DNA from: Cognatundibacterium curvum
Lineage (GTDB): Bacteria > Pseudomonadota > Gammaproteobacteria > Burkholderiales > Burkholderiaceae_D
Assembly (NCBI RefSeq): GCF_014284235.1
Contig: NZ_JACOGD010000002.1
Location: 558,001 to 622,000, forward strand
Direction of reading: 5' to 3'
DNA length: 64,000 nucleotides
Shown: positions 1 through 64,000 of the stretch, one piece after another
Position numbering within the stretch: the stretch's first letter is position 1
Layout of the letters: each line of letters starts with the position of its first letter
Translations under genes and position numbers: made by a program
The notes under the pieces: model-generated
What the model saw: the letters and a program-made list of their open reading frames with translations, nothing else
Told to the model about the DNA's origin: nothing
Database searches by the model: none

Positions 1-1253
1 CCTTTTTCTTTAGCCAGTTCAGCCGAAGCCAGATAGGCGGTATCGCGCATTGCTTCCGATACCTGACGTGCAAATTCACGGCCTTGTTCCGAGTCATAGC
101 GTATGCCCAGCATCACCAGCGTGCTGCCTATGCCGAGGAAGCCCAGTCCGACGCGGCGCTTGGACATGGCTTCTGCCTGTTGCTGTGCCAGTGGCCAGGC
201 GGTCGCATTGAGTACGTTATCAAGCATGCGGGTGGCTACGCTGACCACAGACTGGAAAGCTTCAAAGTCAAAGCTGGATTCAGTACTGAATGGCTGGCGC
301 ACGAAGCGGGTCAGATTGACCGAGCCCAGACAGCAGCAGCCGTAATCCGGTAAAGGCTGTTCTGCACACGGATTGGTCGCTTCAATTTTTTCGCAGTAGT
401 ACAGATTGTTTTCTGCATTCATGCGTGACAGGAACAGAATGCCCGGCTCAGCATGATCATAGGTCGACTGCATCACGATATCCCACAGCTCACGGGCGCG
501 TACCGTTTCATAAACCCATAAGCCATCTGCACGCTGATAGGCTCCCGCTGCTTTGCGATCTTCACTGGGTTCTGCTTTGTGTACCAGGCTGAAGTCAGTA
601 TCCTGTTCGACCGCTTGCATGAACTCATCGGTGACACCGATAGAGATATTGAAGTTGGTCAGCCCACCCTGATCTTTAGAGCGGATAAATTCCAGAATAT
701 CGGGATGATCGCCACGCAGCACACCCATTTGTGCGCCACGCCGTGCGCCGGCGGATTCAACGGTGGAACAGGAGGCATTAAACACCTGCATGAAAGAGAC
801 CGGACCGGACGCGCGCGAACGGGTGCCGCGTACCAGTGCATCTTTAGGACGTATGCTGGAAAAATCATATCCGACACCGCCACCGCGTCGCATGGTTTCA
901 GCCGCATCGGCCAGGGCCGCGTAAATGCCAGGCTTACCATCGGTAGGATTCGAAACGGAATCCCCAACCGGTTGTACAAAGCAATTGATCAGGGTCGCGT
1001 GCAGATCCATGCCTGCCGCAGAGTTAATTCGTCCGGCGGGTACAAAGCCATTTTTCTGAGCCCATAGAAACTGCTCTTCGTAGTAGGCGCGGCTATCCTG
1101 CTGCTCTACGCTGGCCAGTGCCTTAGCCACGCGTGTTTGTACGTCATGTATGCTGGCTTCATCGCCTTTAGCATATTTTTCAAGTAAGACATCGAGCGAG
1201 ATTTCTTGCGGTGCCATGGCTGTGATTCCCAGGATGTTGTCGTTGGCATTCAT
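1..1253 (-). CDS. nrdJ: Adenosylcobalamin-dependent (class II) ribonucleoside-diphosphate reductase, C-terminal part outside window
   Basis: Reduces ribonucleotides to deoxyribonucleotides with a B12-derived radical, so it needs no oxygen and no separate small subunit. About 417 N-terminal residues are visible; the reading frame runs off the left edge. Seen: the first redox cysteine (C91 in [10 protein letters not shown]), the glycine-rich [13 protein letters not shown] loop, [19 protein letters not shown], and the active-site NPCAEQP with N294, C296 and E298. The N-terminus lacks the ATP-cone of class Ia NrdA, and these motifs match the class II family. The start ATG gives [20 protein letters not shown]. 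The gene lies downstream of waaA on the same strand but behind a 377-bp gap, so it probably has its own promoter. A class Ia enzyme is the only real alternative and is unlikely. Confidence 0.88.
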
Positions 1254-1630
1254 ATCAATAGTTCATTTCTCTTCGGGTTGATGCGGAAGGCAATAGGACG
1301 AAGGCAGTCAGCGAACCTTCTCAGTTTGGCCTGGACTTGCCGGAGTGCTATTGCCTCATTCTATTTGATAGGGGGCTGCTGGTGCGCAGTGCTGCTTACC
1401 GCTGCATCAGCATCAATCTGTCATTCAATACTATAGCGCCAGTTGCGCAGTTTTGCGCGGCTGGGCTCAAGGCAGAACCGTGTCTGACTGTGGCATGTAC
1501 TTTGTCAGTCCGGCTTGAGGGGGCGCAAGCCGAGGGGGAATCTCTTGTCTTGCTTAAGGTTTGCAACTGCGAAGGGAAGCCGGACTTCGCATAGTAGCTC
1601 CGCGTCACCACAGAGCTGGGACATGCAGGT
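1254..1630 (-). promoter_or_regulatory. Non-coding leader/promoter region of nrdJ with inverted repeats
   Basis: 377 bases without a convincing gene between waaA and nrdJ. Seen on the plus strand: an inverted repeat of 10 bases (1287-1296 with 1348-1357, one G-U pair) enclosing about 50 bases and ending some 35 bases before the nrdJ start. A 7-bp perfect hairpin (1511-1517 with 1526-1532) also occurs. On the minus strand a TATAGT hexamer near 1430 could be a -10 element. I searched by eye for the conserved B12-box core and for a paired NrdR box and found neither. Regulation of nrdJ by this leader is inference. Confidence 0.4.
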
Positions 1631-2914
1631 TCAGCTCTGTTTCAGCCAGGCTTGCAGCAGTTGTAGTGTGCGTGCAGTTGCACCCTGATGTTGCAGGAAA
1701 AAGGCATGTGCTTGCTGGCCCATCTGCTGGCGTTTGAGCGGATTGCCGAGCAGGGTGAGGGCGAGACTCAGCATGCTGCGCGCACCATCGGTACGCAATG
1801 CGGCCTGAGCAGCAATGGCCTGATCGGTGATTTCTGAAAAATTGAAGGTATGGCTGCCAGTTAATACCGGCTTGCCCATGGCACAGGCTTCGATCAGATT
1901 ATGACCACCCAAGGGAACCAGGCTGCCACCGACAAAGGCGACATCGCAGGCCGCATAATACATATACATTTCCCCCATACTGTCGCCCAGCAAAACCTGT
2001 ATATCTGATGGGACTGTAGGCGCGGCGTGCTCAAGCGCAGAGCGCCGCATATAGCGCACACCGCGCTGCTCCAGCAATTGGGCGACCTGGTCAAAACGTT
2101 GTGGGTGGCGCGGGGTGATGATCAGTAATGGTTTTTCCTGCAACAGCGGGAACTGTTCCTGAAATGCTTCCAGTATCAACTCTTCTTCACCATCGCGGGT
2201 GCTGGCACACAGAATCACCTGACGCTTGCCAAACTGCTCACGCAGCGCACGGCCGCGTGCTTCCATATCTGCCGGTGGGGTGACATCAAACTTCATATTT
2301 CCAGTGACGACTGACTGATGTACACCCAGTTGCATCAGGCGGTCAGCATCCGGTGTTGATTGGGCTGCAACGGCATTAATTGCATGTGCTGCAGGCAGTA
2401 TCAGCTGTTGCATACGCAGGGCTTTACGCAGCGATTTTTCTGACAGGCGCGCATTCACCAGCGCGACCGGAATCGCGGCCAGCTGACATTGTGCGATCAG
2501 ATTGGGCCAGACCTCAGTCTCCATCAGGATACAGATTTCGGGGCTGAAATGACGCAGGAAGCGCGCCATCATCCAATTGATATCGTAGGGCAGAAAAGCT
2601 TGCTGCAGCCGCGCACCAACATCAGCAAATAACAGCGCGCCGGTTTCGCGACCGGTGGCTGTCATGTGGGTCAGCAGTATCCGGTGTTGCGGATACTGTT
2701 GCAGCAGTGCACGTATCAATGGTTCGGCCGCCCTGGTTTCGCCTGCAGACACCGCATGCACCCAGATCAGACGGCCGGCAGTGAAGTCCGGGTAGAATCC
2801 CAGTCGTTCCGGGATATGGCGGCGATAGCCAGGCTCCTGACGCCCGCGCCACCATAGCCGCAGCAGCGCAAAGGGCAGTGACAATCCCCAGATCAAAGAA
2901 TAAAAAAGACGCAT
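1631..2914 (-). CDS. waaA: 3-deoxy-D-manno-octulosonic acid (Kdo) transferase
   Basis: GT30 enzyme that adds Kdo from CMP-Kdo to the lipid A precursor at the cytoplasmic face of the inner membrane, the first step of LPS core assembly. The 427-aa length is normal. Seen: an N-terminal membrane-anchoring stretch (about residues 3-20), HAVSAGETRAAEPL with the expected catalytic Glu59, METEVWPNLI around 130-140, and the GGHNLIEACAMGKP nucleotide-binding loop near 340. It is the last LPS gene of the cluster in transcription order; waaC lies two genes upstream. There is no strong ribosome-binding site directly before the ATG, and a tiny open frame ends four bases upstream. A 9-bp palindrome overlaps the stop codon but has no T-run. 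Confidence 0.95.
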   Translation of the reverse strand: MRLFYSLIWGLSLPFALLRLWWRGRQEPGYRRHIPERLGFYPDFTAGRLIWVHAVSAGETRAAEPLIRALLQQYPQHRILLTHMTATGRETGALLFADVGARLQQAFLPYDINWMMARFLRHFSPEICILMETEVWPNLIAQCQLAAIPVALVNARLSEKSLRKALRMQQLILPAAHAINAVAAQSTPDADRLMQLGVHQSVVTGNMKFDVTPPADMEARGRALREQFGKRQVILCASTRDGEEELILEAFQEQFPLLQEKPLLIITPRHPQRFDQVAQLLEQRGVRYMRRSALEHAAPTVPSDIQVLLGDSMGEMYMYYAACDVAFVGGSLVPLGGHNLIEACAMGKPVLTGSHTFNFSEITDQAIAAQAALRTDGARSMLSLALTLLGNPLKRQQMGQQAHAFFLQHQGATARTLQLLQAWLKQS

Positions 2915-2918
2915 TCTG

Positions 2919-3068
2919 TTAGTTTTTCCTGAAATTCAACAGCACGATACCACCGGGTCCTGCCTTTACGCTAATTTCCAAGCGGTTTAGACTCAGGTAC
3001 CAAGCCAGTTGGGCGCGAAAGTGCATAGCATATTGCCTCAGAGCGCACATCGTTGCAGCCAGAATCAT
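2919..3068 (-). CDS. Possible 49-aa small ORF upstream of waaA
   Basis: An ATG-started frame of 49 codons fills much of the 239-base gap between the GT2 gene and waaA and stops four bases before the waaA ATG. That spacing would suit translational coupling, since waaA itself has a poor ribosome-binding site. No domain, signal peptide or clear Shine-Dalgarno sequence was recognised, and codon use does not stand out. It may be chance. Confidence 0.2.
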   Translation of the reverse strand: MILAATMCALRQYAMHFRAQLAWYLSLNRLEISVKAGPGGIVLLNFRKN

Positions 3069-3153
3069 GCCAGCGTATCAGCGATGTATAGCATCCTGCC
3101 TGGCAGAGCTGGGCGATACCGGCATTTTTAAGAAGCAGGACTATACCCTAAGT

Positions 3154-4134
3154 TCAGCCACGGCTAAACTTCTTATTCAGCAATTTCCAGATGTGAGTCA
3201 GGGAGGCGCGGCGCTGCGATTGTATGAGCCGGCGTTTTTTCCAGGCTTGGGGGATACCGGTAAAGGCATCGCGCTTGGCGCGCCAGATTACCTGCCCCTG
3301 GCCCTGACGTATAAAGTAAGCGATCGTGATCAGGTTCAGGGCTAAATGCAGTGGCAGGCATAACCAGAACAGCAAACCCGGCATATTTTTGATAAAGGTC
3401 CAGACCAGATTTCTGTGTCCATAATAGACAGAAAAATCACTGCGTTTTCCTGTCAGGGCAGAACCTACGTGTTTCGCAACAGATGTGGGAACATACAGGC
3501 AGCGATAGCCAGCTAACTGATAGCGAAAGCCCAGGTCTATATCTTCCACGTAGCAAAAGTAATCTTCATCAAAGCCACCCAGTGCATCAAACACATCGCG
3601 TCGATACAAGCCAGCCGCAGCGCAGGTTGAAAAAATTTCTTTACTGACCAGATGTCCTTGCTGCACAGGCTGACCATGTGCCTCACGCCATACCAGGCCG
3701 CTCAGGTGATAGGCATCACCGGTTCCATCCAGCAGAGTGCCGCTGTTCGCATCCATTAAACGACTGCCAAAAATCGCAAATTCTGGATTTCGGATCGCCG
3801 CATCGAGCAAGCTTTCCAGCCATTCAGGCTCAGGGAAAGCATCAGGATTAAGTAATGCAATCCAGCTACTGTCAGATGCCGCCTGGCGTACCGCCAGATT
3901 ATTACCCGCTGCAAAACCCAGATTACTGCCGGCATGGATCACGCGTATGTGCGGGAAGGCTTGTTCTACTGCCAGCCCTGAGCCATCGCTGCTGGCATTG
4001 TCGACTACGATGATTTCATTTGGGAGCACAGTCTGTTGCTGCAGTTCTGCGATACAGCGCTGCAGTAAGTCTCCGCCGTTCCAGTTGACGATGACTACAC
4101 TGACTTTAGGATAATTTTTTATTGTGCTGGACAT
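3154..4134 (-). CDS. Family 2 glycosyltransferase (rhamnosyltransferase-like)
   Basis: A 326-aa inverting GT-A glycosyltransferase, probably adding a sugar to the O-polysaccharide or LPS core in the cytoplasm. Seen: VSVVIVNWNGGD at the N-terminus, VVDNASSDGS, NLGFAAGNN, the NPDA metal-binding position, GLYRRDVFDALGGFDEDYF, and VEDIDLGFR (the ED acceptor-side motif). A hydrophobic C-terminal stretch (about residues 250-280) suggests membrane attachment. It lies 13 bases downstream of waaC. The family resembles WbbL/RfbF-type rhamnosyltransferases, and a complete dTDP-rhamnose pathway lies in the same cluster, so rhamnose is a plausible donor. The exact linkage cannot be read from sequence. Confidence 0.85.
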   Translation of the reverse strand: MSSTIKNYPKVSVVIVNWNGGDLLQRCIAELQQQTVLPNEIIVVDNASSDGSGLAVEQAFPHIRVIHAGSNLGFAAGNNLAVRQAASDSSWIALLNPDAFPEPEWLESLLDAAIRNPEFAIFGSRLMDANSGTLLDGTGDAYHLSGLVWREAHGQPVQQGHLVSKEIFSTCAAAGLYRRDVFDALGGFDEDYFCYVEDIDLGFRYQLAGYRCLYVPTSVAKHVGSALTGKRSDFSVYYGHRNLVWTFIKNMPGLLFWLCLPLHLALNLITIAYFIRQGQGQVIWRAKRDAFTGIPQAWKKRRLIQSQRRASLTHIWKLLNKKFSRG

Positions 4135-4147
4135 AGGTAAGTCTGCT

Positions 4148-5140
4148 CTAGCCTAATGCTGAGATGTTAGGTCGAAATTGCTGTACCGCCTGAATGACAA
4201 CATCCACGGTTGGCGGCTCGCCATTATCGCCAAGATTGATAATACGCTCCGACCAGTTACCTTCAGTTTTCCACTTCGGTGAAGCACAGTACAGTTCTAT
4301 GGTCGGTGTCTCATAAGCGGCGGCAATGTGGGTCAGACCGGTGTCGACACCTATCGCCAGCGTGGCGGAATAGGCGAGCAGGGTCGCTTCCTGCATAGAC
4401 AGTGCAGGGAGTACGCTGGCATTTGGCATGGCTGCTGCCATCGCTTCTGCTTCGGCTTTTTCTTCTGCATTCCCCCACGGTAGCAGCACCGGCAATGCAA
4501 GTGTCTGCAGGTAGTCAGCGACGGCTATCCAGTTGGATCTTCCCCATTTTTTTGCAGCACCGGCAGTGCCATGGAAAAAAACCACAAAGGGATGTGCCGG
4601 CATCCAGGCCGCATCACAAATGGGTGGCTGTATACCAAACACAGCCGGTCGGTCGACGGTATAGCCTGCAGCAGCCGCTGCGACCAGGCGGCCGCGTAAT
4701 ACGGCATGGGTATAGGGATCAACGGCTACGCTCTGGTCGTGGAAGATTCGGGATATGCCTTCATAGCCCGAGCCCACAGTACCATTCGCGAGTCCGGCTT
4801 TTTTCCCGTTCTGGCTGGTTTGAGCCCAGCCCATCAGCAAACCGGTTTTGAGCAGGCCCTGGGTATCGAGGATCAGATCATACTGTTCTTCACGCAAGGC
4901 ACGCAGAAACTGCCGCATTTCAGCGCGGTTTTGGGAAGACAGCAGTTTCTTTCTCCAGCGCCGTAATGCAAACGGGATGATGCGCCTTACTCCCGGGTGC
5001 AGACGCACCAGATTTACGTAGGCTTCTTCTACCACCCAGTCGATGCTCGCATTCGGAAAATGCTGCAGTAAATCGCTGACGACCGGCATATTGTGCAGGA
5101 CATCCCCGAGGGAGGAAACACGGATGATGAGGATTTTCAC
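4148..5140 (-). CDS. waaC: LPS heptosyltransferase I
   Basis: GT9 enzyme that adds the first L-glycero-D-manno-heptose to Kdo2-lipid A. The start is placed at the GTG that gives VKILIIRVSSLGDVLHNMP, because WaaC proteins begin exactly there. An in-frame ATG 60 bases further upstream would add a cysteine/proline-rich extension with no family support. With GTG the protein is 330 aa, the usual size. Seen: SLGDVLHNMP, YDLILDTQGLLKTGL, FFHGTAGAAKKWG, and the ADP-heptose-binding VDTGLTHIAAAYETPTIELY near the C-terminus. It sits between the phosphomutase gene (102-base gap) and a GT2 gene. Confidence 0.93.
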   Translation of the reverse strand: MKILIIRVSSLGDVLHNMPVVSDLLQHFPNASIDWVVEEAYVNLVRLHPGVRRIIPFALRRWRKKLLSSQNRAEMRQFLRALREEQYDLILDTQGLLKTGLLMGWAQTSQNGKKAGLANGTVGSGYEGISRIFHDQSVAVDPYTHAVLRGRLVAAAAAGYTVDRPAVFGIQPPICDAAWMPAHPFVVFFHGTAGAAKKWGRSNWIAVADYLQTLALPVLLPWGNAEEKAEAEAMAAAMPNASVLPALSMQEATLLAYSATLAIGVDTGLTHIAAAYETPTIELYCASPKWKTEGNWSERIINLGDNGEPPTVDVVIQAVQQFRPNISALG

Positions 5141-5242
5141 TGAATACGAAAGAAAAAGTCTGTGGCGGAAAAAAGGGTGAGTCCCAGGACAAGCATGCAT
5201 CCTGTGCTCAGGATGTCAGCTTGTCCTCTGTATAGCGGATAC

Positions 5243-6619
5243 TCAGAATGGCATCTGTGCGTCAGGTTTGACGGCTAACACGGCTGCTTTGAGCGCAGCT
5301 TGTATGCGTTGCAGAGCCTCTGGATTTTCTGCTTCAAAGCGCATCACGATCACCGGGGTGGTGTTGGATGAGCGAGCCAGGCCAAATCCATCCGGGTATT
5401 CGACACGCAGGCCGTCGATGGTGATGACTTCATCTGCGCCCGGGAAATTGGCATTCGCCTGCATGGCAGCGATGATGCTGAAATTCTCGCCTTCATTGAG
5501 CTTCAACTGGAGTTCCGGCGTCGATGGCGATTGTGGCAAATTATTCAGGGTAGCAGTCATATCTTTCACGCGGCTGATGATTTCCAGTAAACGCGCACCG
5601 GCGTACAAGCCATCGTCAAAGCCATACCAGCGGTCTTTAAAGAAAATGTGACCACTCATTTCGCCGCCCAGCGGCGAGCCGGTTTCGCGTAATTTCGCTT
5701 TGACCAGAGAGTGACCGGTTTTCCACATCAGCGGTACGCCACCGCGCGCTTTGACCCATGCCGAAATATGGCGGGTGCATTTCACGTCATACAGGATTTG
5801 CGCGCCAGGGTTACGTGTCAGTACATCTTCAGCAAATAACATGAGCTGACGATCCGGATAAATAATCTGGCCATCTTTGGTCACGACACCTAAGCGGTCG
5901 CCATCGCCATCAAAGGCCAGGCCAATTTCTGCATCCGTGGTTTGCAGGCAGTGAATCAGGTCTTGCAGATTTTCCGGATGGGCCGGATCAGGATGGTGAT
6001 TCGGGAAAGTGCCATCCACTTCGCAGAACAGCTCGATGACTTCGCAACCCATGCCACGATACAGATCTGCCGCAAACGCACCGGCCACGCCATTGCCGCA
6101 ATCCACTGCAATTTTTAAAGGGCGGGCGAGCTTGACGTCGCTCAGTATGCGTTCCAGGTAAGTGGCTTTGATATCATGCGTACGATATTGACCCTGTCCA
6201 CTCACGAAATCCTTGTTCAGGATGCGCTGATACAAAGCCTGAATCGCATCGCCATAAATCGCTTCGCCAGCCAGTACCATTTTGAAGCCATTGTAGTCCG
6301 GCGGGTTATGGCTGCCTGTTACCATGATGCCGGAAGTCGCACCCAGCACATTGGTGCCAAAGTAGACCATAGGTGTGACGACTACACCCAGATCGATGAC
6401 GTCCACTCCCGTCGCTTGTAAGCCTTTAGCCAGCGCTGCGATCAGGTCTGGCCCAGACAGTCGGCCATCGCGGCCTATCACCACGGTTTTTTCGCCTTTA
6501 GCGATGGCCGCAGAACCAAAAGACTGACCGATCAGATAAGCCACATCGGCATCCAATGTTTTGCCAATGATGCCACGAATATCATACGCCTTGAAAATGC
6601 TGGCTGAAAGTAGGGACAT
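5243..6619 (-). CDS. Phosphomannomutase/phosphoglucomutase (AlgC type)
   Basis: Interconverts hexose 6-phosphates and 1-phosphates, supplying glucose-1-P for RfbA and/or mannose-1-P. The 458-aa alpha-D-phosphohexomutase has all four domains. Seen: the entry loop FKAYDIRGIIG (residues 9-19), the phosphoserine loop TGSHNPPDYNGFK with Ser103, the magnesium loop FDGDGDRLGVV near 240, and the sugar-specificity loop GGEMSGHIFF near 320. The C-terminal phosphate-binding loop is RSSNTTPVIVMRFE. It lies 18 bases after the dehydratase gene, consistent with co-transcription in the polysaccharide operon. AlgC-like dual specificity is inferred from the family; a single-substrate phosphomutase is possible. 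Confidence 0.92.
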   Translation of the reverse strand: MSLLSASIFKAYDIRGIIGKTLDADVAYLIGQSFGSAAIAKGEKTVVIGRDGRLSGPDLIAALAKGLQATGVDVIDLGVVVTPMVYFGTNVLGATSGIMVTGSHNPPDYNGFKMVLAGEAIYGDAIQALYQRILNKDFVSGQGQYRTHDIKATYLERILSDVKLARPLKIAVDCGNGVAGAFAADLYRGMGCEVIELFCEVDGTFPNHHPDPAHPENLQDLIHCLQTTDAEIGLAFDGDGDRLGVVTKDGQIIYPDRQLMLFAEDVLTRNPGAQILYDVKCTRHISAWVKARGGVPLMWKTGHSLVKAKLRETGSPLGGEMSGHIFFKDRWYGFDDGLYAGARLLEIISRVKDMTATLNNLPQSPSTPELQLKLNEGENFSIIAAMQANANFPGADEVITIDGLRVEYPDGFGLARSSNTTPVIVMRFEAENPEALQRIQAALKAAVLAVKPDAQMPF

Positions 6620-6637
6620 GATGAATTACCTGTTTGA

Positions 6638-8563
6638 TTAATGGAGGGTTGATGTGTGGTTCGTCGGTTTGCGTGATCTGGCTTGCCACAGCAAGTCCTC
6701 GATCCCGCATTGCGGCTGATATTCTGCCACCGTCTTGAGCAGTAAAGCACGTAATTGTGGAATGTCGAATTGTTCGCAGGCCTGTTCTATCGCTGCCAGG
6801 CTGGCTTCCAGCGCAGACCAGGGGAGTTCGTTTTCACGTGCGCGCATGATCAGCGGATGCGTGGTGCCTTCAACATTGTCACCTATTAGCAATTCTTCAT
6901 AGAGTTTTTCGCCCGGACGTAAGCCTACGTGCTGAATCTCTATCTGGCCATCTGGTGTTTCTTCGCATTTCACTTCGAGACCACTCAGATGTACCATGCG
7001 CCGCGCCAGATCAATGATGCGGACCGGATCGCCCATATCGAGCACAAAGACATCACCACCTTCGCCCATGGCACCGGCCTGCAACACCAGTTGGGCTGCT
7101 TCCGGTATGGTCATGAAATAGCGTGTGATTTCGGGGTGGGTGAGTGTGATCGGCCCACCAGCCTGAATTTGTTTTTTGAAGAGGGGAACGACAGAGCCGG
7201 ATGAGCCCAGCACATTACCAAACCGCACCATGCAAAAACGCGTCGCTGACTGGCGTCTGGCACAGGCTTGTAAAACCAGCTCAGCCATGCGCTTGGTCGC
7301 TCCCATAATATTGGTCGGACGTACCGCCTTGTCAGTGGAAATCAGGACAAACTGGCTGACACCGGCACGCATGGCGGCACTGGCCACACTCAGGGTACCA
7401 AATACATTATTACGTATGCCTTCTATAGGATTATGTTCGACCAGTGGCACATGTTTATAAGCGGCTGCATGATAGACAGTATCAATCTGCAGGGTAGTAA
7501 AAATATTATCCAGCTTCTTGCTATCTAAGACAGAACCCAGAAAAGGCAGTATGCGCAGCGCAATCTGCTCCTGCCTGGCGAGCTCTGATAATTCCTGCTC
7601 GATCGCATACAAAGCGTATTCCGACATATCGAGCAGGATCAGACTGGCCGGACGCTGGCGCAGGATTTGACGACACAGTTCTGAACCGATAGAACCACCC
7701 GCCCCGGTAACCATTACCTGCTTATCACGAATACATACGCTCAGCAATTGTGGATCCGGTGCGACTTGATCCCGGCCCAGCAAATCATCGATTTCCACAT
7801 CCCTGACATCCTGCACTCTTAGCTCTCCGTTCACCAGGCTGGTGAGCGATGGTGTCATACGTATCTTGAGTTTAAAGGGTTCCAGCTGATCCAGAATTTG
7901 TTTGTGCCTGGCCTTGGAAATCGAAGGCATGGCCAGTAAAATTTGTTCTGCACCAAAACGTTCTGCGATTTTAGGAATATCTTGTGGCCCGTAGACTTTA
8001 ATGCCAGCGATGGTTGCACCCTGACGGTTAGGATTATCATCGACAAAGGCAACACACAGATAATCGCCGCCTGAGCGCATGACAGACGCCAGTTGCGCGC
8101 CGGCTTTACCGGCACCATAGATGCAGACTGGCACCGTATTTTCGTTAATATCGGTACGTACCAGCCAGGCACGTGCAATAAAGCGGCTGGCGCATAAGTA
8201 AAAAATGGAGCCCGCCCAAAAAAAGCCAAATACCGCACGCGAAATCGGCAAAATGTGCAACATCAGGCTGATAAACGTCAGTAGCAGCACCGAAACTGTG
8301 GCACCGAACACCACTACGCCCAGAATTTTCTGATCAATGTATCTGACGATAGCGCGGTACAAACCAGTGCGTATGAAAATCGGCACGCTGACAAAGGGGA
8401 TGGCAACGATCAGCCAAAAATAATGCTGAAATAAGGCCTGACTAAAGGTCTCGTAGCGTAACCAGATCGCGCAGATAAAGGCCAGCGGCAGGCAAACCGC
8501 ATCCGTGGCGATGGCGAGTAACTGCTTTTTCCTGCGTGGCAGCTGTATCAGTAAATTCAGCAT
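6638..8563 (-). CDS. Membrane UDP-GlcNAc 4,6-dehydratase, WbpM/CapD/PglF type
   Basis: A 641-aa nucleotide-sugar dehydratase. The N-terminal third has about four membrane helices (roughly residues 12-120), then a Rossmann-like CoA-binding-type region (VCIYGAGKAGAQ near 145), then the catalytic SDR domain. The latter begins MVTGAGGSIGSEL near 295. The catalytic motif reads STDKAVRPTNIMGATKR: the usual SDR tyrosine is replaced by methionine before the lysine, a hallmark of the long WbpM/PglF group. The product would be UDP-4-keto-6-deoxy-GlcNAc. It lies 9 bases after a PglC-like transferase gene and near an SDR reductase, so together they probably make and load the initiating sugar. Confidence 0.92.
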   Translation of the reverse strand: MLNLLIQLPRRKKQLLAIATDAVCLPLAFICAIWLRYETFSQALFQHYFWLIVAIPFVSVPIFIRTGLYRAIVRYIDQKILGVVVFGATVSVLLLTFISLMLHILPISRAVFGFFWAGSIFYLCASRFIARAWLVRTDINENTVPVCIYGAGKAGAQLASVMRSGGDYLCVAFVDDNPNRQGATIAGIKVYGPQDIPKIAERFGAEQILLAMPSISKARHKQILDQLEPFKLKIRMTPSLTSLVNGELRVQDVRDVEIDDLLGRDQVAPDPQLLSVCIRDKQVMVTGAGGSIGSELCRQILRQRPASLILLDMSEYALYAIEQELSELARQEQIALRILPFLGSVLDSKKLDNIFTTLQIDTVYHAAAYKHVPLVEHNPIEGIRNNVFGTLSVASAAMRAGVSQFVLISTDKAVRPTNIMGATKRMAELVLQACARRQSATRFCMVRFGNVLGSSGSVVPLFKKQIQAGGPITLTHPEITRYFMTIPEAAQLVLQAGAMGEGGDVFVLDMGDPVRIIDLARRMVHLSGLEVKCEETPDGQIEIQHVGLRPGEKLYEELLIGDNVEGTTHPLIMRARENELPWSALEASLAAIEQACEQFDIPQLRALLLKTVAEYQPQCGIEDLLWQARSRKPTNHTSTLH

Positions 8564-8572
8564 CGCCCGTCC

Positions 8573-9145
8573 TTAGTGCGTGATACCGTCACGACGTATC
8601 ACTTTGAGAAAGGTCAGCAGCAATATACGCAGGTCAAATCCAAGTGACTGATGCTGCAGATAGTAGCTGTCGAGTGCGACCTTTTGTGGAATCGGTATTT
8701 CATCGCGTCCGTTAATCTGGGCCCAGCCGGTCAGACCTGGCGGAATGGTGTGTACGCCAGCTTTTGTACGCAAAGCGATCAGATCATCTTGATTGTAGAG
8801 TGCAGGACGGGGACCGACAAAGCTCATATCGCCCATGAGTATGCTCCACAACTGAGGCAGCTCATCCAGGCTGGATTTGCGTAAAAAAGAACCGATCGGC
8901 GTCAGGTATTGTTCAGGATTGCTCAGCAGATGGGTGGCGACCGCTGGTGTATCGATGCGCATGCTGCGGAATTTGGGCATTTTGAAAATCTGATTATGTT
9001 TGCCGACCCGGTCTGACCAGTACACAATGGGTCCGCGCGAGCTCAGTTTGACGCAGAGTGCAGTCAGCAATATTGGGATCAATAATGCGATGCTGGCGCA
9101 CAAGGCCAGTCCCAGATCGAATATGCGTTTCAAGATACTATACAT
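8573..9145 (-). CDS. Undecaprenyl-phosphate sugar phosphotransferase, PglC-like
   Basis: A small (190-aa) monotopic phosphoglycosyltransferase consisting of the bacterial sugar-transferase domain only. Seen: one N-terminal hydrophobic re-entrant helix (about residues 8-32), SDRVGKHNQIFKMPKFRSMR, RKSSLDELPQLW carrying the catalytic Asp-Glu dyad, MSFVGPRP, and PGLTGWAQINGR. It transfers a sugar-1-phosphate from a UDP-sugar to undecaprenyl phosphate, starting repeat-unit assembly. The short form without the extra membrane domain of WcaJ/WbaP usually prefers N-acetylated deoxy sugars, which fits the flanking dehydratase and reductase genes. The donor is inferred. Confidence 0.9.
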   Translation of the reverse strand: MYSILKRIFDLGLALCASIALLIPILLTALCVKLSSRGPIVYWSDRVGKHNQIFKMPKFRSMRIDTPAVATHLLSNPEQYLTPIGSFLRKSSLDELPQLWSILMGDMSFVGPRPALYNQDDLIALRTKAGVHTIPPGLTGWAQINGRDEIPIPQKVALDSYYLQHQSLGFDLRILLLTFLKVIRRDGITH

Positions 9146-9156
9146 ACTTATTTATA

Positions 9157-10116
9157 TCAATTCCGTGATGATTCATGCTCTGCGGTGTATTGCAGGCCTT
9201 GTGCGACTGTAAAAGGCGGCTCCCAGCCTAATTGGCGTCTGGCTTTGCCTATATCTACCTGCAGTGACTCACATAAGCGGTCAGCAACCGCACGTCTGCC
9301 CAGTATGCGCGCTAACAGACTGAGCCAGCCGGGCGGAAATGCAAATAATCTGGGTTTGACCTGCAAAGCCTGCGCGCAGGCCTTCAATAAGGCTGGTGTG
9401 GATAAATCCTCGTTATCTGACACCTGAAACACTGCATTCTTTGCTTGCGGATGATACAGGCAATGCGTCAGAAAGTGCGTCAGATTGCCGATATAAAGCA
9501 GACTGCGCTGATTGCTGATACTGGCCAGTGGCAAAGGGATGCCACGTCTGACTGCCTGCATCATGCTACGGAAATTGGCTTTGACACCAGGACCGTAAAT
9601 CAAAGGCGGGCGCACGATAGTGATGGCCATGCTGGTTTTTTTTCCGATTGCAAGCAAAGCCCGTTCTGCTTCATATTTCGATAAACCATAAGGGTCATGC
9701 GTTGCCGCGATATCTTTTTCCGATAAAGGATGACCTGGCAGGCTTTTTTCGCCATTCACCTTGACCGAACTCAGATAAATAAAATGTTTGACTCCCGCCG
9801 CTGCGGCCTGCCTGGCCAGATTGACGCTGGCATCGACATTCAATGCGCGGAACAGGCTGAGCGGATCACCGGCCGTTTCATGCATCACATGCACCCTGGC
9901 TGCACAATGGATGACGGCACCGGCCTGATGCAGATGGTCTGTCCAGTCGGTTTGTGCGTCCATACCCGGGATCACCGGGTTTTGCATATTGGTATGCTGA
10001 GTATTCAGTGGCTGGCGCGTGGGGCAGACCAGGTGATAGCCCAGCTCAAGCATGTGCGCAGTCAGCGCCTGGCCGACAAAACCGCTGGCGCCGGTGATGA
10101 GTACGGGTTGGTTCAT
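9157..10116 (-). CDS. NAD-dependent epimerase/dehydratase-family SDR, likely UDP-4-keto-sugar reductase
   Basis: A 319-aa extended SDR. The start is the ATG giving MNQPVLITGASGFVG, because it overlaps the upstream glycosyltransferase stop as ATGA; a longer frame adds an unsupported leader. Seen: TGASGFVGQAL (NAD(P) binding), IYLSSVKVNGE, and the catalytic YGLSKYEAE (YxxxK). Family and context resemble WbpV/WreQ-type reductases that finish UDP-QuiNAc or UDP-FucNAc from the 4-keto intermediate made by WbpM-like enzymes. The PglC-like transferase starts 11 bases downstream. A UDP-sugar 4-epimerase role remains possible. Confidence 0.82.
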   Translation of the reverse strand: MNQPVLITGASGFVGQALTAHMLELGYHLVCPTRQPLNTQHTNMQNPVIPGMDAQTDWTDHLHQAGAVIHCAARVHVMHETAGDPLSLFRALNVDASVNLARQAAAAGVKHFIYLSSVKVNGEKSLPGHPLSEKDIAATHDPYGLSKYEAERALLAIGKKTSMAITIVRPPLIYGPGVKANFRSMMQAVRRGIPLPLASISNQRSLLYIGNLTHFLTHCLYHPQAKNAVFQVSDNEDLSTPALLKACAQALQVKPRLFAFPPGWLSLLARILGRRAVADRLCESLQVDIGKARRQLGWEPPFTVAQGLQYTAEHESSRN

Positions 10117-10904
10117 AGGGACTTCAAAGTATGTAGGCGACGCGGATAAACACAATATTTACGGAAAATAAAGCGTATGAAGCTGGTCAAAAACCATCTT
10201 GCATGCGGTGATGCCAGGCTGCGGTTTCTGTGTGCACCAAAATGTACCGCATGCAGATCCGGATAATAGCGCACACCATGTCCTGTCCGCAGATAAGAGC
10301 GATAGCACAAGTCCACATCTTCAAAATACATGAAGTAATCGTCGTCGAAACCGCCCAGTTGTTCGAAATGCGCGGCCCGCATCGCCAGAAAAGCACCTGA
10401 ACACCAGTCAATTTCACAGCTCTCTGGCAACTTGCTTTTGTCATAGACACTGGTCAGTGAGCGCACCAGCGGTACACGGAGCGGCGATAGCAGATCAGGA
10501 AAGATGCGGATATTTCCATCTGCAATCGTTCCGGCATGGTCTTTATATAAATTCAGCGTGGCGCTGAGAGCGTGGTCATTTTGCATACGCTGTTCAAGCT
10601 CTGCTATGCGTTCCGGTGTAATGGCAATATCCGGATTCATGATCACGAACAGGTCATCCGCTGCGTAGTCTGCGCTTTGCCGGACTAACTGAAACAAAAA
10701 ATTATTATTTGCACCAAAGCCCAGACCAGGACTGGCGTCCGTGTAATGGACACCCGCTTGCTCGCAATAGTGACGTAAGCTGGCGGATGGGCGGTTATCT
10801 TTTACCCATATCTGCATTTGTTCACCGGCCTGCGCTAAGCCACCCAGCTGGCTGGAGATCAGCAATTCTTCGTGGCCGTGGCTGACTATAGCGATATGTA
10901 TCAT
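10113..10904 (-). CDS. Family 2 glycosyltransferase
   Basis: A 263-aa GT-A enzyme of the rhamnosyltransferase-like GT2 group. Seen: IHIAIVSHGHEE at the N-terminus in place of the commoner VVIVTYN, GLGFGANNNFLF, FVIMNPDIAITPE as the metal/nucleotide site, WCSGAFLAMRAAHFEQLGGF, and YFEDVDLCYR. It lacks the hydrophobic tail of the second GT2 in this cluster. It is translationally coupled to the following SDR gene by a 4-base ATGA overlap and separated from rfbD by 84 bases containing a palindrome. It probably adds rhamnose or another repeat-unit sugar; the acceptor is unknown. Confidence 0.85.
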   Translation of the reverse strand: MIHIAIVSHGHEELLISSQLGGLAQAGEQMQIWVKDNRPSASLRHYCEQAGVHYTDASPGLGFGANNNFLFQLVRQSADYAADDLFVIMNPDIAITPERIAELEQRMQNDHALSATLNLYKDHAGTIADGNIRIFPDLLSPLRVPLVRSLTSVYDKSKLPESCEIDWCSGAFLAMRAAHFEQLGGFDDDYFMYFEDVDLCYRSYLRTGHGVRYYPDLHAVHFGAHRNRSLASPHARWFLTSFIRFIFRKYCVYPRRLHTLKSL

Positions 10905-10946
10905 GATAAAAGTGTCGTTCTGAAGATAGGCAGGTGGTGAGTTGGC

Positions 10947-10985
10947 TTACGCAGGCGGCTCTTGCAATGACAGCCGTCTGCGTAA
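10947..10985. repeat. Intergenic palindrome between rfbD and the GT2 gene
   Basis: The arms 10947-10960 and 10972-10985 are reverse complements over 14 bases with one mismatch, around an 11-base loop. It fills most of the 84-base gap. No T-run follows on either strand, so it is not a standard intrinsic terminator. The arm begins TTACGCAGG, resembling the ends of the larger repeat at 22263-22367. Confidence 0.6.
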
Positions 10986-10988
10986 AAA

Positions 10989-11924
10989 TCAGCTTGCAGC
11001 CAAAGGGTGTTGTTGATCCAGGCACTCCGCCAGTGCGCTTTGCCAGTCCGGTATCGAAACTGAGAAAGTTTGCTGAATTTTCTGAGTATCCAAACGGGAG
11101 TTCACAGGTCTTTTCGCGGGCGTCGGGTAGTCGGAGGCGGGTATGCCTTCCAGTGTGGGTGCCGCTTTGTTGAGTAGTCCACGCAATCCTGCCTGTTCTA
11201 CAATCGCTGTAGTGAAACCGAACCAGCTGGTGTAGCCGGTGTTGGTCAGATTGTATAAACCTTGGAATTGCTGCCACCAAGCCGCTTGATCCGGCGCCGC
11301 CGCCAGTTGACGCACAATTTGCTGCGTTACTTGTGCAATGCTCAAGGCAGAAGTTGGCGCGCCAAACTGATCGTTGACGATGCGTAAGTGATCGCGCTCA
11401 TTGGCCAGCTTCAACATAGTCAGCAAGAAGTTTTTACCATGCAGTGAGTAGACCCAGCTGGTACGGAAAATCAAATGCTGGCACTGGCTGTCCTGAATCG
11501 CCTGTTCACCTTCGTATTTGGTTTTACCATACTGATTCACCGGGTTGCAGGCATAGCTTTCCGTATATGCCGGCAGCTCAGTCTGGGGTTGATCTGTGCC
11601 CAGACTGCCATCGAACACATAGTCCGTCGAGTAATGAATCAGGCCTATCTGCAAGCGTGCAGCCGCGCGCGCCATTGCCTGCGGTGCTAATACATTAACT
11701 TTATATGCGGTATCGGTATCCGTTTCCGCTTTATCAACGGCGGTATACGCCGCAGGATTGATCATCAGATCAGGGCGGATTTGAACTATCGCACTTTCGA
11801 TCGCGTCTGGCTGGCTCAAGTCCAGCATCTCCCGGTCTGCGGCGATGATTTCATGTTCAGCTCCCAGCAGACGCTGCAGCGCAGCGCCGAGCTGACCACT
11901 GACACCGGTCAGTAAAATCCTCAT
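10989..11924 (-). CDS. rfbD: dTDP-4-dehydrorhamnose reductase
   Basis: Last step of dTDP-L-rhamnose synthesis: NAD(P)H reduction of dTDP-4-keto-L-rhamnose. The 311-aa SDR shows LLTGVSGQLGAAL at the N-terminus, HYSTDYVFDGSL, and the catalytic YGKTKYEGE (YxxxK), followed by FRTSWVYS. It begins inside the rfbC stop (4-base ATGA overlap), so the pair is translationally coupled. Length and motifs are normal. Confidence 0.96.
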   Translation of the reverse strand: MRILLTGVSGQLGAALQRLLGAEHEIIAADREMLDLSQPDAIESAIVQIRPDLMINPAAYTAVDKAETDTDTAYKVNVLAPQAMARAAARLQIGLIHYSTDYVFDGSLGTDQPQTELPAYTESYACNPVNQYGKTKYEGEQAIQDSQCQHLIFRTSWVYSLHGKNFLLTMLKLANERDHLRIVNDQFGAPTSALSIAQVTQQIVRQLAAAPDQAAWWQQFQGLYNLTNTGYTSWFGFTTAIVEQAGLRGLLNKAAPTLEGIPASDYPTPAKRPVNSRLDTQKIQQTFSVSIPDWQSALAECLDQQHPLAAS

Positions 11925-12466
11925 GCAAAAACCTCAGCTTCAGCCAGGGTTTTCGCGAGCTGATCTTTGCCGGATAAGACTGGTGCCTCGCTGATTGGCC
12001 AGGTGATGCCTATGGCAGGATCATTCCAGGCCAGGCTGCGTTCAAATTCAGGCGCCCAGTAATCGGTCGTTTTGTACAAAAATTCAGCCTTTTCACTGAG
12101 CACCACGAAGCCATGCGCAAAGCCAGGCGGTATCCATAACTGACGCTGATTTTCTGCAGACAAACGCACGCCGGCCCATTGTCCGAAGCGTGGCGAGCTT
12201 TTTCTGATATCGACAGCAACGTCGAACACTTCACCTGATACGACGCGTACCAGCTTACCCTGCGCTTGCTGGATTTGATAATGCAAGCCACGCAAAATAT
12301 TTTTTGCTGACAGCGAATGGTTGTCCTGTACAAACTCAGTCTGCACACCGGTCAGTTCAGCAAATTTTTTGGCATTAAAGCTTTCAAAGAAAAAGCCACG
12401 CTCGTCGCCAAATACCTTGGGTTCGATAATCAGTACTTCGGGTAAGTTAGTTGCAACAACTTTCAT
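11921..12466 (-). CDS. rfbC: dTDP-4-dehydrorhamnose 3,5-epimerase
   Basis: Cupin-fold epimerase converting dTDP-4-keto-6-deoxy-glucose to the L-rhamno form. At 181 aa it is full length. Seen: FFESFN, VQDNHSLSAKNILRGLHYQ with the catalytic His62, and FAHGFVVLSEKAEFLYKTTDYW carrying the conserved tyrosine. It starts 2 bases after rfbA and overlaps rfbD by 4 bases. Confidence 0.96.
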   Translation of the reverse strand: MKVVATNLPEVLIIEPKVFGDERGFFFESFNAKKFAELTGVQTEFVQDNHSLSAKNILRGLHYQIQQAQGKLVRVVSGEVFDVAVDIRKSSPRFGQWAGVRLSAENQRQLWIPPGFAHGFVVLSEKAEFLYKTTDYWAPEFERSLAWNDPAIGITWPISEAPVLSGKDQLAKTLAEAEVFA

Positions 12467-12468
12467 CT

Positions 12469-13362
12469 TCAGCCGACCTTTTTCTCTAATAATTGCAATA
12501 AATAGCGGCCATATTCATTCTTCTTCAGAGGCTGTGCCAGTTTTTCCAGTTGCGCGGCATTGATGTAATTGCGACGGAACGCGATTTCTTCCGGGCAGGC
12601 AATTTTCAAGCCCTGGCGTTTTTCTATGGTTGCAATGAACTGGCTTGCATCGAGTAAAGACTCATGGGTGCCGGTATCCAGCCAGGCCATGCCACGTCCC
12701 ATCAGCTCCACATTCAGCTCACCTTGTTTCAGATAAGTATTATTGACGTCTGTTATTTCCAGTTCACCACGTGCAGACGGTTTGATCGCGGCTGCGATAT
12801 CCACCACTTGCTGATCATAGAAATACAGGCCGGTGACGGCATAATTCGATTTCGGTTTCAGCGGCTTTTCTTCTATGCTGATGGCCTGGCGATTGGTATC
12901 AAAATCAACCACGCCATAGCGTTCCGGATCGTGCACATGATAAGCAAATACAGTGGCGCCACTGCCACGTGCATCGGCATTGCGTAATTGCGGCTCAAAG
13001 TCATGACCGTAATAGATATTGTCGCCAAGGATTAAGGCCGACGGCGAGTTACCGATGAATTCCTTGCCGATGATGAAGGCTTGTGCCAAGCCATCTGGTG
13101 AGGGTTGTACTGCATATTGCAGGTTGATACCCCATTGCGAACCGTCACCGAGTAATTCGCTGAAGCGTGGCGTGTCCTGAGGAGTGGAAATGATCAGGAT
13201 ATCGCGTATGCCCGCTAACATTAAAGAAGTCAGCGGATAATAAATCATGGGTTTGTCGTAGACTGGCAGCAATTGCTTGGAAATTGCCTGCGTCACAGGA
13301 TACAGGCGCGTGCCTGAGCCGCCTGCCAGGATGATTCCTTTGCGTTGTGTAGCTTGTACCAT
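12469..13362 (-). CDS. rfbA: Glucose-1-phosphate thymidylyltransferase
   Basis: Makes dTDP-glucose from dTTP and glucose-1-phosphate, the entry into the rhamnose pathway. The 297-aa protein shows the nucleotidyltransferase signature [11 protein letters not shown] followed by [47 protein letters not shown], and [14 protein letters not shown]. Only 3 bases separate it from rfbB and 2 from rfbC, so the four rfb genes form one tight transcription unit. Substrate glucose-1-P could come from the phosphomutase encoded about 6 kb downstream in the same cluster. Confidence 0.97.
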
Positions 13363-13365
13363 TGC

Positions 13366-14427
13366 TTATTCCTTGTTGCTGTATTGCAAATCAACCCATT
13401 TCATGTAATCGCCCGACTGTACATCGCTGACCCAAGCATCATTCTCCAGATACCATTGCACAGTTTTGCGTAAGCCAGTCTCAAAAGTCTCAGCAGGTTT
13501 CCAGCCCAATTCACGTTCAATTTTGCGCGCATCGATCGCATAACGGCGGTCATGCCCCGGGCGGTCTTTGACGTGGCGGATCTGATCGCGGTAACTGCCC
13601 GCTGCTTTTGGCTGTAACTCATCCAGTAAGTCGCAGATGGTATGTACCACGCTCAGATTGGTCTGTTCATTCCAGCCACCGACGTTATAGGTTTCACCCG
13701 GACGTCCTGCTTCCAGCACGCGGCGAATAGCAGTGCAATGATCAGTTACAAATAACCAGTCACGCACTTGCTGCCCATCGCCATACACAGGCAAGTCTTT
13801 ACCTGCGCGCGCGTTGGTAATAATCAGAGGGATCAGTTTTTCCGGGAAATGATAGGCACCGTAATTGTTAGAACAATTTGTGGTCAGTACCGGCATGCCA
13901 TAGGTGTGATGGTAGGCGCGAACTAAGTGATCAGAGGCCGCTTTTGATGCAGAGTAAGGACTGTTTGGTGCATAAGCGGTTGTTTCTGTGAACGGAGGAT
14001 CTTCTGCCGACAAAGTGCCATAAACCTCATCAGTGGACACATGCAGGAAACGGAAGTCAGCTTTTGCTTCGCCTTCCAGACCATTCCAGTAAGCACGTGC
14101 CGCCTCCAGCAGGCTGAAAGTACCGTTCACATTGGTGGTGACGAAAGCGGCCGGGCCATGGATGGAGCGGTCTACATGACTTTCCGCCGCAAAATGCAGG
14201 ATGGCGCGTGGTTTATGCTCGGCAAACAAAGCATGAAGCAGCCCGGTGTCACAGATATCGCCTTGCACGAAGATATGCCTGGGGTTATTGCGTACAGCGG
14301 CCAGATTATTCAGGTTGCCTGCATAAGTCAGTTTGTCAAAATTGAGCACCGCCTCATCATGCTGCGCCAGCCAGCTTAAGACAAAATTGGAACCGATGAA
14401 ACCAGCGCCGCCAGTTACGAATATCAT
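13366..14427 (-). CDS. rfbB: dTDP-glucose 4,6-dehydratase
   Basis: NAD-dependent extended SDR of 353 aa that makes dTDP-4-keto-6-deoxyglucose. Seen: [25 protein letters not shown], the catalytic STDEVYG, and [15 protein letters not shown] (YxxxK). The C-terminus has the [14 protein letters not shown] signature of RfbB. It is the first gene of the minus-strand polysaccharide block and is preceded by AGGAG six bases before the ATG. It diverges from grpE across a 341-base intergenic region. Confidence 0.97.
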
Positions 14428-14564
14428 TCACCACTCCTAGAAATGCGGTATTTAAAATATAAAGCGGCGATTTTACTGGAAAATTCGTCAAAATCAGCAC
14501 TATGTTATATTTGTTGCAATTTTAAATTAACGCTGATTTTGCGCGCAAATAGAAATCAGGCTGA

Positions 14565-14603
14565 GACTTACGCAGGTCCACGCTTTGGCGAGGCATTTTG
14601 ACG
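14565..14603 (+). repeat. Degenerate partial copy of the 22263 palindromic repeat
   Basis: Shares GACTTACGCA exactly with the left arm of the 22263-22367 element. Twenty-two bases further on (20 in the full copy) comes a 17-base block matching it at 13 of 17 positions (14587-14603 against 22286-22302). The right half is missing. Confidence 0.5.
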
Positions 14604-14706
14604 TATTTTTATGGTGGTTATAAATAGTTGACTGCCCTGTATATGGGTGAAATTTCTGGGAAATGGGGGAAACATCCTTTATTCTGAGTTATTTTTAAGG
14701 GAGGGG

Positions 14707-14734
14707 CTTGATTTATTCCGCTACGCCCCCAATT
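14707..14734 (+). promoter_or_regulatory. Sigma-32 heat-shock promoter of grpE
   Basis: CTTGATT, 13 bases, then CCCCAATT. This is close to the RpoH consensus (CTTGAAA, about 13, CCCCATNT) and has the same spacing as the E. coli dnaK promoter. It lies about 35 bases upstream of the grpE start, as expected for heat-shock control of the grpE-dnaK-dnaJ cluster. Confidence 0.8.
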
Positions 14735-14768
14735 GCAGCAGCAATAAAGTTTTGACTGGAGAGTTTGT

Positions 14769-15335
14769 ATGCAAGAGCAAGATAAAAAAACGGAACAAGA
14801 TATTCCTGTGACAGAGACTGCTGCCGAAACAGCGCAGGCGAATCCAGAGCTGGATGCGACAGCCGATCAGACTGTACAAAATAATGATCAGTTGATTGCT
14901 GAGCTGCAGGCGAAAGTTGCAGAATTGCAAGATGCGTTCATGCGCGCCAAGGCTGAAGGTGAAAATATCCGTCGCCGTGCCCAGGATGATATTGCAAAAG
15001 CGCATAAATTTGCGATCGAAGGTTTTGCAGAGGCCATGGTGCCAGTCAAAGACAGTCTGGAAATGGCATTGAAAGTAGAGACGCCTTCTATCGACTCGCT
15101 CAAGGAAGGCGTTGAGTTAACATTGAAGCAATTGTCGTCTGCATTTGAGAAAAACCGCCTGCTCGAAGTGAATCCGCTTCAGGGTGAAAAATTGGATCCT
15201 GATAGGCATCAGGCGATTTCTATGGTGCCTGCAGAACAGGACGCGAATACCGTGGTGACGGTTTTGCAAAAAGGTTACATGATCGCTGATCGCCTGCTGC
15301 GCCCTGCATTAGTGACAGTCGCACAAGGAAAATAA
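14769..15335 (+). CDS. grpE: Nucleotide exchange factor GrpE
   Basis: Co-chaperone that releases ADP from DnaK. At 188 aa it is normal length. Seen: an acidic/glutamine-rich N-terminus, a long coiled coil (about residues 38-90, including [19 protein letters not shown] and [10 protein letters not shown]), and the C-terminal beta domain with [19 protein letters not shown] and [19 protein letters not shown]. The ATG follows TGGAGAG. It heads the heat-shock cluster, 141 bases before dnaK. Confidence 0.97.
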
Positions 15336-15343
15336 AAAAATGC

Positions 15344-15392
15344 GTAAAAAACGCGCAAATTTCGCTTGAAAACTGCGTTTTTTACCTTATAT
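15344..15392 (+). promoter_or_regulatory. Terminator-like inverted repeat overlapped by a possible sigma-32 promoter, grpE-dnaK gap
   Basis: Arms 15344-15354 and 15375-15385 are perfect 11-base reverse complements with A6 and T6 tracts inside the arms, a terminator-like layout just after the grpE stop. Overlapping its right half is CTTGAAA (15365-15371), 13 bases, CCTTATAT (15385-15392), which fits the RpoH consensus spacing. It could both limit read-through from grpE and start a dnaK-dnaJ transcript. The second role is inference. Confidence 0.5.
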
Positions 15393-15476
15393 CCGGAACA
15401 GACGAATCGGAAATACAGGCAAACTGAGCTGATTCTACAATCTCAACAAATAAAATTGACATTCTGAGGGAAAATC

Positions 15477-17423
15477 ATGGGCAAAATGATCGGTATTGAT
15501 TTGGGTACAACCAATTCTTGCGTAGCAGTTATGGAAGGCGGGCAGCCAAAAGTCATCGAAAACGCAGAGGGTGCACGTACCACTCCTTCTATTATTGCTT
15601 ATCAGGAAGACGGTGAAATTCTGGTTGGCGCATCCGCTAAACGTCAGGCTGTGACCAATCCGCGTAATACACTGTACGCAGTGAAGCGTCTGATTGGCCG
15701 TAAGTTTGAAGAAAAAGAAGTGCAGAAGGACATCGGCCTGATGCCTTACGCAATTTCCAAAGCAGATAACGGCGACGCATGGGTGTCTGTGCGCGACAAA
15801 AAACTCGCGCCACCACAAATTTCCGCTGAAGTCTTGCGCAAAATGAAAAAGACCGCCGAAGACTACCTCGGTGAAGAAGTGACTGAGGCCGTGATTACTG
15901 TTCCGGCTTACTTCAACGATGCGCAACGTCAGGCAACCAAAGATGCAGGCCGTATCGCTGGTCTGGATGTAAAGCGTATTATCAATGAGCCGACCGCTGC
16001 TGCGCTCGCGTTTGGTCTGGATAAAAAAGAAAAAGGCGATCGTAAGATTGCAGTGTATGACCTCGGCGGCGGTACTTTCGACGTGTCCGTGATTGAAATC
16101 GCTGACGTAGACGGCGAAATGCAATTTGAAGTGTTGTCCACTAACGGCGACACCTTCCTCGGTGGTGAAGACTTCGATCAGCGCGTGATCGACTACATCA
16201 TTGAAGAATTTAAAAAGATCAATGGCCTGGACCTGGCAAAAGATCCGATCGCGCTGCAGCGTATCAAAGCGTCTGCTGAACGTGCAAAAATCGAATTGTC
16301 CAGCTCCCAGCAAACAGAAATCAATGAACCGTATATCGCCATGGCCAATGGCGCACCGGTGCATTTGAATCTGAAAATTACACGTGCCAAACTGGAAGCA
16401 CTGGTCGAAGACCTGATCCAGAAAACCATAGAACCATGCCGTATGGCGATCAAAGATGCGGGAGTTAAAGCATCTGATATCGATGACGTGATTCTGGTCG
16501 GTGGTATGACACGTATGCCTAAAGTGCAGGAAGCGGTCAAAGAATTCTTCGGCAAAGATCCACGTAAAGACGTGAATCCGGATGAAGCTGTGGCAGTTGG
16601 TGCCGCGATTCAGGGTTCTGTCTTGTCTGGCGATCGTAAAGACGTATTGTTGCTGGACGTGACGCCGCTGTCTCTGGGTATCGAAACCCTGGGTGGCGTG
16701 ATGACCAAAATGATCCAGAAAAACACGACTATCCCGACTAAATTCAGTCAGGTATTCTCGACAGCGGATGATAACCAGCCTGCGGTAACGATCAAAGTAT
16801 TCCAGGGTGAGCGTGAAATCGCTGCTGGTAACAAAGGTCTGGGCGAGTTCAATCTGGAAGGTATTCCACCGGCAGCGCGCGGCACACCGCAAATCGAAGT
16901 CACTTTCGACATCGACGCGAACGGTATTTTGCATGTAGGTGCAAAAGACAAAGCGACCGGCAAAGAAAACAAGATCACCATCAAGGCTAACTCCGGTCTG
17001 ACCGAAGATGAAATCCAGAAAATGGTGAAAGATGCTGAGCTGAACGCTGAAGAAGACAAGAAAGTGAAAGAACTGGCAGAGTCCCGCAATCAGGGTGATG
17101 CACTGGTTCACTCCACTAAGAAAGCCTTGTCTGAGCACGGCGATAAGCTGGAAGCTGGCGAAAAAGAGAAAATCGAAGCAGCGATCAAGGATCTGGAAGA
17201 TGTATTGAAATCCGGCGACAAAGCTGAAATCGACACTAAACTGGGTGCCTTGTCGACCGCTTCTCAGAAACTGGGCGAAAAAGTTTATGCTGACATGCAG
17301 GCGCAGCAAGCTGCAGCAGGTGGTGCAGCTGGTGGTGCGGGTGCAGCTGGCGCAGCAGAAGCGAAAGCGCAGGACGATGACGTAGTTGATGCTGACTTTA
17401 AAGAAGTCAAAGACAACAAATAA
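15477..17423 (+). CDS. dnaK: Hsp70 chaperone DnaK
   Basis: ATP-dependent cytoplasmic chaperone, 648 aa. Seen: [18 protein letters not shown] at the N-terminus, [15 protein letters not shown] near 196-210, [11 protein letters not shown] near 340, the linker [13 protein letters not shown] near 390-400, and a C-terminal lid. The tail is Ala/Gly-rich and ends [15 protein letters not shown], the bacterial EEVKD-like ending. The ATG is preceded by GAGGGAAAATC. Codon use is that of a highly expressed gene. The long open frame on the opposite strand is a by-product of this codon bias. Confidence 0.99.
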
Positions 17424-17454
17424 TTCGTCACTTCAGTCTGAAAATGGCTGCAGA

Positions 17455-17500
17455 GGCGCAGAGCACGCAGAATGAGTTTGGTCTCTGCGCACTCTGCGCC
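17455..17500. repeat. Long palindrome in the dnaK-dnaJ gap
   Basis: The arms 17455-17471 and 17484-17500 are 17-base reverse complements with two mismatched positions around a 12-base loop; weaker pairing extends about 7 bases outward. The arms are built on GGCGCAGAG/CTCTGCGCC. A T8 run starts about 20 bases later. It may act as a partial terminator or mRNA-stability element between dnaK and dnaJ. It also resembles a class of GCAGAG-type palindromes dispersed in many bacterial genomes. Confidence 0.6.
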
Positions 17501-17595
17501 TTTGTGGCATAGAGCCCGCTTTTTTTTAATATTGAATCGCCATATTTTGTGTACCAGTCCCAAAATATGAACTACGAAAACAAGGTGTAATCCAG

Positions 17596-18714
17596 ATGGC
17601 GAAGCGTGATTTTTATGAAATTCTCGGCGTGGGCAAAAATGCCTCCGACGAAGAAATCAAAAAGGCTTATCGCAAACTGGCGATGAAATACCATCCGGAC
17701 CGTAATCCGGACAATAAAGTCGCCGAAGACAAATTCAAAGAAGCCAAAGAAGCCTACGAAATGCTGTCCGACAGTCAAAAGCGTGATGCTTATGACCGTT
17801 ATGGTCATGCGGGCGTCGATCCGAATATGGGTGGCGGCGGTGGCGCCGGTGCGGGTGGATTTGCAGATGCATTTGGTGATATTTTTGGTGATATCTTCGG
17901 CGGTGGTCGCCGCAGTGCAGGGCCGCAGGTTTATCGTGGTGCGGATCTGCGCTACAACCTCGAAATCTCGCTGGAGCAGGCTGCGAACGGCTATGAAACC
18001 ACGATACAGGTACCAAGCTGGGATGAGTGCGATACTTGTCACGGTTCCGGTGCTAAACCAGGTACCTCGCCGGTAACCTGTACCACTTGCGGTGGTCATG
18101 GTCAGGTACGTATGCAGCAAGGCTTATTCAGCATACAGCAAGCCTGTCCTAAGTGTCATGGCACTGGCAAGATGATTCCTGATCCTTGCACCACATGCTT
18201 AGGCGTAGGCCGCATCAAGCGTAAGAAAACACTGGAAGTGAAAATACCTGCCGGTATTGATGATGGTATGCGCATCCGTTCTTCCGGCAATGGTGAGCCA
18301 GGTGTTAACGGTGGCCCTCCGGGCGATTTGTATGTGGAAATTCACATCAAGCAGCATCCTGTGTTCCAGCGCGAAGGCGATGACTTGCATTGTGAAATCC
18401 CGATTTCCTTCTCTAAAGCTGCTTTAGGTGGCGAGATTGAAGTGCCTACACTCAGTGGTAAAGCTTCATTCACGGTGCCGGAAGGTACGCAGTCCGGTAA
18501 GACTTTCCGTTTGCGCGGCAAAGGCGTCAAAGGTGTGCGTTCAGGCTATGCGGGAGACTTGTTCTGCCACGTACTGATAGAAACCCCGGTCAAGCTGACT
18601 GAGCGTCAGAAAGATTTGTTGCGTGAGTTTGAGCAACTGACAGTCGAAGGTGGCTCCAAACATAATCCTCAAAGTAATACCTGGATGGATAAAGTCAAAA
18701 AGTTCTTCGAGTAA
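17596..18714 (+). CDS. dnaJ: Hsp40 co-chaperone DnaJ
   Basis: 372-aa type I DnaJ that delivers substrates to DnaK and stimulates its ATPase. Seen: the J domain (residues 1-70) with KYHPDRN containing the HPD tripeptide, and a Gly/Phe-rich linker (about 76-115). Four zinc-binding CxxCxGxG repeats ([32 protein letters not shown]) lie between roughly 145 and 210, followed by the C-terminal peptide-binding domains. It lies 172 bases after dnaK with a palindrome between them, and is followed by a strong terminator. Confidence 0.98.
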
Positions 18715-18745
18715 GCGACGGACTTGTTTGACGGTACCAGATGAA

Positions 18746-18769
18746 CCCCGCTACACGCGGGGTTTTTTT
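18746..18769 (+). terminator. Intrinsic terminator after dnaJ
   Basis: CCCCGC, a 5-base loop, GCGGGG, then T7. It closes the grpE-dnaK-dnaJ unit. Confidence 0.92.
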
Positions 18770-18971
18770 ACGTCCATCCGTATGATGCAGGAGCCTCAGT
18801 GGGTACATGAAAATGCTGTTCTAGAGCGCTTTTTCCATAAAAAATCTGCATAAAATTTCCGCCTTCAGTTAAGCTAAAGCACCGCGTTAAGCGCGGAAAA
18901 ATAAAGGATATGGCCGCATCGGCAGTACTGATGCTGACCTGATCCAACACAAACTAAACGGAGACAGGAAA

Positions 18972-19580
18972 ATGCTTTGGAATCAAACGAAACAATGGCT
19001 GGCCGGATGCAGTCTGGCACTGGGACTGGTGATGCAGGCGCAGGCAACGGAAGTCGCAGGCGTTAAACTGGATGAAACGATACAGTTGGCCAATACCGAG
19101 TTAAAACTGAACGGCGCCGGCATACGTTACAAAGCGATTTTCAAGGTTTATGTGGCTGGCTTATACCTGAAAGAAAAGAAGACCACTGTGCCCGATGTGC
19201 TGGCTGCACCAGGACCACGCCGTGTAACTATCGTGATGCTGCGTGACCTCAGCAATGAGGATTTTGGCCGTGGCTTCATGCAGGGTATTCAGCAAAATAC
19301 CGATAAGGCTGAGAAAGCGAAACTGACCTCGCAATTCCTGCGTTTCGGTGAATTGTTTGCCTCTGTACCGGAATTGAAAAAAGGCGATGTCATGACCAAT
19401 GACTGGATTCCTGGTGTAGGCACCGTGTTGACCCTGAACGGGAAAAAACTGGGTGAGCCTTATCCTGATCTGGCTTTTTACAATGCCTTACTGCGTATCT
19501 GGTTGGGCGACAGTCCGGTCGACAAAGGCTTGAAAAAAGCCATGCTGGCGGAACCTGACGACCGTAGCAATTATCGTTAA
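18972..19580 (+). CDS. Secreted chalcone-isomerase-like protein
   Basis: A 202-aa protein with a signal peptide (hydrophobic core WLAGCSLALGLVMQAQA, cleavage probably after QAQA near residue 26), then a chalcone-isomerase-like fold. Seen: EVAGVKLDETIQLANTELKLNGAG, FKVYVAGLYLKEKKT, and FMQGIQQNTD. Bacterial members are periplasmic proteins of unknown function. The plant catalytic residues are not evident, so a fatty-acid-like ligand-binding role is only a suggestion from the fold. It stands alone between dnaJ and can. Confidence 0.85.
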   Translation: MLWNQTKQWLAGCSLALGLVMQAQATEVAGVKLDETIQLANTELKLNGAGIRYKAIFKVYVAGLYLKEKKTTVPDVLAAPGPRRVTIVMLRDLSNEDFGRGFMQGIQQNTDKAEKAKLTSQFLRFGELFASVPELKKGDVMTNDWIPGVGTVLTLNGKKLGEPYPDLAFYNALLRIWLGDSPVDKGLKKAMLAEPDDRSNYR

Positions 19581-19645
19581 TCGCAGTTTGTCGTTCTGGT
19601 CTGAGGCATCTCGCGCAGACGATAAGCATCATTTAACGGAAGATC

Positions 19646-19678
19646 ACAGCGTATCGGGAGTTTCTCCCCATACGCTGT
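19646..19678. other. Strong perfect-looking hairpin between chalcone-isomerase-like gene and can
   Basis: ACAGCGTAT and ATACGCTGT flank GGGAG-TTT-CTCCC, giving a 14-bp stem broken by one C-C mismatch and a 3-base loop. No immediate T-run follows, although a T5 lies about 13 bases on. It probably ends or stabilises the upstream transcript. Confidence 0.5.
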
Positions 19679-19744
19679 TCGTGCTCAAGCTTTTTGTACT
19701 GTAAACAGTTAGAATCACGCCTGTTTCGATCAATGGGCCAGATG

Positions 19745-20410
19745 ATGACAGTGCAAAACAGCAAAAAATTGACCCCTGAGCAGCTATTTGATAATAACCG
19801 CGCATGGGCACAGTCCATACGTAGTAAAGATGCCGATTTTTTCAAAAAACTCGCTGCCCAGCAAAACCCTGAATACCTGTGGATAGGCTGCTCTGATAGC
19901 CGTGTCCCTGCCAATGAATTACTGGGCTTATTGCCAGGTGAGTTATTTGTCCACCGTAACATCGCCAATGTGGTAGTGCATTCTGATCTGAATTGCCTCT
20001 CTGTTTTGCAATTTGCCGTCGATGTGCTGGGCGTGAAACACATTATCGTCTGCGGCCACTATGGCTGCTCCGGTGTGCATGCCGCAATGACGCGTGGCCG
20101 CGTCGGTCTGGCTGACAACTGGCTGCGCCATGTACAGGACGTGCATCAGAAACATGAGCGCTATCTGGGTGAGACCTTGTCGCTGCGGCAGCGCGCTGAC
20201 CGTTTGTGCGAACTGAATGTGATAGAACAAGTGGTCAATGTCTGTCAGACCACCGTGATTCAGGATGCCTGGCAACGCGGTCAGGAAGTCACGGTACACG
20301 GCTGGGTATATGGCTTACAGGATGGCTTACTCAATGAACTGGGGATGACCATAGACTCTCAGGATGTGTTGGCAAAACACGTTGAAGCCAGTCTGGCCCG
20401 CTACCAATAA
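19745..20410 (+). CDS. can: Beta-class carbonic anhydrase
   Basis: Zinc enzyme interconverting CO2 and bicarbonate, 221 aa from the chosen start. ATGs at 19733, 19742 and 19745 are all in frame; the last gives MTVQNSKKLTPEQLFDNN, matching where the family begins, though no start has a strong Shine-Dalgarno sequence. Seen: WIGCSDSRVPANE (zinc Cys and the Asp-Arg dyad), HRNIANVV, and CGHYGCSGVHAA (zinc His and Cys). It is followed by an intrinsic terminator. Confidence 0.95.
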   Translation: MTVQNSKKLTPEQLFDNNRAWAQSIRSKDADFFKKLAAQQNPEYLWIGCSDSRVPANELLGLLPGELFVHRNIANVVVHSDLNCLSVLQFAVDVLGVKHIIVCGHYGCSGVHAAMTRGRVGLADNWLRHVQDVHQKHERYLGETLSLRQRADRLCELNVIEQVVNVCQTTVIQDAWQRGQEVTVHGWVYGLQDGLLNELGMTIDSQDVLAKHVEASLARYQ

Positions 20411-20420
20411 TTTCTGCATC

Positions 20421-20445
20421 AAAGCCGCACGCCGCGGCTTTTTTT
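20421..20445 (+). terminator. Intrinsic terminator after can
   Basis: AAAGCCGC, a 5-base loop, GCGGCTTT continuing into T7. Confidence 0.9.
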
Positions 20446-20558
20446 ACGTACCAGACCTGTCGCGCCAGCAGGCATTTGAGTGCTGCCCAGCAACTTCACA
20501 CAAATCATGGCATGATCGCGCTCATTCATTCTGATGCACGAGCGAGCTGAATCTAACC

Positions 20559-20708
20559 ATGAAAATGCGAAAAAAATCTGATCTGCCGGTACGCCATTGT
20601 GTACAGTGTGGCTTGCCTTTTCAGTGGCGTAAAAAATGGGAAAAGGTGTGGGATGAAGTGAAATACTGTTCCGACCGTTGCCGTCGTCAGCCGAAAGCAC
20701 CGATATGA
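20559..20708 (+). CDS. DUF2256 microprotein
   Basis: A 49-aa protein. Seen: [16 protein letters not shown] and [12 protein letters not shown], i.e. two CxxC-type pairs (C..C and C...C) that could bind zinc, with a conserved Trp/Lys-rich middle. This is the DUF2256 pattern. Its stop overlaps the photolyase start as ATGA, so the two are translationally coupled. The family is of unknown function but regularly sits next to PhrB-type photolyases, which suggests a role linked to that enzyme. Confidence 0.88.
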
Positions 20709-22237
20709 AAACCCGCAGTCTTCGCCTGATTTTGGGGGATCAGCTCAACCCTCAGCATTCCTGGTTTCAGCAGGTCAGTGATGAACACGTCTATGTGATG
20801 CTGGAAATGCGGCAGGAGACCGATTATGTGCTGCACCACGCACAGAAAATCATCGCAATCTTTGCTGCCATGCGTGCGTTTGCGCGCAGCCTGCAACAAG
20901 CAGGTCACCGTGTCCATTATCAAACCATACAAGATGCCGGTCCGGCGCTTAGCCTGCCCATGCTGCTGGACCAGTTATTGCTGCATTATCAGTGCACAGA
21001 GCTGCGCTACCAGGAGCCCGACGAATACCGGCTGGACCAGCAATTAGCCACTTATCAGCCTGCAGCGGGCATACGCAAATACGGCGTCAGCAGCGAACAT
21101 TTTTTCACCATGCGCCACGAAGTCGCAGCGCAGTTCAAAGGCAAATCACGCTGGCTGATGGAGCATTTCTATCGCGCGATGCGGGTACGTCACCAGATAC
21201 TGATGGAGCAGGACCAGCCTGCCGGTGGTCAGTGGAATTATGATGCCGATAATCGCGCAGCCTGGTCTGGTCTGCCGTGGGAACCGGCTGATCAGCGGCC
21301 GGTATATGACCACAGTCAGCTGTGGCAAGACATACAGGCAGCCGGTGTTGCCAGTTTTGGCGAGCCGCAGGCCGCACAGTTCCGCTGGCCGCTGGACAGG
21401 ACAGAAGCGCTGCAGCAGTTACAGGTTTTTGTGAGCACGGCGCTGCCGCATTTCGGCTCTTATCAGGATGCGATGAGTCACCGTGCCTGGCGGCTGTTCC
21501 ATTCGCTGCTGTCTTTCGCCTTAAATACCAAGATGTTGAATCCGGCTGAGGTGGTGCAGGCGGTTGAGCAGGAGTGGCGTGCAGCACGCATACCACTGCA
21601 TACGGCAGAAGGTTTTATCCGCCAGATCCTCGGTTGGCGCGAGTATGTGCGTGGTGTGTACTGGGCCAGAATGCCCGACTATGTGGAACAGAATCACTTT
21701 AACCATCAACAGCCTTTACCCGCCTGGTTCTGGACCGGACAAACACGCATGCATTGCGTCGCAAGTGCGATTGGACAGTCGTTGGAACATGCGTATGCGC
21801 ACCACATACAGCGCCTGATGGTGATAGGGAATTTCGCCTTGCTGGCGGGTTTGCAGCCGCAGGCTGTACATCAGTGGTATCTGGGGATATACATCGATGC
21901 ATTTGAGTGGGTCGAGTTACCAAATACGTTGGGCATGAGTCAGTATGCGGATGGTGGTTTTCTGGCGACTAAGCCCTATGTCTCGACTGCCACCTACATC
22001 GATAAAATGGGTGATTACTGCAAGGGCTGTTATTACGATAAAAAGCAAAAAACCGGTGAGCGCGCCTGTCCCTTTAATGCCTTGTACTGGGATTTTTTTG
22101 CGCGTAATGCAGAACAGTTGTCACGCAATCCGCGTATCGGCATGGTGTATCCGCAATGGCGCAAAATGAGCCCGGAGATCCAGGCCGCTTACCAGCAGCA
22201 GGCGCAGCTGATACGGGACAATCTCGACAGCCTGTAA
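20705..22237 (+). CDS. Iron-sulfur bacterial cryptochrome/photolyase (PhrB type, (6-4) photolyase-related)
   Basis: A 510-aa flavoprotein of the FeS-BCP clade, which repairs UV (6-4) lesions with light. The start is the ATG giving [21 protein letters not shown], coupled to the DUF2256 stop. Seen: the LGDQLN N-terminal photolyase-related signature, [11 protein letters not shown], and four cysteines at C351, C439, C442 and C455 (MHC; YCKGC; ERACPFN). Their spacing (88, 3, 13) equals that remembered for the [4Fe-4S] ligands of Agrobacterium PhrB, so the cluster is predicted to be present. FAD and a lumazine-type antenna are family knowledge. Repair rather than pure signalling is inferred. Confidence 0.93.
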
Positions 22238-22262
22238 GGCCAGCGACAAGCAATATTAATAG

Positions 22263-22367
22263 TAGGACTTACGCAAAATTGTCCCGGCAAGGCATGGCGA
22301 CGCAGGCAGTACGCATAAGTACGACAAGGAGTCATAACGCCGCTGGGGCGGTTTTGCATAAGTCCTA
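22263..22367. repeat. 105-base palindromic repeat element
   Basis: Its ends, 22263-22278 and 22352-22367, are 16-base inverted repeats (TAGGACTTACGCAAAA and its complement with one C-A mismatch). The interior keeps imperfect pairing (GTCCCGGC against GCTGGGGC) around a centre with GTAC repeated. It has no open frame of its own and sits between the photolyase and the TIGR02450 gene. A decayed half copy lies at 14565. It behaves like a REP/MITE-type dispersed element; which mobile family it belongs to is unknown. Confidence 0.65.
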
Positions 22368-22453
22368 AATAGACTGAATACTGATGCGCCTGCTGGCAGC
22401 AAAATGCCTGCAAACCCAGGCGTACTGCGGACTTGATAAAAAAGGAGAGCGCG

Positions 22454-22672
22454 ATGCAAAGCAGAGCGATCAGGAAGTTATTGCATTCTAAGTGGACAGC
22501 GCAGCAAGTGGTGGACAAGCAAAAGCATTTCATCGTGACGAAGCTGATAGAGCCGCAATGTCCGGATGCACCGGTCAGCGAAGTGGAGATAGAAGCGGTG
22601 ATGACTAAGCGCTCGCGCATAATCCCGTGGCGCGAACTGGACAATCCTTTGCAATGGAAAAGAGGCTGGTGA
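22454..22672 (+). CDS. TIGR02450-family small protein
   Basis: A 72-aa basic protein. The start ATG (MQSRAIRKLLHSKWTAQQ) follows AAAGGAGAGCG, a textbook ribosome-binding site; an upstream in-frame ATG would overlap that site. Seen: SKWTA, KQKHFIVTKL, and TKRSRIIPWRELDNPLQWKRGW in pieces, with conserved tryptophans, as in the Trp-containing TIGR02450 family. The function is unknown. Its stop overlaps the SDR start by one base (TGATG). The family is often found with FeS-type photolyase genes. Confidence 0.8.
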   Translation: MQSRAIRKLLHSKWTAQQVVDKQKHFIVTKLIEPQCPDAPVSEVEIEAVMTKRSRIIPWRELDNPLQWKRGW

Positions 22673-23382
22673 TGGATCAACACATACTGAAGAGTTTTCC
22701 CACCGGTTACCGTGTGCTGATACTAGGCGCATCCGGTGGCATAGGCGCTGCATTTGCCGATCAGCTCAGCGCACAGCCTGCTTGTGGCGCGGTGCATGTG
22801 CTACACCGGCACAGTGAGCCTGCCTTAGACTTTGCTGATGAAGCCAGTATCGCTGCGGCAGCAGCCAGCATGCGCGCGCATGGCCCCTTTCATCTGATCA
22901 TCAATGCGGCCGGTCTGCTGCACAGTCCTGACTTCATGCCTGAGAAAAAACTCAGCGATCTGCATTATGCGCAATTAATGGCGACCTTTCAGGTGAACAC
23001 CTTTGGGCCAGCGCTGGTGCTACGCCACTTTTCCGGCTTGCTCGATACCCAGCGTGCGGTGCTGGTGATGTTATCGGCCAAGGTCGGCAGCATAGAAGAT
23101 AACCGGCTCGGTGGCTGGTACAGCTATCGCGCCTCCAAAGCTGCGCTGAATATGCTGATCAAGACTGCTGCGATAGAACTCAAACGCAGCCAGCCTGCGA
23201 CGGTGTTACTGGCCATGCATCCGGGTACGGTGACGACCCGTTTGTCGCTACCTTTCCGTGGTGGGAGTGCGGCCCGGCCAGCAACGCAGGCGGCGCAGGA
23301 AATGCTGGCGGTGATCGATCAGAAAATGCCAGCCGACAGTGGCAGCTTCGTCACTTACAGTAACGAGAATTTACCCTGGTAG
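22672..23382 (+). CDS. Short-chain dehydrogenase/reductase
   Basis: A 236-aa classical SDR. The chosen ATG gives MDQHILKSFPTGYRVLILGASGG and overlaps the preceding stop. Seen: LILGASGGIGAAFADQL (cofactor loop), INAAGLLH (NAG-like motif), VMLSAKVGS (catalytic Ser) and YSYRASKAALNML (YxxxK). The closest remembered relatives are CsgA/C-factor-like SDRs. The substrate is unknown; its place at the end of the photolyase set suggests a redox or cofactor role there, which is inference. It converges with kdpE with a 1-base gap. Confidence 0.85.
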   Translation: MDQHILKSFPTGYRVLILGASGGIGAAFADQLSAQPACGAVHVLHRHSEPALDFADEASIAAAAASMRAHGPFHLIINAAGLLHSPDFMPEKKLSDLHYAQLMATFQVNTFGPALVLRHFSGLLDTQRAVLVMLSAKVGSIEDNRLGGWYSYRASKAALNMLIKTAAIELKRSQPATVLLAMHPGTVTTRLSLPFRGGSAARPATQAAQEMLAVIDQKMPADSGSFVTYSNENLPW

Positions 23383-23383
23383 T

Positions 23384-24079
23384 TTATTGCGTCACCAGCC
23401 GGTAACCAACGCCGGTTTCAGTCAGAAAGTAGCGCGGTTGAGCGGGTTCGGCTTCCAGCTTCTGGCGTAAGTTGGCCATGTAAATACGCAGATAATGGCT
23501 GCTTTCTGCATGGCCGGGGCCCCATACTTCTTTCAGTAATTGCTGATGCGTGAGTACCTTACCTGCATTCCTGGCCAGTACCGATAACAGGCGATACTCT
23601 ATCGGACTCAGATGCACTGCAAGGCCAGCCCGGCTTACGGTGCGCAAGGCAAAGTCGATACTGACATCACCGAATTCAAACCGTGCTTCCTGTTGCGCAT
23701 TAGCGGGCTGACGCCGCCGTAAATGCGCCCGTATGCGTGCAATCAGTTCGGCTGCACCAAATGGCTTACTCAGATAATCATCGGCACCGGCATCCAGTGC
23801 CGCTACCTTTTCGTGTTCCTGCGTGCGCGCTGACAGGACGATCACAGGGACTTCACTCCAGCTGCGGATATCGCGTATCACATCCAGCCCATTCATGTCG
23901 GGCAGCCCCAGATCGACGATCAGCAAATCCGGTTTGCGGGTAGCACAACTGATCAATCCCTGCTTACCGGTTTCACTCTCAAATACGGTCATGCCCTCAG
24001 CCTCAAGCGCGGTGCTGAGAAAGCGTCGTATCTGTTTTTCATCCTCAATCAGGACGATATGAATTTTTGCGTCACTCAT
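23384..24079 (-). CDS. kdpE: Potassium-responsive response regulator KdpE
   Basis: OmpR-family regulator, 231 aa. Receiver domain with phosphoacceptor Asp56 (IVDLGLPD), VLSARTQEHEKVAALDAGADDYLSKPF in pieces, and a C-terminal winged helix (LSPIEYRLLSVLARNAGKV; YLRIYMANLRQKLE). It overlaps kdpD by ATGA, so sensor and regulator are co-translated. It should activate the kdp promoter at low potassium through the box at 31694-31710. Confidence 0.96.
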   Translation of the reverse strand: MSDAKIHIVLIEDEKQIRRFLSTALEAEGMTVFESETGKQGLISCATRKPDLLIVDLGLPDMNGLDVIRDIRSWSEVPVIVLSARTQEHEKVAALDAGADDYLSKPFGAAELIARIRAHLRRRQPANAQQEARFEFGDVSIDFALRTVSRAGLAVHLSPIEYRLLSVLARNAGKVLTHQQLLKEVWGPGHAESSHYLRIYMANLRQKLEAEPAQPRYFLTETGVGYRLVTQ

Positions 24080-26802
24080 TCCAGTTCATCTTCTATCATC
24101 GGTGGCAGTGGCGGCGCATTTCCCAGTGGCAGAGAAACCGTGAATTGCGCGCCACCATCTGGCCGGTTGGACGCGACGATTTTTCCGCTATGCGCGAGCA
24201 CAATACTCTCGCAAATCGCCAGCCCCAGCCCTACACCAGGGCTGGCCGCTTCCAGTTCGCCACGGGTAAATTTTTCAAAAATATTGACGCCTGCCGGCAA
24301 TCCGGGACCATCGTCCAGTACACTCAGATGCACAAATTCTGTATCTGCCTGCGCAGTGATCTGAATTTGAGTGCGGCCATATTTTGCCGCGTTTTCTAAC
24401 AGATTGCACAGTACACGCTCCATCAGCACCGCGTCAAAGTACAGCAACGGTAAGTCCGCCGGTATCGCGGTTTTGAGACCATGGCCTTGCAAGCTGTGCT
24501 GACAGGCGCGCAGTGCGCTGCCGACCACTTCTTCCAAAGGTTGCCATTGCTGGTTCAGCGTGACTTTACCCGATTGCAGCCGCGCCATGTCCAGCAAATT
24601 GACCACCAGTCCGCTCATGCGCAGCGCTTCATCATGGATAGCCAGACTCAGTTCAGCCCGTTTAGGCGGCGCTAAATCAGCTTGCTCATTCAGCGTGCTG
24701 GCCAGACCCACAATGGCCGTCAGCGGGGTGCGCAGGTCATGTGAGATCGCAGATAACAAGGCATTGCGCATGCGTTCTGCTTCCATGCTGATTAAGGCAT
24801 CCTGCGCCACATCGACATAATGCACGCGCTCCAGCGCCAGCGCTATTTGCGCGGCAAAGGTATCGAGTAACTGTTGCTGCTCAGGCTGGAAAATCTGTCG
24901 CGTATCCTTAGGTGCGATCGCCAGCACACCGCGCGTGCGCATTGGTGCGCGCAGAGGCAAATACAAGACAGCATTCGAGGGCAGGGTCTGGGTGCCCAGA
25001 CCTGCGCTTTGATGATGATCGTAGACCCACTGTGCAACGCTGGTATCGAGTGTACTGAGCAGCATAGCCTGCATAGGATCTGGCTGAGCAGTTTCTGCCA
25101 GTGGCTGGCGGATTTTGTCATGACTATCCGGCAGCAGGATGGCGACTCTGGCCTGGAATACCGGTGCCAGATGGTTGACGCCGATTTCGATAATCTGTTC
25201 CACCATCAGGGCACCGGACAAGGCTTTGCTCATGGTGTACAGCGCATCGGCACGGCGTTCCCGGTACAGCGCAACCTGGGCCTGAAAGCGCAGATTGGTC
25301 ATCAGTTTGCTAATGGTCAGTGATACGGCCAGCATGATGACGAAGGTGAACAGATACTGACTGTCGCTGACGCTAAAGGAAAAACGCGGTGGCACAAAAA
25401 AATAATCAAAGCTGGCGACACTTAAGAAAGAGGCGAGTATCGATGCACCACGCCGAAATTGTATCGCGACAAAAACCACTGCCAACAAATACAGCATCAC
25501 GACATTCGCCAGATCAAATACCTGAGTCAGCCCGGCACTTAGCAGGGTTGCCGCCAGGCAGATAACTATCGTCCAAAGATAATCAGATAGCGGTGTGCGT
25601 TGCTCTTGTTCGAGATCGATATGATTGCTCTCAGTATGACGTTCGCTGTCTTGCACGCTAAGGTCATGGCCGACCATCACCACATCAATATCGGTGCTGC
25701 GGCTGGCCAGTTCATCTGCCAGGCTGGTGCGCAGCAGGCGGGTCCAGGCCGGACGTAATGATTTGCCTATCACCAGTTTCGATGCATTACGGCTGCGCGC
25801 ATAGCTGAGCAGCAGGCTTGCCAGATTGTCCCCTGCCAGTGTGGTGGTTTCAGCACCCAGTTCCTGCGCCAGTTTCAGCGCCTTCAATATCGCATCTTGT
25901 TGTCCCGCCTTGCGTTTAGCCAGTTTCGGCGTTTCCACATAGACGGCGATCCAGTCGGCACGCAGGCTGGCCGCCAGTCGTGCTGCACCTCGTACCAGCT
26001 TGCTGGCGCTGGCATCTGGCCCGATACAGACCAGCAGCCTTTCTTTCGCTTGCCAGACTTGATGGATGGCCTGATCGGCGCGGTAATCGCGCATCTGCAC
26101 ATCAACCTGATCGGCAGTGCGGCGCAGTGCCAGCTCGCGTAAAGCGATCAGATTCCCTTTACGGAAAAAGTTTTTAGCAGCACGCTGCGCCTGATGTTCA
26201 AGATAGACTTTGCCTTCCTTTAAACGGCGCAGCAATTCATCCGGCGGTAAATCGACCAGCGTGATTTCATCGGCCAGATCAAAAATTTTATCAGGTACGG
26301 TTTCCCACACCCGGATGCCGGTGATCTGTCCCACCACATCATTCAGCGTCTCCAGATGCTGTACATTGACAGTGGTGTACACATCGATCCCAGCCGCAAG
26401 TAATTCTTCCACATCTTGCCAGCGCTTGGCATGGCGCGAGCCTGCCACATTGGAATGCGCCAGTTCATCGACCAGTAATAAGCCGGGACGACGCAGCAGT
26501 GCTGCATCGAGGTCAAACTCTGACAAAGTCCTGTCTTTATAATGGATTTGCTGTGCTGGCAGGATGTCGATCCCTTGCGCAATCTGGATGGTATCCTGCC
26601 TGCCATGGGTTTCAACGATGCCGATCACGACATCGACCCCTTTTTGTTTTTGCAGATGCGCCGCATTCAGCATCGCATAGGTCTTACCCACCCCGGCACA
26701 GGCGCCAAAAAAAATCTTTAAGTATCCGCGCTGCTGTTTTGCGTCTTCACGCTGTATCTTGTCCAGCAAGGCATCCGGGTCGGGGCGGTAATCGTTCATC
26801 AT
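24076..26802 (-). CDS. kdpD: Potassium/turgor sensor histidine kinase KdpD
   Basis: 908 aa. Domains in order: N-terminal KdpD domain with Walker A GACAGVGKT (33-41) and DELAHSNVAGSRHAKRW near 132, a universal-stress-like domain (about 255-380), four membrane helices (about 405-505), a GAF region (about 530-660), HisKA with His688 in SAISHDLRTPLT, and HATPase with NLLENAAKYG and GVGLGLAICESIV. All domains are present and intact. It begins 12 bases after kdpC. It controls KdpE phosphorylation in response to low potassium or osmotic upshift. Confidence 0.97.
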   Translation of the reverse strand: MMNDYRPDPDALLDKIQREDAKQQRGYLKIFFGACAGVGKTYAMLNAAHLQKQKGVDVVIGIVETHGRQDTIQIAQGIDILPAQQIHYKDRTLSEFDLDAALLRRPGLLLVDELAHSNVAGSRHAKRWQDVEELLAAGIDVYTTVNVQHLETLNDVVGQITGIRVWETVPDKIFDLADEITLVDLPPDELLRRLKEGKVYLEHQAQRAAKNFFRKGNLIALRELALRRTADQVDVQMRDYRADQAIHQVWQAKERLLVCIGPDASASKLVRGAARLAASLRADWIAVYVETPKLAKRKAGQQDAILKALKLAQELGAETTTLAGDNLASLLLSYARSRNASKLVIGKSLRPAWTRLLRTSLADELASRSTDIDVVMVGHDLSVQDSERHTESNHIDLEQEQRTPLSDYLWTIVICLAATLLSAGLTQVFDLANVVMLYLLAVVFVAIQFRRGASILASFLSVASFDYFFVPPRFSFSVSDSQYLFTFVIMLAVSLTISKLMTNLRFQAQVALYRERRADALYTMSKALSGALMVEQIIEIGVNHLAPVFQARVAILLPDSHDKIRQPLAETAQPDPMQAMLLSTLDTSVAQWVYDHHQSAGLGTQTLPSNAVLYLPLRAPMRTRGVLAIAPKDTRQIFQPEQQQLLDTFAAQIALALERVHYVDVAQDALISMEAERMRNALLSAISHDLRTPLTAIVGLASTLNEQADLAPPKRAELSLAIHDEALRMSGLVVNLLDMARLQSGKVTLNQQWQPLEEVVGSALRACQHSLQGHGLKTAIPADLPLLYFDAVLMERVLCNLLENAAKYGRTQIQITAQADTEFVHLSVLDDGPGLPAGVNIFEKFTRGELEAASPGVGLGLAICESIVLAHSGKIVASNRPDGGAQFTVSLPLGNAPPLPPMIEDELE

Positions 26803-26814
26803 TTACTTCAACAT

Positions 26815-27387
26815 TTATTTCTTGATTTGATCAAGTGCGAGATTCAGTTCCAGCACATTCACACGTGCTTCGCCCAGAATACCGAATTGTGCAGACTCTG
26901 TGTGTTTTTCCACTAAAGCGCGCAGTTGCTTAGGACTGATGTCGCGTATCCGCGCTACCCGCGCTAACTGATATTCGGCAGCAGCCGGGCTGATATGTGG
27001 ATCGAGGCCGCTGCCGGAAGCCGTCACCAGATCGACCGGAACCGGCTTGGTATTACCCGGATCGGCATCGTGCAAAGCCTTGATGCGCTCTTCCAGCGCA
27101 GCTTTCAAAGCGGGATTGGTCGGCCCCTGATTGGCACCTCCGGAAGCCAGGCCATTATAAGAAAACGTGCCACTGGCTGATGGGCGGCTCCAGAAATACT
27201 TGGGATCGCTAAAGCTTTGCCCTATCAGCTTCGAACCGAGCAGCTTGCCATCTTTTTGTATCAGGCTGCCACTGGCTTGCTCAGGGTAGGCGATTTTGCC
27301 AACGCCGGTGACTGCCAAAGGATAGAGTATGCCAGTGATGGCGCTCAGTATGATGAATGAGCCGATTAAGGGACGCAGAATTTTCAT
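26815..27387 (-). CDS. kdpC: Potassium-transporting ATPase subunit KdpC
   Basis: 190 aa with a single N-terminal membrane helix (about residues 8-28) and a periplasmic domain. Seen: YPLAVTGVGKIAYP, GSKLIGQSFSDPKYFWSRPSA (GQxF..YFxxRPS signature), SGSGLDPHISPAAAEYQ and VNVLELNLALD. It stabilises the KdpFABC complex and raises ATP affinity. The gene lies 14 bases after kdpB. Confidence 0.97.
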   Translation of the reverse strand: MKILRPLIGSFIILSAITGILYPLAVTGVGKIAYPEQASGSLIQKDGKLLGSKLIGQSFSDPKYFWSRPSASGTFSYNGLASGGANQGPTNPALKAALEERIKALHDADPGNTKPVPVDLVTASGSGLDPHISPAAAEYQLARVARIRDISPKQLRALVEKHTESAQFGILGEARVNVLELNLALDQIKK

Positions 27388-27401
27388 AACAGGACTCCTT
27401 A

Positions 27402-29483
27402 TTAAACCAGACCGAGTACGGTCAGAATGATGTCGATGAGCTTAATGCCGATAAACGGAACCAGCAGGCCGCCCAGACCGTACACCAGCAAATTGCGACG
27501 TAACAGGATATCCGCGCCTAGCGGACGATATTTAACGCCTTTCAATGCCAGCGGAATCAAAAACACGATGATCAGCGCATTGAAGATCACCGCCGACATG
27601 ATGGCGCTGGCCGGGCTGGTCAGATGCATCAGATTCAGTGCGTTCAGTTGCGGATAGGTAGTCGCAAACGCAGCCGGGATAATCGCAAAATACTTGGCGA
27701 CGTCATTGGCGATACTGAAGGTGGTCAGCGAGCCGCGTGTCATCAGCATTTGCTTACCGATTTCGACGATTTCGATCAGCTTGGTCGGATTCGAATCCAG
27801 ATCGACCATATTGCCGGCTTCTTTTGCTGCCTGGGTGCCGCTGTTCATCGCGACTGCTACGTCGGCCTGCGCCAGCGCCGGTGCATCATTGGTGCCATCA
27901 CCAGTCATCGCGACCAGTTTGCCATCGGCCTGATGTGAGCGTATCAGTTTCAGTTTATCTTCCGGCGTTGCTTCTGCCAGGAAGTCATCGACACCGGCTT
28001 CGGCTGCAATGGCGGCTGCGGTCAGGCGGTTGTCGCCGGTGATCATGATGGTTTTAATCCCCATTTTGCGCAGTTCCGCAAAACGTTCTTTGATACCACC
28101 TTTGACGATGTCTTTCAGTTCTATCACGCCCATCACGCGTTGATCGTCGGTCACGACTAATGGTGTACTTCCTTGACGCGAAACCTGATCAACGATGTCG
28201 AGTACCGCTTGTGGGAACTGCATGCCGGTTTCAGCGAATGCTTTACGCATCGCATCGACTGAGCCTTTGCGAATTTTGCGCACGCTACCGTTTTGCTGCA
28301 GATCGACGCCGCTCATGCGCGTCTGTGCAGTGAAAGGAATGAATTCGGCACCCAGCGACTGTATGTCTCTTTCACGCAGCTGGAATTTGTTTTTTGCGAG
28401 TATGACGATGCTGCGGCCTTCCGGTGTTTCATCTGCCAGCGACGACAATTGCGCGGCATCGGCCAGCTGTTCTTCAGAGACGCCGGACGCAGGATAAAAC
28501 GCAGATGCCTGGCGGTTGCCCAGCGTAATGGTGCCGGTTTTATCGAGCAGCAGCACATCGACATCGCCTGCGGCTTCAACGGCGCGACCCGACGTGGCGA
28601 TCACATTTGCCTGCATCATGCGGCTCATGCCAGCCACACCGATCGCCGATAGCAAACCACCTATCGTCGTAGGAATCAGACACACCAGCAGCGCGACCAG
28701 TACCGTGATCGTGACCGGCATGCCAGCACCGGATGCTTCCACGCTGAACAGCGAGAAAGGCAGCAGGGTCACGGTTGCCAGCAAGAACACGATAGTCAGG
28801 GCCACCAGCAATATCGTCAATGCGATTTCATTCGGGGTTTTTTGACGTTTGGCACCTTCCACCATCGCGATCATACGGTCGAGAAAGGCTTCACCCGGAT
28901 TGACCGTCACTTTGACGATGATCCAGTCTGACAGCACGCGGGTACCACCAGTCACAGCACTGAAATCGCCACCGGATTCGCGTATTACAGGTGCGGATTC
29001 GCCGGTAATAGCGGATTCATCGACCGAAGCTACGCCTTCGACCACTTCGCCGTCAGCAGGAATTACATCATTTGCTTCAACCAGGATGAAGTCACCTTTA
29101 CGCAGGCTGGAACCATTGACCAGGATTTGCGTTGCATCACGCTTAGCGGTCTGCAGTTTTTTTGCTCTGACATCCTGTTTTGCACTGCGCAGCGACTCTG
29201 CCTGCGCTTTGCTGCGGCCTTCTGCCAGTGCCTCGGCAAAATTGGCGAACAAGACGGTAAACCACAGCCACAGGCAGATGGCGAGTATAAAGCCAGCCGG
29301 TGCTTCGCCTTGGCTCAGGAAGGCTTGCACGGTCAGGGCGGTGGTGAGCAAACTGCCGATATACACCACAAACATCACCGGATTTCTCATCTGGACTTGC
29401 GGTTGCAGTTTGCGGAAAGCATCGACAATAGCTGGTTTTACAATGCTGGAATTCAGCAAGGACAGCTCGATTTTATGGCTCAT
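27402..29483 (-). CDS. kdpB: Potassium-transporting P-type ATPase catalytic subunit KdpB
   Basis: 693-aa P-type ATPase. Seen: the phosphorylated Asp314 in [13 protein letters not shown], the actuator loop [11 protein letters not shown] (TGES), the hinge [14 protein letters not shown], and [24 protein letters not shown] in pieces. Membrane helices flank these regions. It hydrolyses ATP to drive uptake of potassium through KdpA. A 134-base gap with a hairpin separates it from kdpA, unlike the tight spacing elsewhere in the operon. Confidence 0.98.
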
Positions 29484-29544
29484 TTTCTTCTTTCTAAACG
29501 AGAGACTTCTGCATATTCAAAGTGACGAATAACACTCCTGTTAC

Positions 29545-29592
29545 CTTCCCTGCGCGGCGCTGGCGATGACGCCTTTGCGCTGCACAGGGAAG
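29545..29592. other. Hairpin in the kdpA-kdpB intergenic region
   Basis: The arms 29545-29555 and 29582-29592 are 11-base reverse complements with one G-U pair and a further GGCG/CGCC pairing inside. No T-run follows in the direction of transcription. It sits in the only long gap of the operon (29484-29617), so it may mark mRNA processing or adjust the KdpA:KdpB ratio; this is inference. Confidence 0.5.
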
Positions 29593-29617
29593 CACGGGAC
29601 AGCGTTGAGCAGTTCTC

Positions 29618-31435
29618 TTATTGGGCGATCATGATCAGGTGTTCGACGATAGGGCCCAAGGCCAGCGCCGGAATATAAGTCAGTGCACCAACGATGACTA
29701 CTGTGCCTAACAACAGACTCACGAATAAAGGACCGTGGGTAGGCAAGGTACCTGCCGTCGGTGTCAGACGTTTCTTGGCAGCGAGTGAACCGGCTATCGC
29801 GAGGATAGGTATGATGATCCAGAAGCGGCCGAACCACATGGCAATTGCCAGCATCACGTTATAGAAGGGCGTGTTGGCAGACAGTCCGGCAAACGCACTG
29901 CCGTTGTTATTGGCTGCGGAAACGAAGGCATACAGAATTTCGCTGAAGCCGTGAGCGCCTGGGTTGGCAATGCCCGCCTTGCCATCCGCTGCCAGCACGG
30001 AGATCGCGCTACCTGCCAGCACCAGCAAAGGGCCGATCAGGATAGAGACCGCAATCATTTTCATTTCGTAGGCTTCGATTTTCTTACCCAGATATTCCGG
30101 TGTACGACCTATCATCAGACCAGCGATAAACACCGCCAGAATCGCGAAGATCAACATGCCATACATACCTGCGCCGACGCCACCAAACACCACTTCACCG
30201 AGCTGCATCAGAATCATTGGCACCATGCCGCCCAGCGGTGTGTAGGAATCGTGCATGCTATTCACAGCGCCACAGGAAGCTGCCGTCGTGATGGTCGCAA
30301 ACAAGCCACTGGCCGCGATACCAAAACGCGCTTCTTTGCCTTCCATATTGCCGCCAGCCTGAGACTGCAAGGCAGCGTCGCTTGCCATCTGATCGACGCC
30401 TAATTTGCTGAACATGGGATTGCCTTGCTGTTCGGCGGTGATCGCTACGCCGGCCAGGCAGACAAATAAAATCGTCATCACTGCGAAAATCGCCCAACCT
30501 TGACGCTGGTCGCCGACCATCTTTCCGAAAGTGATACACAGCGCTGCGGGAATCAGGAAAATCGCGAGCATTTCTAAAAAGTTCGAAAACGGCGTCGGAT
30601 TTTCAAATGGATGCGCGGAGTTGGCATTGAAGAAGCCGCCACCATTGGTGCCCAGCATTTTGATGGCTTCTTGCGAAGCAACCGGTCCCATAGGTAAAGT
30701 CTGGGTTGTCGTACTTTGCGCTTCAGGCACAGCTTTGCCAGCAGCATCCAGCACAGGTGCACCGGTTGCGTCGACTTTAGGAACCGTGTAATCGAGTTTT
30801 TCAAGCAAATCAGCCGTTTTGTATGCATCGAAATTCTGGATCACACCCTGGCTCATTAAACCAGTCGCAAATATAAAAGCAAGCGGCAGCAGTATGTACA
30901 AAGTGCCGCGTGTCAGATCAAGCCAGAAATTGCCTATGCTTTGCACCGTATGACGCGCAAAGCCGCGTATCAGGGCAATCGCAACTGCCAGGCCAGTTGC
31001 TGCGGACAAGAAGTTTTGTACGCTCAAACCCAGCATCTGGGTCAGATAGCTCATCGTCACTTCCGGCACATAACTCTGCCAGTTAGTATTGGCGACAAAG
31101 CTGACTGCAGTATTGAGTGAGGAATCTGGCGTGATGCCTGGCAGGTTTTGAGGGTTCAGCGGCAGCGCAAACTGCAGGCGTTGTAAACCATACACTACAA
31201 AGACACCGAGCACATTAAATGCAAGTAAAGCGATCGCATAGTGCTTCCACGACATTTCTTCTTTTGTATCGATGCCGAAAATTTTATAGCAGAGTTTTTC
31301 CAGCGGCTGTATCAGCCAGGTCAGCGCATTTTTTTCTCCGCTCATCACTTTGGTGATGTAGAGCCCCAGCGGTACTGCGAGTACCACGAGTACGCCCATA
31401 TACAGGGCAATCTGGAAAAAGGCAGAGTGATTCAT
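29618..31435 (-). CDS. kdpA: Potassium-transporting ATPase channel subunit KdpA
   Basis: 605-aa SKT-superfamily channel protein with about ten membrane helices. Selectivity-filter-like segments are visible ([29 protein letters not shown] in pieces; [21 protein letters not shown]). It selects potassium for the KdpFABC pump. The ATG is one base after the kdpF stop. Confidence 0.98.
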
Positions 31436-31436
31436 T

Positions 31437-31526
31437 TTAAAATGCCTCCGGTTTCAGCAAGGCATACACCAGGTAAATCAATAGCAGCAGCGCGACGATG
31501 GCGCCTATGACGTGAAACAGGCTCAT
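31437..31526 (-). CDS. kdpF: KdpF stabilising peptide
   Basis: A 29-aa single-helix membrane peptide: [16 protein letters not shown], then [13 protein letters not shown]. The [10 protein letters not shown] ending is the KdpF signature. GGAGG lies seven bases before its ATG, and its stop is one base from kdpA. It overlaps the preceding small frame by ATGA. KdpF stabilises the KdpFABC complex in the membrane. Confidence 0.93.
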
Positions 31527-31615
31527 GCTTTGCCTCCGAGACGGTTGCAGCCCTGAACCAGGGCGAAACAGGCGACTGCGAATAGCAACAGATAGCCGAG
31601 ATATAAAAAATCCAT
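31523..31615 (-). CDS. 30-aa membrane peptide encoded ahead of kdpF
   Basis: Begins MDFLYLGYLLLFAVACFALV and ends [10 protein letters not shown]: one hydrophobic helix followed by a short polar tail with Cys27. The ATG has GGAG a few bases upstream and the stop overlaps the kdpF ATG (ATGA), strong signs that it is translated and coupled to the pump genes. Similar tiny hydrophobic frames precede kdpF in other proteobacteria, but I know of no assigned function. It may be a second KdpF-like accessory helix or a leader that sets kdpF translation. Confidence 0.75.
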   Translation of the reverse strand: MDFLYLGYLLLFAVACFALVQGCNRLGGKA

Positions 31616-31693
31616 ATAAACTCCAACGAGAATGGCTGAGTCATTACGATAGGGAAATTGGGGTAAAGATGTCGTATAGCTTGTATAAAGCGG

Positions 31694-31710
31694 TGTAAAA
31701 ATTGCGTAAA
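31694..31710 (-). promoter_or_regulatory. KdpE-binding box of the kdp operon
   Basis: On the minus strand it reads TTTACG, five bases, TTTACA, the same spacing as the E. coli KdpE site (TTTATA-N5-TTTACA). TATACA/TATACG hexamers follow within 10-25 bases and could be the -10. It lies about 80 bases upstream of the first kdp frame. Confidence 0.7.
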
Positions 31711-31775
31711 CGTGTGGTCGGGGCTAGCGCGCTTAGCGCTTGAATGCGGGGATGGCTTTACTTAGGTCTGAATAA

Positions 31776-31813
31776 AAATCGGGTGTCAGACCTGATGTCC
31801 TGACACCCGATTT
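31776..31813 (-). terminator. Intrinsic terminator of the TorF-like porin gene
   Basis: A perfect 14-bp stem (31776-31789 with 31800-31813, AAATCGGGTGTCAG and complement), a 10-base loop and a T-rich tail on the minus strand. It separates the porin from the kdp operon. Confidence 0.9.
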
Positions 31814-31844
31814 AACGGTAGTGACTGCCTGCGTATTCGATAAC

Positions 31845-32621
31845 TCAGAAGGTTTTACTGACGCTGACGACCAGGCTGTGTTTGCCCATGAATTTGCCAT
31901 TCGCTGGCGAGGCGTAAAAGCTTTTATCAGCATTCGTGCCGATCGCGGCCAGGCTGAATGTCATGCCACCGAGCAGATTGACATCCTGACTGAGCCCGAT
32001 TTTGTAATCGCTGTAGGTGGCTGCACTGGCATTGATGCCCTGAACTTTCTGGTAGCCCGCATGCAGATTCAGCGTCAGGCCTTCACGCAGTACGATATTC
32101 GCACCGAGGTCGAGGTAGCCGCTGTTTTTACTATCAACAATGCCGAACAAGGGGGTAAGGGCATGTGAATACTTGAGGTAGGCCGGACCGTAATTCAGCT
32201 GACCGTACAGCTCCAGGGTATTCGCATCTTTCAATCCCACCTGATCCAGTTTGTTACCAGCATACACATAGCCCAGTACGCCCACATCGTAGCTCAGGTC
32301 CTGACTGAGTTGCCCTTTTTTACCCGCATACACATCCCATTCCAGTGGCGTGCTGCCAGCGCCTGGCGTGTCTTTAATCCACTTAATTGTCGATAACCAG
32401 GTGCCAGCATACAGACCGGTAGGCGTATGGCTGAGATCGGCACCGCCTTGCAGTGCAGGTTCCAGGCGGGTCTGTGAAATGCCGCGGTAACGGTAATCAC
32501 TGATCAGGCTGGCATTGAAACTCAGATCCAGATCAGGTTTCGCTTCCTGCGCCCACGCGGCAGAAGTGCTAAGGGTTGCGCTGCTCAGCAGCAAAGCGGC
32601 GTACAGTTTATTTTTCTTCAT
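31845..32621 (-). CDS. TorF-family putative outer-membrane porin
   Basis: A 258-aa protein. The start is the ATG giving MKKNKLYAALLLSSATLSTS, preceded by AAGGA; upstream in-frame codons have no signal-peptide support. Signal peptide, cleavage after AWA (about residue 22). The mature part alternates beta strands and shows SFNASLISDYRYRGISQT and a C-terminal phenylalanine (VVSVSKTF), typical of outer-membrane barrels. The TIGR02001/TorF family is of unknown substrate. It has its own terminator and a 237-base upstream region. Confidence 0.85.
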   Translation of the reverse strand: MKKNKLYAALLLSSATLSTSAAWAQEAKPDLDLSFNASLISDYRYRGISQTRLEPALQGGADLSHTPTGLYAGTWLSTIKWIKDTPGAGSTPLEWDVYAGKKGQLSQDLSYDVGVLGYVYAGNKLDQVGLKDANTLELYGQLNYGPAYLKYSHALTPLFGIVDSKNSGYLDLGANIVLREGLTLNLHAGYQKVQGINASAATYSDYKIGLSQDVNLLGGMTFSLAAIGTNADKSFYASPANGKFMGKHSLVVSVSKTF

Positions 32622-32795
32622 GTGAATTCCTTGATGGCGCTCGCCGGAATAGCGAACGGAACGCACAAGAGAATACGCATTCGCACATAAAAACAGTGCA
32701 AAGACCATTTATACGAGTATTAAGAAACTGTAAAAATGCAGCAGATTTGCTGTGTACTGAATGTTGAATTACGCGCTAGGGAAGGGAAGTTGAAA

Positions 32796-32831
32796 ACTGC
32801 TGTTGTCAGCCGCATCGCTAACAACAGCAGT
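32796..32831 (-). terminator. Intrinsic terminator of panB
   Basis: A perfect 11-bp stem (ACTGCTGTTGT and complement; 32796-32806 with 32821-32831), a 14-base loop, then TTTT on the minus strand, 28 bases after the panB stop. Confidence 0.8.
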
Positions 32832-32858
32832 GATCCGAACACAGTCTGAAGGCGGTGT

Positions 32859-33671
32859 TCAGAACCAGTGTTCCGGCGCTGGGAAGCTTTGCGCTTTGAC
32901 TGCCTGCACATAGGCGCTGACAGCCGCATCGATACTGGTCTGACCTTCCATGAAGTTCTTCACGAAGCGCGCTTTACGGCCAGGGAAGACGCCGAGCAAA
33001 TCATGCATGACTAACACCTGACCAGAGCAATCCACGCCCGCACCTATACCTATGGTGGGAATATGCAGCGAGTCTGTAACTTCTTTACCCAGTGTCGCCG
33101 GAATGGCTTCCAGCACCAGCAGGCTGGCGCCCGCTTCTTGCACAGCAAGTGCTTCCGTCTTCAGTAATTCCGCTGCGGCGCTGGTTTTACCCTGCACTTT
33201 ATAGCCACCCAGCTGATGTACCGATTGCGGTGTCAGACCCAGATGGGCACATACCGGTATCGCGCGTTCAGTCAGGAAGCGTATGGTCGGCAACAACCAG
33301 GTACCGCCTTCCAGTTTCACCATTTGCGCACCGGCGCGTATCAGACGCGCGGCATTCTCAAAGGCGGATTCCGGGGTGGCATAGGCACCGAACGGCAGGT
33401 CGGCCACGACCAGCGCTTTTTGATTGCCACGTGCGACAGACGCGGTGTGATACACCATGTCATCCACCGTCACTGGCAGCGTGGAGTCATGTCCCTGACT
33501 GACCATGCCAAGTGAATCACCGATGAGCAAAATCTCAACGCCGCAGCGATCCATCAGCGCTGCAAAGCTGGCGTCATAGCAGGTCAGCATGGTGATTTTT
33601 TCTCCCTGCTCACGCATGGTCATCAGACCCGGGATACTGACCGCTTTGCGGTCTTGCAGATATTCCGCCAT
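32859..33671 (-). CDS. panB: 3-methyl-2-oxobutanoate hydroxymethyltransferase
   Basis: First step of pantothenate synthesis, transferring a hydroxymethyl group to ketoisovalerate. The 270-aa start ([16 protein letters not shown]) follows GGAG; an in-frame TTG four codons upstream overlaps that site and is unlikely. Seen: [19 protein letters not shown] in pieces, LIGDSLGMV, metal-binding Asp/Glu positions, [22 protein letters not shown] in pieces, and [18 protein letters not shown] in pieces. panC is not next to it. Confidence 0.96.
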
Positions 33672-33775
33672 TTTCTTCTCCAAAGGATGTTACTTTGTTG
33701 CTTAAGGATTTGTGGGCTGCTTCACCAGATGTCTCTCCGGCTATTTCATCGACAATTTCGTCAGTTTTTTTATTA

Positions 33776-33805
33776 AAACAAGCTCAGCAGCGGTCCCGCT
33801 TGTTT
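33776..33805 (-). terminator. Terminator-like hairpin at the end of folK
   Basis: AAACAAGC and its complement (33776-33783 with 33798-33805), a 14-base loop and a T4 tail on the minus strand. It overlaps the folK stop codon and precedes panB, so panB may have its own promoter. Confidence 0.55.
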
Positions 33806-34301
33806 ATCGCTGCGGCAAACGGAAAATACTTTGTTGTGCCACTGCGGGCAAATAATCCGCCGCAGCTCCGCGCCCAGGTATTTGTATGTCAGCCGCGATT
33901 TCACAAAGCGGCAGCAACACAAACGCGCGTTCCGTCATACGCGGATGGGGCAGCTGCAAATTCGCACTATCCAGTATCAGCTCACCGTACAGCAGAATAT
34001 CCAGATCCAGCGTGCGCGGCGCATTACGATACGGGCGCTCGCGTCCGAAATCTGCTTCTATGGCCTGAATCGCAGTTAATAAATCCTGTGCAGACAAACC
34101 GGTATGCAGCGCCGCTACCGCGTTCACATAATCATCACCGCTGGAGTCAACTGGCGCACTGCTGTACAGCGATGAGACTTGCAGTAAACGCGTTTGTGGT
34201 AATTGCGCTAAACGCTGAGCCGCAGCCAGCACAGTGTCTGCTGCCTGCCCGAGATTAGCGCCCAGCGCAATGTAAGTCAGTTCCATAGAAGCCAGTTCCA
34301 T
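33804..34301 (-). CDS. folK: 2-amino-4-hydroxy-6-hydroxymethyldihydropteridine pyrophosphokinase
   Basis: Folate biosynthesis kinase, 165 aa. Seen: YIALGANLGQ, VSSLYSSAPVDSSGDDYVNAV in pieces, GRERPYRNAPRTLDLDILLYG in pieces (the DLDIL metal-binding pair), and LPHPRMTERAFVLLPL. The first ATG overlaps the pcnB stop (TAATG). A second ATG 15 bases on repeats the same ATGGAACTG words and would give a 160-aa protein starting MELTYIALGANLG, which fits the family better. Which is used cannot be decided here. Confidence 0.95.
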   Translation of the reverse strand: MELASMELTYIALGANLGQAADTVLAAAQRLAQLPQTRLLQVSSLYSSAPVDSSGDDYVNAVAALHTGLSAQDLLTAIQAIEADFGRERPYRNAPRTLDLDILLYGELILDSANLQLPHPRMTERAFVLLPLCEIAADIQIPGRGAAADYLPAVAQQSIFRLPQR

Positions 34302-35662
34302 TACTCTTGCGCTGCTGCGGTTTTCTTAGGACCGCGACGGCGTGGCTTACGTTTTTTAGCACCGCCCGCTGCGACTGCTGTCCGTGGCTTGGTATTGATC
34401 AGGCGTTCACGCGTTTCGGCGTCGCCTTCGATAAATTCTGTCCACCAGGTACCGGTTTCTTCATCCAGTTCACCCGAAGCACAGCGCAGCAGCAGGAAGT
34501 CATAACCGGCACGCAGGCGCTGATGTTCCAGCATTTTGTATGGGGTCTTACCTATGCGTTTTTCGAAACGCGGTTGCATGGCCCAGATATCACGCATATC
34601 GGCCGCCACTTTGCGCTGAATCGCGAGTGCATCGGTCTGACGGTTCAGCACATCATCGGCTGCCAGGTGTAAGGCCGGAATCGGGAATTCACCGGCTGCT
34701 TTATAGGCCTCCCATTTTTCCAGTACCTGATGCCACAGCAGTGAAGCAAACAGGAAGCTAGGCGACACTGGCTTACCTTGCTGTACGCGCGCATCGGTAT
34801 TGGCCAGTGCCAGCGTCACGAATTTTTCGCCCATAGGCTGTTCCAGCACTACGTCCAGCAAAGGCATCAGACCATGATGCAAGCCTTCTTTGCGCAATTG
34901 CTGAAGACAGGCCATGGCGTGACCACTGGTCAGTAGCTTGAGCATTTCATCAAACACGCGTGCAGCAGGAACATTGTTGATCAATGGTGCCATTACCGCG
35001 ATTGGAGCGCGGGTCGCATCATCGATCTGGAATTGCAGCTTGGCCGCAAAGCGGACGACGCGCAGCATGCGCACCGGATCTTCACGGTAACGCTCTTCCG
35101 GCACGCCGATAATGCGCAGGGTTTTTTTACGAATATCCTTGATGCCGCCGTGATAGTCGAGCACCGTTTGCGAAGCCGGATCGTAATACATGGCATTGAT
35201 GCTGAAGTCGCGGCGCGCCGCATCTTCGTGCTGTTCGCCGAAGGTATTGTCGCGTAACACGCGTCCATGTTCATCGGTCAGCGCAGCTTTATCAGAAGGG
35301 CCACGGAAGGTGGTGACTTCCAGCAAATCCTGGCCAAACATCACATGCACAATCTGGAAGCGGCGACCGATAATGAAGGCGCGCCGGAACAGACGTTTGA
35401 CCTGCTCCGGGGTCGCATTGGTCGCGATATCAAAGTCTTTAGGCTTGACCCCGGTCAGCAGATCACGCACTGCACCACCGACGATGAAGGCCTTAAAGCC
35501 ATTATCCTGCAGCGTCTGCGTAACCCGGATCGCGTTGGCCGAAACCAGTTGCGGGTTGATGCCATGGTCTTTGGCACTCAGTATCACAGGCGTGGCATGG
35601 TCACTGGCCAGATGGCCGGATTTTTTAACGCCGAGGATTTTTCGTATAAATTTCTTGATCAT
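34301..35662 (-). CDS. pcnB: Poly(A) polymerase I
   Basis: Adds 3' poly(A) tails to RNA, marking it for decay. The 453-aa protein has the class II nucleotidyltransferase core: FIVGGAVRDLLTGVKPKDFDIATNA in pieces, including the catalytic DFD; RRDFSINAMYYDP; and EERYREDPVRMLRVVRFAAKL in pieces. The C-terminus is very basic (RKPRRRGPKK), which separates PcnB from CCA-adding enzymes. It is coupled by overlaps to the HAD gene upstream (ATGA) and to folK downstream, the usual pcnB-folK pairing. Confidence 0.95.
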   Translation of the reverse strand: MIKKFIRKILGVKKSGHLASDHATPVILSAKDHGINPQLVSANAIRVTQTLQDNGFKAFIVGGAVRDLLTGVKPKDFDIATNATPEQVKRLFRRAFIIGRRFQIVHVMFGQDLLEVTTFRGPSDKAALTDEHGRVLRDNTFGEQHEDAARRDFSINAMYYDPASQTVLDYHGGIKDIRKKTLRIIGVPEERYREDPVRMLRVVRFAAKLQFQIDDATRAPIAVMAPLINNVPAARVFDEMLKLLTSGHAMACLQQLRKEGLHHGLMPLLDVVLEQPMGEKFVTLALANTDARVQQGKPVSPSFLFASLLWHQVLEKWEAYKAAGEFPIPALHLAADDVLNRQTDALAIQRKVAADMRDIWAMQPRFEKRIGKTPYKMLEHQRLRAGYDFLLLRCASGELDEETGTWWTEFIEGDAETRERLINTKPRTAVAAGGAKKRKPRRRGPKKTAAAQE

Positions 35663-36342
35663 TGTTTCTCAAACAGCTGGAGTAGAGGCCAGTTTTTCGC
35701 CTGTGCATGGGCCCGCAGCTTATCGTTGGGGTTGGTTGCGACTGGGTGGGTCACTGCCTCGAGTAAGGGAATATCGTTATGGGAGTCGCTGTAAAAATAG
35801 CTGCTGCCAAAATCACTGAGTTGTTTTTCTTGTTGATTCAGCCAATTCTGTAAATGGATCACTTTTCCTGCCCCTGAGCTCGGGACACCGATCAGTTTTC
35901 CGGTGATGTTATTGTTGGTATCTGTTTCAGGTTCTGCTGCGAGCAAATGCGCTACACCCAGCGCACGTGCGATTGGCGCCGTCACAAAGCGATTGGTGGC
36001 CGTGATGATGGCGATCAGATCACCCTGATCCTGATGTTTTTTCAGTAAATCATAAGCGACTGGTAACAGCGCAGGCTGTATCACTTCCTGCATGAACTGC
36101 GCATGCAGCGCATCCAGCTGTGATCTGGGAAAGCGTGCCAGCGTACCAAGGGCAAATTCCAGGTATTCGACCGCATCGAGTGTGCCAGCCTGATACTGGG
36201 CAAAAAAGTCGGCATTACGACGCGCAAATTCCTGCGCATCGACAGCACCGACGCGGCACAGAAACTGTCCCCACTCATAATCGGAGTCGATAGGAATCAG
36301 CGTGTGGTCGAGATCAAACAGGGCGATGTCAGCGGGTTTCAT
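35659..36342 (-). CDS. HAD-IB family hydrolase (SerB-like phosphatase)
   Basis: 227 aa. Seen: IALFDLDHTLIPIDSDYEW with the DxD nucleophile pair (Asp10, Asp12), AIITATNRFVTAPIARALG (motif II Thr), and YSDSHNDIPLLEAV (motif IV). It resembles the HAD-IB group around phosphoserine phosphatase; betaproteobacterial homologues next to hda are annotated only as phosphatases. It lies 8 bases after hda and overlaps pcnB. The substrate is unknown. Confidence 0.88.
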   Translation of the reverse strand: MKPADIALFDLDHTLIPIDSDYEWGQFLCRVGAVDAQEFARRNADFFAQYQAGTLDAVEYLEFALGTLARFPRSQLDALHAQFMQEVIQPALLPVAYDLLKKHQDQGDLIAIITATNRFVTAPIARALGVAHLLAAEPETDTNNNITGKLIGVPSSGAGKVIHLQNWLNQQEKQLSDFGSSYFYSDSHNDIPLLEAVTHPVATNPNDKLRAHAQAKNWPLLQLFEKQ

Positions 36343-36350
36343 GGTCGTGT

Positions 36351-37025
36351 TCAGGGCTGTTGTTGCAGCATCAGTTCGCGCAATAAGGGCAGGGTGATAG
36401 GGCGTTTGGTGACCAGCGAATAATGATCTAACTGATCCAGCATAGCCGTCAGCGAGCTCATGTCACGCTGATAATGCGTAATCAGGTAGGGTATCACGCC
36501 AGCGGAGATCTGTATGCCACGTGCATGCGCCGCACGTTCCAATGCATCGATTTTGTCTTCGTCCGTCAGACCATGTAACTGATAAATCAAGCCCCAGCCA
36601 AAGCGCGTACGCAAGTCATCGCGCATGCTCAGTATCATAGGAGGATGATTGCCAGCCGCGACCAGAAAGCCACCGCGCGCGCGGGCTTCATTAAACAAAT
36701 TGAATGCGGCAATCTGATTTAACGGTGACAGATGTTCACAGTCATCCAGCAGATACAGACTGACTGCCTCGCTGAAATCAAACGCGCTTTCAGGCGCATT
36801 GGCTGGTATGTAGCGGGAATCCGGATGGTCGGCCAGCGCATGCAGTAAATGGGTTTTGCCCGCACCAGGCTCACCCCAGATATAGACCGAGCGCTCGCCG
36901 TACTGACTTGGAATACGCTGCGAAAACAGTCCCAGCAATTGTGCCAGCTCTGCATTCTGGCCCACCACAAAGGTGGCCAGGGATGGCAGTTTTTGCGCAT
37001 CCAGATCGAGAAGTAATTGCTTCAT
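36351..37025 (-). CDS. hda: DnaA regulatory inactivator Hda
   Basis: 224-aa AAA+ protein related to DnaA domain III that, with the sliding clamp, promotes hydrolysis of DnaA-ATP. Seen: an N-terminal clamp-binding-like segment KQLLLDLD, Walker A GEPGAGKTHLL near 53, YLLDDCEHLSPL as Walker B, LRTRFGWGLIYQL (sensor/arginine region) and a C-terminal lid. It lacks the DnaA DNA-binding domain. It overlaps the upstream permease gene by ATGA. Confidence 0.93.
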   Translation of the reverse strand: MKQLLLDLDAQKLPSLATFVVGQNAELAQLLGLFSQRIPSQYGERSVYIWGEPGAGKTHLLHALADHPDSRYIPANAPESAFDFSEAVSLYLLDDCEHLSPLNQIAAFNLFNEARARGGFLVAAGNHPPMILSMRDDLRTRFGWGLIYQLHGLTDEDKIDALERAAHARGIQISAGVIPYLITHYQRDMSSLTAMLDQLDHYSLVTKRPITLPLLRELMLQQQP

Positions 37026-38152
37026 GACTGACTGTAAAAAGTACTGTTCAGGTAAGAGCTGCGCAAATGGCGTACCGCGACCGAAATGATCGCTGATGCC
37101 GGCAGTGCAACCAGAATACCGATAAATCCGAATAACTGACCAAATGCCATCAGCGCGAAGATGACGGTCAGCGGATGCAGACCGATGCGCTCACCAACCA
37201 GGCGTGGTGTGAGTATGAAAGACTCCAGCAACTGACCTATGCCATAAATGATGGCGACCGCGATCAGACCTTGCAAACCATCAAATTGCAAGACCGCGCC
37301 TATCAGCGCCAGCGCCAGTCCGAGGCCGTAACCTATGTAGGGAATAAACACCAGAAAGCCGGTGATGATACCGACCGGTATCGCCAGGTCAAAACGGGCT
37401 ATCGACAAAGCAATCGAATAATAGGCAGCCAGCACCAGCATTACCAGTATCTGTCCTCGCAGATACTGCGCCAGCAAATCATCCACTTCCAGTAAGCCTG
37501 AGGTTGTGGCGCTGACCCAGCGGCGCGGAATAAAGTGCGACAGCCGCTCTAGTAAGGCATGCCAGTCCAGTAGCAGATAAAACAGCACGATGGGGATCAG
37601 CAATAAGTTAGCCAGCATCCCAAGTACCGCAGTACCGCCAACTTTGATGGAGGACAGGACGGCTTTACCGATCACATCGCCACTACCGGCCAGCTGTTCA
37701 GTCAATAAGTCTTTAATGCCAGCGCTGTCGAGGCGGATATTAAAGCCATGCGCTGCCAGTAAAGGCGATAAAGTCTGGTCGAATTTATCAAAAAAGCGTG
37801 GGATCTGCGCCTGTAACTGCGGAATTTCCTTTTGCAGAATAGGCACGATCACCAGTACCATGGCCAGCACCGCCGTGATCAGCAGCAAGATGGTGATGCT
37901 GGCGGCCATAGGACGTGGCAGTGACCATTTCTTAATCCGCCAGGCGCTTAATTTATCGACCCAGGGATTAAGCACATAGGCCAGTATCCCGGAGACCACA
38001 AACGGCATCAGCACCGGCCCCAGTAAAGCCAGTAAGACTACCAGCGCCAGCGCAACGCTGAGCCAAAGTAGTGACTGTTTCTGCTCTGTGGACAAAGGTA
38101 TCAGCATATTCAGGACGGGAACCCCAGGATTAGTTAAGCTTTTGTTATGCAT
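37022..38152 (-). CDS. AI-2E/PerM-family membrane permease
   Basis: 376 aa with about eight membrane helices: two at the N-terminus (about 20-65), one near 80-105, then a periplasmic/cytoplasmic insert with RFFDKFDQTLSPLL and four or five more from 170 to 365. PRLVGERIGLHPLTVIFALM in pieces and the GxxxG-rich LIAVAIIYGIGQLLE are family signatures. Family members include AI-2 exporters and sodium/proton antiporters; the substrate here is unknown. The start may be the second methionine (38107). It is divergent from purM and coupled to hda. Confidence 0.88.
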   Translation of the reverse strand: MHNKSLTNPGVPVLNMLIPLSTEQKQSLLWLSVALALVVLLALLGPVLMPFVVSGILAYVLNPWVDKLSAWRIKKWSLPRPMAASITILLLITAVLAMVLVIVPILQKEIPQLQAQIPRFFDKFDQTLSPLLAAHGFNIRLDSAGIKDLLTEQLAGSGDVIGKAVLSSIKVGGTAVLGMLANLLLIPIVLFYLLLDWHALLERLSHFIPRRWVSATTSGLLEVDDLLAQYLRGQILVMLVLAAYYSIALSIARFDLAIPVGIITGFLVFIPYIGYGLGLALALIGAVLQFDGLQGLIAVAIIYGIGQLLESFILTPRLVGERIGLHPLTVIFALMAFGQLFGFIGILVALPASAIISVAVRHLRSSYLNSTFYSQS

Positions 38153-38261
38153 CGACCGAAAATCAGGTCAAGGCGCAGTCGTTTTGTTAAAATAGCGTTT
38201 TTGCCGCTGATTTCTGGCAATTTCTCTATTTTACCGCCTCAAGCCCCTACTGACGAATATC

Positions 38262-39305
38262 ATGAGCACTTCTACCCCTGTTTCTCTCTCTTACGCCGAC
38301 GCCGGTGTCGATATGGTTGCCGGTGATGCACTGGTCGACGCGATCAAACCATTTGCAAAACGTACCATGCGCGAAGGCGTTATGGCTGGCATCGGTGGTT
38401 TTGGTGCGATGTTCGAAATCAGTAAAAAGTACAAGGAACCGGTCCTGGTTTCGGGTACAGATGGCGTTGGTACCAAGCTGAAACTGGCGTTTCATCTGAA
38501 TAAACATGACACGGTCGGTATCGATCTGGTCGCAATGAGTGTTAACGATATTTTGGTTCAGGGTGCTGAACCTTTATTTTTTCTGGACTACTTCGCTTGC
38601 GGCAAACTGGATGTGGCAGCAGCGACAGACGTCATCAAAGGCGTAGCTTTCGGTTGCGAGCAGGCTGGCTGCGCGCTGATCGGTGGCGAAACCGCAGAAA
38701 TGCCTTCCATGTATCCGGATGGTGAATATGATCTGGCCGGTTTTGCAGTCGGTGCAGTAGAGAAATCCAAAATCATCGATGGCAGCAAAATTCAGCCGGG
38801 TGACGTGATCCTGGGTCTGGCTTCTTCGGGCATCCATTCCAATGGATTCTCGCTGGTACGTAAGATTATCGAAGTGGCCAATCCTGATCTGAACGCGGAT
38901 TTCGATGGCCGTACTTTGGGCGATGCACTGATGGCGCCGACCCGTATTTATGTCAAACCTTTGTTGGCGCTGATGGAAACGCTGGAAGTGAAGGGCATGG
39001 CGCACATTACCGGCGGTGGTCTGGTCGAAAACGTACCACGTGTGTTGGGCGACAAATTGACTGCAGTATTGCATAAAGATGCATGGCCATTGCCACCACT
39101 GTTCTCTTGGTTGCAACAACACGGTGGTGTGGCGGATGCTGAAATGCACCGCGTTTTTAACTGCGGTATCGGCATGGTCGTCATTGTTTCTCAGGAAAAT
39201 GCGCAGGCAGCAATGGAGCAATTAAGCGCCGCTGGTGAAACGGTATTCCGTATCGGTGAAATCCGTGCGCGTGATGGTAATGAGCATCCGACTATCGTAG
39301 TCTGA
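38262..39305 (+). CDS. purM: Phosphoribosylformylglycinamidine cyclo-ligase (AIR synthetase)
   Basis: Fifth step of purine synthesis: ATP-dependent closure of FGAM to AIR. 347 aa. Seen: [59 protein letters not shown] in pieces, [27 protein letters not shown] and [15 protein letters not shown]. All are intact. The 109-base gap to the divergent permease gene must hold both promoters. A strong terminator follows. Confidence 0.98.
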
Positions 39306-39326
39306 GCTGAAGTGTATTCAACAAAA

Positions 39327-39355
39327 AAAACCTTGTCCGTGGACAAGGTTTTTTT
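39327..39355 (+). terminator. Intrinsic terminator after purM
   Basis: AAAACCTTGTCC and GGACAAGG around a tight loop, then T7. Confidence 0.93.
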
Positions 39356-39504
39356 ATGTCTGCACCTATGAATAGTGAGTTTTCCAGATGATGAACTATT
39401 GAGATATCCGTGTTTTTGTTTTGAATTACTTAAACGGAAACCAGGCTACTGTAAATAGGTGTTTTATTCAGTATGGTAAATTTCATACAGCTAAGAAAAC
39501 TTTT

Positions 39505-39533
39505 TTTACAATTTACATCTATAGTCGTAGAAT
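39505..39533 (+). promoter_or_regulatory. Sigma-70 type promoter of the S41 protease gene
   Basis: TTTACA, exactly 17 bases, TAGAAT, in an A+T-rich stretch ending about 50 bases before the start codon. Each hexamer has one mismatch to the vegetative consensus (TTGACA, TATAAT). Confidence 0.6.
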
Positions 39534-39581
39534 TTGCTCGCAATAGTGGTATTTGATTAACGTAATTGAAAATGGTGTTTT

Positions 39582-41024
39582 ATGAAGCGATATGGCGTAA
39601 CTCTGGGCTTGCTGACATTGCTGACTGCATGTGGCGGTGGCGGTGGCGGAGGCGGTGGCGGTGGTACTGATGTTGGCGGTTTGCCGTCTTCTGCATCACT
39701 GGCGAATTTGTGTGCTAACCCACGTGCGGGCAGTGCTGACCGTCAGGGCACGATGGATAATGAAAAAGCATTCCTGCGTTCTTTTGTTGATGAGACTTAT
39801 CTCTGGTACAAAGATGTACCAACGAATCTGAATCCAGCCAGCTACGCCAATCCTCAGCTGTATTTTGATGTACTGAAAACGACAGCAAAAACAGCATCGG
39901 GTGCAGCGGTAGATCAATTCCACTGGTCACAAACCACCGAATCCTATGAAGCGTCTTCCTCCGGTATTTCTCAGGATTATGGTATTCAATGGGCTTCCCA
40001 AAGTAATGTACCACCGCGTAATTGGGTGGTGGCTGAAGTTGCAGATAGTTCACCTGCTGCACTCGCCGGTGTGAAACGCGGAGACAAGCTTACTTCGGTC
40101 GATGGGATCAATTTTATTACGGATAACACGACCACAGGTATCGCGACGCTGAATGAAGGTCTGTTCCCGAGCAAATTGGCTGCTCATAAGCTGGGCTTCA
40201 ATGGCAAGGCTGAGATCAGTCTGCTGCCAGCTAATTACACGATTGCTACCGTCAAAAATGTCAAAATTATTCCTACAGCCAAAGGCAATGTGGGTTACTT
40301 TATTTTTGATACACATATCGCGAAATCTGAAAATGAGTTGATCGCTGCCATCAATACACTGAAAAATGCCGGTGTACAGGATCTGGTCATCGATCTGCGC
40401 TATAACGGTGGCGGTTTGCTATATATCGCAAGTCAGTTGTCATACATGATTGCAGGCCAGGCTCAGACTGGAGGTAAGATATTTGAACTGTTGAGCTATA
40501 ACGATAAGCTGACTGCGAAAAACCAGAAATACCCTTTCTACGATACCACGACTACGAATGCAGGCTTGCCGACACTGGGGCTGAAGCATGTGTCTTTGCT
40601 GGTCAGTCATGGAACGGCCTCTGCGAGTGAATCGATTATCAATGGTTTGCGCGGCGCAGATGTGGCCGTGGATCTGATCGGTGATGTCACGCGTGGCAAA
40701 CCATATGGTTTCGTTCCTCAATCAAATTGCGGTTACACCTATTTCACGATTCAGTTCAAGGGTGTCAATAACAAGGGATTCGGCGATTACGCGGATGGTT
40801 TTGCGCCGACCTGTAAAGCATCAGATGACTTTACAAAGTTGCGCGGTGATGTGGCTGAAGGAATGTTACAGACTGCCCTCAGTTATCGTCAAAATGGCAC
40901 TTGTCCTGTGCTCGCAACTACCCAGAATGGTGTGCGTTCTGTGCCGGTACTGGATCAGCCGTATGAGTTGATACGTCCAGCCAGCCAGGAAATGCGTATC
41001 GTGACACCTATGCCGCGTTCATAA
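39582..41024 (+). CDS. S41-family (C-terminal processing-like) peptidase lipoprotein
   Basis: 480 aa. Signal peptide with lipobox LTAC (Cys17), then eleven consecutive glycines (18-28) as a flexible tether. A PDZ-like region (about 140-215, with WVVAEVADSSPAALAGVKRGD) is followed by an S41 catalytic domain. Seen: LVIDLRYNGGG, the serine motif VSHGTASASESIING (first Ser of SASE at 347), and the downstream lysine in GDVTRGKPYGF. The tail has CGYTYFTIQF and several cysteines that may form disulfides. It is likely an outer-membrane-anchored periplasmic protease. Its stop overlaps the next gene by one base. Confidence 0.88.
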   Translation: MKRYGVTLGLLTLLTACGGGGGGGGGGGTDVGGLPSSASLANLCANPRAGSADRQGTMDNEKAFLRSFVDETYLWYKDVPTNLNPASYANPQLYFDVLKTTAKTASGAAVDQFHWSQTTESYEASSSGISQDYGIQWASQSNVPPRNWVVAEVADSSPAALAGVKRGDKLTSVDGINFITDNTTTGIATLNEGLFPSKLAAHKLGFNGKAEISLLPANYTIATVKNVKIIPTAKGNVGYFIFDTHIAKSENELIAAINTLKNAGVQDLVIDLRYNGGGLLYIASQLSYMIAGQAQTGGKIFELLSYNDKLTAKNQKYPFYDTTTTNAGLPTLGLKHVSLLVSHGTASASESIINGLRGADVAVDLIGDVTRGKPYGFVPQSNCGYTYFTIQFKGVNNKGFGDYADGFAPTCKASDDFTKLRGDVAEGMLQTALSYRQNGTCPVLATTQNGVRSVPVLDQPYELIRPASQEMRIVTPMPRS

Positions 41025-41425
41025 TGAAATTCTGGAAACTAAGTTTCCTGCTAAGCCTGTCCGCCTGTCAATTGACGGGCGCGGCGGGCTTGCAGCCAGC
41101 CGTGCTGACACAGCCGGAGGGCGCATCTGCTCAGGAATTACGTCGCGTCATTGCTGAATTAAGCGGTTTTTCCAGTGTGATGTTGGCTGAGGATGATCTG
41201 ACACGTAGCAGTGAATTAGTGATAGAGCGGCGTCATCAGTATAGGCCCAATGGTGACCTGATACAGGGGCGCGATTTGGAGCCGCCTCAGCGTTTCCGGT
41301 TGTTGCAAGGCGGTGCACAGTGTTGGCTGCTGCATCTGAATTCTGGTCAGCAACGACTATTGCAAGGCCTTTCCTGTCGACCGTTAACGCCGGCATCCGC
41401 AGTCATTCCACCAAAATCTGAGTGA
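41024..41425 (+). CDS. Small predicted lipoprotein partner of the S41 protease
   Basis: A 133-aa protein with a short signal sequence and lipobox LSAC (Cys15), then a mainly alpha/beta soluble part containing ELRRVIAELSGFSSVM and a C-terminal cysteine pair (GAQCWLLH, GLSCRPL). No domain recognised. It starts on the last base of the protease stop codon (TAATG), so the two are translated together; a chaperone, inhibitor or adaptor for the protease is a reasonable guess only. Confidence 0.7.
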   Translation: MKFWKLSFLLSLSACQLTGAAGLQPAVLTQPEGASAQELRRVIAELSGFSSVMLAEDDLTRSSELVIERRHQYRPNGDLIQGRDLEPPQRFRLLQGGAQCWLLHLNSGQQRLLQGLSCRPLTPASAVIPPKSE

Positions 41426-41432
41426 GTCTTAC

Positions 41433-41981
41433 ATGAAACGCTGCGCCTGGGCCAATTCCGCCAATCCACTTTACCTGGATTACCATGATCATGAGTGGGG
41501 CGTACCCTGTCACGATGAATTGCGCTTGTTTGAAATGCTCAATCTGGAGGGCGCGCAGGCGGGATTGAGTTGGGAAACCGTGCTGAATAAACGCGAAAGC
41601 TATCGCCTTGCTTTCGATGGCTGGGATGCGAGAAAAATTGCCAATTACGATGCACAAAAAGTGGCGTCTTTGCTGGCAGATCCCGGCATCATTCGTAATA
41701 AACTCAAAGTCGCTGCTGTAATTACCAATGCGCAGGCCTATCTGCGCTTATGTGAAGAGACTGGCGGCCTTGATGCCTATTTGTGGGCGTACGTGGGTGG
41801 TATACCTATCATCAATACCGGTGAGCGCATTATCACCACACCTTTATCCGATCAGATTTCAAAAGATCTTAAAAAGCGTGGTTTCAAATTTGTCGGCTCT
41901 ACCATTATCTATGCCTATATGCAGGCTATCGGCATGGTGCAGGATCATGCCGCTGACTGTGACTGGCGTTGCCCCAAATGA
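41433..41981 (+). CDS. tag: DNA-3-methyladenine glycosylase I
   Basis: Base-excision repair glycosylase removing 3-methyladenine, 182 aa. Seen: KRCAWANSANPLYLDYHDHEWG in pieces (zinc Cys4 and His17 region), FEMLNLEGAQAGLSWETVLNKRE in pieces with the catalytic Glu, and a C-terminal zinc ligand pair in DHAADCDWRC. It starts 7 bases after the small lipoprotein gene and may share its transcript. It converges with the Anbu gene, 38 bases away. Confidence 0.95.
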   Translation: MKRCAWANSANPLYLDYHDHEWGVPCHDELRLFEMLNLEGAQAGLSWETVLNKRESYRLAFDGWDARKIANYDAQKVASLLADPGIIRNKLKVAAVITNAQAYLRLCEETGGLDAYLWAYVGGIPIINTGERIITTPLSDQISKDLKKRGFKFVGSTIIYAYMQAIGMVQDHAADCDWRCPK

Positions 41982-42019
41982 GCCTGTGGGGCAAACGCAG
42001 ACTCAGTCTGGCGGGCTGT

Positions 42020-42829
42020 TCAGATGGTTTTTCGATTTACCATTACTGGTTTGCACGCAGGTCTTGCGGTATTCAAAATAGGGTGTGCGCTGGTCTCGCT
42101 ATCAGGATTCCAGGCCGGTGCTTCTATGCCTTCAAACACGTGTTTTAATTGCTCGCCCCAGCGATCCCGTATCATCTGGAAATAGGTATTTTTTTCATCA
42201 ATGGTGGTGAAGCGTGTGACTTGCAGACTACCCGTTTCATACACTAGTAAGTCCAGCGGCAGGCCAACCGAGATATTCGAGCGCAAGGTCGAATCCATAG
42301 AAATCAAGGCACATTTCGCGGCATCGTCCAGGCTGGTTTCCGGATTGACGACGCGATCAATAATCGGCTTGCCATATTTGGCTTCGCCAATCTGGAAATA
42401 GGTATTTTCATCATGTGCTTCGATGAAATTGCCCGCTGCGTAGATTTGAAACAGGCGGCAACGCTCGCCTTGAATCTGGCCGCCAAATATCATACTGACG
42501 TTGAAGTCGATACCAAAGCCAGACAGGGACTGGGCATCACGCTCATGCACACGTTTAACTGTTTCGCCGAGTATTCTGGCCGCTTCATACATATTTGGCG
42601 TGTTCCAAATAGTATGACCATTGGCATCTTCGTACTCAGAAAGCAGTTCGCGTACTGATTGCGAAATCGACAGATTACCGGCTGTCATCAGCACCATCAT
42701 GCGTTCGCCAGGTGTTTCAAAAACAGACATTTTGCGGAAGGTGCCGATATGATCGACACCCGCATTGGTTCTGGAGTCGGATAAAAACACCAGCCCGGCA
42801 TTGAGGCGCATGCCCACACAGTAAGTCAT
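42020..42829 (-). CDS. Anbu: proteasome-type beta-subunit-like peptidase
   Basis: A 269-aa Ntn-hydrolase of the Anbu (ancestral beta subunit) family, related to HslV and the 20S proteasome. The catalytic Thr2 follows the initiator methionine: MTYCVGMRLNAGLVFLSD, then RTNAGVDHIGTFRKM with the conserved Asp and Lys. The middle has MVLMTAGNLSISQSV and SMIFGGQIQGE. It is last of a four-gene set with ATP-grasp, alpha-E and transglutaminase-like genes. A helical ring assembly and a role in degrading a tagged product are family-level proposals; no unfoldase gene is nearby. It lies 177 bases after the transglutaminase gene. Confidence 0.93.
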   Translation of the reverse strand: MTYCVGMRLNAGLVFLSDSRTNAGVDHIGTFRKMSVFETPGERMMVLMTAGNLSISQSVRELLSEYEDANGHTIWNTPNMYEAARILGETVKRVHERDAQSLSGFGIDFNVSMIFGGQIQGERCRLFQIYAAGNFIEAHDENTYFQIGEAKYGKPIIDRVVNPETSLDDAAKCALISMDSTLRSNISVGLPLDLLVYETGSLQVTRFTTIDEKNTYFQMIRDRWGEQLKHVFEGIEAPAWNPDSETSAHPILNTARPACKPVMVNRKTI

Positions 42830-43006
42830 AGTTACGAAGCTAATCTGAAAAGAAACCGATTTTAACTCAAGCCAGTCCTGTGGCTGCCAATATTTAATGC
42901 AGTTGTAATAGAGATACCGTACCCGAAAAACCAGGTGCTATTTATAGGCAGCAGTTCAGTGACGGCTGAGTGGCAGAGCTGGTTAGTCACTGCCTGCCGG
43001 GCAAGG

Positions 43007-43828
43007 CTACCAGGCGCCGGCAGTAATGTGGGTCTGCACACTCACACTGACCGACATGCTCTCATTGCCACCGCCACGCCTGACGCCACGTACCGGTGAG
43101 GCGGATTCATAATCGCGACCTATCGCAAGACGACAGTAGGCATCATTCATCAGCCTGGCATGCGTCACATCGATACTGACCCAACCTGTGTAATCATGCT
43201 GCTCCACCCAGACATCAATCCAGGCATGACTTTCTGCGTGATCGCTGGACTCAGGATCGATATAGCCTGAAACATAGCGCGCAGGTATTCCCTGGACGTG
43301 GCAGCAAGCCAGGAAAATATGTGCATGATCCTGGCACACGCCGCTGCCCTGAGCCAGTGCCTCGCTGGCGGTGCTGGTCACGATGGTGCTTCCAGACAAG
43401 TAGCTGACGCGGTTTTGAATGGCGCTGGCCAGTTGCAGTGCCTGTTGCGTGTTACAGTGTTCAGCTGGCAGCTTGCCGCGTGCGAAATCCAGCAGGTGCT
43501 CACTGGCTGCCGTTAGCCGGCTTGGCACTGTAAAGATCAAAGGCGACAGTTCTGCGTGATCTGCAATCCTGCCCTGCAAAGGGGTACTGACTTCCACCAC
43601 GCCTTGCGCCACGATGTTGATGTCGGTGTGCGCGCCTGTCACTACCAGTAATTCAGACAGATTGTGATAAGCATCCTGAAATGCCTGGCGTTTGCCCGGG
43701 CTGTTGATTTCCCAATGCACAATTTTCTGCTGCGCTTCCAGTCTGGGGCGCAGCCGCAACTGCTGTATCGTATAGCCGGAAGGCGACGAGTAATGGTAAG
43801 TAGTACGGTGTTGGATGGCGAGTTGCAT
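43007..43828 (-). CDS. Transglutaminase-like cysteine protease family protein
   Basis: 273 aa. N-terminal bacterial transglutaminase-associated beta domain (QLAIQHRTTYHYSSP; QQLRLRPR), then the catalytic core. Cys-His-Asp triad positions are seen in QGSGVCQDHAHIF, ESHAWIDVWV and GWVSIDVTHARL. It may cleave or form amide bonds in a small peptide product. It lies 17 bases after the alpha-E gene in the Anbu set. Cytosolic, no signal peptide. Confidence 0.9.
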   Translation of the reverse strand: MQLAIQHRTTYHYSSPSGYTIQQLRLRPRLEAQQKIVHWEINSPGKRQAFQDAYHNLSELLVVTGAHTDINIVAQGVVEVSTPLQGRIADHAELSPLIFTVPSRLTAASEHLLDFARGKLPAEHCNTQQALQLASAIQNRVSYLSGSTIVTSTASEALAQGSGVCQDHAHIFLACCHVQGIPARYVSGYIDPESSDHAESHAWIDVWVEQHDYTGWVSIDVTHARLMNDAYCRLAIGRDYESASPVRGVRRGGGNESMSVSVSVQTHITAGAW

Positions 43829-43845
43829 GCGCTAGTATCCGGTCA

Positions 43846-44793
43846 TCAGACGGTGGGAACCAGAAAATCACGGCTGATCCGGTTTCCGAGTTCAAAAATA
43901 CGTTCTAAAAAAGTCGTCAGCGTGGCATGAAGTCCTGTTTGCAGGATATCTTCGATATTCGCGAATTTCAAATCAGCATGTAGTTTTCCGGCAAATTTTT
44001 CGGTATCGAGCGAAGCATCGTTACGGATTTCAGCCAGACTGGCAATGACTTCATCCATGCAGGCGAGCAGGGAACGTGGCATATCGGGACGTAACATCAG
44101 CAATTCAGCGACGCGCTCAGGTGTAATTACATCGCGATACACCTTACGGTAAATTTCGAAGCCAGATACTGAGCGCAGCAGCGCCGCCCAGTAGTAAAAA
44201 TCTCTTTGCATGGGATCGATGCCAGCCACTGAATCTTTGCTTGCGTGGAATTTGACATCAAGAATACGCGCCGTATTGTCTGCCCGTTCCAGGAAAGTAC
44301 CGAGGCGCAGAAAACTCACTGCCTCATCGCGCAACATAGTGCCTACAATGACGCCGCGCGATAAATGCGAGCGAAACTTTACCCATTCAAAAAACTGACT
44401 GGGATCTTTTTCCAGGCTGCCGCGCGCCAGCTTATCCTGCATAGACAGCCAGGTCGCATTCTGGGTTTCCCAGACCTCGGTTGTTAAGGTGCCACGCACA
44501 GCACGTGCATTTTCGCGTGCTTCATTCAGGCAGGCTGCGATCGAGGAGGGGTTCATCGGGTCACGCACCATGAAATCGAGCACATCACGCTTGCTCAATA
44601 ATCCATATTGATGATCGAAGGCTTCTTGTAATTCTGAGATACCCAACATGGCACGCCAGCCTTGCTCTGCATCTTGCGCGCTTTGTGGCAGCATGGAAGT
44701 CTGGATATTCACATCCAGCATCCTTGCGGTATTTTCTGCACGTTCAGTGTAACGGGCCATCCAGAATAAGTGATCGGCGGTACGGCTCAGCAT
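43846..44793 (-). CDS. Alpha-E domain protein
   Basis: A 315-aa all-helical protein starting MLSRTADHLFWMARYTERAE, the alpha-E family signature, followed by TARMLDVN and repeated helical segments including RADNTARILDVKFHA and LLACMDEVIASLAEI. The biochemical role is unknown. It almost always neighbours a circularly permuted ATP-grasp gene and is thought to act with it. It lies 12 bases after that gene. Confidence 0.92.
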   Translation of the reverse strand: MLSRTADHLFWMARYTERAENTARMLDVNIQTSMLPQSAQDAEQGWRAMLGISELQEAFDHQYGLLSKRDVLDFMVRDPMNPSSIAACLNEARENARAVRGTLTTEVWETQNATWLSMQDKLARGSLEKDPSQFFEWVKFRSHLSRGVIVGTMLRDEAVSFLRLGTFLERADNTARILDVKFHASKDSVAGIDPMQRDFYYWAALLRSVSGFEIYRKVYRDVITPERVAELLMLRPDMPRSLLACMDEVIASLAEIRNDASLDTEKFAGKLHADLKFANIEDILQTGLHATLTTFLERIFELGNRISRDFLVPTV

Positions 44794-44805
44794 TCTTTTC
44801 TCCCT

Positions 44806-46230
44806 TTATTTTTCCAGTACCCAGGTATCTTTGGTTCCGCCGCCCTGCGAGGAATTGACCACCAGCGAACCCTCTTGCAAGGCAACCCGGGTCAGACCAC
44901 CCGGTACCATGGAAATCTGTTTTCCGGAAAGCACAAACGGGCGTAAATCGATATGGCGTGGTGCAATGCCCTGATCAACAAAGGTCGGGCAGGCAGACAG
45001 AGCCAGGGTAGGTTGTGCGATATAGGATTCTGGTTTTGCCAGTATGCGCTGCCGGAAATCTTCTATCTGTTGCTGACTGGACGCTGGGCCGACTAACATG
45101 CCATAGCCACCTGCGCCGTGCACTTCTTTGACCACCAACTGCGGCAGATTTGCCAGCGTATAGGACAGGTCGGCAGGTTTACGGCACTGATAAGTCGGCA
45201 CATTGTTGAGGATGGCGTCTTCGGATAAATAAAAACGTATCATGTCCGGTACGAAAGGATAGATCGATTTGTCATCCGCCACGCCGGTACCTATCGCATT
45301 GGCCAGACTGACGCGGCCAGCACGATACACCGCCAGCAAGCCCGGCACGCCTAGTGAGGAATCTGCGCGGAAGGCCAAAGGATCAAGAAAATCATCATCG
45401 ACGCGGCGGTAAATCACATCTACCCGCTTAGGCCCGCGAGTGGTGCGCATATACACAGCGTTATCATTGACGAATAAATCCTGCCCCTCCACCAGTTCCA
45501 CACCCATTTGCTGAGCCAGGAAAGCATGCTCAAAGTAAGCGGAGTTATACATGCCAGGCGTCATGACGACTACTGTCGGATCATCGACGCCAGTTGGCGC
45601 GACTGAGCGCAGATTGTCAAGCAGCATGTCCGGATAATGGTCGACAGGAGCGACCTTGTTCTGCGCAAACAGCTCAGGAAACAGGCGCATCATCATCTTG
45701 CGGTCTTCCAGCATGTAAGACACACCGGATGGCACGCGCAGATTATCTTCGAGTACATAGAACTCGCCTTCACCGGCGCGTACTATGTCTACCCCGGCAA
45801 TATGCGCATAGATGTCCGATGCGACTTTAATGCCTTGCATTTCGGGCCGGTATTGCGCATTTTTATAAATCTGCTCGGCAGGAATCACGCCCGCTTTGAT
45901 AATGCGTTGTTCATGATAGATGTCATGAATAAACATATTCAAAGCCTGCACACGTTGCGCCAGACCGCGTTGCAGATGACTCCATTCATGTGCGGGGATC
46001 ACCCTTGGGATGATGTCGAAAGGAATTAAACGCTCGGTACCGGCATCATCACCATAGACCGCAAATGTAATACCGACCCGACGGAAACTCAGATCTGCCT
46101 CGGCGCGCTGGCGTTGCAGATGTTCCCCTGTTTGTTCAGCCAGCCATTGCGCATAGCGCTGATAATGTTCTCTGGTGGATGCTGGGGAATTGTCATCTCC
46201 GGCATGCATCTCATTATAAAATCTGGCCAT
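44806..46230 (-). CDS. Circularly permuted type 2 ATP-grasp protein
   Basis: A 474-aa predicted amide-bond ligase. The start is the ATG giving [13 protein letters not shown], preceded by GGGGAG; an in-frame TTG five codons earlier lies over that site. Seen: [20 protein letters not shown] in pieces, VYVL-type strand [22 protein letters not shown] in pieces, [25 protein letters not shown] in pieces, [16 protein letters not shown] (glycine-rich ATP loop) and [17 protein letters not shown] at the C-terminus. The permuted order of ATP-grasp lobes is a family property. It is first of the Anbu set and probably makes a peptide or attaches one to a target. Confidence 0.92.
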   Translation of the reverse strand: [474 protein letters not shown]

Positions 46231-46297
46231 TTTTTCTCCCCACAAAGACGCGTTAAACGCACTATATCAAGAAGCATGCCAGTTGTGGTATGCAGAC

Positions 46298-48334
46298 TCA
46301 GGGGCGGCGGATATGGTCGACCAAATCTGTTGTTTGCCGGTCCGGTGCCGGGGTCAGTAAGCTCACGATGATCATCATTAAAATACCGAAAGGCACACCA
46401 AAAATCCCGGCTGATATAGAAGCAATGTTTCCCCACTGTAATGCTGGATTGCCGCCAAACAGAGGGTGGGTGTACATCATATAAAAAATGCAGAGGCTGA
46501 ATCCTGCGATCATGCCCGCTACCGCGCCCTGATAATTGGCACGCTTCCAGAATATGCCCAAAACCAGTGCAGGAAACAAGGTGGAAGCTGCAACTGAGAA
46601 TGCGGCGCCTACCAGCGACAGGATGTCGGCTGGCTTGAGTGAAGCGACGTAGGCAGCTATCAGTGCCACCACCAACAAAATCAGTTTTGACATGGTCACG
46701 CGTTTTTGTGTGGACGCGCTGGGGTCGACAATTTTGTAGTAAATATCGTGCGACAGCGAATTGGAAATAGTCAGCAATAAGCCGTCTGCGGTGGACAATG
46801 CGGCCGCCAGTCCGCCTGCTGCCACCAGTGCCGACACCACGTAGGGTAAGCCTGCGATTTCCGGCGTGGCCAGTACGATGATGTCGCCATCCATCACAAT
46901 TTCTGCGAGTTGTACGATGCCATCCCGATTGACGTCGATGATGCTGACCAAAGGATTGAGCTTATCTATATTCGCCCAGTAAGTAACCCAGGATGGCAGC
47001 TTGGAAAATTCGCTGCCAACCAGAGAAGTATAAATATCATACTTGACCAAGATCGCGAGCGCCGGAATCGTAATGTAGAGCAGCATGATGAAGAACAGTG
47101 ACCAGAATACAGAGTCGCGTGCTTCAGTTACTGAGGGTGTGGTGTAATAGCGCGTCAGTACATGGGGCAGGGCGGCCGTCCCCATCATCAGACACAAGAC
47201 CAGCGCCATGAAATTATTACGTTTGCTGTCGGATTCTTTCTGGTCTTTGGCCGCATAGGGCGTGTACTGCGCATACCCCGCTTGCGACTTGCTGAGTAAG
47301 GCGTTGCGTGCATCCTGCCATTGCTGACGTGCTTCGGTTTCTGATTTTGGATAGCGGGCCAGATTTTTACTCGCAGTTTTAATTTCTATCAGCGATCCAT
47401 TGCCACTCTTGAGTTCATCCAGTCGACGCTGCAATTCGTCACGTCCAGCCAGCCAGGAGGCAGGCAATTGTTCGATCTGGCGTTGTAATACATCGGCGCG
47501 CTGGCGGTAGATAGTGCGCACCTGTTGTTCTTTGTCGCTGTGTGCAAATTCCTGTTCTTTGTTGACCAGTTTTTTCAGAAACTCGCCATACGAAATTTGT
47601 GGTACCGGATTATCTGCATGTTTGAGTGACAGCCAGCTGACCGGTATCATGAAGGCCACGATAATGATGATGTATTGCGCTACCTGGGTCCAGGTAATTG
47701 CACGCATCCCGCCCAGAAACGAACAGACCAGAATACTGGCCAGGCCGAGAAAAATCCCTACCGAAAAATCGACACCGGTAAAGCGTGAGGTAATCAGCCC
47801 CACGCCGTAAATCTGCGCGACTACATAAATAAATGAAATGAAGACCGTAGCTGAAACAGCCAGGATGCGGACCAGATTATTGTTTTGTGGCCCGGCAAAG
47901 CGTGTTCCTAAAAAATCCGCGATAGTGTACTGGCCGAACTTGCGAATATAGGGTGCGATCAGCATGGCGACTAAACAGAAACCGCCGGTCCAGCCTATGA
48001 TGTAGGCCAGGCCATCAAAGCCCTGCAGGAATAAACCACCGGCCAGACTCAGAAAACTTGCGGCAGACAGCCAGTCGGCAGCGGTGGCCATCCCATTAAA
48101 GACTGCCGGTACCCGCCGTCCCGCCACATAGTATTCCGTGATATCCGATGTTCTGCTCACCAGTCCGATACCGGCATAAATCACGATGGTGGCAAACATG
48201 AACAGATAGCCTATCCAGGTACGAGGCACACCTTCTTTTTCAAGAATAGAAAGACTGATCAGGAAAACCAGAAATAAGAGGGTGTACCACAGATAGTAGA
48301 GTGTCAGTTTTTGGGTAAATTTTCCGGGGACCAT
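46298..48334 (-). CDS. Sodium:solute symporter (VC_2705/ActP-like) with charged insert and EF-hand-like loop
   Basis: 678 aa from the ATG giving MVPGKFTQKLTLYYLW, four bases after the DUF4212 stop. About 13 membrane helices of the SSS family; SSS signatures include ITEYYVAGRRVPAVFNGMA in pieces and GLAAALSTADGLLL. Two additions stand out. A highly charged soluble insert of about 125 residues (roughly 245-370) contains long helices. A loop at 467-478, DVNRDGIVQLAE, matches the 12-residue calcium-binding EF-hand pattern. It works with the small DUF4212 subunit. The substrate is probably a short carboxylate such as acetate, but this is inferred from relatives. Confidence 0.9.
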   Translation of the reverse strand: MVPGKFTQKLTLYYLWYTLLFLVFLISLSILEKEGVPRTWIGYLFMFATIVIYAGIGLVSRTSDITEYYVAGRRVPAVFNGMATAADWLSAASFLSLAGGLFLQGFDGLAYIIGWTGGFCLVAMLIAPYIRKFGQYTIADFLGTRFAGPQNNNLVRILAVSATVFISFIYVVAQIYGVGLITSRFTGVDFSVGIFLGLASILVCSFLGGMRAITWTQVAQYIIIIVAFMIPVSWLSLKHADNPVPQISYGEFLKKLVNKEQEFAHSDKEQQVRTIYRQRADVLQRQIEQLPASWLAGRDELQRRLDELKSGNGSLIEIKTASKNLARYPKSETEARQQWQDARNALLSKSQAGYAQYTPYAAKDQKESDSKRNNFMALVLCLMMGTAALPHVLTRYYTTPSVTEARDSVFWSLFFIMLLYITIPALAILVKYDIYTSLVGSEFSKLPSWVTYWANIDKLNPLVSIIDVNRDGIVQLAEIVMDGDIIVLATPEIAGLPYVVSALVAAGGLAAALSTADGLLLTISNSLSHDIYYKIVDPSASTQKRVTMSKLILLVVALIAAYVASLKPADILSLVGAAFSVAASTLFPALVLGIFWKRANYQGAVAGMIAGFSLCIFYMMYTHPLFGGNPALQWGNIASISAGIFGVPFGILMMIIVSLLTPAPDRQTTDLVDHIRRP

Positions 48335-48338
48335 ACAC

Positions 48339-48611
48339 TTAATCCTTGCCATAGCGATACGCGATCCAGCGCATGCCAACAGAATAGACCGCCAGTATCA
48401 GCACGAAACTCAGCGTCAGGCCCTGAGCCAGCATATAGAACGACAGATTCCATCCAAAAAAATCGATGGTGGCCAGCTCACGTGCGAAAAACAAGGTGCC
48501 AAACACCAGCGCTGCCCAGAAAGCCAGCAATAATACTGTCAATAGCCTGGTTTGAAGCCAGTAACGTGCTCTGGCGCTGTGCGCTGTGTGGCGAGGGTTA
48601 GCTGACATCAT
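48339..48611 (-). CDS. DUF4212 small symporter subunit
   Basis: 90 aa with two membrane helices (about 28-50 and 60-80). The pattern RYWLQTRLLTVLLLAFWAAL in pieces and FFGWNLSFYMLAQG is typical of DUF4212 proteins, which accompany VC_2705-type sodium symporters. It overlaps the sensor kinase gene by about 11-14 bases (two adjacent ATGs) and precedes the symporter by 4 bases. Confidence 0.9.
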   Translation of the reverse strand: MMSANPRHTAHSARARYWLQTRLLTVLLLAFWAALVFGTLFFARELATIDFFGWNLSFYMLAQGLTLSFVLILAVYSVGMRWIAYRYGKD

Positions 48612-50118
48612 CGATCAGATTCTGTGCATGGTTGAGTGGGAATTCTATGCGGAACAGACAGCCAGGAAAGCCAGGGGCTGTGCTGTCAGTCGCATCGCGT
48701 ATGCTCACTGTCGCCGCATGCTGCTGCGCGATTTCCCTGACGATAGCCAGTCCTAGCCCACTACCTTGTACATTACTCCCGAGGATACGGTAGAAACGTT
48801 CAAAGACATGCTCGCGCTCTGTTGCCGGGATGCCGGGCCCATGGTCTTCCACTTCCAGTACTGCCAGTGCCTGGCTGGCATCGATATCAACCCTGACTGT
48901 CACGCTCTTTCCCGATGGCGTATAACGGATCGCATTGTCGATCAGATTGCTCAGCATTTCCCTGAGCATGAGTGGGTTACCGAAAATCTGTACCGCTTGT
49001 TCACATTGTTCAAAACCCAGATCGATCTTTTTATTAAAGGAAGCCGGTATCCATTCACGCACGACCTGCATTGCAAACTCATTCAGATTCAGCGGTTCCA
49101 GCATCTGTACGGCCGGGCTTTGATTTTCTGCTTTAGCCAGTGCCAGCAATTGATTAATCAGGCGGGTTGCCGCTTCTGAACTGGTTGAGAGTTGTAGTAA
49201 GGAGCGGTGAATTTCTTCCTGATCGGTTTGTCGTAAAGCGAGTTCAGATTGCATGCGCATCCCGGCCAGCGGTGTTTTCATCTGATGCGCCGCGTCAGCG
49301 ATAAAGCGCTTTTGTATCGCGATGGTTTGCGCCAGCCTTTCCAGCATTTCGTTGAGTGAGGCAACCAGTGGCGTGATCTCTTCCGGCACATGGTGCGAAT
49401 CGATAGGGCTCAGATCATCCGGCCGGCGTGCGCGTATGCGTTGCTGCAGCTCTGCCAGCGGCGAAAGTCCGCGACTCAGTGCAAACCAGACCAGTGCAAG
49501 TGCGATCGGCAAAATTATAAACTGTGGCAGTACCACGCCTTTGATGATTTCGTTGGCCAGTACCGCACGTTTTTCCAAACCCTCTGCGACTTGTATCAGG
49601 ATCAGTTTGTTTTGATTGACGGGTGTTGTTTTGATCAGGTCGACATAAGCATACGCGATACGCATTTCGCTGCCATGAAAGTTCAGATTGCGGAATTGTA
49701 TGGCGCCGGGCGCCGCGCGCTCTTCTTCCTGCAGCACAGGAAAATCGGTATCACCGTCTATGATGCCGCCTTCCGGCGAGCTGATTTGAAAATAAATATT
49801 GTCCAGATCATCCGCACGCAAAATATCGCGCGCCGGTTTAGAGAGTTGGGTAATGGCCTGTCCATCCAGCTCTTTGACTTGCTGCGCCAGCACCAGCACT
49901 TTGTCTTCCAGGGCGCGGTCAAAAGGCTGATTGGCGATCGATTTGGCGACCAGATAAGTAATGGCGATACTCATAGGCCACAGCAGCAGCAGCGGTGCCA
50001 GCATCCAATCCAGAATCTCACCAAATAAGGAGCGTTGTACCGCTTCATTTTCGTGAGGCAGTAGCGCGCTTACTGTCGCGTCGTGCTGATCTGGTTTGTG
50101 GCTATGCTCAGAATTCAT
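48598..50118 (-). CDS. Sensor histidine kinase (TctE/QseC-like)
   Basis: 506 aa. Two membrane helices (about 37-58 and 195-218) flank a periplasmic 2CSK_N-type sensor domain. Then HAMP-like segment, HisKA with His278 in ADAAHQMKTPLAG, N-box MLSNLIDNAIRYTP, G boxes VEDHGPGIP and GSGLGLAIVREIA. It overlaps its regulator gene by ATGA, and the symporter genes follow, so it probably senses the transported compound and controls the symporter. Confidence 0.92.
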   Translation of the reverse strand: MNSEHSHKPDQHDATVSALLPHENEAVQRSLFGEILDWMLAPLLLLWPMSIAITYLVAKSIANQPFDRALEDKVLVLAQQVKELDGQAITQLSKPARDILRADDLDNIYFQISSPEGGIIDGDTDFPVLQEEERAAPGAIQFRNLNFHGSEMRIAYAYVDLIKTTPVNQNKLILIQVAEGLEKRAVLANEIIKGVVLPQFIILPIALALVWFALSRGLSPLAELQQRIRARRPDDLSPIDSHHVPEEITPLVASLNEMLERLAQTIAIQKRFIADAAHQMKTPLAGMRMQSELALRQTDQEEIHRSLLQLSTSSEAATRLINQLLALAKAENQSPAVQMLEPLNLNEFAMQVVREWIPASFNKKIDLGFEQCEQAVQIFGNPLMLREMLSNLIDNAIRYTPSGKSVTVRVDIDASQALAVLEVEDHGPGIPATEREHVFERFYRILGSNVQGSGLGLAIVREIAQQHAATVSIRDATDSTAPGFPGCLFRIEFPLNHAQNLIDDVS

Positions 50119-50828
50119 GCGGATTCTGGCGGCTGTTCAGGGCTGCGCGCAGCCGGTGCAACATAGAATTTTTCCAGGCAATAGCCCAGGCCTCGCACGG
50201 TGGCTATCCGTACACCGTCAACTTCGATTTTCTTACGCAGCCGGTGTACATAGACTTCAATGGCATTATTGCTGACTTCCTCGCCCCATTCACATAAATG
50301 GTCGACTAACTGCTCTTTCGAGACCAGCCGTCCGGTGCGTTGCAGCAGCACTTCAAGTAATCCTAATTCACGTGCCGACAAGTCCAGCATTTGTTCATGG
50401 ATGTAGGCAATCCGGCCAACCTGGTCATAGCTGAGTGGGCCGTGTTTAATGACGGTTGGGCCGCCACCCGCACCGCGCCGCGTCAGTGCGCGTACTCTGG
50501 CCTCCAGTTCGGACAAAGCAAAAGGCTTGGCCATGTAATCATCTGCACCCAGATCCAGGCCTTTAACCCTTTGCTCGACCGAGTCGGCTGCGGTCAGTAT
50601 CAATACAGGCAGATGGGAATTTCTGGCACGCAGCCGGCGCAATACTTCGAGCCCACTCATTTTTGGCAGCCCCAGATCGAGTATCAGTAAATCAAAATCC
50701 TGAGTGGATAAGGCGGAATCCGCTTCCTGCCCGTTGCCAACGCAGTCGGTGGCATAGCCGGATTGGCGTAAGGAGCGTGTGAGGCCGTCGGCCAGCACAC
50801 TGTCGTCTTCTGCAAGCAAGATACGCAT
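50115..50828 (-). CDS. OmpR-family response regulator (TctD/QseB-like)
   Basis: 237 aa. Receiver with acidic pair at the N-terminus (LLAEDDSVL), phosphoacceptor Asp51 (LLILDLGLPK), Thr in VLILTAADS and Lys in DDYMAKPFAL. Winged-helix effector with LSARELGLLEVLLQRTGRLV and NAIEVYVHRLRKKIE. It is the first gene of the RR-HK-DUF4212-symporter unit and divergent from the GH31 gene. Confidence 0.93.
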   Translation of the reverse strand: MRILLAEDDSVLADGLTRSLRQSGYATDCVGNGQEADSALSTQDFDLLILDLGLPKMSGLEVLRRLRARNSHLPVLILTAADSVEQRVKGLDLGADDYMAKPFALSELEARVRALTRRGAGGGPTVIKHGPLSYDQVGRIAYIHEQMLDLSARELGLLEVLLQRTGRLVSKEQLVDHLCEWGEEVSNNAIEVYVHRLRKKIEVDGVRIATVRGLGYCLEKFYVAPAARSPEQPPESA

Positions 50829-51127
50829 GATGTTTGAATTGTCCCGGAATTTTTATCATTGTCACAGGCGATACACGCGTGGTATCCAACCTGTCTCAGT
50901 CCTGCCTGTGATTATCGGCATGTGTACTGGGCTCACGTTGAGCCAGATACAACTTTACCGCAAAAAACCTGGCTTTATCCTGATTTAAGATAGATATTCT
51001 GCTATTTCAGAAGAATCTTGTGACACTTTAATGAATGTTGTCTATACAAGTGGAACTTTCCCGGATACTTAGCGACTAAGTGCCTGTGAAATTTCTTCCT
51101 GCCTAAACACTTTTAAGAGAAGCCCGA
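50829..51127. other. Divergent intergenic region, response regulator / GH31 gene
   Basis: 299 bases without a gene. On the plus strand TATACA near 51043 with TTGTGA about 19 bases upstream is a weak promoter candidate for the GH31 gene, and AAGAGAAG just before its ATG is the ribosome-binding site. No clear repeat or operator was seen. Confidence 0.4.
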
Positions 51128-54100
51128 ATGAAACTGAATCTGCGTCAGTCTGCCTTAAGTCTGTTTGTTGCTGCCTGTTTTACACCTTTCGCTGACGCTG
51201 CTGTCCTCGGCAATATCACGCATCAGGAGTCAGCAGCTGCGCTGCCTGCTGGGGTGCAGTTTAAAACTTCCAATGGAGCCATAGTACGCATAGAACTGAT
51301 CAGTGCGGATGTGTTCCGGGTACAGGCTGGTCTGAATGGACAACTGACGCCGGCTACCGATAAGGCTGCGCCTATCGTATTGCCACAAGCGCCGCAGACA
51401 GTGAAATTTCAACTGACACAGCAAGAAGGTTATCGCTTATTACAGACCACAGGCTTTGCACTCAGAATTTACGATCAGCCTATGCGTCTGGCTTTGTATG
51501 CGGCAGACAATCAAAGAAAAATCTGGGAAGAAGTGCAGCCTTTAGAAATTTCGGAACAGCAGAGTTTTCAAACCTTATCGAGTTCAAAAGACGAAGTGTT
51601 TCTCGGTGGCGGGCAGCAAAATGGCAGCTATGCGTTTAAAGGCAAGACGCTGGATATTTCTTATTCTGGCGGCTGGGAAGAGGGTGACAGACCAAGCCCG
51701 GCACCGTTCTATATGAGTAATCGCGGTTATGGCGTCTTGCGCAATACTTGGTCGAACGGCAGCTATGATTTCCGCTCCGCTGATGCGATCCATACCAGCC
51801 ATTCAGAAGCACGCTTTGATGCTTACTATTTTGTCGGCGGCTTGCCACGCATACTCGATGCCTATACCAGTCTGACTGGCAGGGCAAAGTTGTTGCCACG
51901 CTGGGCGCTGGAGTTTGGTGATGCGGATTGCTATAACGATGGCGATAATGTCAAAAAGCCAGGCACGGTACCAACTGGCTGGTCAGACGGCGCTACTGGC
52001 AAAACGCCGGATGTGGTGCAGTCAGTCGCGGCACGCTACCGTGAACACGATATGCCGGGTGGCTGGATCTTGCCGAATGACGGTTATGGTTGTGGCTATG
52101 CAGATTTGCCAGCTGTGGTCAGCGGCTTGAAAAAATACGGATTCCGTACCGGTTTATGGACAGAAAATGGCGTCGATCAAATCGCCTGGGAAGTCGGCAA
52201 AGCGGGAACGCGTGCGCAAAAGCTGGATGTCGCCTGGACTGGTAAAGGTTACCAGTTTTCGCTGGATGCGAATCAGGCAGCCGCGCAAGGTATATTGAAT
52301 AACTCCGATGCACGGCCTTTTGTCTGGACCGTGATGGGTTGGGCCGGTACCCAGCGCTATGCAGTGACCTGGACCGGAGATCAGTCCGGCAGCTGGGATT
52401 ACATACGCTGGCATATTCCTACCCTGATCGGTTCCGGCCTGTCCGGGCAGGCCTATGCCACCGGTGATGTGGATGGGATTTTCGGCGGTAGTCCGGAAAC
52501 CTTTACCCGTGATCTGCAATGGAAGACTTTCACGCCAGTATTGATGGGGATGTCCGGTTGGTCAAAAGCAGTGCGCAAGCATCCATGGTGGTTTGATGAA
52601 CCTTACCGTAGCATCAATCGTCAGTACCTGAAACTGAAAATGCGGCTGACACCGTATATGTACACCTATGCCCGGGAAGCCGAGTTGAGTGGCGCACCCA
52701 TCGTGCGTGGTCTGATGTGGGATCATCCGCAGGATGCGCATGCACTGACTGAACAATACAAATACCAATTCTTTCTCGGTAAAGATTTTCTGGTCGCGCC
52801 TGTTTACAAAAGTCAGGCCGCCAGCCGTGGCTGGCGCAAAGGTATTTATCTGCCACAGGGGCAATGGATAGATTACTGGGATGGCCGTGTGGTCGATGCC
52901 GGTGTGAATGGCAAAGTGATAGACCAGCAGGTGACGCTGGAGCGCTTACCTGTGATGGTACGCGCCGGTGCCATTCTGCCTATGTACCCGACTGCTTTAT
53001 ATGACGGTCAGGTCGCGAAAGATACGCTGACACTGGATATTTATCCGCATGGAAAATCCAGTTTTACCATGTATGAAGATGATGGTGAAACCCGTCAGTA
53101 TCAGAAGGGTGAATTCGCTTCCCAGACCTTTACGGTGGATGCGCCTGTCGGTACAGCGGGAGATATTCAGGTCAAGGTGGACGCAGTGACTGGCAGCTAC
53201 CGCGATATGGAAGCCGCACGTGCATTGGAATTACAGATACATAGCCGGGTTGCACCGCGTCAGGTCCTGGCCGGAATGCAGGAAATGCCTGCGTTGAACA
53301 ATCGTGCGGCCTGGCTGGCCGCATCAAGCGGCTGGTATTACGATGTCCGGGATAAGTACGGCACGGTGTATGTCAAAACCGCTAAGCAATCTGTGCGTGA
53401 AGCGCAGGAATTTTTACTGCGTATTCCTGCAGATCAAAAGCTGACCGCAACGGCATCTTACCCATCCGCACCTGACTTAGGCGATGCGATTGCGCCGGAC
53501 AACCTGTTAGTGGTCAATCGTCCTGCTGAAGAGCCTGGTCACCCGCTGGAAAATGCGTTCGACGGTAAGCCAGAAACCTGGTTCCGTACTGTGCGTGATC
53601 AGTCGCAGAAAACCGGTGCGCATGAATTTGCGCTGGCGCTGGGCGAGCGCCGCATGGTGAAAGGCTTTGAAATTGCACCGCGTACTGATCAGCATTGGCG
53701 ATATGGTCAGCCTAAGGATGTTGAGGTGTATCTGGCGGATAGTAATGGCGAGTGGGGACAGCCGGTATATCGTGGTCGTCTGCTTAAGCAGCAGGCTAAG
53801 CAAAAAGTCGAGTTTGCAGCCAAACCCGGACGTCTGTTCCGTTTCCGCATTTTAAGTACCTATGACCAGAGTGATGATGGCAGCACGCAGGATCCTATGG
53901 TACTCACATCTGCAAATGAAGCGAGTCCGGCAAAAGCCTATCACGCCGCAATTCCAGCGGTAGTCACACCGGTCACGATCTCCGAATTCAGTGTTTTGGA
54001 GCAAGCCTTACCCGACCTGCCTAAGCAGCAACTGTATTTGTCGGATGCACTGACTAAGACCAATTTACCGGTCAGCCTGGATCAGTCTGCCTATCGACCT

Positions 54101-54469
54101 GATGGAAGTTCTGGCGTGATGCAAATGAATGGACTGAAATTCCGCAAAGGACTGGGCGTGGTGGGTAATACCGCTATACCTTTACAACTGAGCGGACAAT
54201 GGCAAACCTTCCGTGCCGACGTCGGTATCGACGATGCGTGTCGTCTGTTTGGTGGTTTGCAATTCCAGGTCTGGGGCGATGAGCGCCTGCTGTTTGACAG
54301 TGGTTTGATCAAAGCGCCAGCGGTGGTGAAACCTGAACTGGATATCCGTGGTGTGAAACAATTACGACTGGTGACCACTGGCGTACAAGGCAATACCAAA
54401 GCACCGGTCTGCGCCAACTGGGCAAATGCACAACTGATAGGATTCCAGGGCGATCAGGTGCAGCCTTGA
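51128..54469 (+). CDS. Secreted GH31-family glycosidase with F5/8C-like and NPCBM domains
   Basis: 1113 aa. Signal peptide (cleavage near ADA, residue 25), N-terminal beta-sandwich (about 40-240), GH31 TIM barrel (about 250-560). Expected catalytic Asp367 lies in KLDVAWTGKGY and acid/base Asp418 in TWTGDQSGSWD. Seen also GGWILPNDGYGCGYAD and GLSGQAYATGDVDGIFGG. C-terminal to the barrel come a beta domain with MYEDDGETRQYQKGEF, a discoidin-like segment (about 790-920, with NAFDGKPETWF) and an NPCBM module (about 965-1110). The barrel lacks the common WxDMNE nucleophile motif, placing it in a divergent GH31 group acting on alpha-glucans or related glycans. It stands alone. Confidence 0.88.
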   Translation: MKLNLRQSALSLFVAACFTPFADAAVLGNITHQESAAALPAGVQFKTSNGAIVRIELISADVFRVQAGLNGQLTPATDKAAPIVLPQAPQTVKFQLTQQEGYRLLQTTGFALRIYDQPMRLALYAADNQRKIWEEVQPLEISEQQSFQTLSSSKDEVFLGGGQQNGSYAFKGKTLDISYSGGWEEGDRPSPAPFYMSNRGYGVLRNTWSNGSYDFRSADAIHTSHSEARFDAYYFVGGLPRILDAYTSLTGRAKLLPRWALEFGDADCYNDGDNVKKPGTVPTGWSDGATGKTPDVVQSVAARYREHDMPGGWILPNDGYGCGYADLPAVVSGLKKYGFRTGLWTENGVDQIAWEVGKAGTRAQKLDVAWTGKGYQFSLDANQAAAQGILNNSDARPFVWTVMGWAGTQRYAVTWTGDQSGSWDYIRWHIPTLIGSGLSGQAYATGDVDGIFGGSPETFTRDLQWKTFTPVLMGMSGWSKAVRKHPWWFDEPYRSINRQYLKLKMRLTPYMYTYAREAELSGAPIVRGLMWDHPQDAHALTEQYKYQFFLGKDFLVAPVYKSQAASRGWRKGIYLPQGQWIDYWDGRVVDAGVNGKVIDQQVTLERLPVMVRAGAILPMYPTALYDGQVAKDTLTLDIYPHGKSSFTMYEDDGETRQYQKGEFASQTFTVDAPVGTAGDIQVKVDAVTGSYRDMEAARALELQIHSRVAPRQVLAGMQEMPALNNRAAWLAASSGWYYDVRDKYGTVYVKTAKQSVREAQEFLLRIPADQKLTATASYPSAPDLGDAIAPDNLLVVNRPAEEPGHPLENAFDGKPETWFRTVRDQSQKTGAHEFALALGERRMVKGFEIAPRTDQHWRYGQPKDVEVYLADSNGEWGQPVYRGRLLKQQAKQKVEFAAKPGRLFRFRILSTYDQSDDGSTQDPMVLTSANEASPAKAYHAAIPAVVTPVTISEFSVLEQALPDLPKQQLYLSDALTKTNLPVSLDQSAYRPDGSSGVMQMNGLKFRKGLGVVGNTAIPLQLSGQWQTFRADVGIDDACRLFGGLQFQVWGDERLLFDSGLIKAPAVVKPELDIRGVKQLRLVTTGVQGNTKAPVCANWANAQLIGFQGDQVQP

Positions 54470-54486
54470 AGTCTTGCCGTTTCACA

Positions 54487-54528
54487 GACCCCGTATTCAG
54501 GCCTGTGCGACAGGAAAAATACGGGGTC
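54487..54528. other. Nested hairpin between the GH31 gene and recA
   Basis: GACCCCGTATT and its exact complement (54487-54497 with 54518-54528) enclose a second stem CCTGT-GCG-ACAGG. No T-run follows. It probably ends the GH31 transcript or insulates recA. Confidence 0.55.
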
Positions 54529-54562
54529 ACAGAAAGTTTGAAAAAATTGCTTGCCAAAAGAA

Positions 54563-54614
54563 CTGATTTTTTATACAGTGCTGAAAACGCTCAATGTACT
54601 GTATTTAAATACAG
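54563..54614 (+). promoter_or_regulatory. recA promoter with two LexA (SOS) boxes
   Basis: A perfect SOS palindrome CTGTATTTAAATACAG lies at 54599-54614. A second, one-mismatch box CTGATTTTTTATACAG lies at 54563-54578 and contains the probable -10 (TATACA) with TTGCCA 15 bases upstream. LexA should repress recA from both sites until DNA damage. Confidence 0.85.
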
Positions 54615-54651
54615 CACTTTTCCACCATCCGATTATTGACTGAAAGAATGT

Positions 54652-55692
54652 ATGGACGATAAAAAACCTGACAACAGCTCTGAAAAAGCTAAAGCACTTG
54701 CCGCTGCACTCGCGCAAATCGAGAAGCAATTTGGTAAAGGTTCGGTCATGCGTATGGCCGATGGCGAGGTGGTTGAAGAAGTGCAGGTGGTTTCCACAGG
54801 CTCACTCGGTCTGGATATCGCGCTCGGCGTAGGTGGTTTGCCACGTGGCCGTGTGGTGGAAATTTACGGTCCTGAGTCTTCCGGTAAAACCACACTGACA
54901 CTGCAGGCGATTGCTGAAATGCAGAAGCTGGGCGGCACTTGTGCGTTTATCGATGCGGAGCATGCATTGGATGTGGGTTATGCACAGAAGCTGGGTGTGA
55001 ATTTATCTGATTTGCTGATTTCTCAGCCTGATACCGGCGAGCAGGCATTGGAAATTACCGATGCACTGGTTCGTTCCGGCAGTGTCGATCTGGTGGTGGT
55101 GGATTCGGTGGCCGCATTGACGCCAAGAGCGGAGATTGAAGGCGATATGGGTGATTCTCTGCCGGGTCTGCAGGCACGTCTGATGTCGCAGGCTTTGCGT
55201 AAGCTTACAGGCAGTATCAAACGCACCAATACTCTGGTCATCTTTATTAACCAGATTCGTATGAAAATCGGTGTGATGTTCGGCAGCCCTGAAACCACAA
55301 CAGGCGGTAACGCACTGAAGTTCTATGCATCGGTTCGTCTCGATATTCGCCGCACAGGTTCGATCAAGTCGGGTGATGAGGTTGTCGGTAGCGAAACTAA
55401 AGTGAAGGTAGTGAAGAATAAAGTTGCGCCACCGTTCAGAGAAGCGCATTTCGACATCATGTATGGCGAAGGTACTTCACGTGAAGGTGAGATACTGGAT
55501 CTGGGTGCGGAAGCAAAGATTGTTGAAAAATCCGGTGCCTGGTATAGCTATAACGGTGAAAAAATCGGTCAGGGCAAGGATAATGCGCGTAGTTTCCTGA
55601 AAGATCATCCGGAATTGGCATACGAGATTGAAAACAAAGTACGTGAACATCTGGGCGTTCCTTTGTTGCCACCAGCAGGCCATGACGAGTAA
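54652..55692 (+). CDS. recA: Recombinase RecA
   Basis: 346 aa, normal. Seen: Walker [13 protein letters not shown] near 72, [14 protein letters not shown], Walker [12 protein letters not shown]2 region [20 protein letters not shown] in pieces, and an acidic C-terminus. It drives homologous recombination and LexA self-cleavage. SOS boxes lie upstream and a terminator separates it from recX. Confidence 0.99.
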
Positions 55693-55745
55693 TAAGCGCT
55701 GACTGAAGATGTAACACTAGTCAGGTGTCGCAACTGATGCGCATG

Positions 55746-55774
55746 AACGCCAGCATGGATTGCTGGCGTTTTTT
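55746..55774 (+). terminator. Intrinsic terminator between recA and recX
   Basis: AACGCCAGC, a 7-base loop, GCTGGCGTT followed by T4. Partial read-through would let recX be expressed at a low level from the recA promoter, as in other bacteria. Confidence 0.9.
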
Positions 55775-55807
55775 ATTCCTAACGGTAAAACTGAAGATTG
55801 CTGTCTG

Positions 55808-56263
55808 ATGCAAAAGCCTAAATTAAGCCTCAAAGGCCGTGCCCTGCGCTATTTATCGCAACGCGAACATAGTCGCCTGGAATTGGCACGCAAACTCAGT
55901 CCCCATGTGGCGGAAGGTGAGGATCTCGATGCGGTGCTGGATTGGCTGCGGGATGCCAATTTTCTTTCCGCTGAGCGATTTTCTGAGTCACTGGTACACC
56001 GCCGTGCTGCACGCTTTGGAAATCATCGCATCCTGGCTGAGCTGCAAAGTCATCAACTCAGTGCAGAGGATATGGAAAACCGTAAAGCAGAAATGCAGGA
56101 AACAGAGTTAGCCAGAGCCGTGAATTTATTACATAGGAAATTTCCTGTAGCACCGGTTGATCAGGAAGAAAAATATAAGCAAATGCGTTTTTTGCAACAG
56201 CGCGGATTTTCCAGCGCGTCGATACGCGCGGCTATGCGGGCTGAGCGTGAGGAGTGGCACTGA
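55808..56263 (+). CDS. recX: RecA modulator RecX
   Basis: 151 aa from the ATG giving MQKPKLSLKGRALRYLSQRE; an upstream in-frame ATG would start inside the recA terminator and is rejected. Three-helix repeats: YLSQREHSRLELARKL, LRDANFLSAERFSESLVHRR in pieces, and MRFLQQRGFSSASIRAAM. It binds RecA filaments and limits their activity. Confidence 0.93.
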   Translation: MQKPKLSLKGRALRYLSQREHSRLELARKLSPHVAEGEDLDAVLDWLRDANFLSAERFSESLVHRRAARFGNHRILAELQSHQLSAEDMENRKAEMQETELARAVNLLHRKFPVAPVDQEEKYKQMRFLQQRGFSSASIRAAMRAEREEWH

Positions 56264-56397
56264 CAGCCCCGATGGTTATGGCGGACGCTTAAATTGCTAC
56301 CACGCGTAAGCTATATAAATTTGTTTCAAGCTTATTGTCTTTAAGTAAATGGTTCTGTTAAAAAACAGCTTGTCCTTGCAAGTTCCTTATATAGCTG

Positions 56398-56461
56398 TGC
56401 TAGAATTCCGTGGTTTTTGCAGCGCCGCAGGAGCGGCTGTTACCGTAGAAGCTGCGGTAAC
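56398..56461 (+). promoter_or_regulatory. Extended -10 promoter and leader hairpin of the DUF2889 gene
   Basis: TGCTAGAAT (56398-56406) is an extended -10 element. The resulting leader of roughly 100 bases holds a 7-bp perfect hairpin GTTACCG/CGGTAAC at 56439-56461. No known riboswitch was recognised. Evidence is by eye only. Confidence 0.4.
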
Positions 56462-56509
56462 GACACGCAATTGTGGCTCTTTTATTCAGAATTAGCCGCC
56501 CAAAAAGGC

Positions 56510-57094
56510 ATGATGCCCATATCTCAGTCCACCACAAAACGCACGTTGAAGCACACGCGCGCGATCACCATCGAAGCGTTTGCGCGCGACGATGGTCTGT
56601 GGGATCTTGACGCTCGCATAACTGATCACAAGCAACGTGATATTCAGCTCGCTTCCGGCCTGCGGCCGCAAGGCGCGGCTTTGCACGACCTGACTTTGCG
56701 TGTGACGGTTGATCTGCAACTCAATGTGGTTGATGCGTTTGCCTGTTCGGACGCGGTTCCCTATCCTGGATATTGTGAGTCTATTGGCCCTGATTACCAA
56801 AAACTGATAGGTTTGAACCTGATGCGTCAGTTCAGGCAGGGCGTTAAAGAGCGACTATCCGGTACTAATGGATGTACTCACCTGACAGAGTTAGCTCAGA
56901 TTTTACCTACCGCAGCAATTCAAGCATTCGCCGGTGACGTGATCGATACACGTGACGCCGCCAGCAATTCCACTGATTCCAACCAACCTTTCCAGCTAGA
57001 CCGTTGCCACGCATTGCGTCTGGATGGACCGGCCGTTGTTCAGTATTACCCGCGTTGGGCGAAATCTTCGCCTGATGCAAAATCACCCAGCTAG
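56510..57094 (+). CDS. DUF2889 domain protein
   Basis: 194 aa starting at one of two adjacent ATGs (MMPISQSTTKRTLKHTR), with AAGG upstream; the longer frame to 56417 lies in the structured leader. Seen: IEAFARDDGLWDLDARITDHK, LRVTVDLQLNVVDAFA, PGYCESIGPDYQKLIGLNL in pieces, and CTHLTELAQILPTAAIQAFAGD in pieces. Homologues in proteobacteria have no known function. It lies 45 bases before sucC. Confidence 0.85.
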   Translation: MMPISQSTTKRTLKHTRAITIEAFARDDGLWDLDARITDHKQRDIQLASGLRPQGAALHDLTLRVTVDLQLNVVDAFACSDAVPYPGYCESIGPDYQKLIGLNLMRQFRQGVKERLSGTNGCTHLTELAQILPTAAIQAFAGDVIDTRDAASNSTDSNQPFQLDRCHALRLDGPAVVQYYPRWAKSSPDAKSPS

Positions 57095-57139
57095 TTTGTT
57101 TAATTATTATTTATACCTCAGTGTCTGAAGGGAAGTCGT

Positions 57140-58309
57140 ATGAAAATCCATGAGTATCAGGGTAAAGAAATCCTCCGCAAATACGGAGTGACCGTACCAC
57201 GCGGTATCCCATGCATGTCCGTTGAAGAAGCAGTCAAAGCGGCTGAAACTCTGGGCGGACCAGTCTGGGTCGTCAAAGCACAGATCCATGCCGGTGGCCG
57301 TGGTAAGGGTGGTGGCGTTAAAGTTGCAAAATCCCTGGAGCAAGTGCGTGAATACGCAGATGCCATCATGGGTATGCAATTGGTCACACACCAAACCAGC
57401 CCTGAAGGCCAGAAAGTTCGCCGTCTGCTGATCGAAGAAGGCGCGGACATCAAGAAAGAACTGTACGTCAGTATGGTGACTGACCGTATCAGCCAGCGCG
57501 TTGTTCTGATGGCATCTTCCGAAGGCGGTATGGACATTGAAGAAGTTGCGGAAAAACATCCGGAACTGATTCACTCCATTGCTATCGACCCTAGCGCTGG
57601 CCTGCAAGATGCAGAAGCTGACGATATCTCCCGTAAAATCGGTGTTCCTGAAGGCTCCATCGCTGACGCACGCGTACAGTTGCAAGGTTTGTACAAAGCA
57701 TTCATGGAAACTGACTGCTCCCTGGCAGAAATCAATCCACTGATCCTGACCGGCTCCGGTAAAGTAATCGCACTGGACGCGAAATTTAACTTCGATGCAA
57801 ACTCCCTGTTCCGTCAACCGGAAATCGTGGCTTACCGCGATCTGGATGAAGAAGATCCGGCTGAAATCGAAGCGTCCAAATTTGACCTGGCTTACATCTC
57901 CCTCGACGGTAACATCGGTTGCCTGGTGAACGGTGCCGGTCTGGCGATGGCAACGATGGATACCATCAAACTGTTTGGCGGCGAGCCAGCTAACTTCCTC
58001 GACGTAGGCGGTGGCGCGACAGCAGAGAAAGTCACTGAAGCATTCAAGATCATGTTGAAAAACCCAGGTCTGAAAGCCATCCTGGTCAACATCTTCGGCG
58101 GTATCATGCGTTGCGACGTGATCGCAGAAGGCGTGATCACTGCATCTAAAGCTGTTTCCCTGCAAGTACCTCTGGTTGTACGTATGAAGGGTACGAATGA
58201 AGACATCGGTAAGAAAATGCTGGCCGACTCCGGTCTGCCTATCATTTCTGCTGACACGATGGAAGAAGCAGCTCAGAAAGTTGTTGCCGCTGCTGCTGCT
58301 CACGCTTAA
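57140..58309 (+). CDS. sucC: Succinyl-CoA synthetase beta subunit
   Basis: TCA-cycle enzyme, 389 aa. N-terminal ATP-grasp domain ([34 protein letters not shown]), then [10 protein letters not shown], and a C-terminal CoA-ligase domain with [18 protein letters not shown] and [13 protein letters not shown]. It is co-transcribed with sucD (18-base gap). Codon use indicates high expression; the long reading frame on the other strand is a shadow of this. Confidence 0.99.
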
Positions 58310-58327
58310 TTATCGCAAGGAATCACT

Positions 58328-59209
58328 ATGTCCATCCTGATTAATAAAGACACTAAAGTCATTACCCAAGGTATTACTGGTAAAACAGGCCAGTTCCATA
58401 CACGTATGTGCCGCGATTACGCGAACGGCAAAGAATGTTTCGTTGCTGGCGTGAATCCAAAGAAAGCTGGCGAAGATTTCGAAGGCATCCCGATTTATGC
58501 AAACGTTACAGAAGCAAAAGCTGCAACTGGCGCTACTGTTTCCGTGATCTATGTTCCGCCAGCAGGTGCAGCGGCAGCGATCTGGGAAGCCGTGGAAGCG
58601 GAACTGGATCTGGCGATCTGTATCACTGAAGGCATCCCTGTCCGTGACATGATGATGTTGAAAGACCGCATGGCTAAAGCCGGTAGCAAAACAAAATTGC
58701 TCGGCCCTAACTGCCCAGGTCTGATCACTCCTGACGAAATCAAAATCGGCATCATGCCTGGTCACATCCACAAGAAAGGCCGTATCGGCGTGGTTTCCCG
58801 TTCCGGTACTTTGACTTATGAAGCAGTTGGTCAGTTGACCGCACTGGGTCTGGGTCAATCTTCCGCCGTTGGTATCGGTGGTGATCCGATCAACGGTCTG
58901 AAGCATATCGATATCATGCAGATGTTTAACGATGATCCTGATACTGATGCCGTGATCATGATTGGTGAAATCGGTGGTCCGGATGAGGCAAATGCCGCTT
59001 ACTGGATCAAAGAAAACATGAAAAAACCAGTCGTTGGCTTTATCGCTGGCGTGACTGCACCTCCAGGCAAACGTATGGGCCATGCTGGCGCATTGATTTC
59101 CGGCGGCGCAGATACAGCACAAGCTAAACTGGAAATCATGGAAGCTTGCGGTATTAAAACAACAAAGAACCCGTCTGAAATGGCGCGTCTGTTGAAAGCA
59201 ATGCTGTAA
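58328..59209 (+). CDS. sucD: Succinyl-CoA synthetase alpha subunit
   Basis: 293 aa. Seen: the CoA-binding Rossmann part (QGITGKTGQFHTRMC), YVPPAGAAAAIWEA, the LGPNCPGLITP loop, SRSGTLTYEAVGQLT, and GFIAGVTAPPGKRMGHAGALI in pieces containing the phosphohistidine GHAGA. It pairs with SucC to make ATP or GTP from succinyl-CoA. A terminator follows. Confidence 0.99.
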   Translation: MSILINKDTKVITQGITGKTGQFHTRMCRDYANGKECFVAGVNPKKAGEDFEGIPIYANVTEAKAATGATVSVIYVPPAGAAAAIWEAVEAELDLAICITEGIPVRDMMMLKDRMAKAGSKTKLLGPNCPGLITPDEIKIGIMPGHIHKKGRIGVVSRSGTLTYEAVGQLTALGLGQSSAVGIGGDPINGLKHIDIMQMFNDDPDTDAVIMIGEIGGPDEANAAYWIKENMKKPVVGFIAGVTAPPGKRMGHAGALISGGADTAQAKLEIMEACGIKTTKNPSEMARLLKAML

Positions 59210-59237
59210 TCTCAACTGATTCAGGTTTTCAGGTATC

Positions 59238-59267
59238 AAAAGGCCGCGCATGTCGCGGCCTTTTTTT
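59238..59267 (+). terminator. Intrinsic terminator after sucCD
   Basis: AAAGGCCGCG, a short loop, CGCGGCCTTT continuing into T7. Confidence 0.93.
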
Positions 59268-59482
59268 GCGTCTGGCGCACGCAGTATTTGTGCTTGTGTG
59301 TGAATTAAGTGCAAACTGTTGTGGTCAGTGTTAAGCTTATTAGCGGCAAGGTCTTTTGGGATCTGGATCATGATGAGGTTTGCGTAAAGGCATATGAAAT
59401 TGGTCTGACTTCCTGTAAGCACCGGAAATGCCGGAAACGCTGATTTACCTGTAGTTAGCAGGTCCTGAAAAACAAAGAGATA

Positions 59483-60289
59483 ATGCCCAGCCCGCAAAAA
59501 ATAGAATTTTCTGCACTGTCCGATATAGGAAAAGTCAGAGCACATAATGAAGACGCCATCGTCGTGTGCGAAGACTATGCCTGCGCAATTCTGGCAGATG
59601 GGATGGGGGGATACAAAGCGGGGGAGGTGGCCAGTGCGATGGCAGCGCAGATCATTGCTGATGATTTAAGCAGTCATTTTGAGCGTCGCTGGCTACCGCA
59701 TTTCCGCCTTCGTGCCAAGCAGATTAACCGTTGGCTGCATGATGCAATTGACCATGCGAATGCGCAGATAATGCGCGCTTCACAGGCTGATCCGGCCTGT
59801 TTCGGAATGGGAACGACAGTGGTGGTCGCTTGTTTTTTTGAAGATAAGCTGGCTATTTCGCATGTCGGCGATTCGCGTGCTTATGTTTTCCGGCAAAACA
59901 GGCTGATCAGGCTAAGCTATGATCACTCGGTATTACAAGAGCAAATTGATGCTGGTTATATCTCGGAAGAGCAGGCACGCTTTTCTGCGATTAAAAATTT
60001 AATTACCCGGGCTGTCGGTACCCAGAGCTATGTGCAGGTAGAACAGCATATACATGAAGTATACGATGAGGACATCGTTCTGCTGTGCTCGGATGGTTTG
60101 AGCGACATGCTCAGTCATGATGAAATTCTGCAAATTATTGAGCAGAATAAACTGGATCTTCCGGCTTGTTGTCAGCGCTTGATTGCAGCTGCGAATGCGC
60201 AGGGTGGATTTGATAATGTCTCTGTGGTTTTGCTGCGCGTACCCGCAGTACGTGCGCAAAGCTGGTTGCAGCGTCTGACCGGACGCTGA
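59483..60289 (+). CDS. PP2C-family serine/threonine phosphatase
   Basis: 268 aa. Metal-binding aspartates are seen in RAHNEDAI, ILADGMGGYKAGEVAS, SHVGDSRAYVFR, LLCSDGLSDML and FDNVSVVLL. No membrane segment. It is soluble and followed 33 bases later by an FHA-domain gene, the usual pairing for phospho-threonine signalling, but no Ser/Thr kinase gene is in the window. A 273-base gap with no recognised gene separates it from sucD. Confidence 0.93.
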   Translation: MPSPQKIEFSALSDIGKVRAHNEDAIVVCEDYACAILADGMGGYKAGEVASAMAAQIIADDLSSHFERRWLPHFRLRAKQINRWLHDAIDHANAQIMRASQADPACFGMGTTVVVACFFEDKLAISHVGDSRAYVFRQNRLIRLSYDHSVLQEQIDAGYISEEQARFSAIKNLITRAVGTQSYVQVEQHIHEVYDEDIVLLCSDGLSDMLSHDEILQIIEQNKLDLPACCQRLIAAANAQGGFDNVSVVLLRVPAVRAQSWLQRLTGR

Positions 60290-60322
60290 TTGCTAATTTA
60301 ATTATTTTCTGAATCTGAGATT

Positions 60323-60925
60323 ATGGCGAAAATCATCGTCACCTTTAATGGGTTGATACAACAAGAAGTCAGCATAACCAAGTCACGCATTACGATAGGG
60401 CGCAGACCGGGTAATGACATCGTGATCGATCATCTGACCGTAAGTGGTCAGCACGCTGCAATAGACACCACATCGAATGGCTCTTTTATTCTGGATCTGG
60501 GCAGTACCAATGGCACCATGGTCAATAGTCAGCCTGTTAAAAAACATTTGCTGCAACACGATGATGTGATTGATATTGGCAAATATAAATTGCGCTTCCA
60601 GGTCAATAAACAAGAGCAGATCAGAACACTGGACACGGTAACGGGAGCTCCTGCTGCAAAAGCTGGCATCGCGAAAATCAAAGTGATGAACGGCGCCAAT
60701 ATCGGAAAAGAGCTGACGCTGACTAAGCCAGTCACTACGATAGGATCACCAGCTGCGCAGGTGATTGCGATTGCTAAACAGGATGGTCGTTATACCCTGC
60801 GCTTTGTGGAGGGGAAGGAAATGCCAAAAGTAAATGGTCAGATTCTCGGCGATGCGCCTTACCTGTTGAACCACGCCGACATCATAGACTTGATGGGCGT
60901 ACACATGCAGTTCAGTTTGTCCTGA
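60323..60925 (+). CDS. FHA-domain protein with a second, degenerate FHA-like half
   Basis: 200 aa. The first half is a canonical FHA domain: ITIGRRPGNDIVIDHLTVSGQHAAI, in pieces, with GR, SxxH and the NGTMVN turn, so it can bind phosphothreonine. The second half (about 110-200) repeats the layout (GKELTLTKPVTTIGSPAAQV; KVNGQILGD; LLNHADIIDLMG) but lacks the Arg/Ser/His binding residues. It is probably co-transcribed with the PP2C gene. Confidence 0.88.
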   Translation: MAKIIVTFNGLIQQEVSITKSRITIGRRPGNDIVIDHLTVSGQHAAIDTTSNGSFILDLGSTNGTMVNSQPVKKHLLQHDDVIDIGKYKLRFQVNKQEQIRTLDTVTGAPAAKAGIAKIKVMNGANIGKELTLTKPVTTIGSPAAQVIAIAKQDGRYTLRFVEGKEMPKVNGQILGDAPYLLNHADIIDLMGVHMQFSLS

Positions 60926-61053
60926 AGCCTGAATAGTCAGGCAAGGCGTTGATATTGGAAGTTTTTGACGAAAACTGGCAGTTTACTGACAAATTTTGTC
61001 TAACATCAAAAAAACGTCAATCTTTACCCTGGATGTTTCCTACCTGGATGAGC

Positions 61054-61069
61054 TGGCACACTGTTTGCT
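61054..61069 (+). promoter_or_regulatory. Sigma-54 promoter of pilA
   Basis: TGGCAC, five bases, TTGCT. The GG and GC doublets are 10 bases apart, exactly as RpoN requires. It lies about 50 bases before the pilin start. Type IV pilin genes are classically controlled by RpoN with PilS/PilR; a GACAAATTTTGTC near-palindrome about 65 bases upstream could be the activator site. Confidence 0.88.
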
Positions 61070-61119
61070 CAATATACGATCAGGAATATTCCTGATTACC
61101 TCTCAACTGGAGATTAAGC

Positions 61120-61578
61120 ATGAAATCGATGAAATTTGCTAAGAAAGTACAACAAGGTTTTACTCTGATCGAATTGATGATCGTTGTTGCGATTATCGGT
61201 ATTCTGGCTGCTGTTGCATTGCCAGCATACAACGACTACACAACACGCGCTCAGGTATCTGAAGCTGTTGAATTGCTGGGCGGTATGAAAGGTCCTCTGG
61301 CTGCATACGGTTACGAGCAAAATGCTTGGCCTGCTCTGGTTGCATCTAACCCAACAGCAACTGACATCGTCGCAACTTTGACTGGTAAATATACCTCTAT
61401 CACAAACTCTGTTACAGGTACTTTCCCAACTGGTGCGATTACTGCAACAATGTCTTCCGGTCAGGCTAGCGGTAAAAAAGTAGTGTTGAAAACTACTGAT
61501 GGTGGCCAGACTTGGGCATGTAATTCCACAGCAGGTACTGACGTTGCGATCAAATGGTTGCCACAAGCTTGCAAATAA
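61120..61578 (+). CDS. pilA: Type IV pilin, major (PilA-like)
   Basis: 152-aa prepilin. Short leader ending at Gly13, cleaved before Phe14 of [22 protein letters not shown], in pieces, with the required Glu at +5. The C-terminal D-region is closed by Cys134 and Cys151. The gene has a sigma-54 promoter, a good ribosome-binding site and a strong terminator, and its codon use is strongly biased, consistent with the major pilin. PilD would process it and the pilus machinery would assemble it. Confidence 0.96.
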
Positions 61579-61600
61579 TCTGCTGGTGTAATTGACAAAG

Positions 61601-61632
61601 AAAGGTGCTTTTTGCAGGGCACCTTTTTTTTT
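61601..61632 (+). terminator. Intrinsic terminator after pilA
   Basis: AAAGGTGC, a 10-base loop, GCACC followed by T9. Confidence 0.93.
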
Positions 61633-61792
61633 ATCGATGTATTGCGTCTTTGATAACTTTTTATGTGAGGTTTAATCTGTTGTTAAAACCTTTGTAAGAG
61701 CTGCCTGATGCGATAGGGAATTTGATTCAATTGACTGCTTAATCTAAGACCAGAAGCAAGGGAATTGATGCTTCCTGTGGGGAGAGTGAAAA

Positions 61793-62260
61793 ATGAAACC
61801 AAGAAGATTATTAAAAAAAATCCAGCGTGGATTTACCTTGATCGAGTTAATGATAGTGGTCGCTATCATCGGCATTCTGGCTGCGGTTGCATTGCCAGCG
61901 TATAACGATTACACCACGCGTGCCCAGGTCGCGGAGGCAGTGGAATTGCTGGCAGGCTTGAAGGGCGCAGTGGCGGCTTATGGGTATGAAAATTCGTCCT
62001 GGCCTACTATGGTGACATCCAGCTCTACAGTCACAGCGACCAATATCGTCGCAACTTTATCCGGTAAATACGCGACTGTGACACCTAGTGTGACGGGGTC
62101 ATTTCCGGCGGGAACCATCAAGGCAACAATGCAGTCTGGTCAGGCAAATAGTAAAATTGTTGGTTTGGCTACCACCAATGGTGGACAAACCTGGAATTGC
62201 TCATCCGGAAATGGCGTAACGACGGTTGATGCAAAATGGTTGCCGCAAGCCTGTAAGTAA
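61793..62260 (+). CDS. Second type IV pilin
   Basis: 155-aa prepilin, leader cleaved after Gly13 before FTLIELM, D-region cysteines 136 and 154. The N-terminal helix matches the first pilin almost residue for residue, but the DNA differs at many third positions and the globular part has diverged, so the duplication is old. The ATG follows GGGGAGAGTG. No sigma-54 site was seen in its 214-base upstream region, and codons are less biased, suggesting lower or different expression (minor or alternative pilin). Confidence 0.94.
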
Positions 62261-62292
62261 ATTGTGTGAACGATTCATTGTATTTTTTCCTT

Positions 62293-62320
62293 AAGGCACC
62301 TGAGGGTGCCTTATGTTTTT
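62293..62320 (+). terminator. Intrinsic terminator after the second pilin gene
   Basis: AAGGCACC, a 4-base loop, GGTGCCTT, then a T-rich tail (T7 after ATG). Confidence 0.88.
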
Positions 62321-62440
62321 TTGATTGTTTTTGTGTGTGTTGCTGATGGGATGAATTTGTTATGTCCTTGCTATAGATGTACAAAATACAGCGCAGTACA
62401 ATGTTGCTTTTGACCCTCAGACGGCAAAGCTGAATTAAAT

Positions 62441-63199
62441 ATGAATACAGGAAAGCGTAGATTGCAGGCGGCAGCTTTACACTTGTTATTTTCAGGTGTG
62501 ATTGCAGGTGTTGTGACCGCATTGATTTTATTGCTCTGGTACCCGGGGCAATATGCCCAAATTGCCCGAGGCTTAAAGCTGATCGTGCTGGTGGTTGGGG
62601 TGGACATCGTATTAGGTCCATTATTGACGTTAATCGTCTTTAATCCTGTCAAAAGCCGGACGGAACTGGTGCGCGATATCAGCGTGATCGCACTGTTGCA
62701 ATTGTCAGCCCTGGCGTATGGTGCCCACACTGTGTTTATCGCGCGTCCGGTTGCTTTGGTGTTTGAAGGTAGCCAGTTCCGCCTGGTCAGTGCAGCGGAA
62801 GTCGAGCAAAAAGAATTAGAGCAGGCATCTCCGGGCTTGCAGAAATTGTCTTTGACTGGTCCTATGTTATTGGGAACCAGAGATTTTAAAGATGAAAAAG
62901 AAAAATCTGATGCAGCGCTCACTGCTTTTTCAGGCTCAGATATCGGGGTCAGGCCTACATTTTGGCAGAACTACGAACATTCAGCCGCCAAGGTTAAACA
63001 GGTAGCAAAACCTTTATCCATCTTGCGCTCGAAATATCCTGCACAAAAAGCCTTGATCGACCGTGCTGCGCAAGATGCAGGTGTATCTGATGCTTCCTTA
63101 TGTTTTGTGCCTGTGATCGCACGTGGTACCGAATGGTCTGTTTTGGTGGATGCGGAGACCGCGGCAGTCAAAGGATTTGTTCAATTGGATGGTTTCTGA
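62441..63199 (+). CDS. TfpX/TfpZ-family type IV pilin accessory protein
   Basis: 252 aa. Three or four membrane helices near the N-terminus (about 8-35, 42-68, 78-98): GVIAGVVTALILLLWYPGQY in pieces, LKLIVLVVGVDIVLGPLLTL in pieces, and VFNPVKSRTELVRDI. A periplasmic domain follows with RPVALVFEGSQFRLV. Family members lie beside pilin genes and affect pilus assembly or retraction rather than pilin modification. The ribosome-binding site is weak. Confidence 0.9.
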   Translation: MNTGKRRLQAAALHLLFSGVIAGVVTALILLLWYPGQYAQIARGLKLIVLVVGVDIVLGPLLTLIVFNPVKSRTELVRDISVIALLQLSALAYGAHTVFIARPVALVFEGSQFRLVSAAEVEQKELEQASPGLQKLSLTGPMLLGTRDFKDEKEKSDAALTAFSGSDIGVRPTFWQNYEHSAAKVKQVAKPLSILRSKYPAQKALIDRAAQDAGVSDASLCFVPVIARGTEWSVLVDAETAAVKGFVQLDGF

Positions 63200-63264
63200 A
63201 TCTTTGCCAGCGCAATGCGGCCGGCGGTTATAGCTTAATTCTCGGTCTGCAACACTTGCTTTAT

Positions 63265-63299
63265 ATTGCAAATACCAAAATTGGGTTTGCAATTTTTTT
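63265..63299 (+). terminator. Terminator-like hairpin between tfpX-like gene and the ligase gene
   Basis: ATTGCAAA and TTTGCAAT (63265-63272, 63286-63293) with extra CC/GG pairing, then T7. It ends only nine bases before the next start codon, so it may act as an attenuator. Confidence 0.6.
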
Positions 63300-63307
63300 A
63301 TCGAATT

Positions 63308-64000
63308 ATGAAACCACAACTTGTTTTTGCAGCACTCCCATTCGCATTGGGCATGGTGATTGCGTTTCTGACACCTGTGCATTTACATCCCCTGCGCTCT
63401 TATTTTAATGATTTGGCGATCATACTCGGCCTGATAGTCAGTGTTTGGATGGCTGCAGGCAATGCAGGATTTCGTTGGCGGGTAAATGCTATCGCTGCAG
63501 GTTTCGCAGCGATGCTGTTATTGATCTGGCTGCAATATGGCTTGGCAAATCACCAGGCCTGGTACGATCTGTTACTGCCATCTGTCTATTTTGTGTTGGC
63601 TGCTTTTGCTGTCATGCTGGGCGCTGGCTGCGGCGATTACACTGAGCAAAGCGACAGGCTGGGTTTGATATTGGCGATTGCATTTCTATTGACTGGTCTG
63701 TTATCGGTGCTGATACAAGTAGTCCAGTCTATGGGCTGGTATCTGGGGCCTTTGCTCATGTACATGGGCAAGTCAGGTGTGTTTCAGCGGCCTTATGCCA
63801 ATCTTGCGCAGCCAAATCAACTCGCTCTGGTACTGAGTTTTTCATTAGCCGCCTGCTGGTTCCTATATCGTGAAGCGCGCTTAGGCCGCGGTTTGGCTCT
63901 GATGTTCAGTTTGATTTTATTGACGGGTCTGGTGATAACGCAGTCTCGCATAGGCTGGATTATCGTCCCTGCTTTCGCCCTGGTGTTGGCTCTGCGTGAT
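63308..64000 (+). CDS. PglL/Wzy-like O-oligosaccharyltransferase (pilin glycosylation ligase), C-terminus outside window
   Basis: 231 codons visible, frame open at the right edge. At least six membrane helices. The periplasmic-loop motif GVFQRPYANLAQPNQLALVL resembles the NxxQPNHxA-type signature of PglL and Wzy/WaaL ligases, followed by TQSRIGWIIVPAFAL. Placed next to pilin genes it probably glycosylates pilin. There is no Shine-Dalgarno sequence before the ATG and a terminator-like hairpin ends just upstream, so the true start may be elsewhere, for instance at a methionine about 16 codons in. Confidence 0.87.
   Translation, partial: MKPQLVFAALPFALGMVIAFLTPVHLHPLRSYFNDLAIILGLIVSVWMAAGNAGFRWRVNAIAAGFAAMLLLIWLQYGLANHQAWYDLLLPSVYFVLAAFAVMLGAGCGDYTEQSDRLGLILAIAFLLTGLLSVLIQVVQSMGWYLGPLLMYMGKSGVFQRPYANLAQPNQLALVLSFSLAACWFLYREARLGRGLALMFSLILLTGLVITQSRIGWIIVPAFALVLALRD

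Follow-up and report, generated by a model that had tools for sequence, protein, structure and literature searches.

The window analysed here is a stretch of 64,000 nucleotides of the Cognatundibacterium curvum genome. Four genes on its minus strand, with a short element ahead of the first, make up the locus:

46266..46281, minus strand: sigma-54 −24/−12-like element TGGCATGCTTCTTGAT, position conserved across relatives
44806..46230, minus strand: circularly permuted ATP-grasp ligase, 474 aa, operon gene 1 (Pfam, PDB match 3n6x, signature residues)
43846..44793, minus strand: alpha-E protein, 315 aa, all-helical, with an internal tandem duplication (Pfam, structural model, repeat comparison)
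44722..44745, minus strand: alpha-E ER motif 1, ERAENTAR, residues 17-24 (sequence)
44266..44289, minus strand: alpha-E ER motif 2, ERADNTAR, residues 169-176 (sequence)
43007..43828, minus strand: transglutaminase-like cysteine enzyme, 273 aa, Cys165-His201-Asp220 (Pfam, alignment)
42830..43006, no strand: 177-base gap 5′ of Anbu, no promoter signal found (motif scans, gap lengths)
42020..42829, minus strand: Anbu proteasome-like peptidase, 269 aa, Thr2/Asp18/Lys33 (Pfam, PDB sequence search, alignment)

The genes are separated by 12 (ATP-grasp/alpha-E), 17 (alpha-E/transglutaminase) and 177 bases (transglutaminase/Anbu), with the ATP-grasp start placed at the ATG at 46230; the mechanical reading frame opens upstream at a TTG at 46245. 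Pfam assigned the four proteins, in gene order, to CP_ATPgrasp_2 (E = 4e-171), Alpha-E (1.5e-99), Transglut_core (4e-20) together with Bact_transglu_N (6e-18), and Proteasome (3e-5). The identity of Anbu was made firmer by a sequence search of the PDB (5loy, 1.8e-91; 5nyw, 2.2e-79), and the ATP-grasp protein matched 3n6x (2.7e-226). In NCBIfam three of the proteins stayed unassigned, and Anbu had only a far sub-cut-off match to an archaeal beta subunit; an RNA scan of the window returned no family at the gathering score and no tRNA (ARAGORN). The genome holds one match each to the alpha-E, ATP-grasp and transglutaminase N-terminal families, so no second, related cluster was seen there. These genes are almost certainly the known Anbu operon, here in an Undibacterium-type Oxalobacteraceae genome. 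A preliminary description of the sequence had given coordinates, strand, gaps and families correctly, and its view of a complete set, in a grouping known from comparative genomics and with unproven substrate and role, agrees with the passages of PMC5666114 and PMC6376114 that treat the operon.

The presumed catalytic residues of Anbu (T2, D18 and K33, following a Met-Thr start) were invariant in 20 of 20 aligned sequences, and those of the transglutaminase-like enzyme (C165, H201 and D220) were kept in 12 of 12. All 181 standalone relatives of the ATP-grasp protein retain K368, G374, Y376 and G377 (proteins shorter than 250 aa or with internal stops were dropped). The check on catalytic residues that the preliminary description had proposed was thus passed by all three enzymes. 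Structures of Anbu have already been solved, and a split-ring dodecamer counts among its known features. In 5loy, a chain of 240 residues, positions 1-239 align with residues 2-240 of the window's protein; this alignment bears on the C-terminal extension helix.

Co-occurrence in related genomes, the other proposed check, was likewise found: among 120 Burkholderiales genomes, 52 encode all four families and 54 encode none of them. In this sample 59 genomes have Anbu, of which 58 also have alpha-E; 62 have ATP-grasp, of which 57 also have Anbu. Matches to the transglutaminase N-terminal family occurred without the other three in two genomes (G032 and G077), and this family is therefore not specific to the operon. 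Of 181 loci, 176 have alpha-E no more than 300 bases from ATP-grasp, and 59 keep the full order ATP-grasp, alpha-E, transglutaminase, Anbu (21 of 44 in the window's own family, 13 of 57 in other Burkholderiales, 25 of 80 among named loci from GTDB). For these counts matches below 40 bits were dropped and ATP-grasp matches of at most 50% identity were treated as paralogues; the own-family loci come from 44 of 46 ATP-grasp-matching genomes, the window's among the 46 (G127 and G175 were left out). Some species occur in both the unnamed and the named sets of loci (G148 and L198, for example, are the same record), so the counts are not of independent species.

The near-constant partner of the ATP-grasp protein is itself a duplicated protein. 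Alpha-E, predicted to be all-helical (pLDDT 91.7), carries the ER motif once in each half of an internal tandem duplication, and of 178 relatives, 154 show two copies under a strict pattern (the set was limited to proteins of 290-380 aa free of internal stops). A Foldseek search of the model against the PDB gave no match at E ≤ 0.001 (best 0.12), and three weak matches from a profile search of PDB sequences (E 0.17-0.99) were taken as chance. For the ATP-grasp model, fold neighbours beyond 3n6x included glutathione synthetases, Cp1B, YgiC/YjfC, glutathionylspermidine synthetase/amidase and trypanothione synthetase, as well as nematode glutathione-synthetase-like effectors; apart from 3n6x, the ligases are similar in fold only, at 9-15% identity. 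According to a passage of PMC6376114, the ATP-grasp protein of the Anbu operon of Y. bercovieri releases phosphate from ATP. Other genomes encode an ATP-grasp::alpha-E fusion paralogue without E161, N163, R165 and the glycine loop, whereas the window's enzyme keeps its signature residues.

The element TGGCATGCTTCTTGAT lies 35 bases 5′ of the ATP-grasp ATG, inside the 67-base gap that follows a symporter gene. It has the GG of the −24 box and departs from the sigma-54 consensus at −12, where 'GC' reads 'GA'; the evidence for it is its conserved position, as a match with two mismatches is by itself none. A sigma-54-like score of at least 20 of 23.5 within 80 bases 5′ of the ATP-grasp start was found at 64 of 101 loci (shuffles, 0.9) and, among the named loci, at 50 of 80 (shuffles, 0.8). 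The same scan gave 0 of 102 for alpha-E, 1 of 45 for the transglutaminase gene and 1 of 64 for Anbu (0.8 expected). The window's genome encodes sigma-54. An inverted repeat noted by eye over the window's −24 box was not visible in the relatives compared and was therefore taken as chance.

The preliminary description had also placed a possible separate promoter in the 177-base gap before Anbu. This proposal is unsupported, because a sigma-70-like consensus scan found no site inside the gap, the sigma-54-like signal 5′ of Anbu is at the level of shuffles, and the length of the gap varies from 9 to 249 bases across 21 own-family loci of full order, the window's included. Published expression data for Anbu differ: an RNA-seq table for P. 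putida lists it at 1.12-fold (uninduced) and the other three genes at 11-15-fold (PMC7801951), while a 2012 P. putida transcriptome has it raised 11.1-fold.

Operons of this type are already tied to nitrogen limitation by published data. In P. putida, PP_2685-2688 are induced by nitrogen limitation and assigned to NtrB/NtrC; in B. cenocepacia, the related cluster I35_5080-83 falls 6-9.4 fold in an ntrC mutant, which supports sigma-54/NtrC control of that cluster. COG3484 is among predicted sigma-54 targets, and an association with urea-metabolism domains is reported from marine metagenomes. PMC5666114 cites raised Anbu in nitrogen-limited P. putida and also reports operon protein expression unchanged under various conditions. 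One result conflicts: in a P. putida rpoN mutant under nitrogen limitation the other three genes were still raised 14-20-fold, with Anbu at 1.45-fold (PMC7801951), an argument against a strict requirement for sigma-54 in this case. We consider it probable that a single sigma-54-type promoter 5′ of the ATP-grasp gene drives the operon and that expression rises when nitrogen is limiting.

The upstream element could instead be the site of another regulator, or a sequence conserved by lineage in the window's family with no promoter function. This would fit the loss of C at −12, which is lacking in 23 of 33 own-family elements scoring at least 20 and in 2 of 44 in other families, and the NtrC-box, which was not enriched over shuffles 5′ of ATP-grasp when a single consensus was used. 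It is nevertheless improbable: the other families carry the element at the same place with GC at −12 in 42 of 44 cases, and the window's own family shows variable flanks around retained −24 and −12 blocks.

For the function of the operon, one proposal, along the lines of the preliminary description, is that ATP-grasp and transglutaminase tag proteins with a peptide, and that Anbu takes the tag off again or destroys the proteins that carry it (PMC6376114 cites Iyer 2009 and Valas and Bourne 2008 for such hypotheses). A proteasome-like fold with intact Thr/Asp/Lys beside two amide-forming families, and the strong co-occurrence of all four, speak for such a system. However, Anbu is dispensable, with 5 of 120 genomes having ATP-grasp and alpha-E but no Anbu match (and 1 the reverse), and Pseudomonas loci such as L263 have the three-gene core but showed no Anbu in the region retrieved. 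Around this locus, nine of the window's proteins were scanned and none belongs to an AAA+ family. In the experiments described in PMC6376114, Anbu was inactive as a peptidase towards three standard substrates, and pull-downs that used it as bait yielded no specific partner. We therefore regard tagging and degradation as rather unlikely. It is also unlikely that the first three genes form a nitrogen-regulated biosynthetic unit and Anbu an independent, ATP-independent nitrogen-scavenging protease that merely shares their transcript. Some genomes (e.g. G005, G049 and G093) do encode Anbu away from the ATP-grasp cluster, it was uninduced in one P. putida RNA-seq data set, and PMC5666114 prefers a role in protein degradation to one in peptide synthesis; yet its genome-level linkage to alpha-E and the four-gene order kept in 59 loci argue for a closer bond.

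Taken together, we favour a nitrogen-linked make-and-break amide system as the best explanation as a whole, with a probability of about 0.5. Our tentative scheme for its working is that ligase and alpha-E join an amide and that the transglutaminase-like enzyme and Anbu process the product. The glutathione-synthetase-like ATP-grasp protein, with alpha-E as a two-repeat helical partner subunit, would activate a carboxylate as an acyl phosphate for coupling to an amine; the result would be a conjugate resembling a peptide or polyamine. Its amide may then be transferred or cleaved by the transglutaminase-like enzyme, and Anbu may hydrolyse the product or its peptides. Such a system would be used in nitrogen scarcity, with a logic comparable to that of glutathionylspermidine synthetase/amidase; its substrates, direction of flux, physical complex and activator protein are inferred. 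Three traits of alpha-E point to a two-protein ligase: its duplication, its near-constant pairing with ATP-grasp and a predicted fold with no match. The degenerate fusion paralogue is a natural point of comparison for working out the job of alpha-E. The conserved promoter-like element, in turn, points to nitrogen limitation as the condition in which to seek Anbu substrates.

A fuller reading, speculative and doubtful in its entirety, would make this two-protein ligase the committed enzyme of a nitrogen-starvation amide system. Alpha-E would be a new all-helical fold of two duplicated eight-helix halves, with paired ER motifs facing the active site; a duplicated cluster elsewhere would keep the ligase-dead fusion as regulator or scaffold; and a substitution at −12 of the Oxalobacteraceae sigma-54 promoter would have made it less dependent on the enhancer protein.

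Among known systems, 20S and HslV differ in having an AAA+ partner, for which the scanned window proteins hold no counterpart. Glutathionylspermidine synthetase/amidase, Cp1B, YgiC and YjfC resemble the window's enzyme in ATP-grasp fold, and a logic of ligase plus cysteine hydrolase may be shared. In contrast to the bifunctional chain of glutathionylspermidine synthetase/amidase, the window has separate genes and a transglutaminase core in place of the amidase domain; the addition of alpha-E and Anbu, and the low identity, set it apart from this enzyme and from glutathione-synthetase-like ligases, so that it is not a member. Of the literature compared, PMC10274813 concerns a different transglutaminase homologue and PMC5748707 contains none of the operon's words. 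Closer are the related clusters with a large transglutaminase-DUF2126 protein, some with the ATP-grasp::alpha-E fusion, which share domain families with the window. The nitrogen-regulated cluster of B. cenocepacia encodes separate DUF404/407 and DUF403 proteins with a small and a large transglutaminase-like protein. These clusters differ in the DUF2126 domain on both large transglutaminases scanned and in the residues missing from the fusion. The Anbu operon itself (Iyer 2009; Valas and Bourne 2008; Fuchs 2017; Piasecka 2018) has the same four families in the same order on one strand, and the window matches it in the Thr/Asp/Lys of Anbu, the circularly permuted ATP-grasp with intact signature, alpha-E with its ER motif and the transglutaminase-like enzyme. 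With 269 aa, the window's Anbu ends in a shorter C-terminal tail (most of the own-family members listed have about 290 aa), and the sigma-54-like element 5′ of the genes is altered at −12, but no essential difference was seen.

The operon was confirmed as an intact member of a known, unexplained operon, in a genome of 4.25 Mb (57 contigs). Its four open reading frames lie on the minus strand as the preliminary description placed them, and the gaps of 12, 17 and 177 bases were likewise confirmed.

46298-50828, minus strand, upstream of the operon: sodium:solute symporter, small open reading frame, sensor kinase and response regulator
46230-44806, minus strand: ATP-grasp protein (Pfam, circularly permuted ATP-grasp)
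44793-43846, minus strand: alpha-E protein (Pfam, Alpha-E)
43828-43007, minus strand: transglutaminase-like protein, TGase (Pfam, bacterial transglutaminase-like)
42829-42020, minus strand: Anbu (Pfam, proteasome)

Sequence searches of the PDB identified Anbu (5loy, 5nyw and others), matched the ATP-grasp protein to structure 3n6x with 755 bits and gave a distant match of the TGase to the transglutaminase-like structure 3isr; no convincing relative of alpha-E was found there by sequence. The genome holds only one alpha-E match and one ATP-grasp match. The operon is also present in another sampled genome of the same genus, and a symporter and sensor kinase likewise precede it in the record of Undibacterium griseum, now Cognatundibacterium griseum (family Oxalobacteraceae, NCBI taxonomy). 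A lipoprotein-like open reading frame at 39582-41024 encodes eleven glycines directly after a lipobox-like cysteine, using mixed glycine codons with no homopolymer.

Among 120 Burkholderiales genomes, alpha-E was found in 63, ATP-grasp (above the cut-off) in 62, the TGase N-terminal family in 60 and Anbu in 59; 52 genomes held all four families and 54 held none. Alpha-E accompanied Anbu in 58 of 59 genomes, and ATP-grasp accompanied alpha-E in 62 of 63; Fisher tests on these counts take no account of common descent. Gene order was assessed in 181 loci picked for holding ATP-grasp, which therefore measure adjacency rather than presence: 44 from the window's own family (window included), 57 from other Burkholderiales and 80 named loci from GTDB, the top-ranked of 593 that were confirmed. 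Alpha-E lay at most 300 bases downstream of ATP-grasp in 176/181, and the complete four-gene order was found in 21/44, 13/57 and 25/80 loci, respectively. Variant loci were without the small TGase, without Anbu, or with a large DUF2126-domain TGase in the run. In locus L263 and similar Pseudomonas loci, ATP-grasp, alpha-E and TGase form a three-gene core, and Anbu was not found within the stretch analysed. L101 (genome G084) has a solitary Anbu gene; that genome gave no match to any of ATP-grasp, alpha-E and the TGase N-terminal family. Relatives of ATP-grasp also occur in 117 records of a plasmid collection, 67 of them from Sinorhizobium. An alpha-E relative (35% identity) was seen at MT835738.1:16860-17684, in a record named Bacteriophage sp. 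from human faeces that may be a bacterial contig.

Residues E161, N163, R165, K368, G374, Y376 and G377 are invariant in all 181 standalone ATP-grasp proteins. The predicted model of the window protein (pLDDT 84) matched 3n6x first, then homoglutathione and glutathione synthetases, with further matches to nematode glutathione-synthetase-like effectors, the fungal E-64 ligase Cp1B, YgiC/YjfC, and glutathionylspermidine and trypanothione synthetases. Where the chemistry of these fold neighbours is known, they link a carboxylate and an amine. This is the reaction described for Cp1B, in which an E163/N165 pair is named (PMC12568646, in excerpt); the E-x-N pair of the window protein resembles it and, going by this likeness, may bind Mg or ATP. 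Fifteen paralogues (<45% identity; L251:9368-11911, L236:427-3057 and 13 others) include ATP-grasp::alpha-E fusions, two of them Pfam-scanned and several cut by the locus end. E161 and R165 are replaced and N163 is arginine in 15/15; of the ten reaching the later region, all keep K368 and none keeps G374, Y376 or G377. These paralogues probably lack ligase activity of the standalone kind.

The N- and C-terminal halves of alpha-E are, by profile comparison, homologous, the product of an internal tandem duplication. The halves matched each other with 98.7-98.9% probability over 107-146 columns, against at most 0.2% for reversed and column-shuffled controls. Within the window protein, single-sequence BLASTP gave E 1e-8 and each half carries ERA(E/D)NTAR; 175/178 relatives reached E≤1e-3, compared to 0/178 shuffled controls. 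An AlphaFold model (pLDDT 91.7, 57 sequences) has 16 helices in two matching sets of eight, for which Foldseek returned no PDB match at E≤0.001. A limited literature search found no published title on the duplication.

Both hydrolase-like proteins keep their key residues: T2, D18 and K33 of Anbu (20/20 aligned) and C165, H201 and D220 of the TGase (12/12 aligned). The window Anbu has 269 aa; most own-family proteins listed have about 290, the longer tails ending like PLQTLAQQ..KQH, and no such tail was readable past the window stop in three forward frames (42020-42140). In the excerpted text of PMC6376114, pull-downs with Anbu as bait gave no specific partner and none of three standard peptide substrates was cut.

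The preliminary description proposed a separate Anbu promoter in the 177-base gap (42830-43006). This was unsupported; the signal sits ahead of the ATP-grasp gene. Using a sigma-54 consensus (threshold ≥20 of 23.5), sites within 80 bases upstream were found for ATP-grasp in 64/101 regions (shuffles 0.9), compared to 0/102 for alpha-E, 1/45 for TGase and 1/64 for Anbu. Within 250 bases the ATP-grasp count was 82/101 (coding controls 1/101; shuffles 4.2), and the named loci gave 50/80 within 80 bases (shuffles 0.8) and 62/80 within 200 (shuffles 3.7). The window element, TGGCATGCTTCTTGAT at 46281-46266, lies 35 bases upstream of the ATP-grasp ATG, in the 67-base gap after the symporter gene. At up to three mismatches the window holds fewer consensus matches than shuffles (119 vs 148), so the element alone is unremarkable; the weight of this putative promoter is its position and conservation. 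The own family keeps TGGCAYR-TTTC-TTG(A/T)T while the flanks drift, and the -12 cytosine is absent from 23/33 own-family elements scoring ≥20, compared to 2/44 elsewhere. Among ten named loci that we take, from their titles and partly from the placement of their genera, to be Oxalobacteraceae, the best site lacked this cytosine in eight (six ≥20, two lower), L217 carried it and L201 had no credible upstream element. Genome-wide, there were 16 matches to the canonical pattern and 7 to the TTGAW form; their reversed controls gave 1 and 0, respectively. Five of these seven lie inside open reading frames of at least 385 aa; the window match overlaps just a 115-aa frame, and that of locus L177 overlaps frames of 144 and 139 aa. 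The window's genome encodes sigma-54. A canonical element, TGGCACACTGTTTGCT, was also seen at 61054-61069, 50 bases upstream of a type IV pilin-like open reading frame (from 61119). No published mention of the altered -12 in Anbu operons was found in a limited literature search.

According to excerpts of the published reports, B. cenocepacia I35_5080-83, encoding DUF404/407, DUF403 and two transglutaminase-like proteins, fell 6-9.4 fold in an ntrC mutant (PMC5491218), and nitrogen limitation induces the P. putida Anbu operon PP_2685-2688, which has been placed under NtrB/NtrC (PMC7801951; PMC3325844). COG3484 is among predicted sigma-54 targets in Proteobacteria (PMC12316311), and the operon's domains have been grouped with urea metabolism (PMC3597751). 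Through these reports, nitrogen control of Anbu operons is already published. A simple sigma-54/nitrogen picture is weakened, since in the P. putida table Anbu changed 1.12x while the other three genes rose 11-15x, and these three were still induced 14-20x in an rpoN mutant (PMC7801951).

The best reading of these sequences is a model in which ATP-grasp and alpha-E would form a two-protein ligase making an amide conjugate during nitrogen shortage, on which the TGase-like enzyme and Anbu would work as hydrolases or transferases. Tight pairing and fusion argue for ATP-grasp and alpha-E in one complex, and looser linkage suggests that TGase and Anbu act downstream. The four-gene Anbu operon and its nitrogen control are already in the literature. 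Three features are new as far as checked: a promoter-like element that is conserved in position and altered at -12 in a family-specific way, the tandem duplication within alpha-E together with its predicted fold, which matched nothing in the PDB, and an ATP-grasp paralogue that has degenerated.
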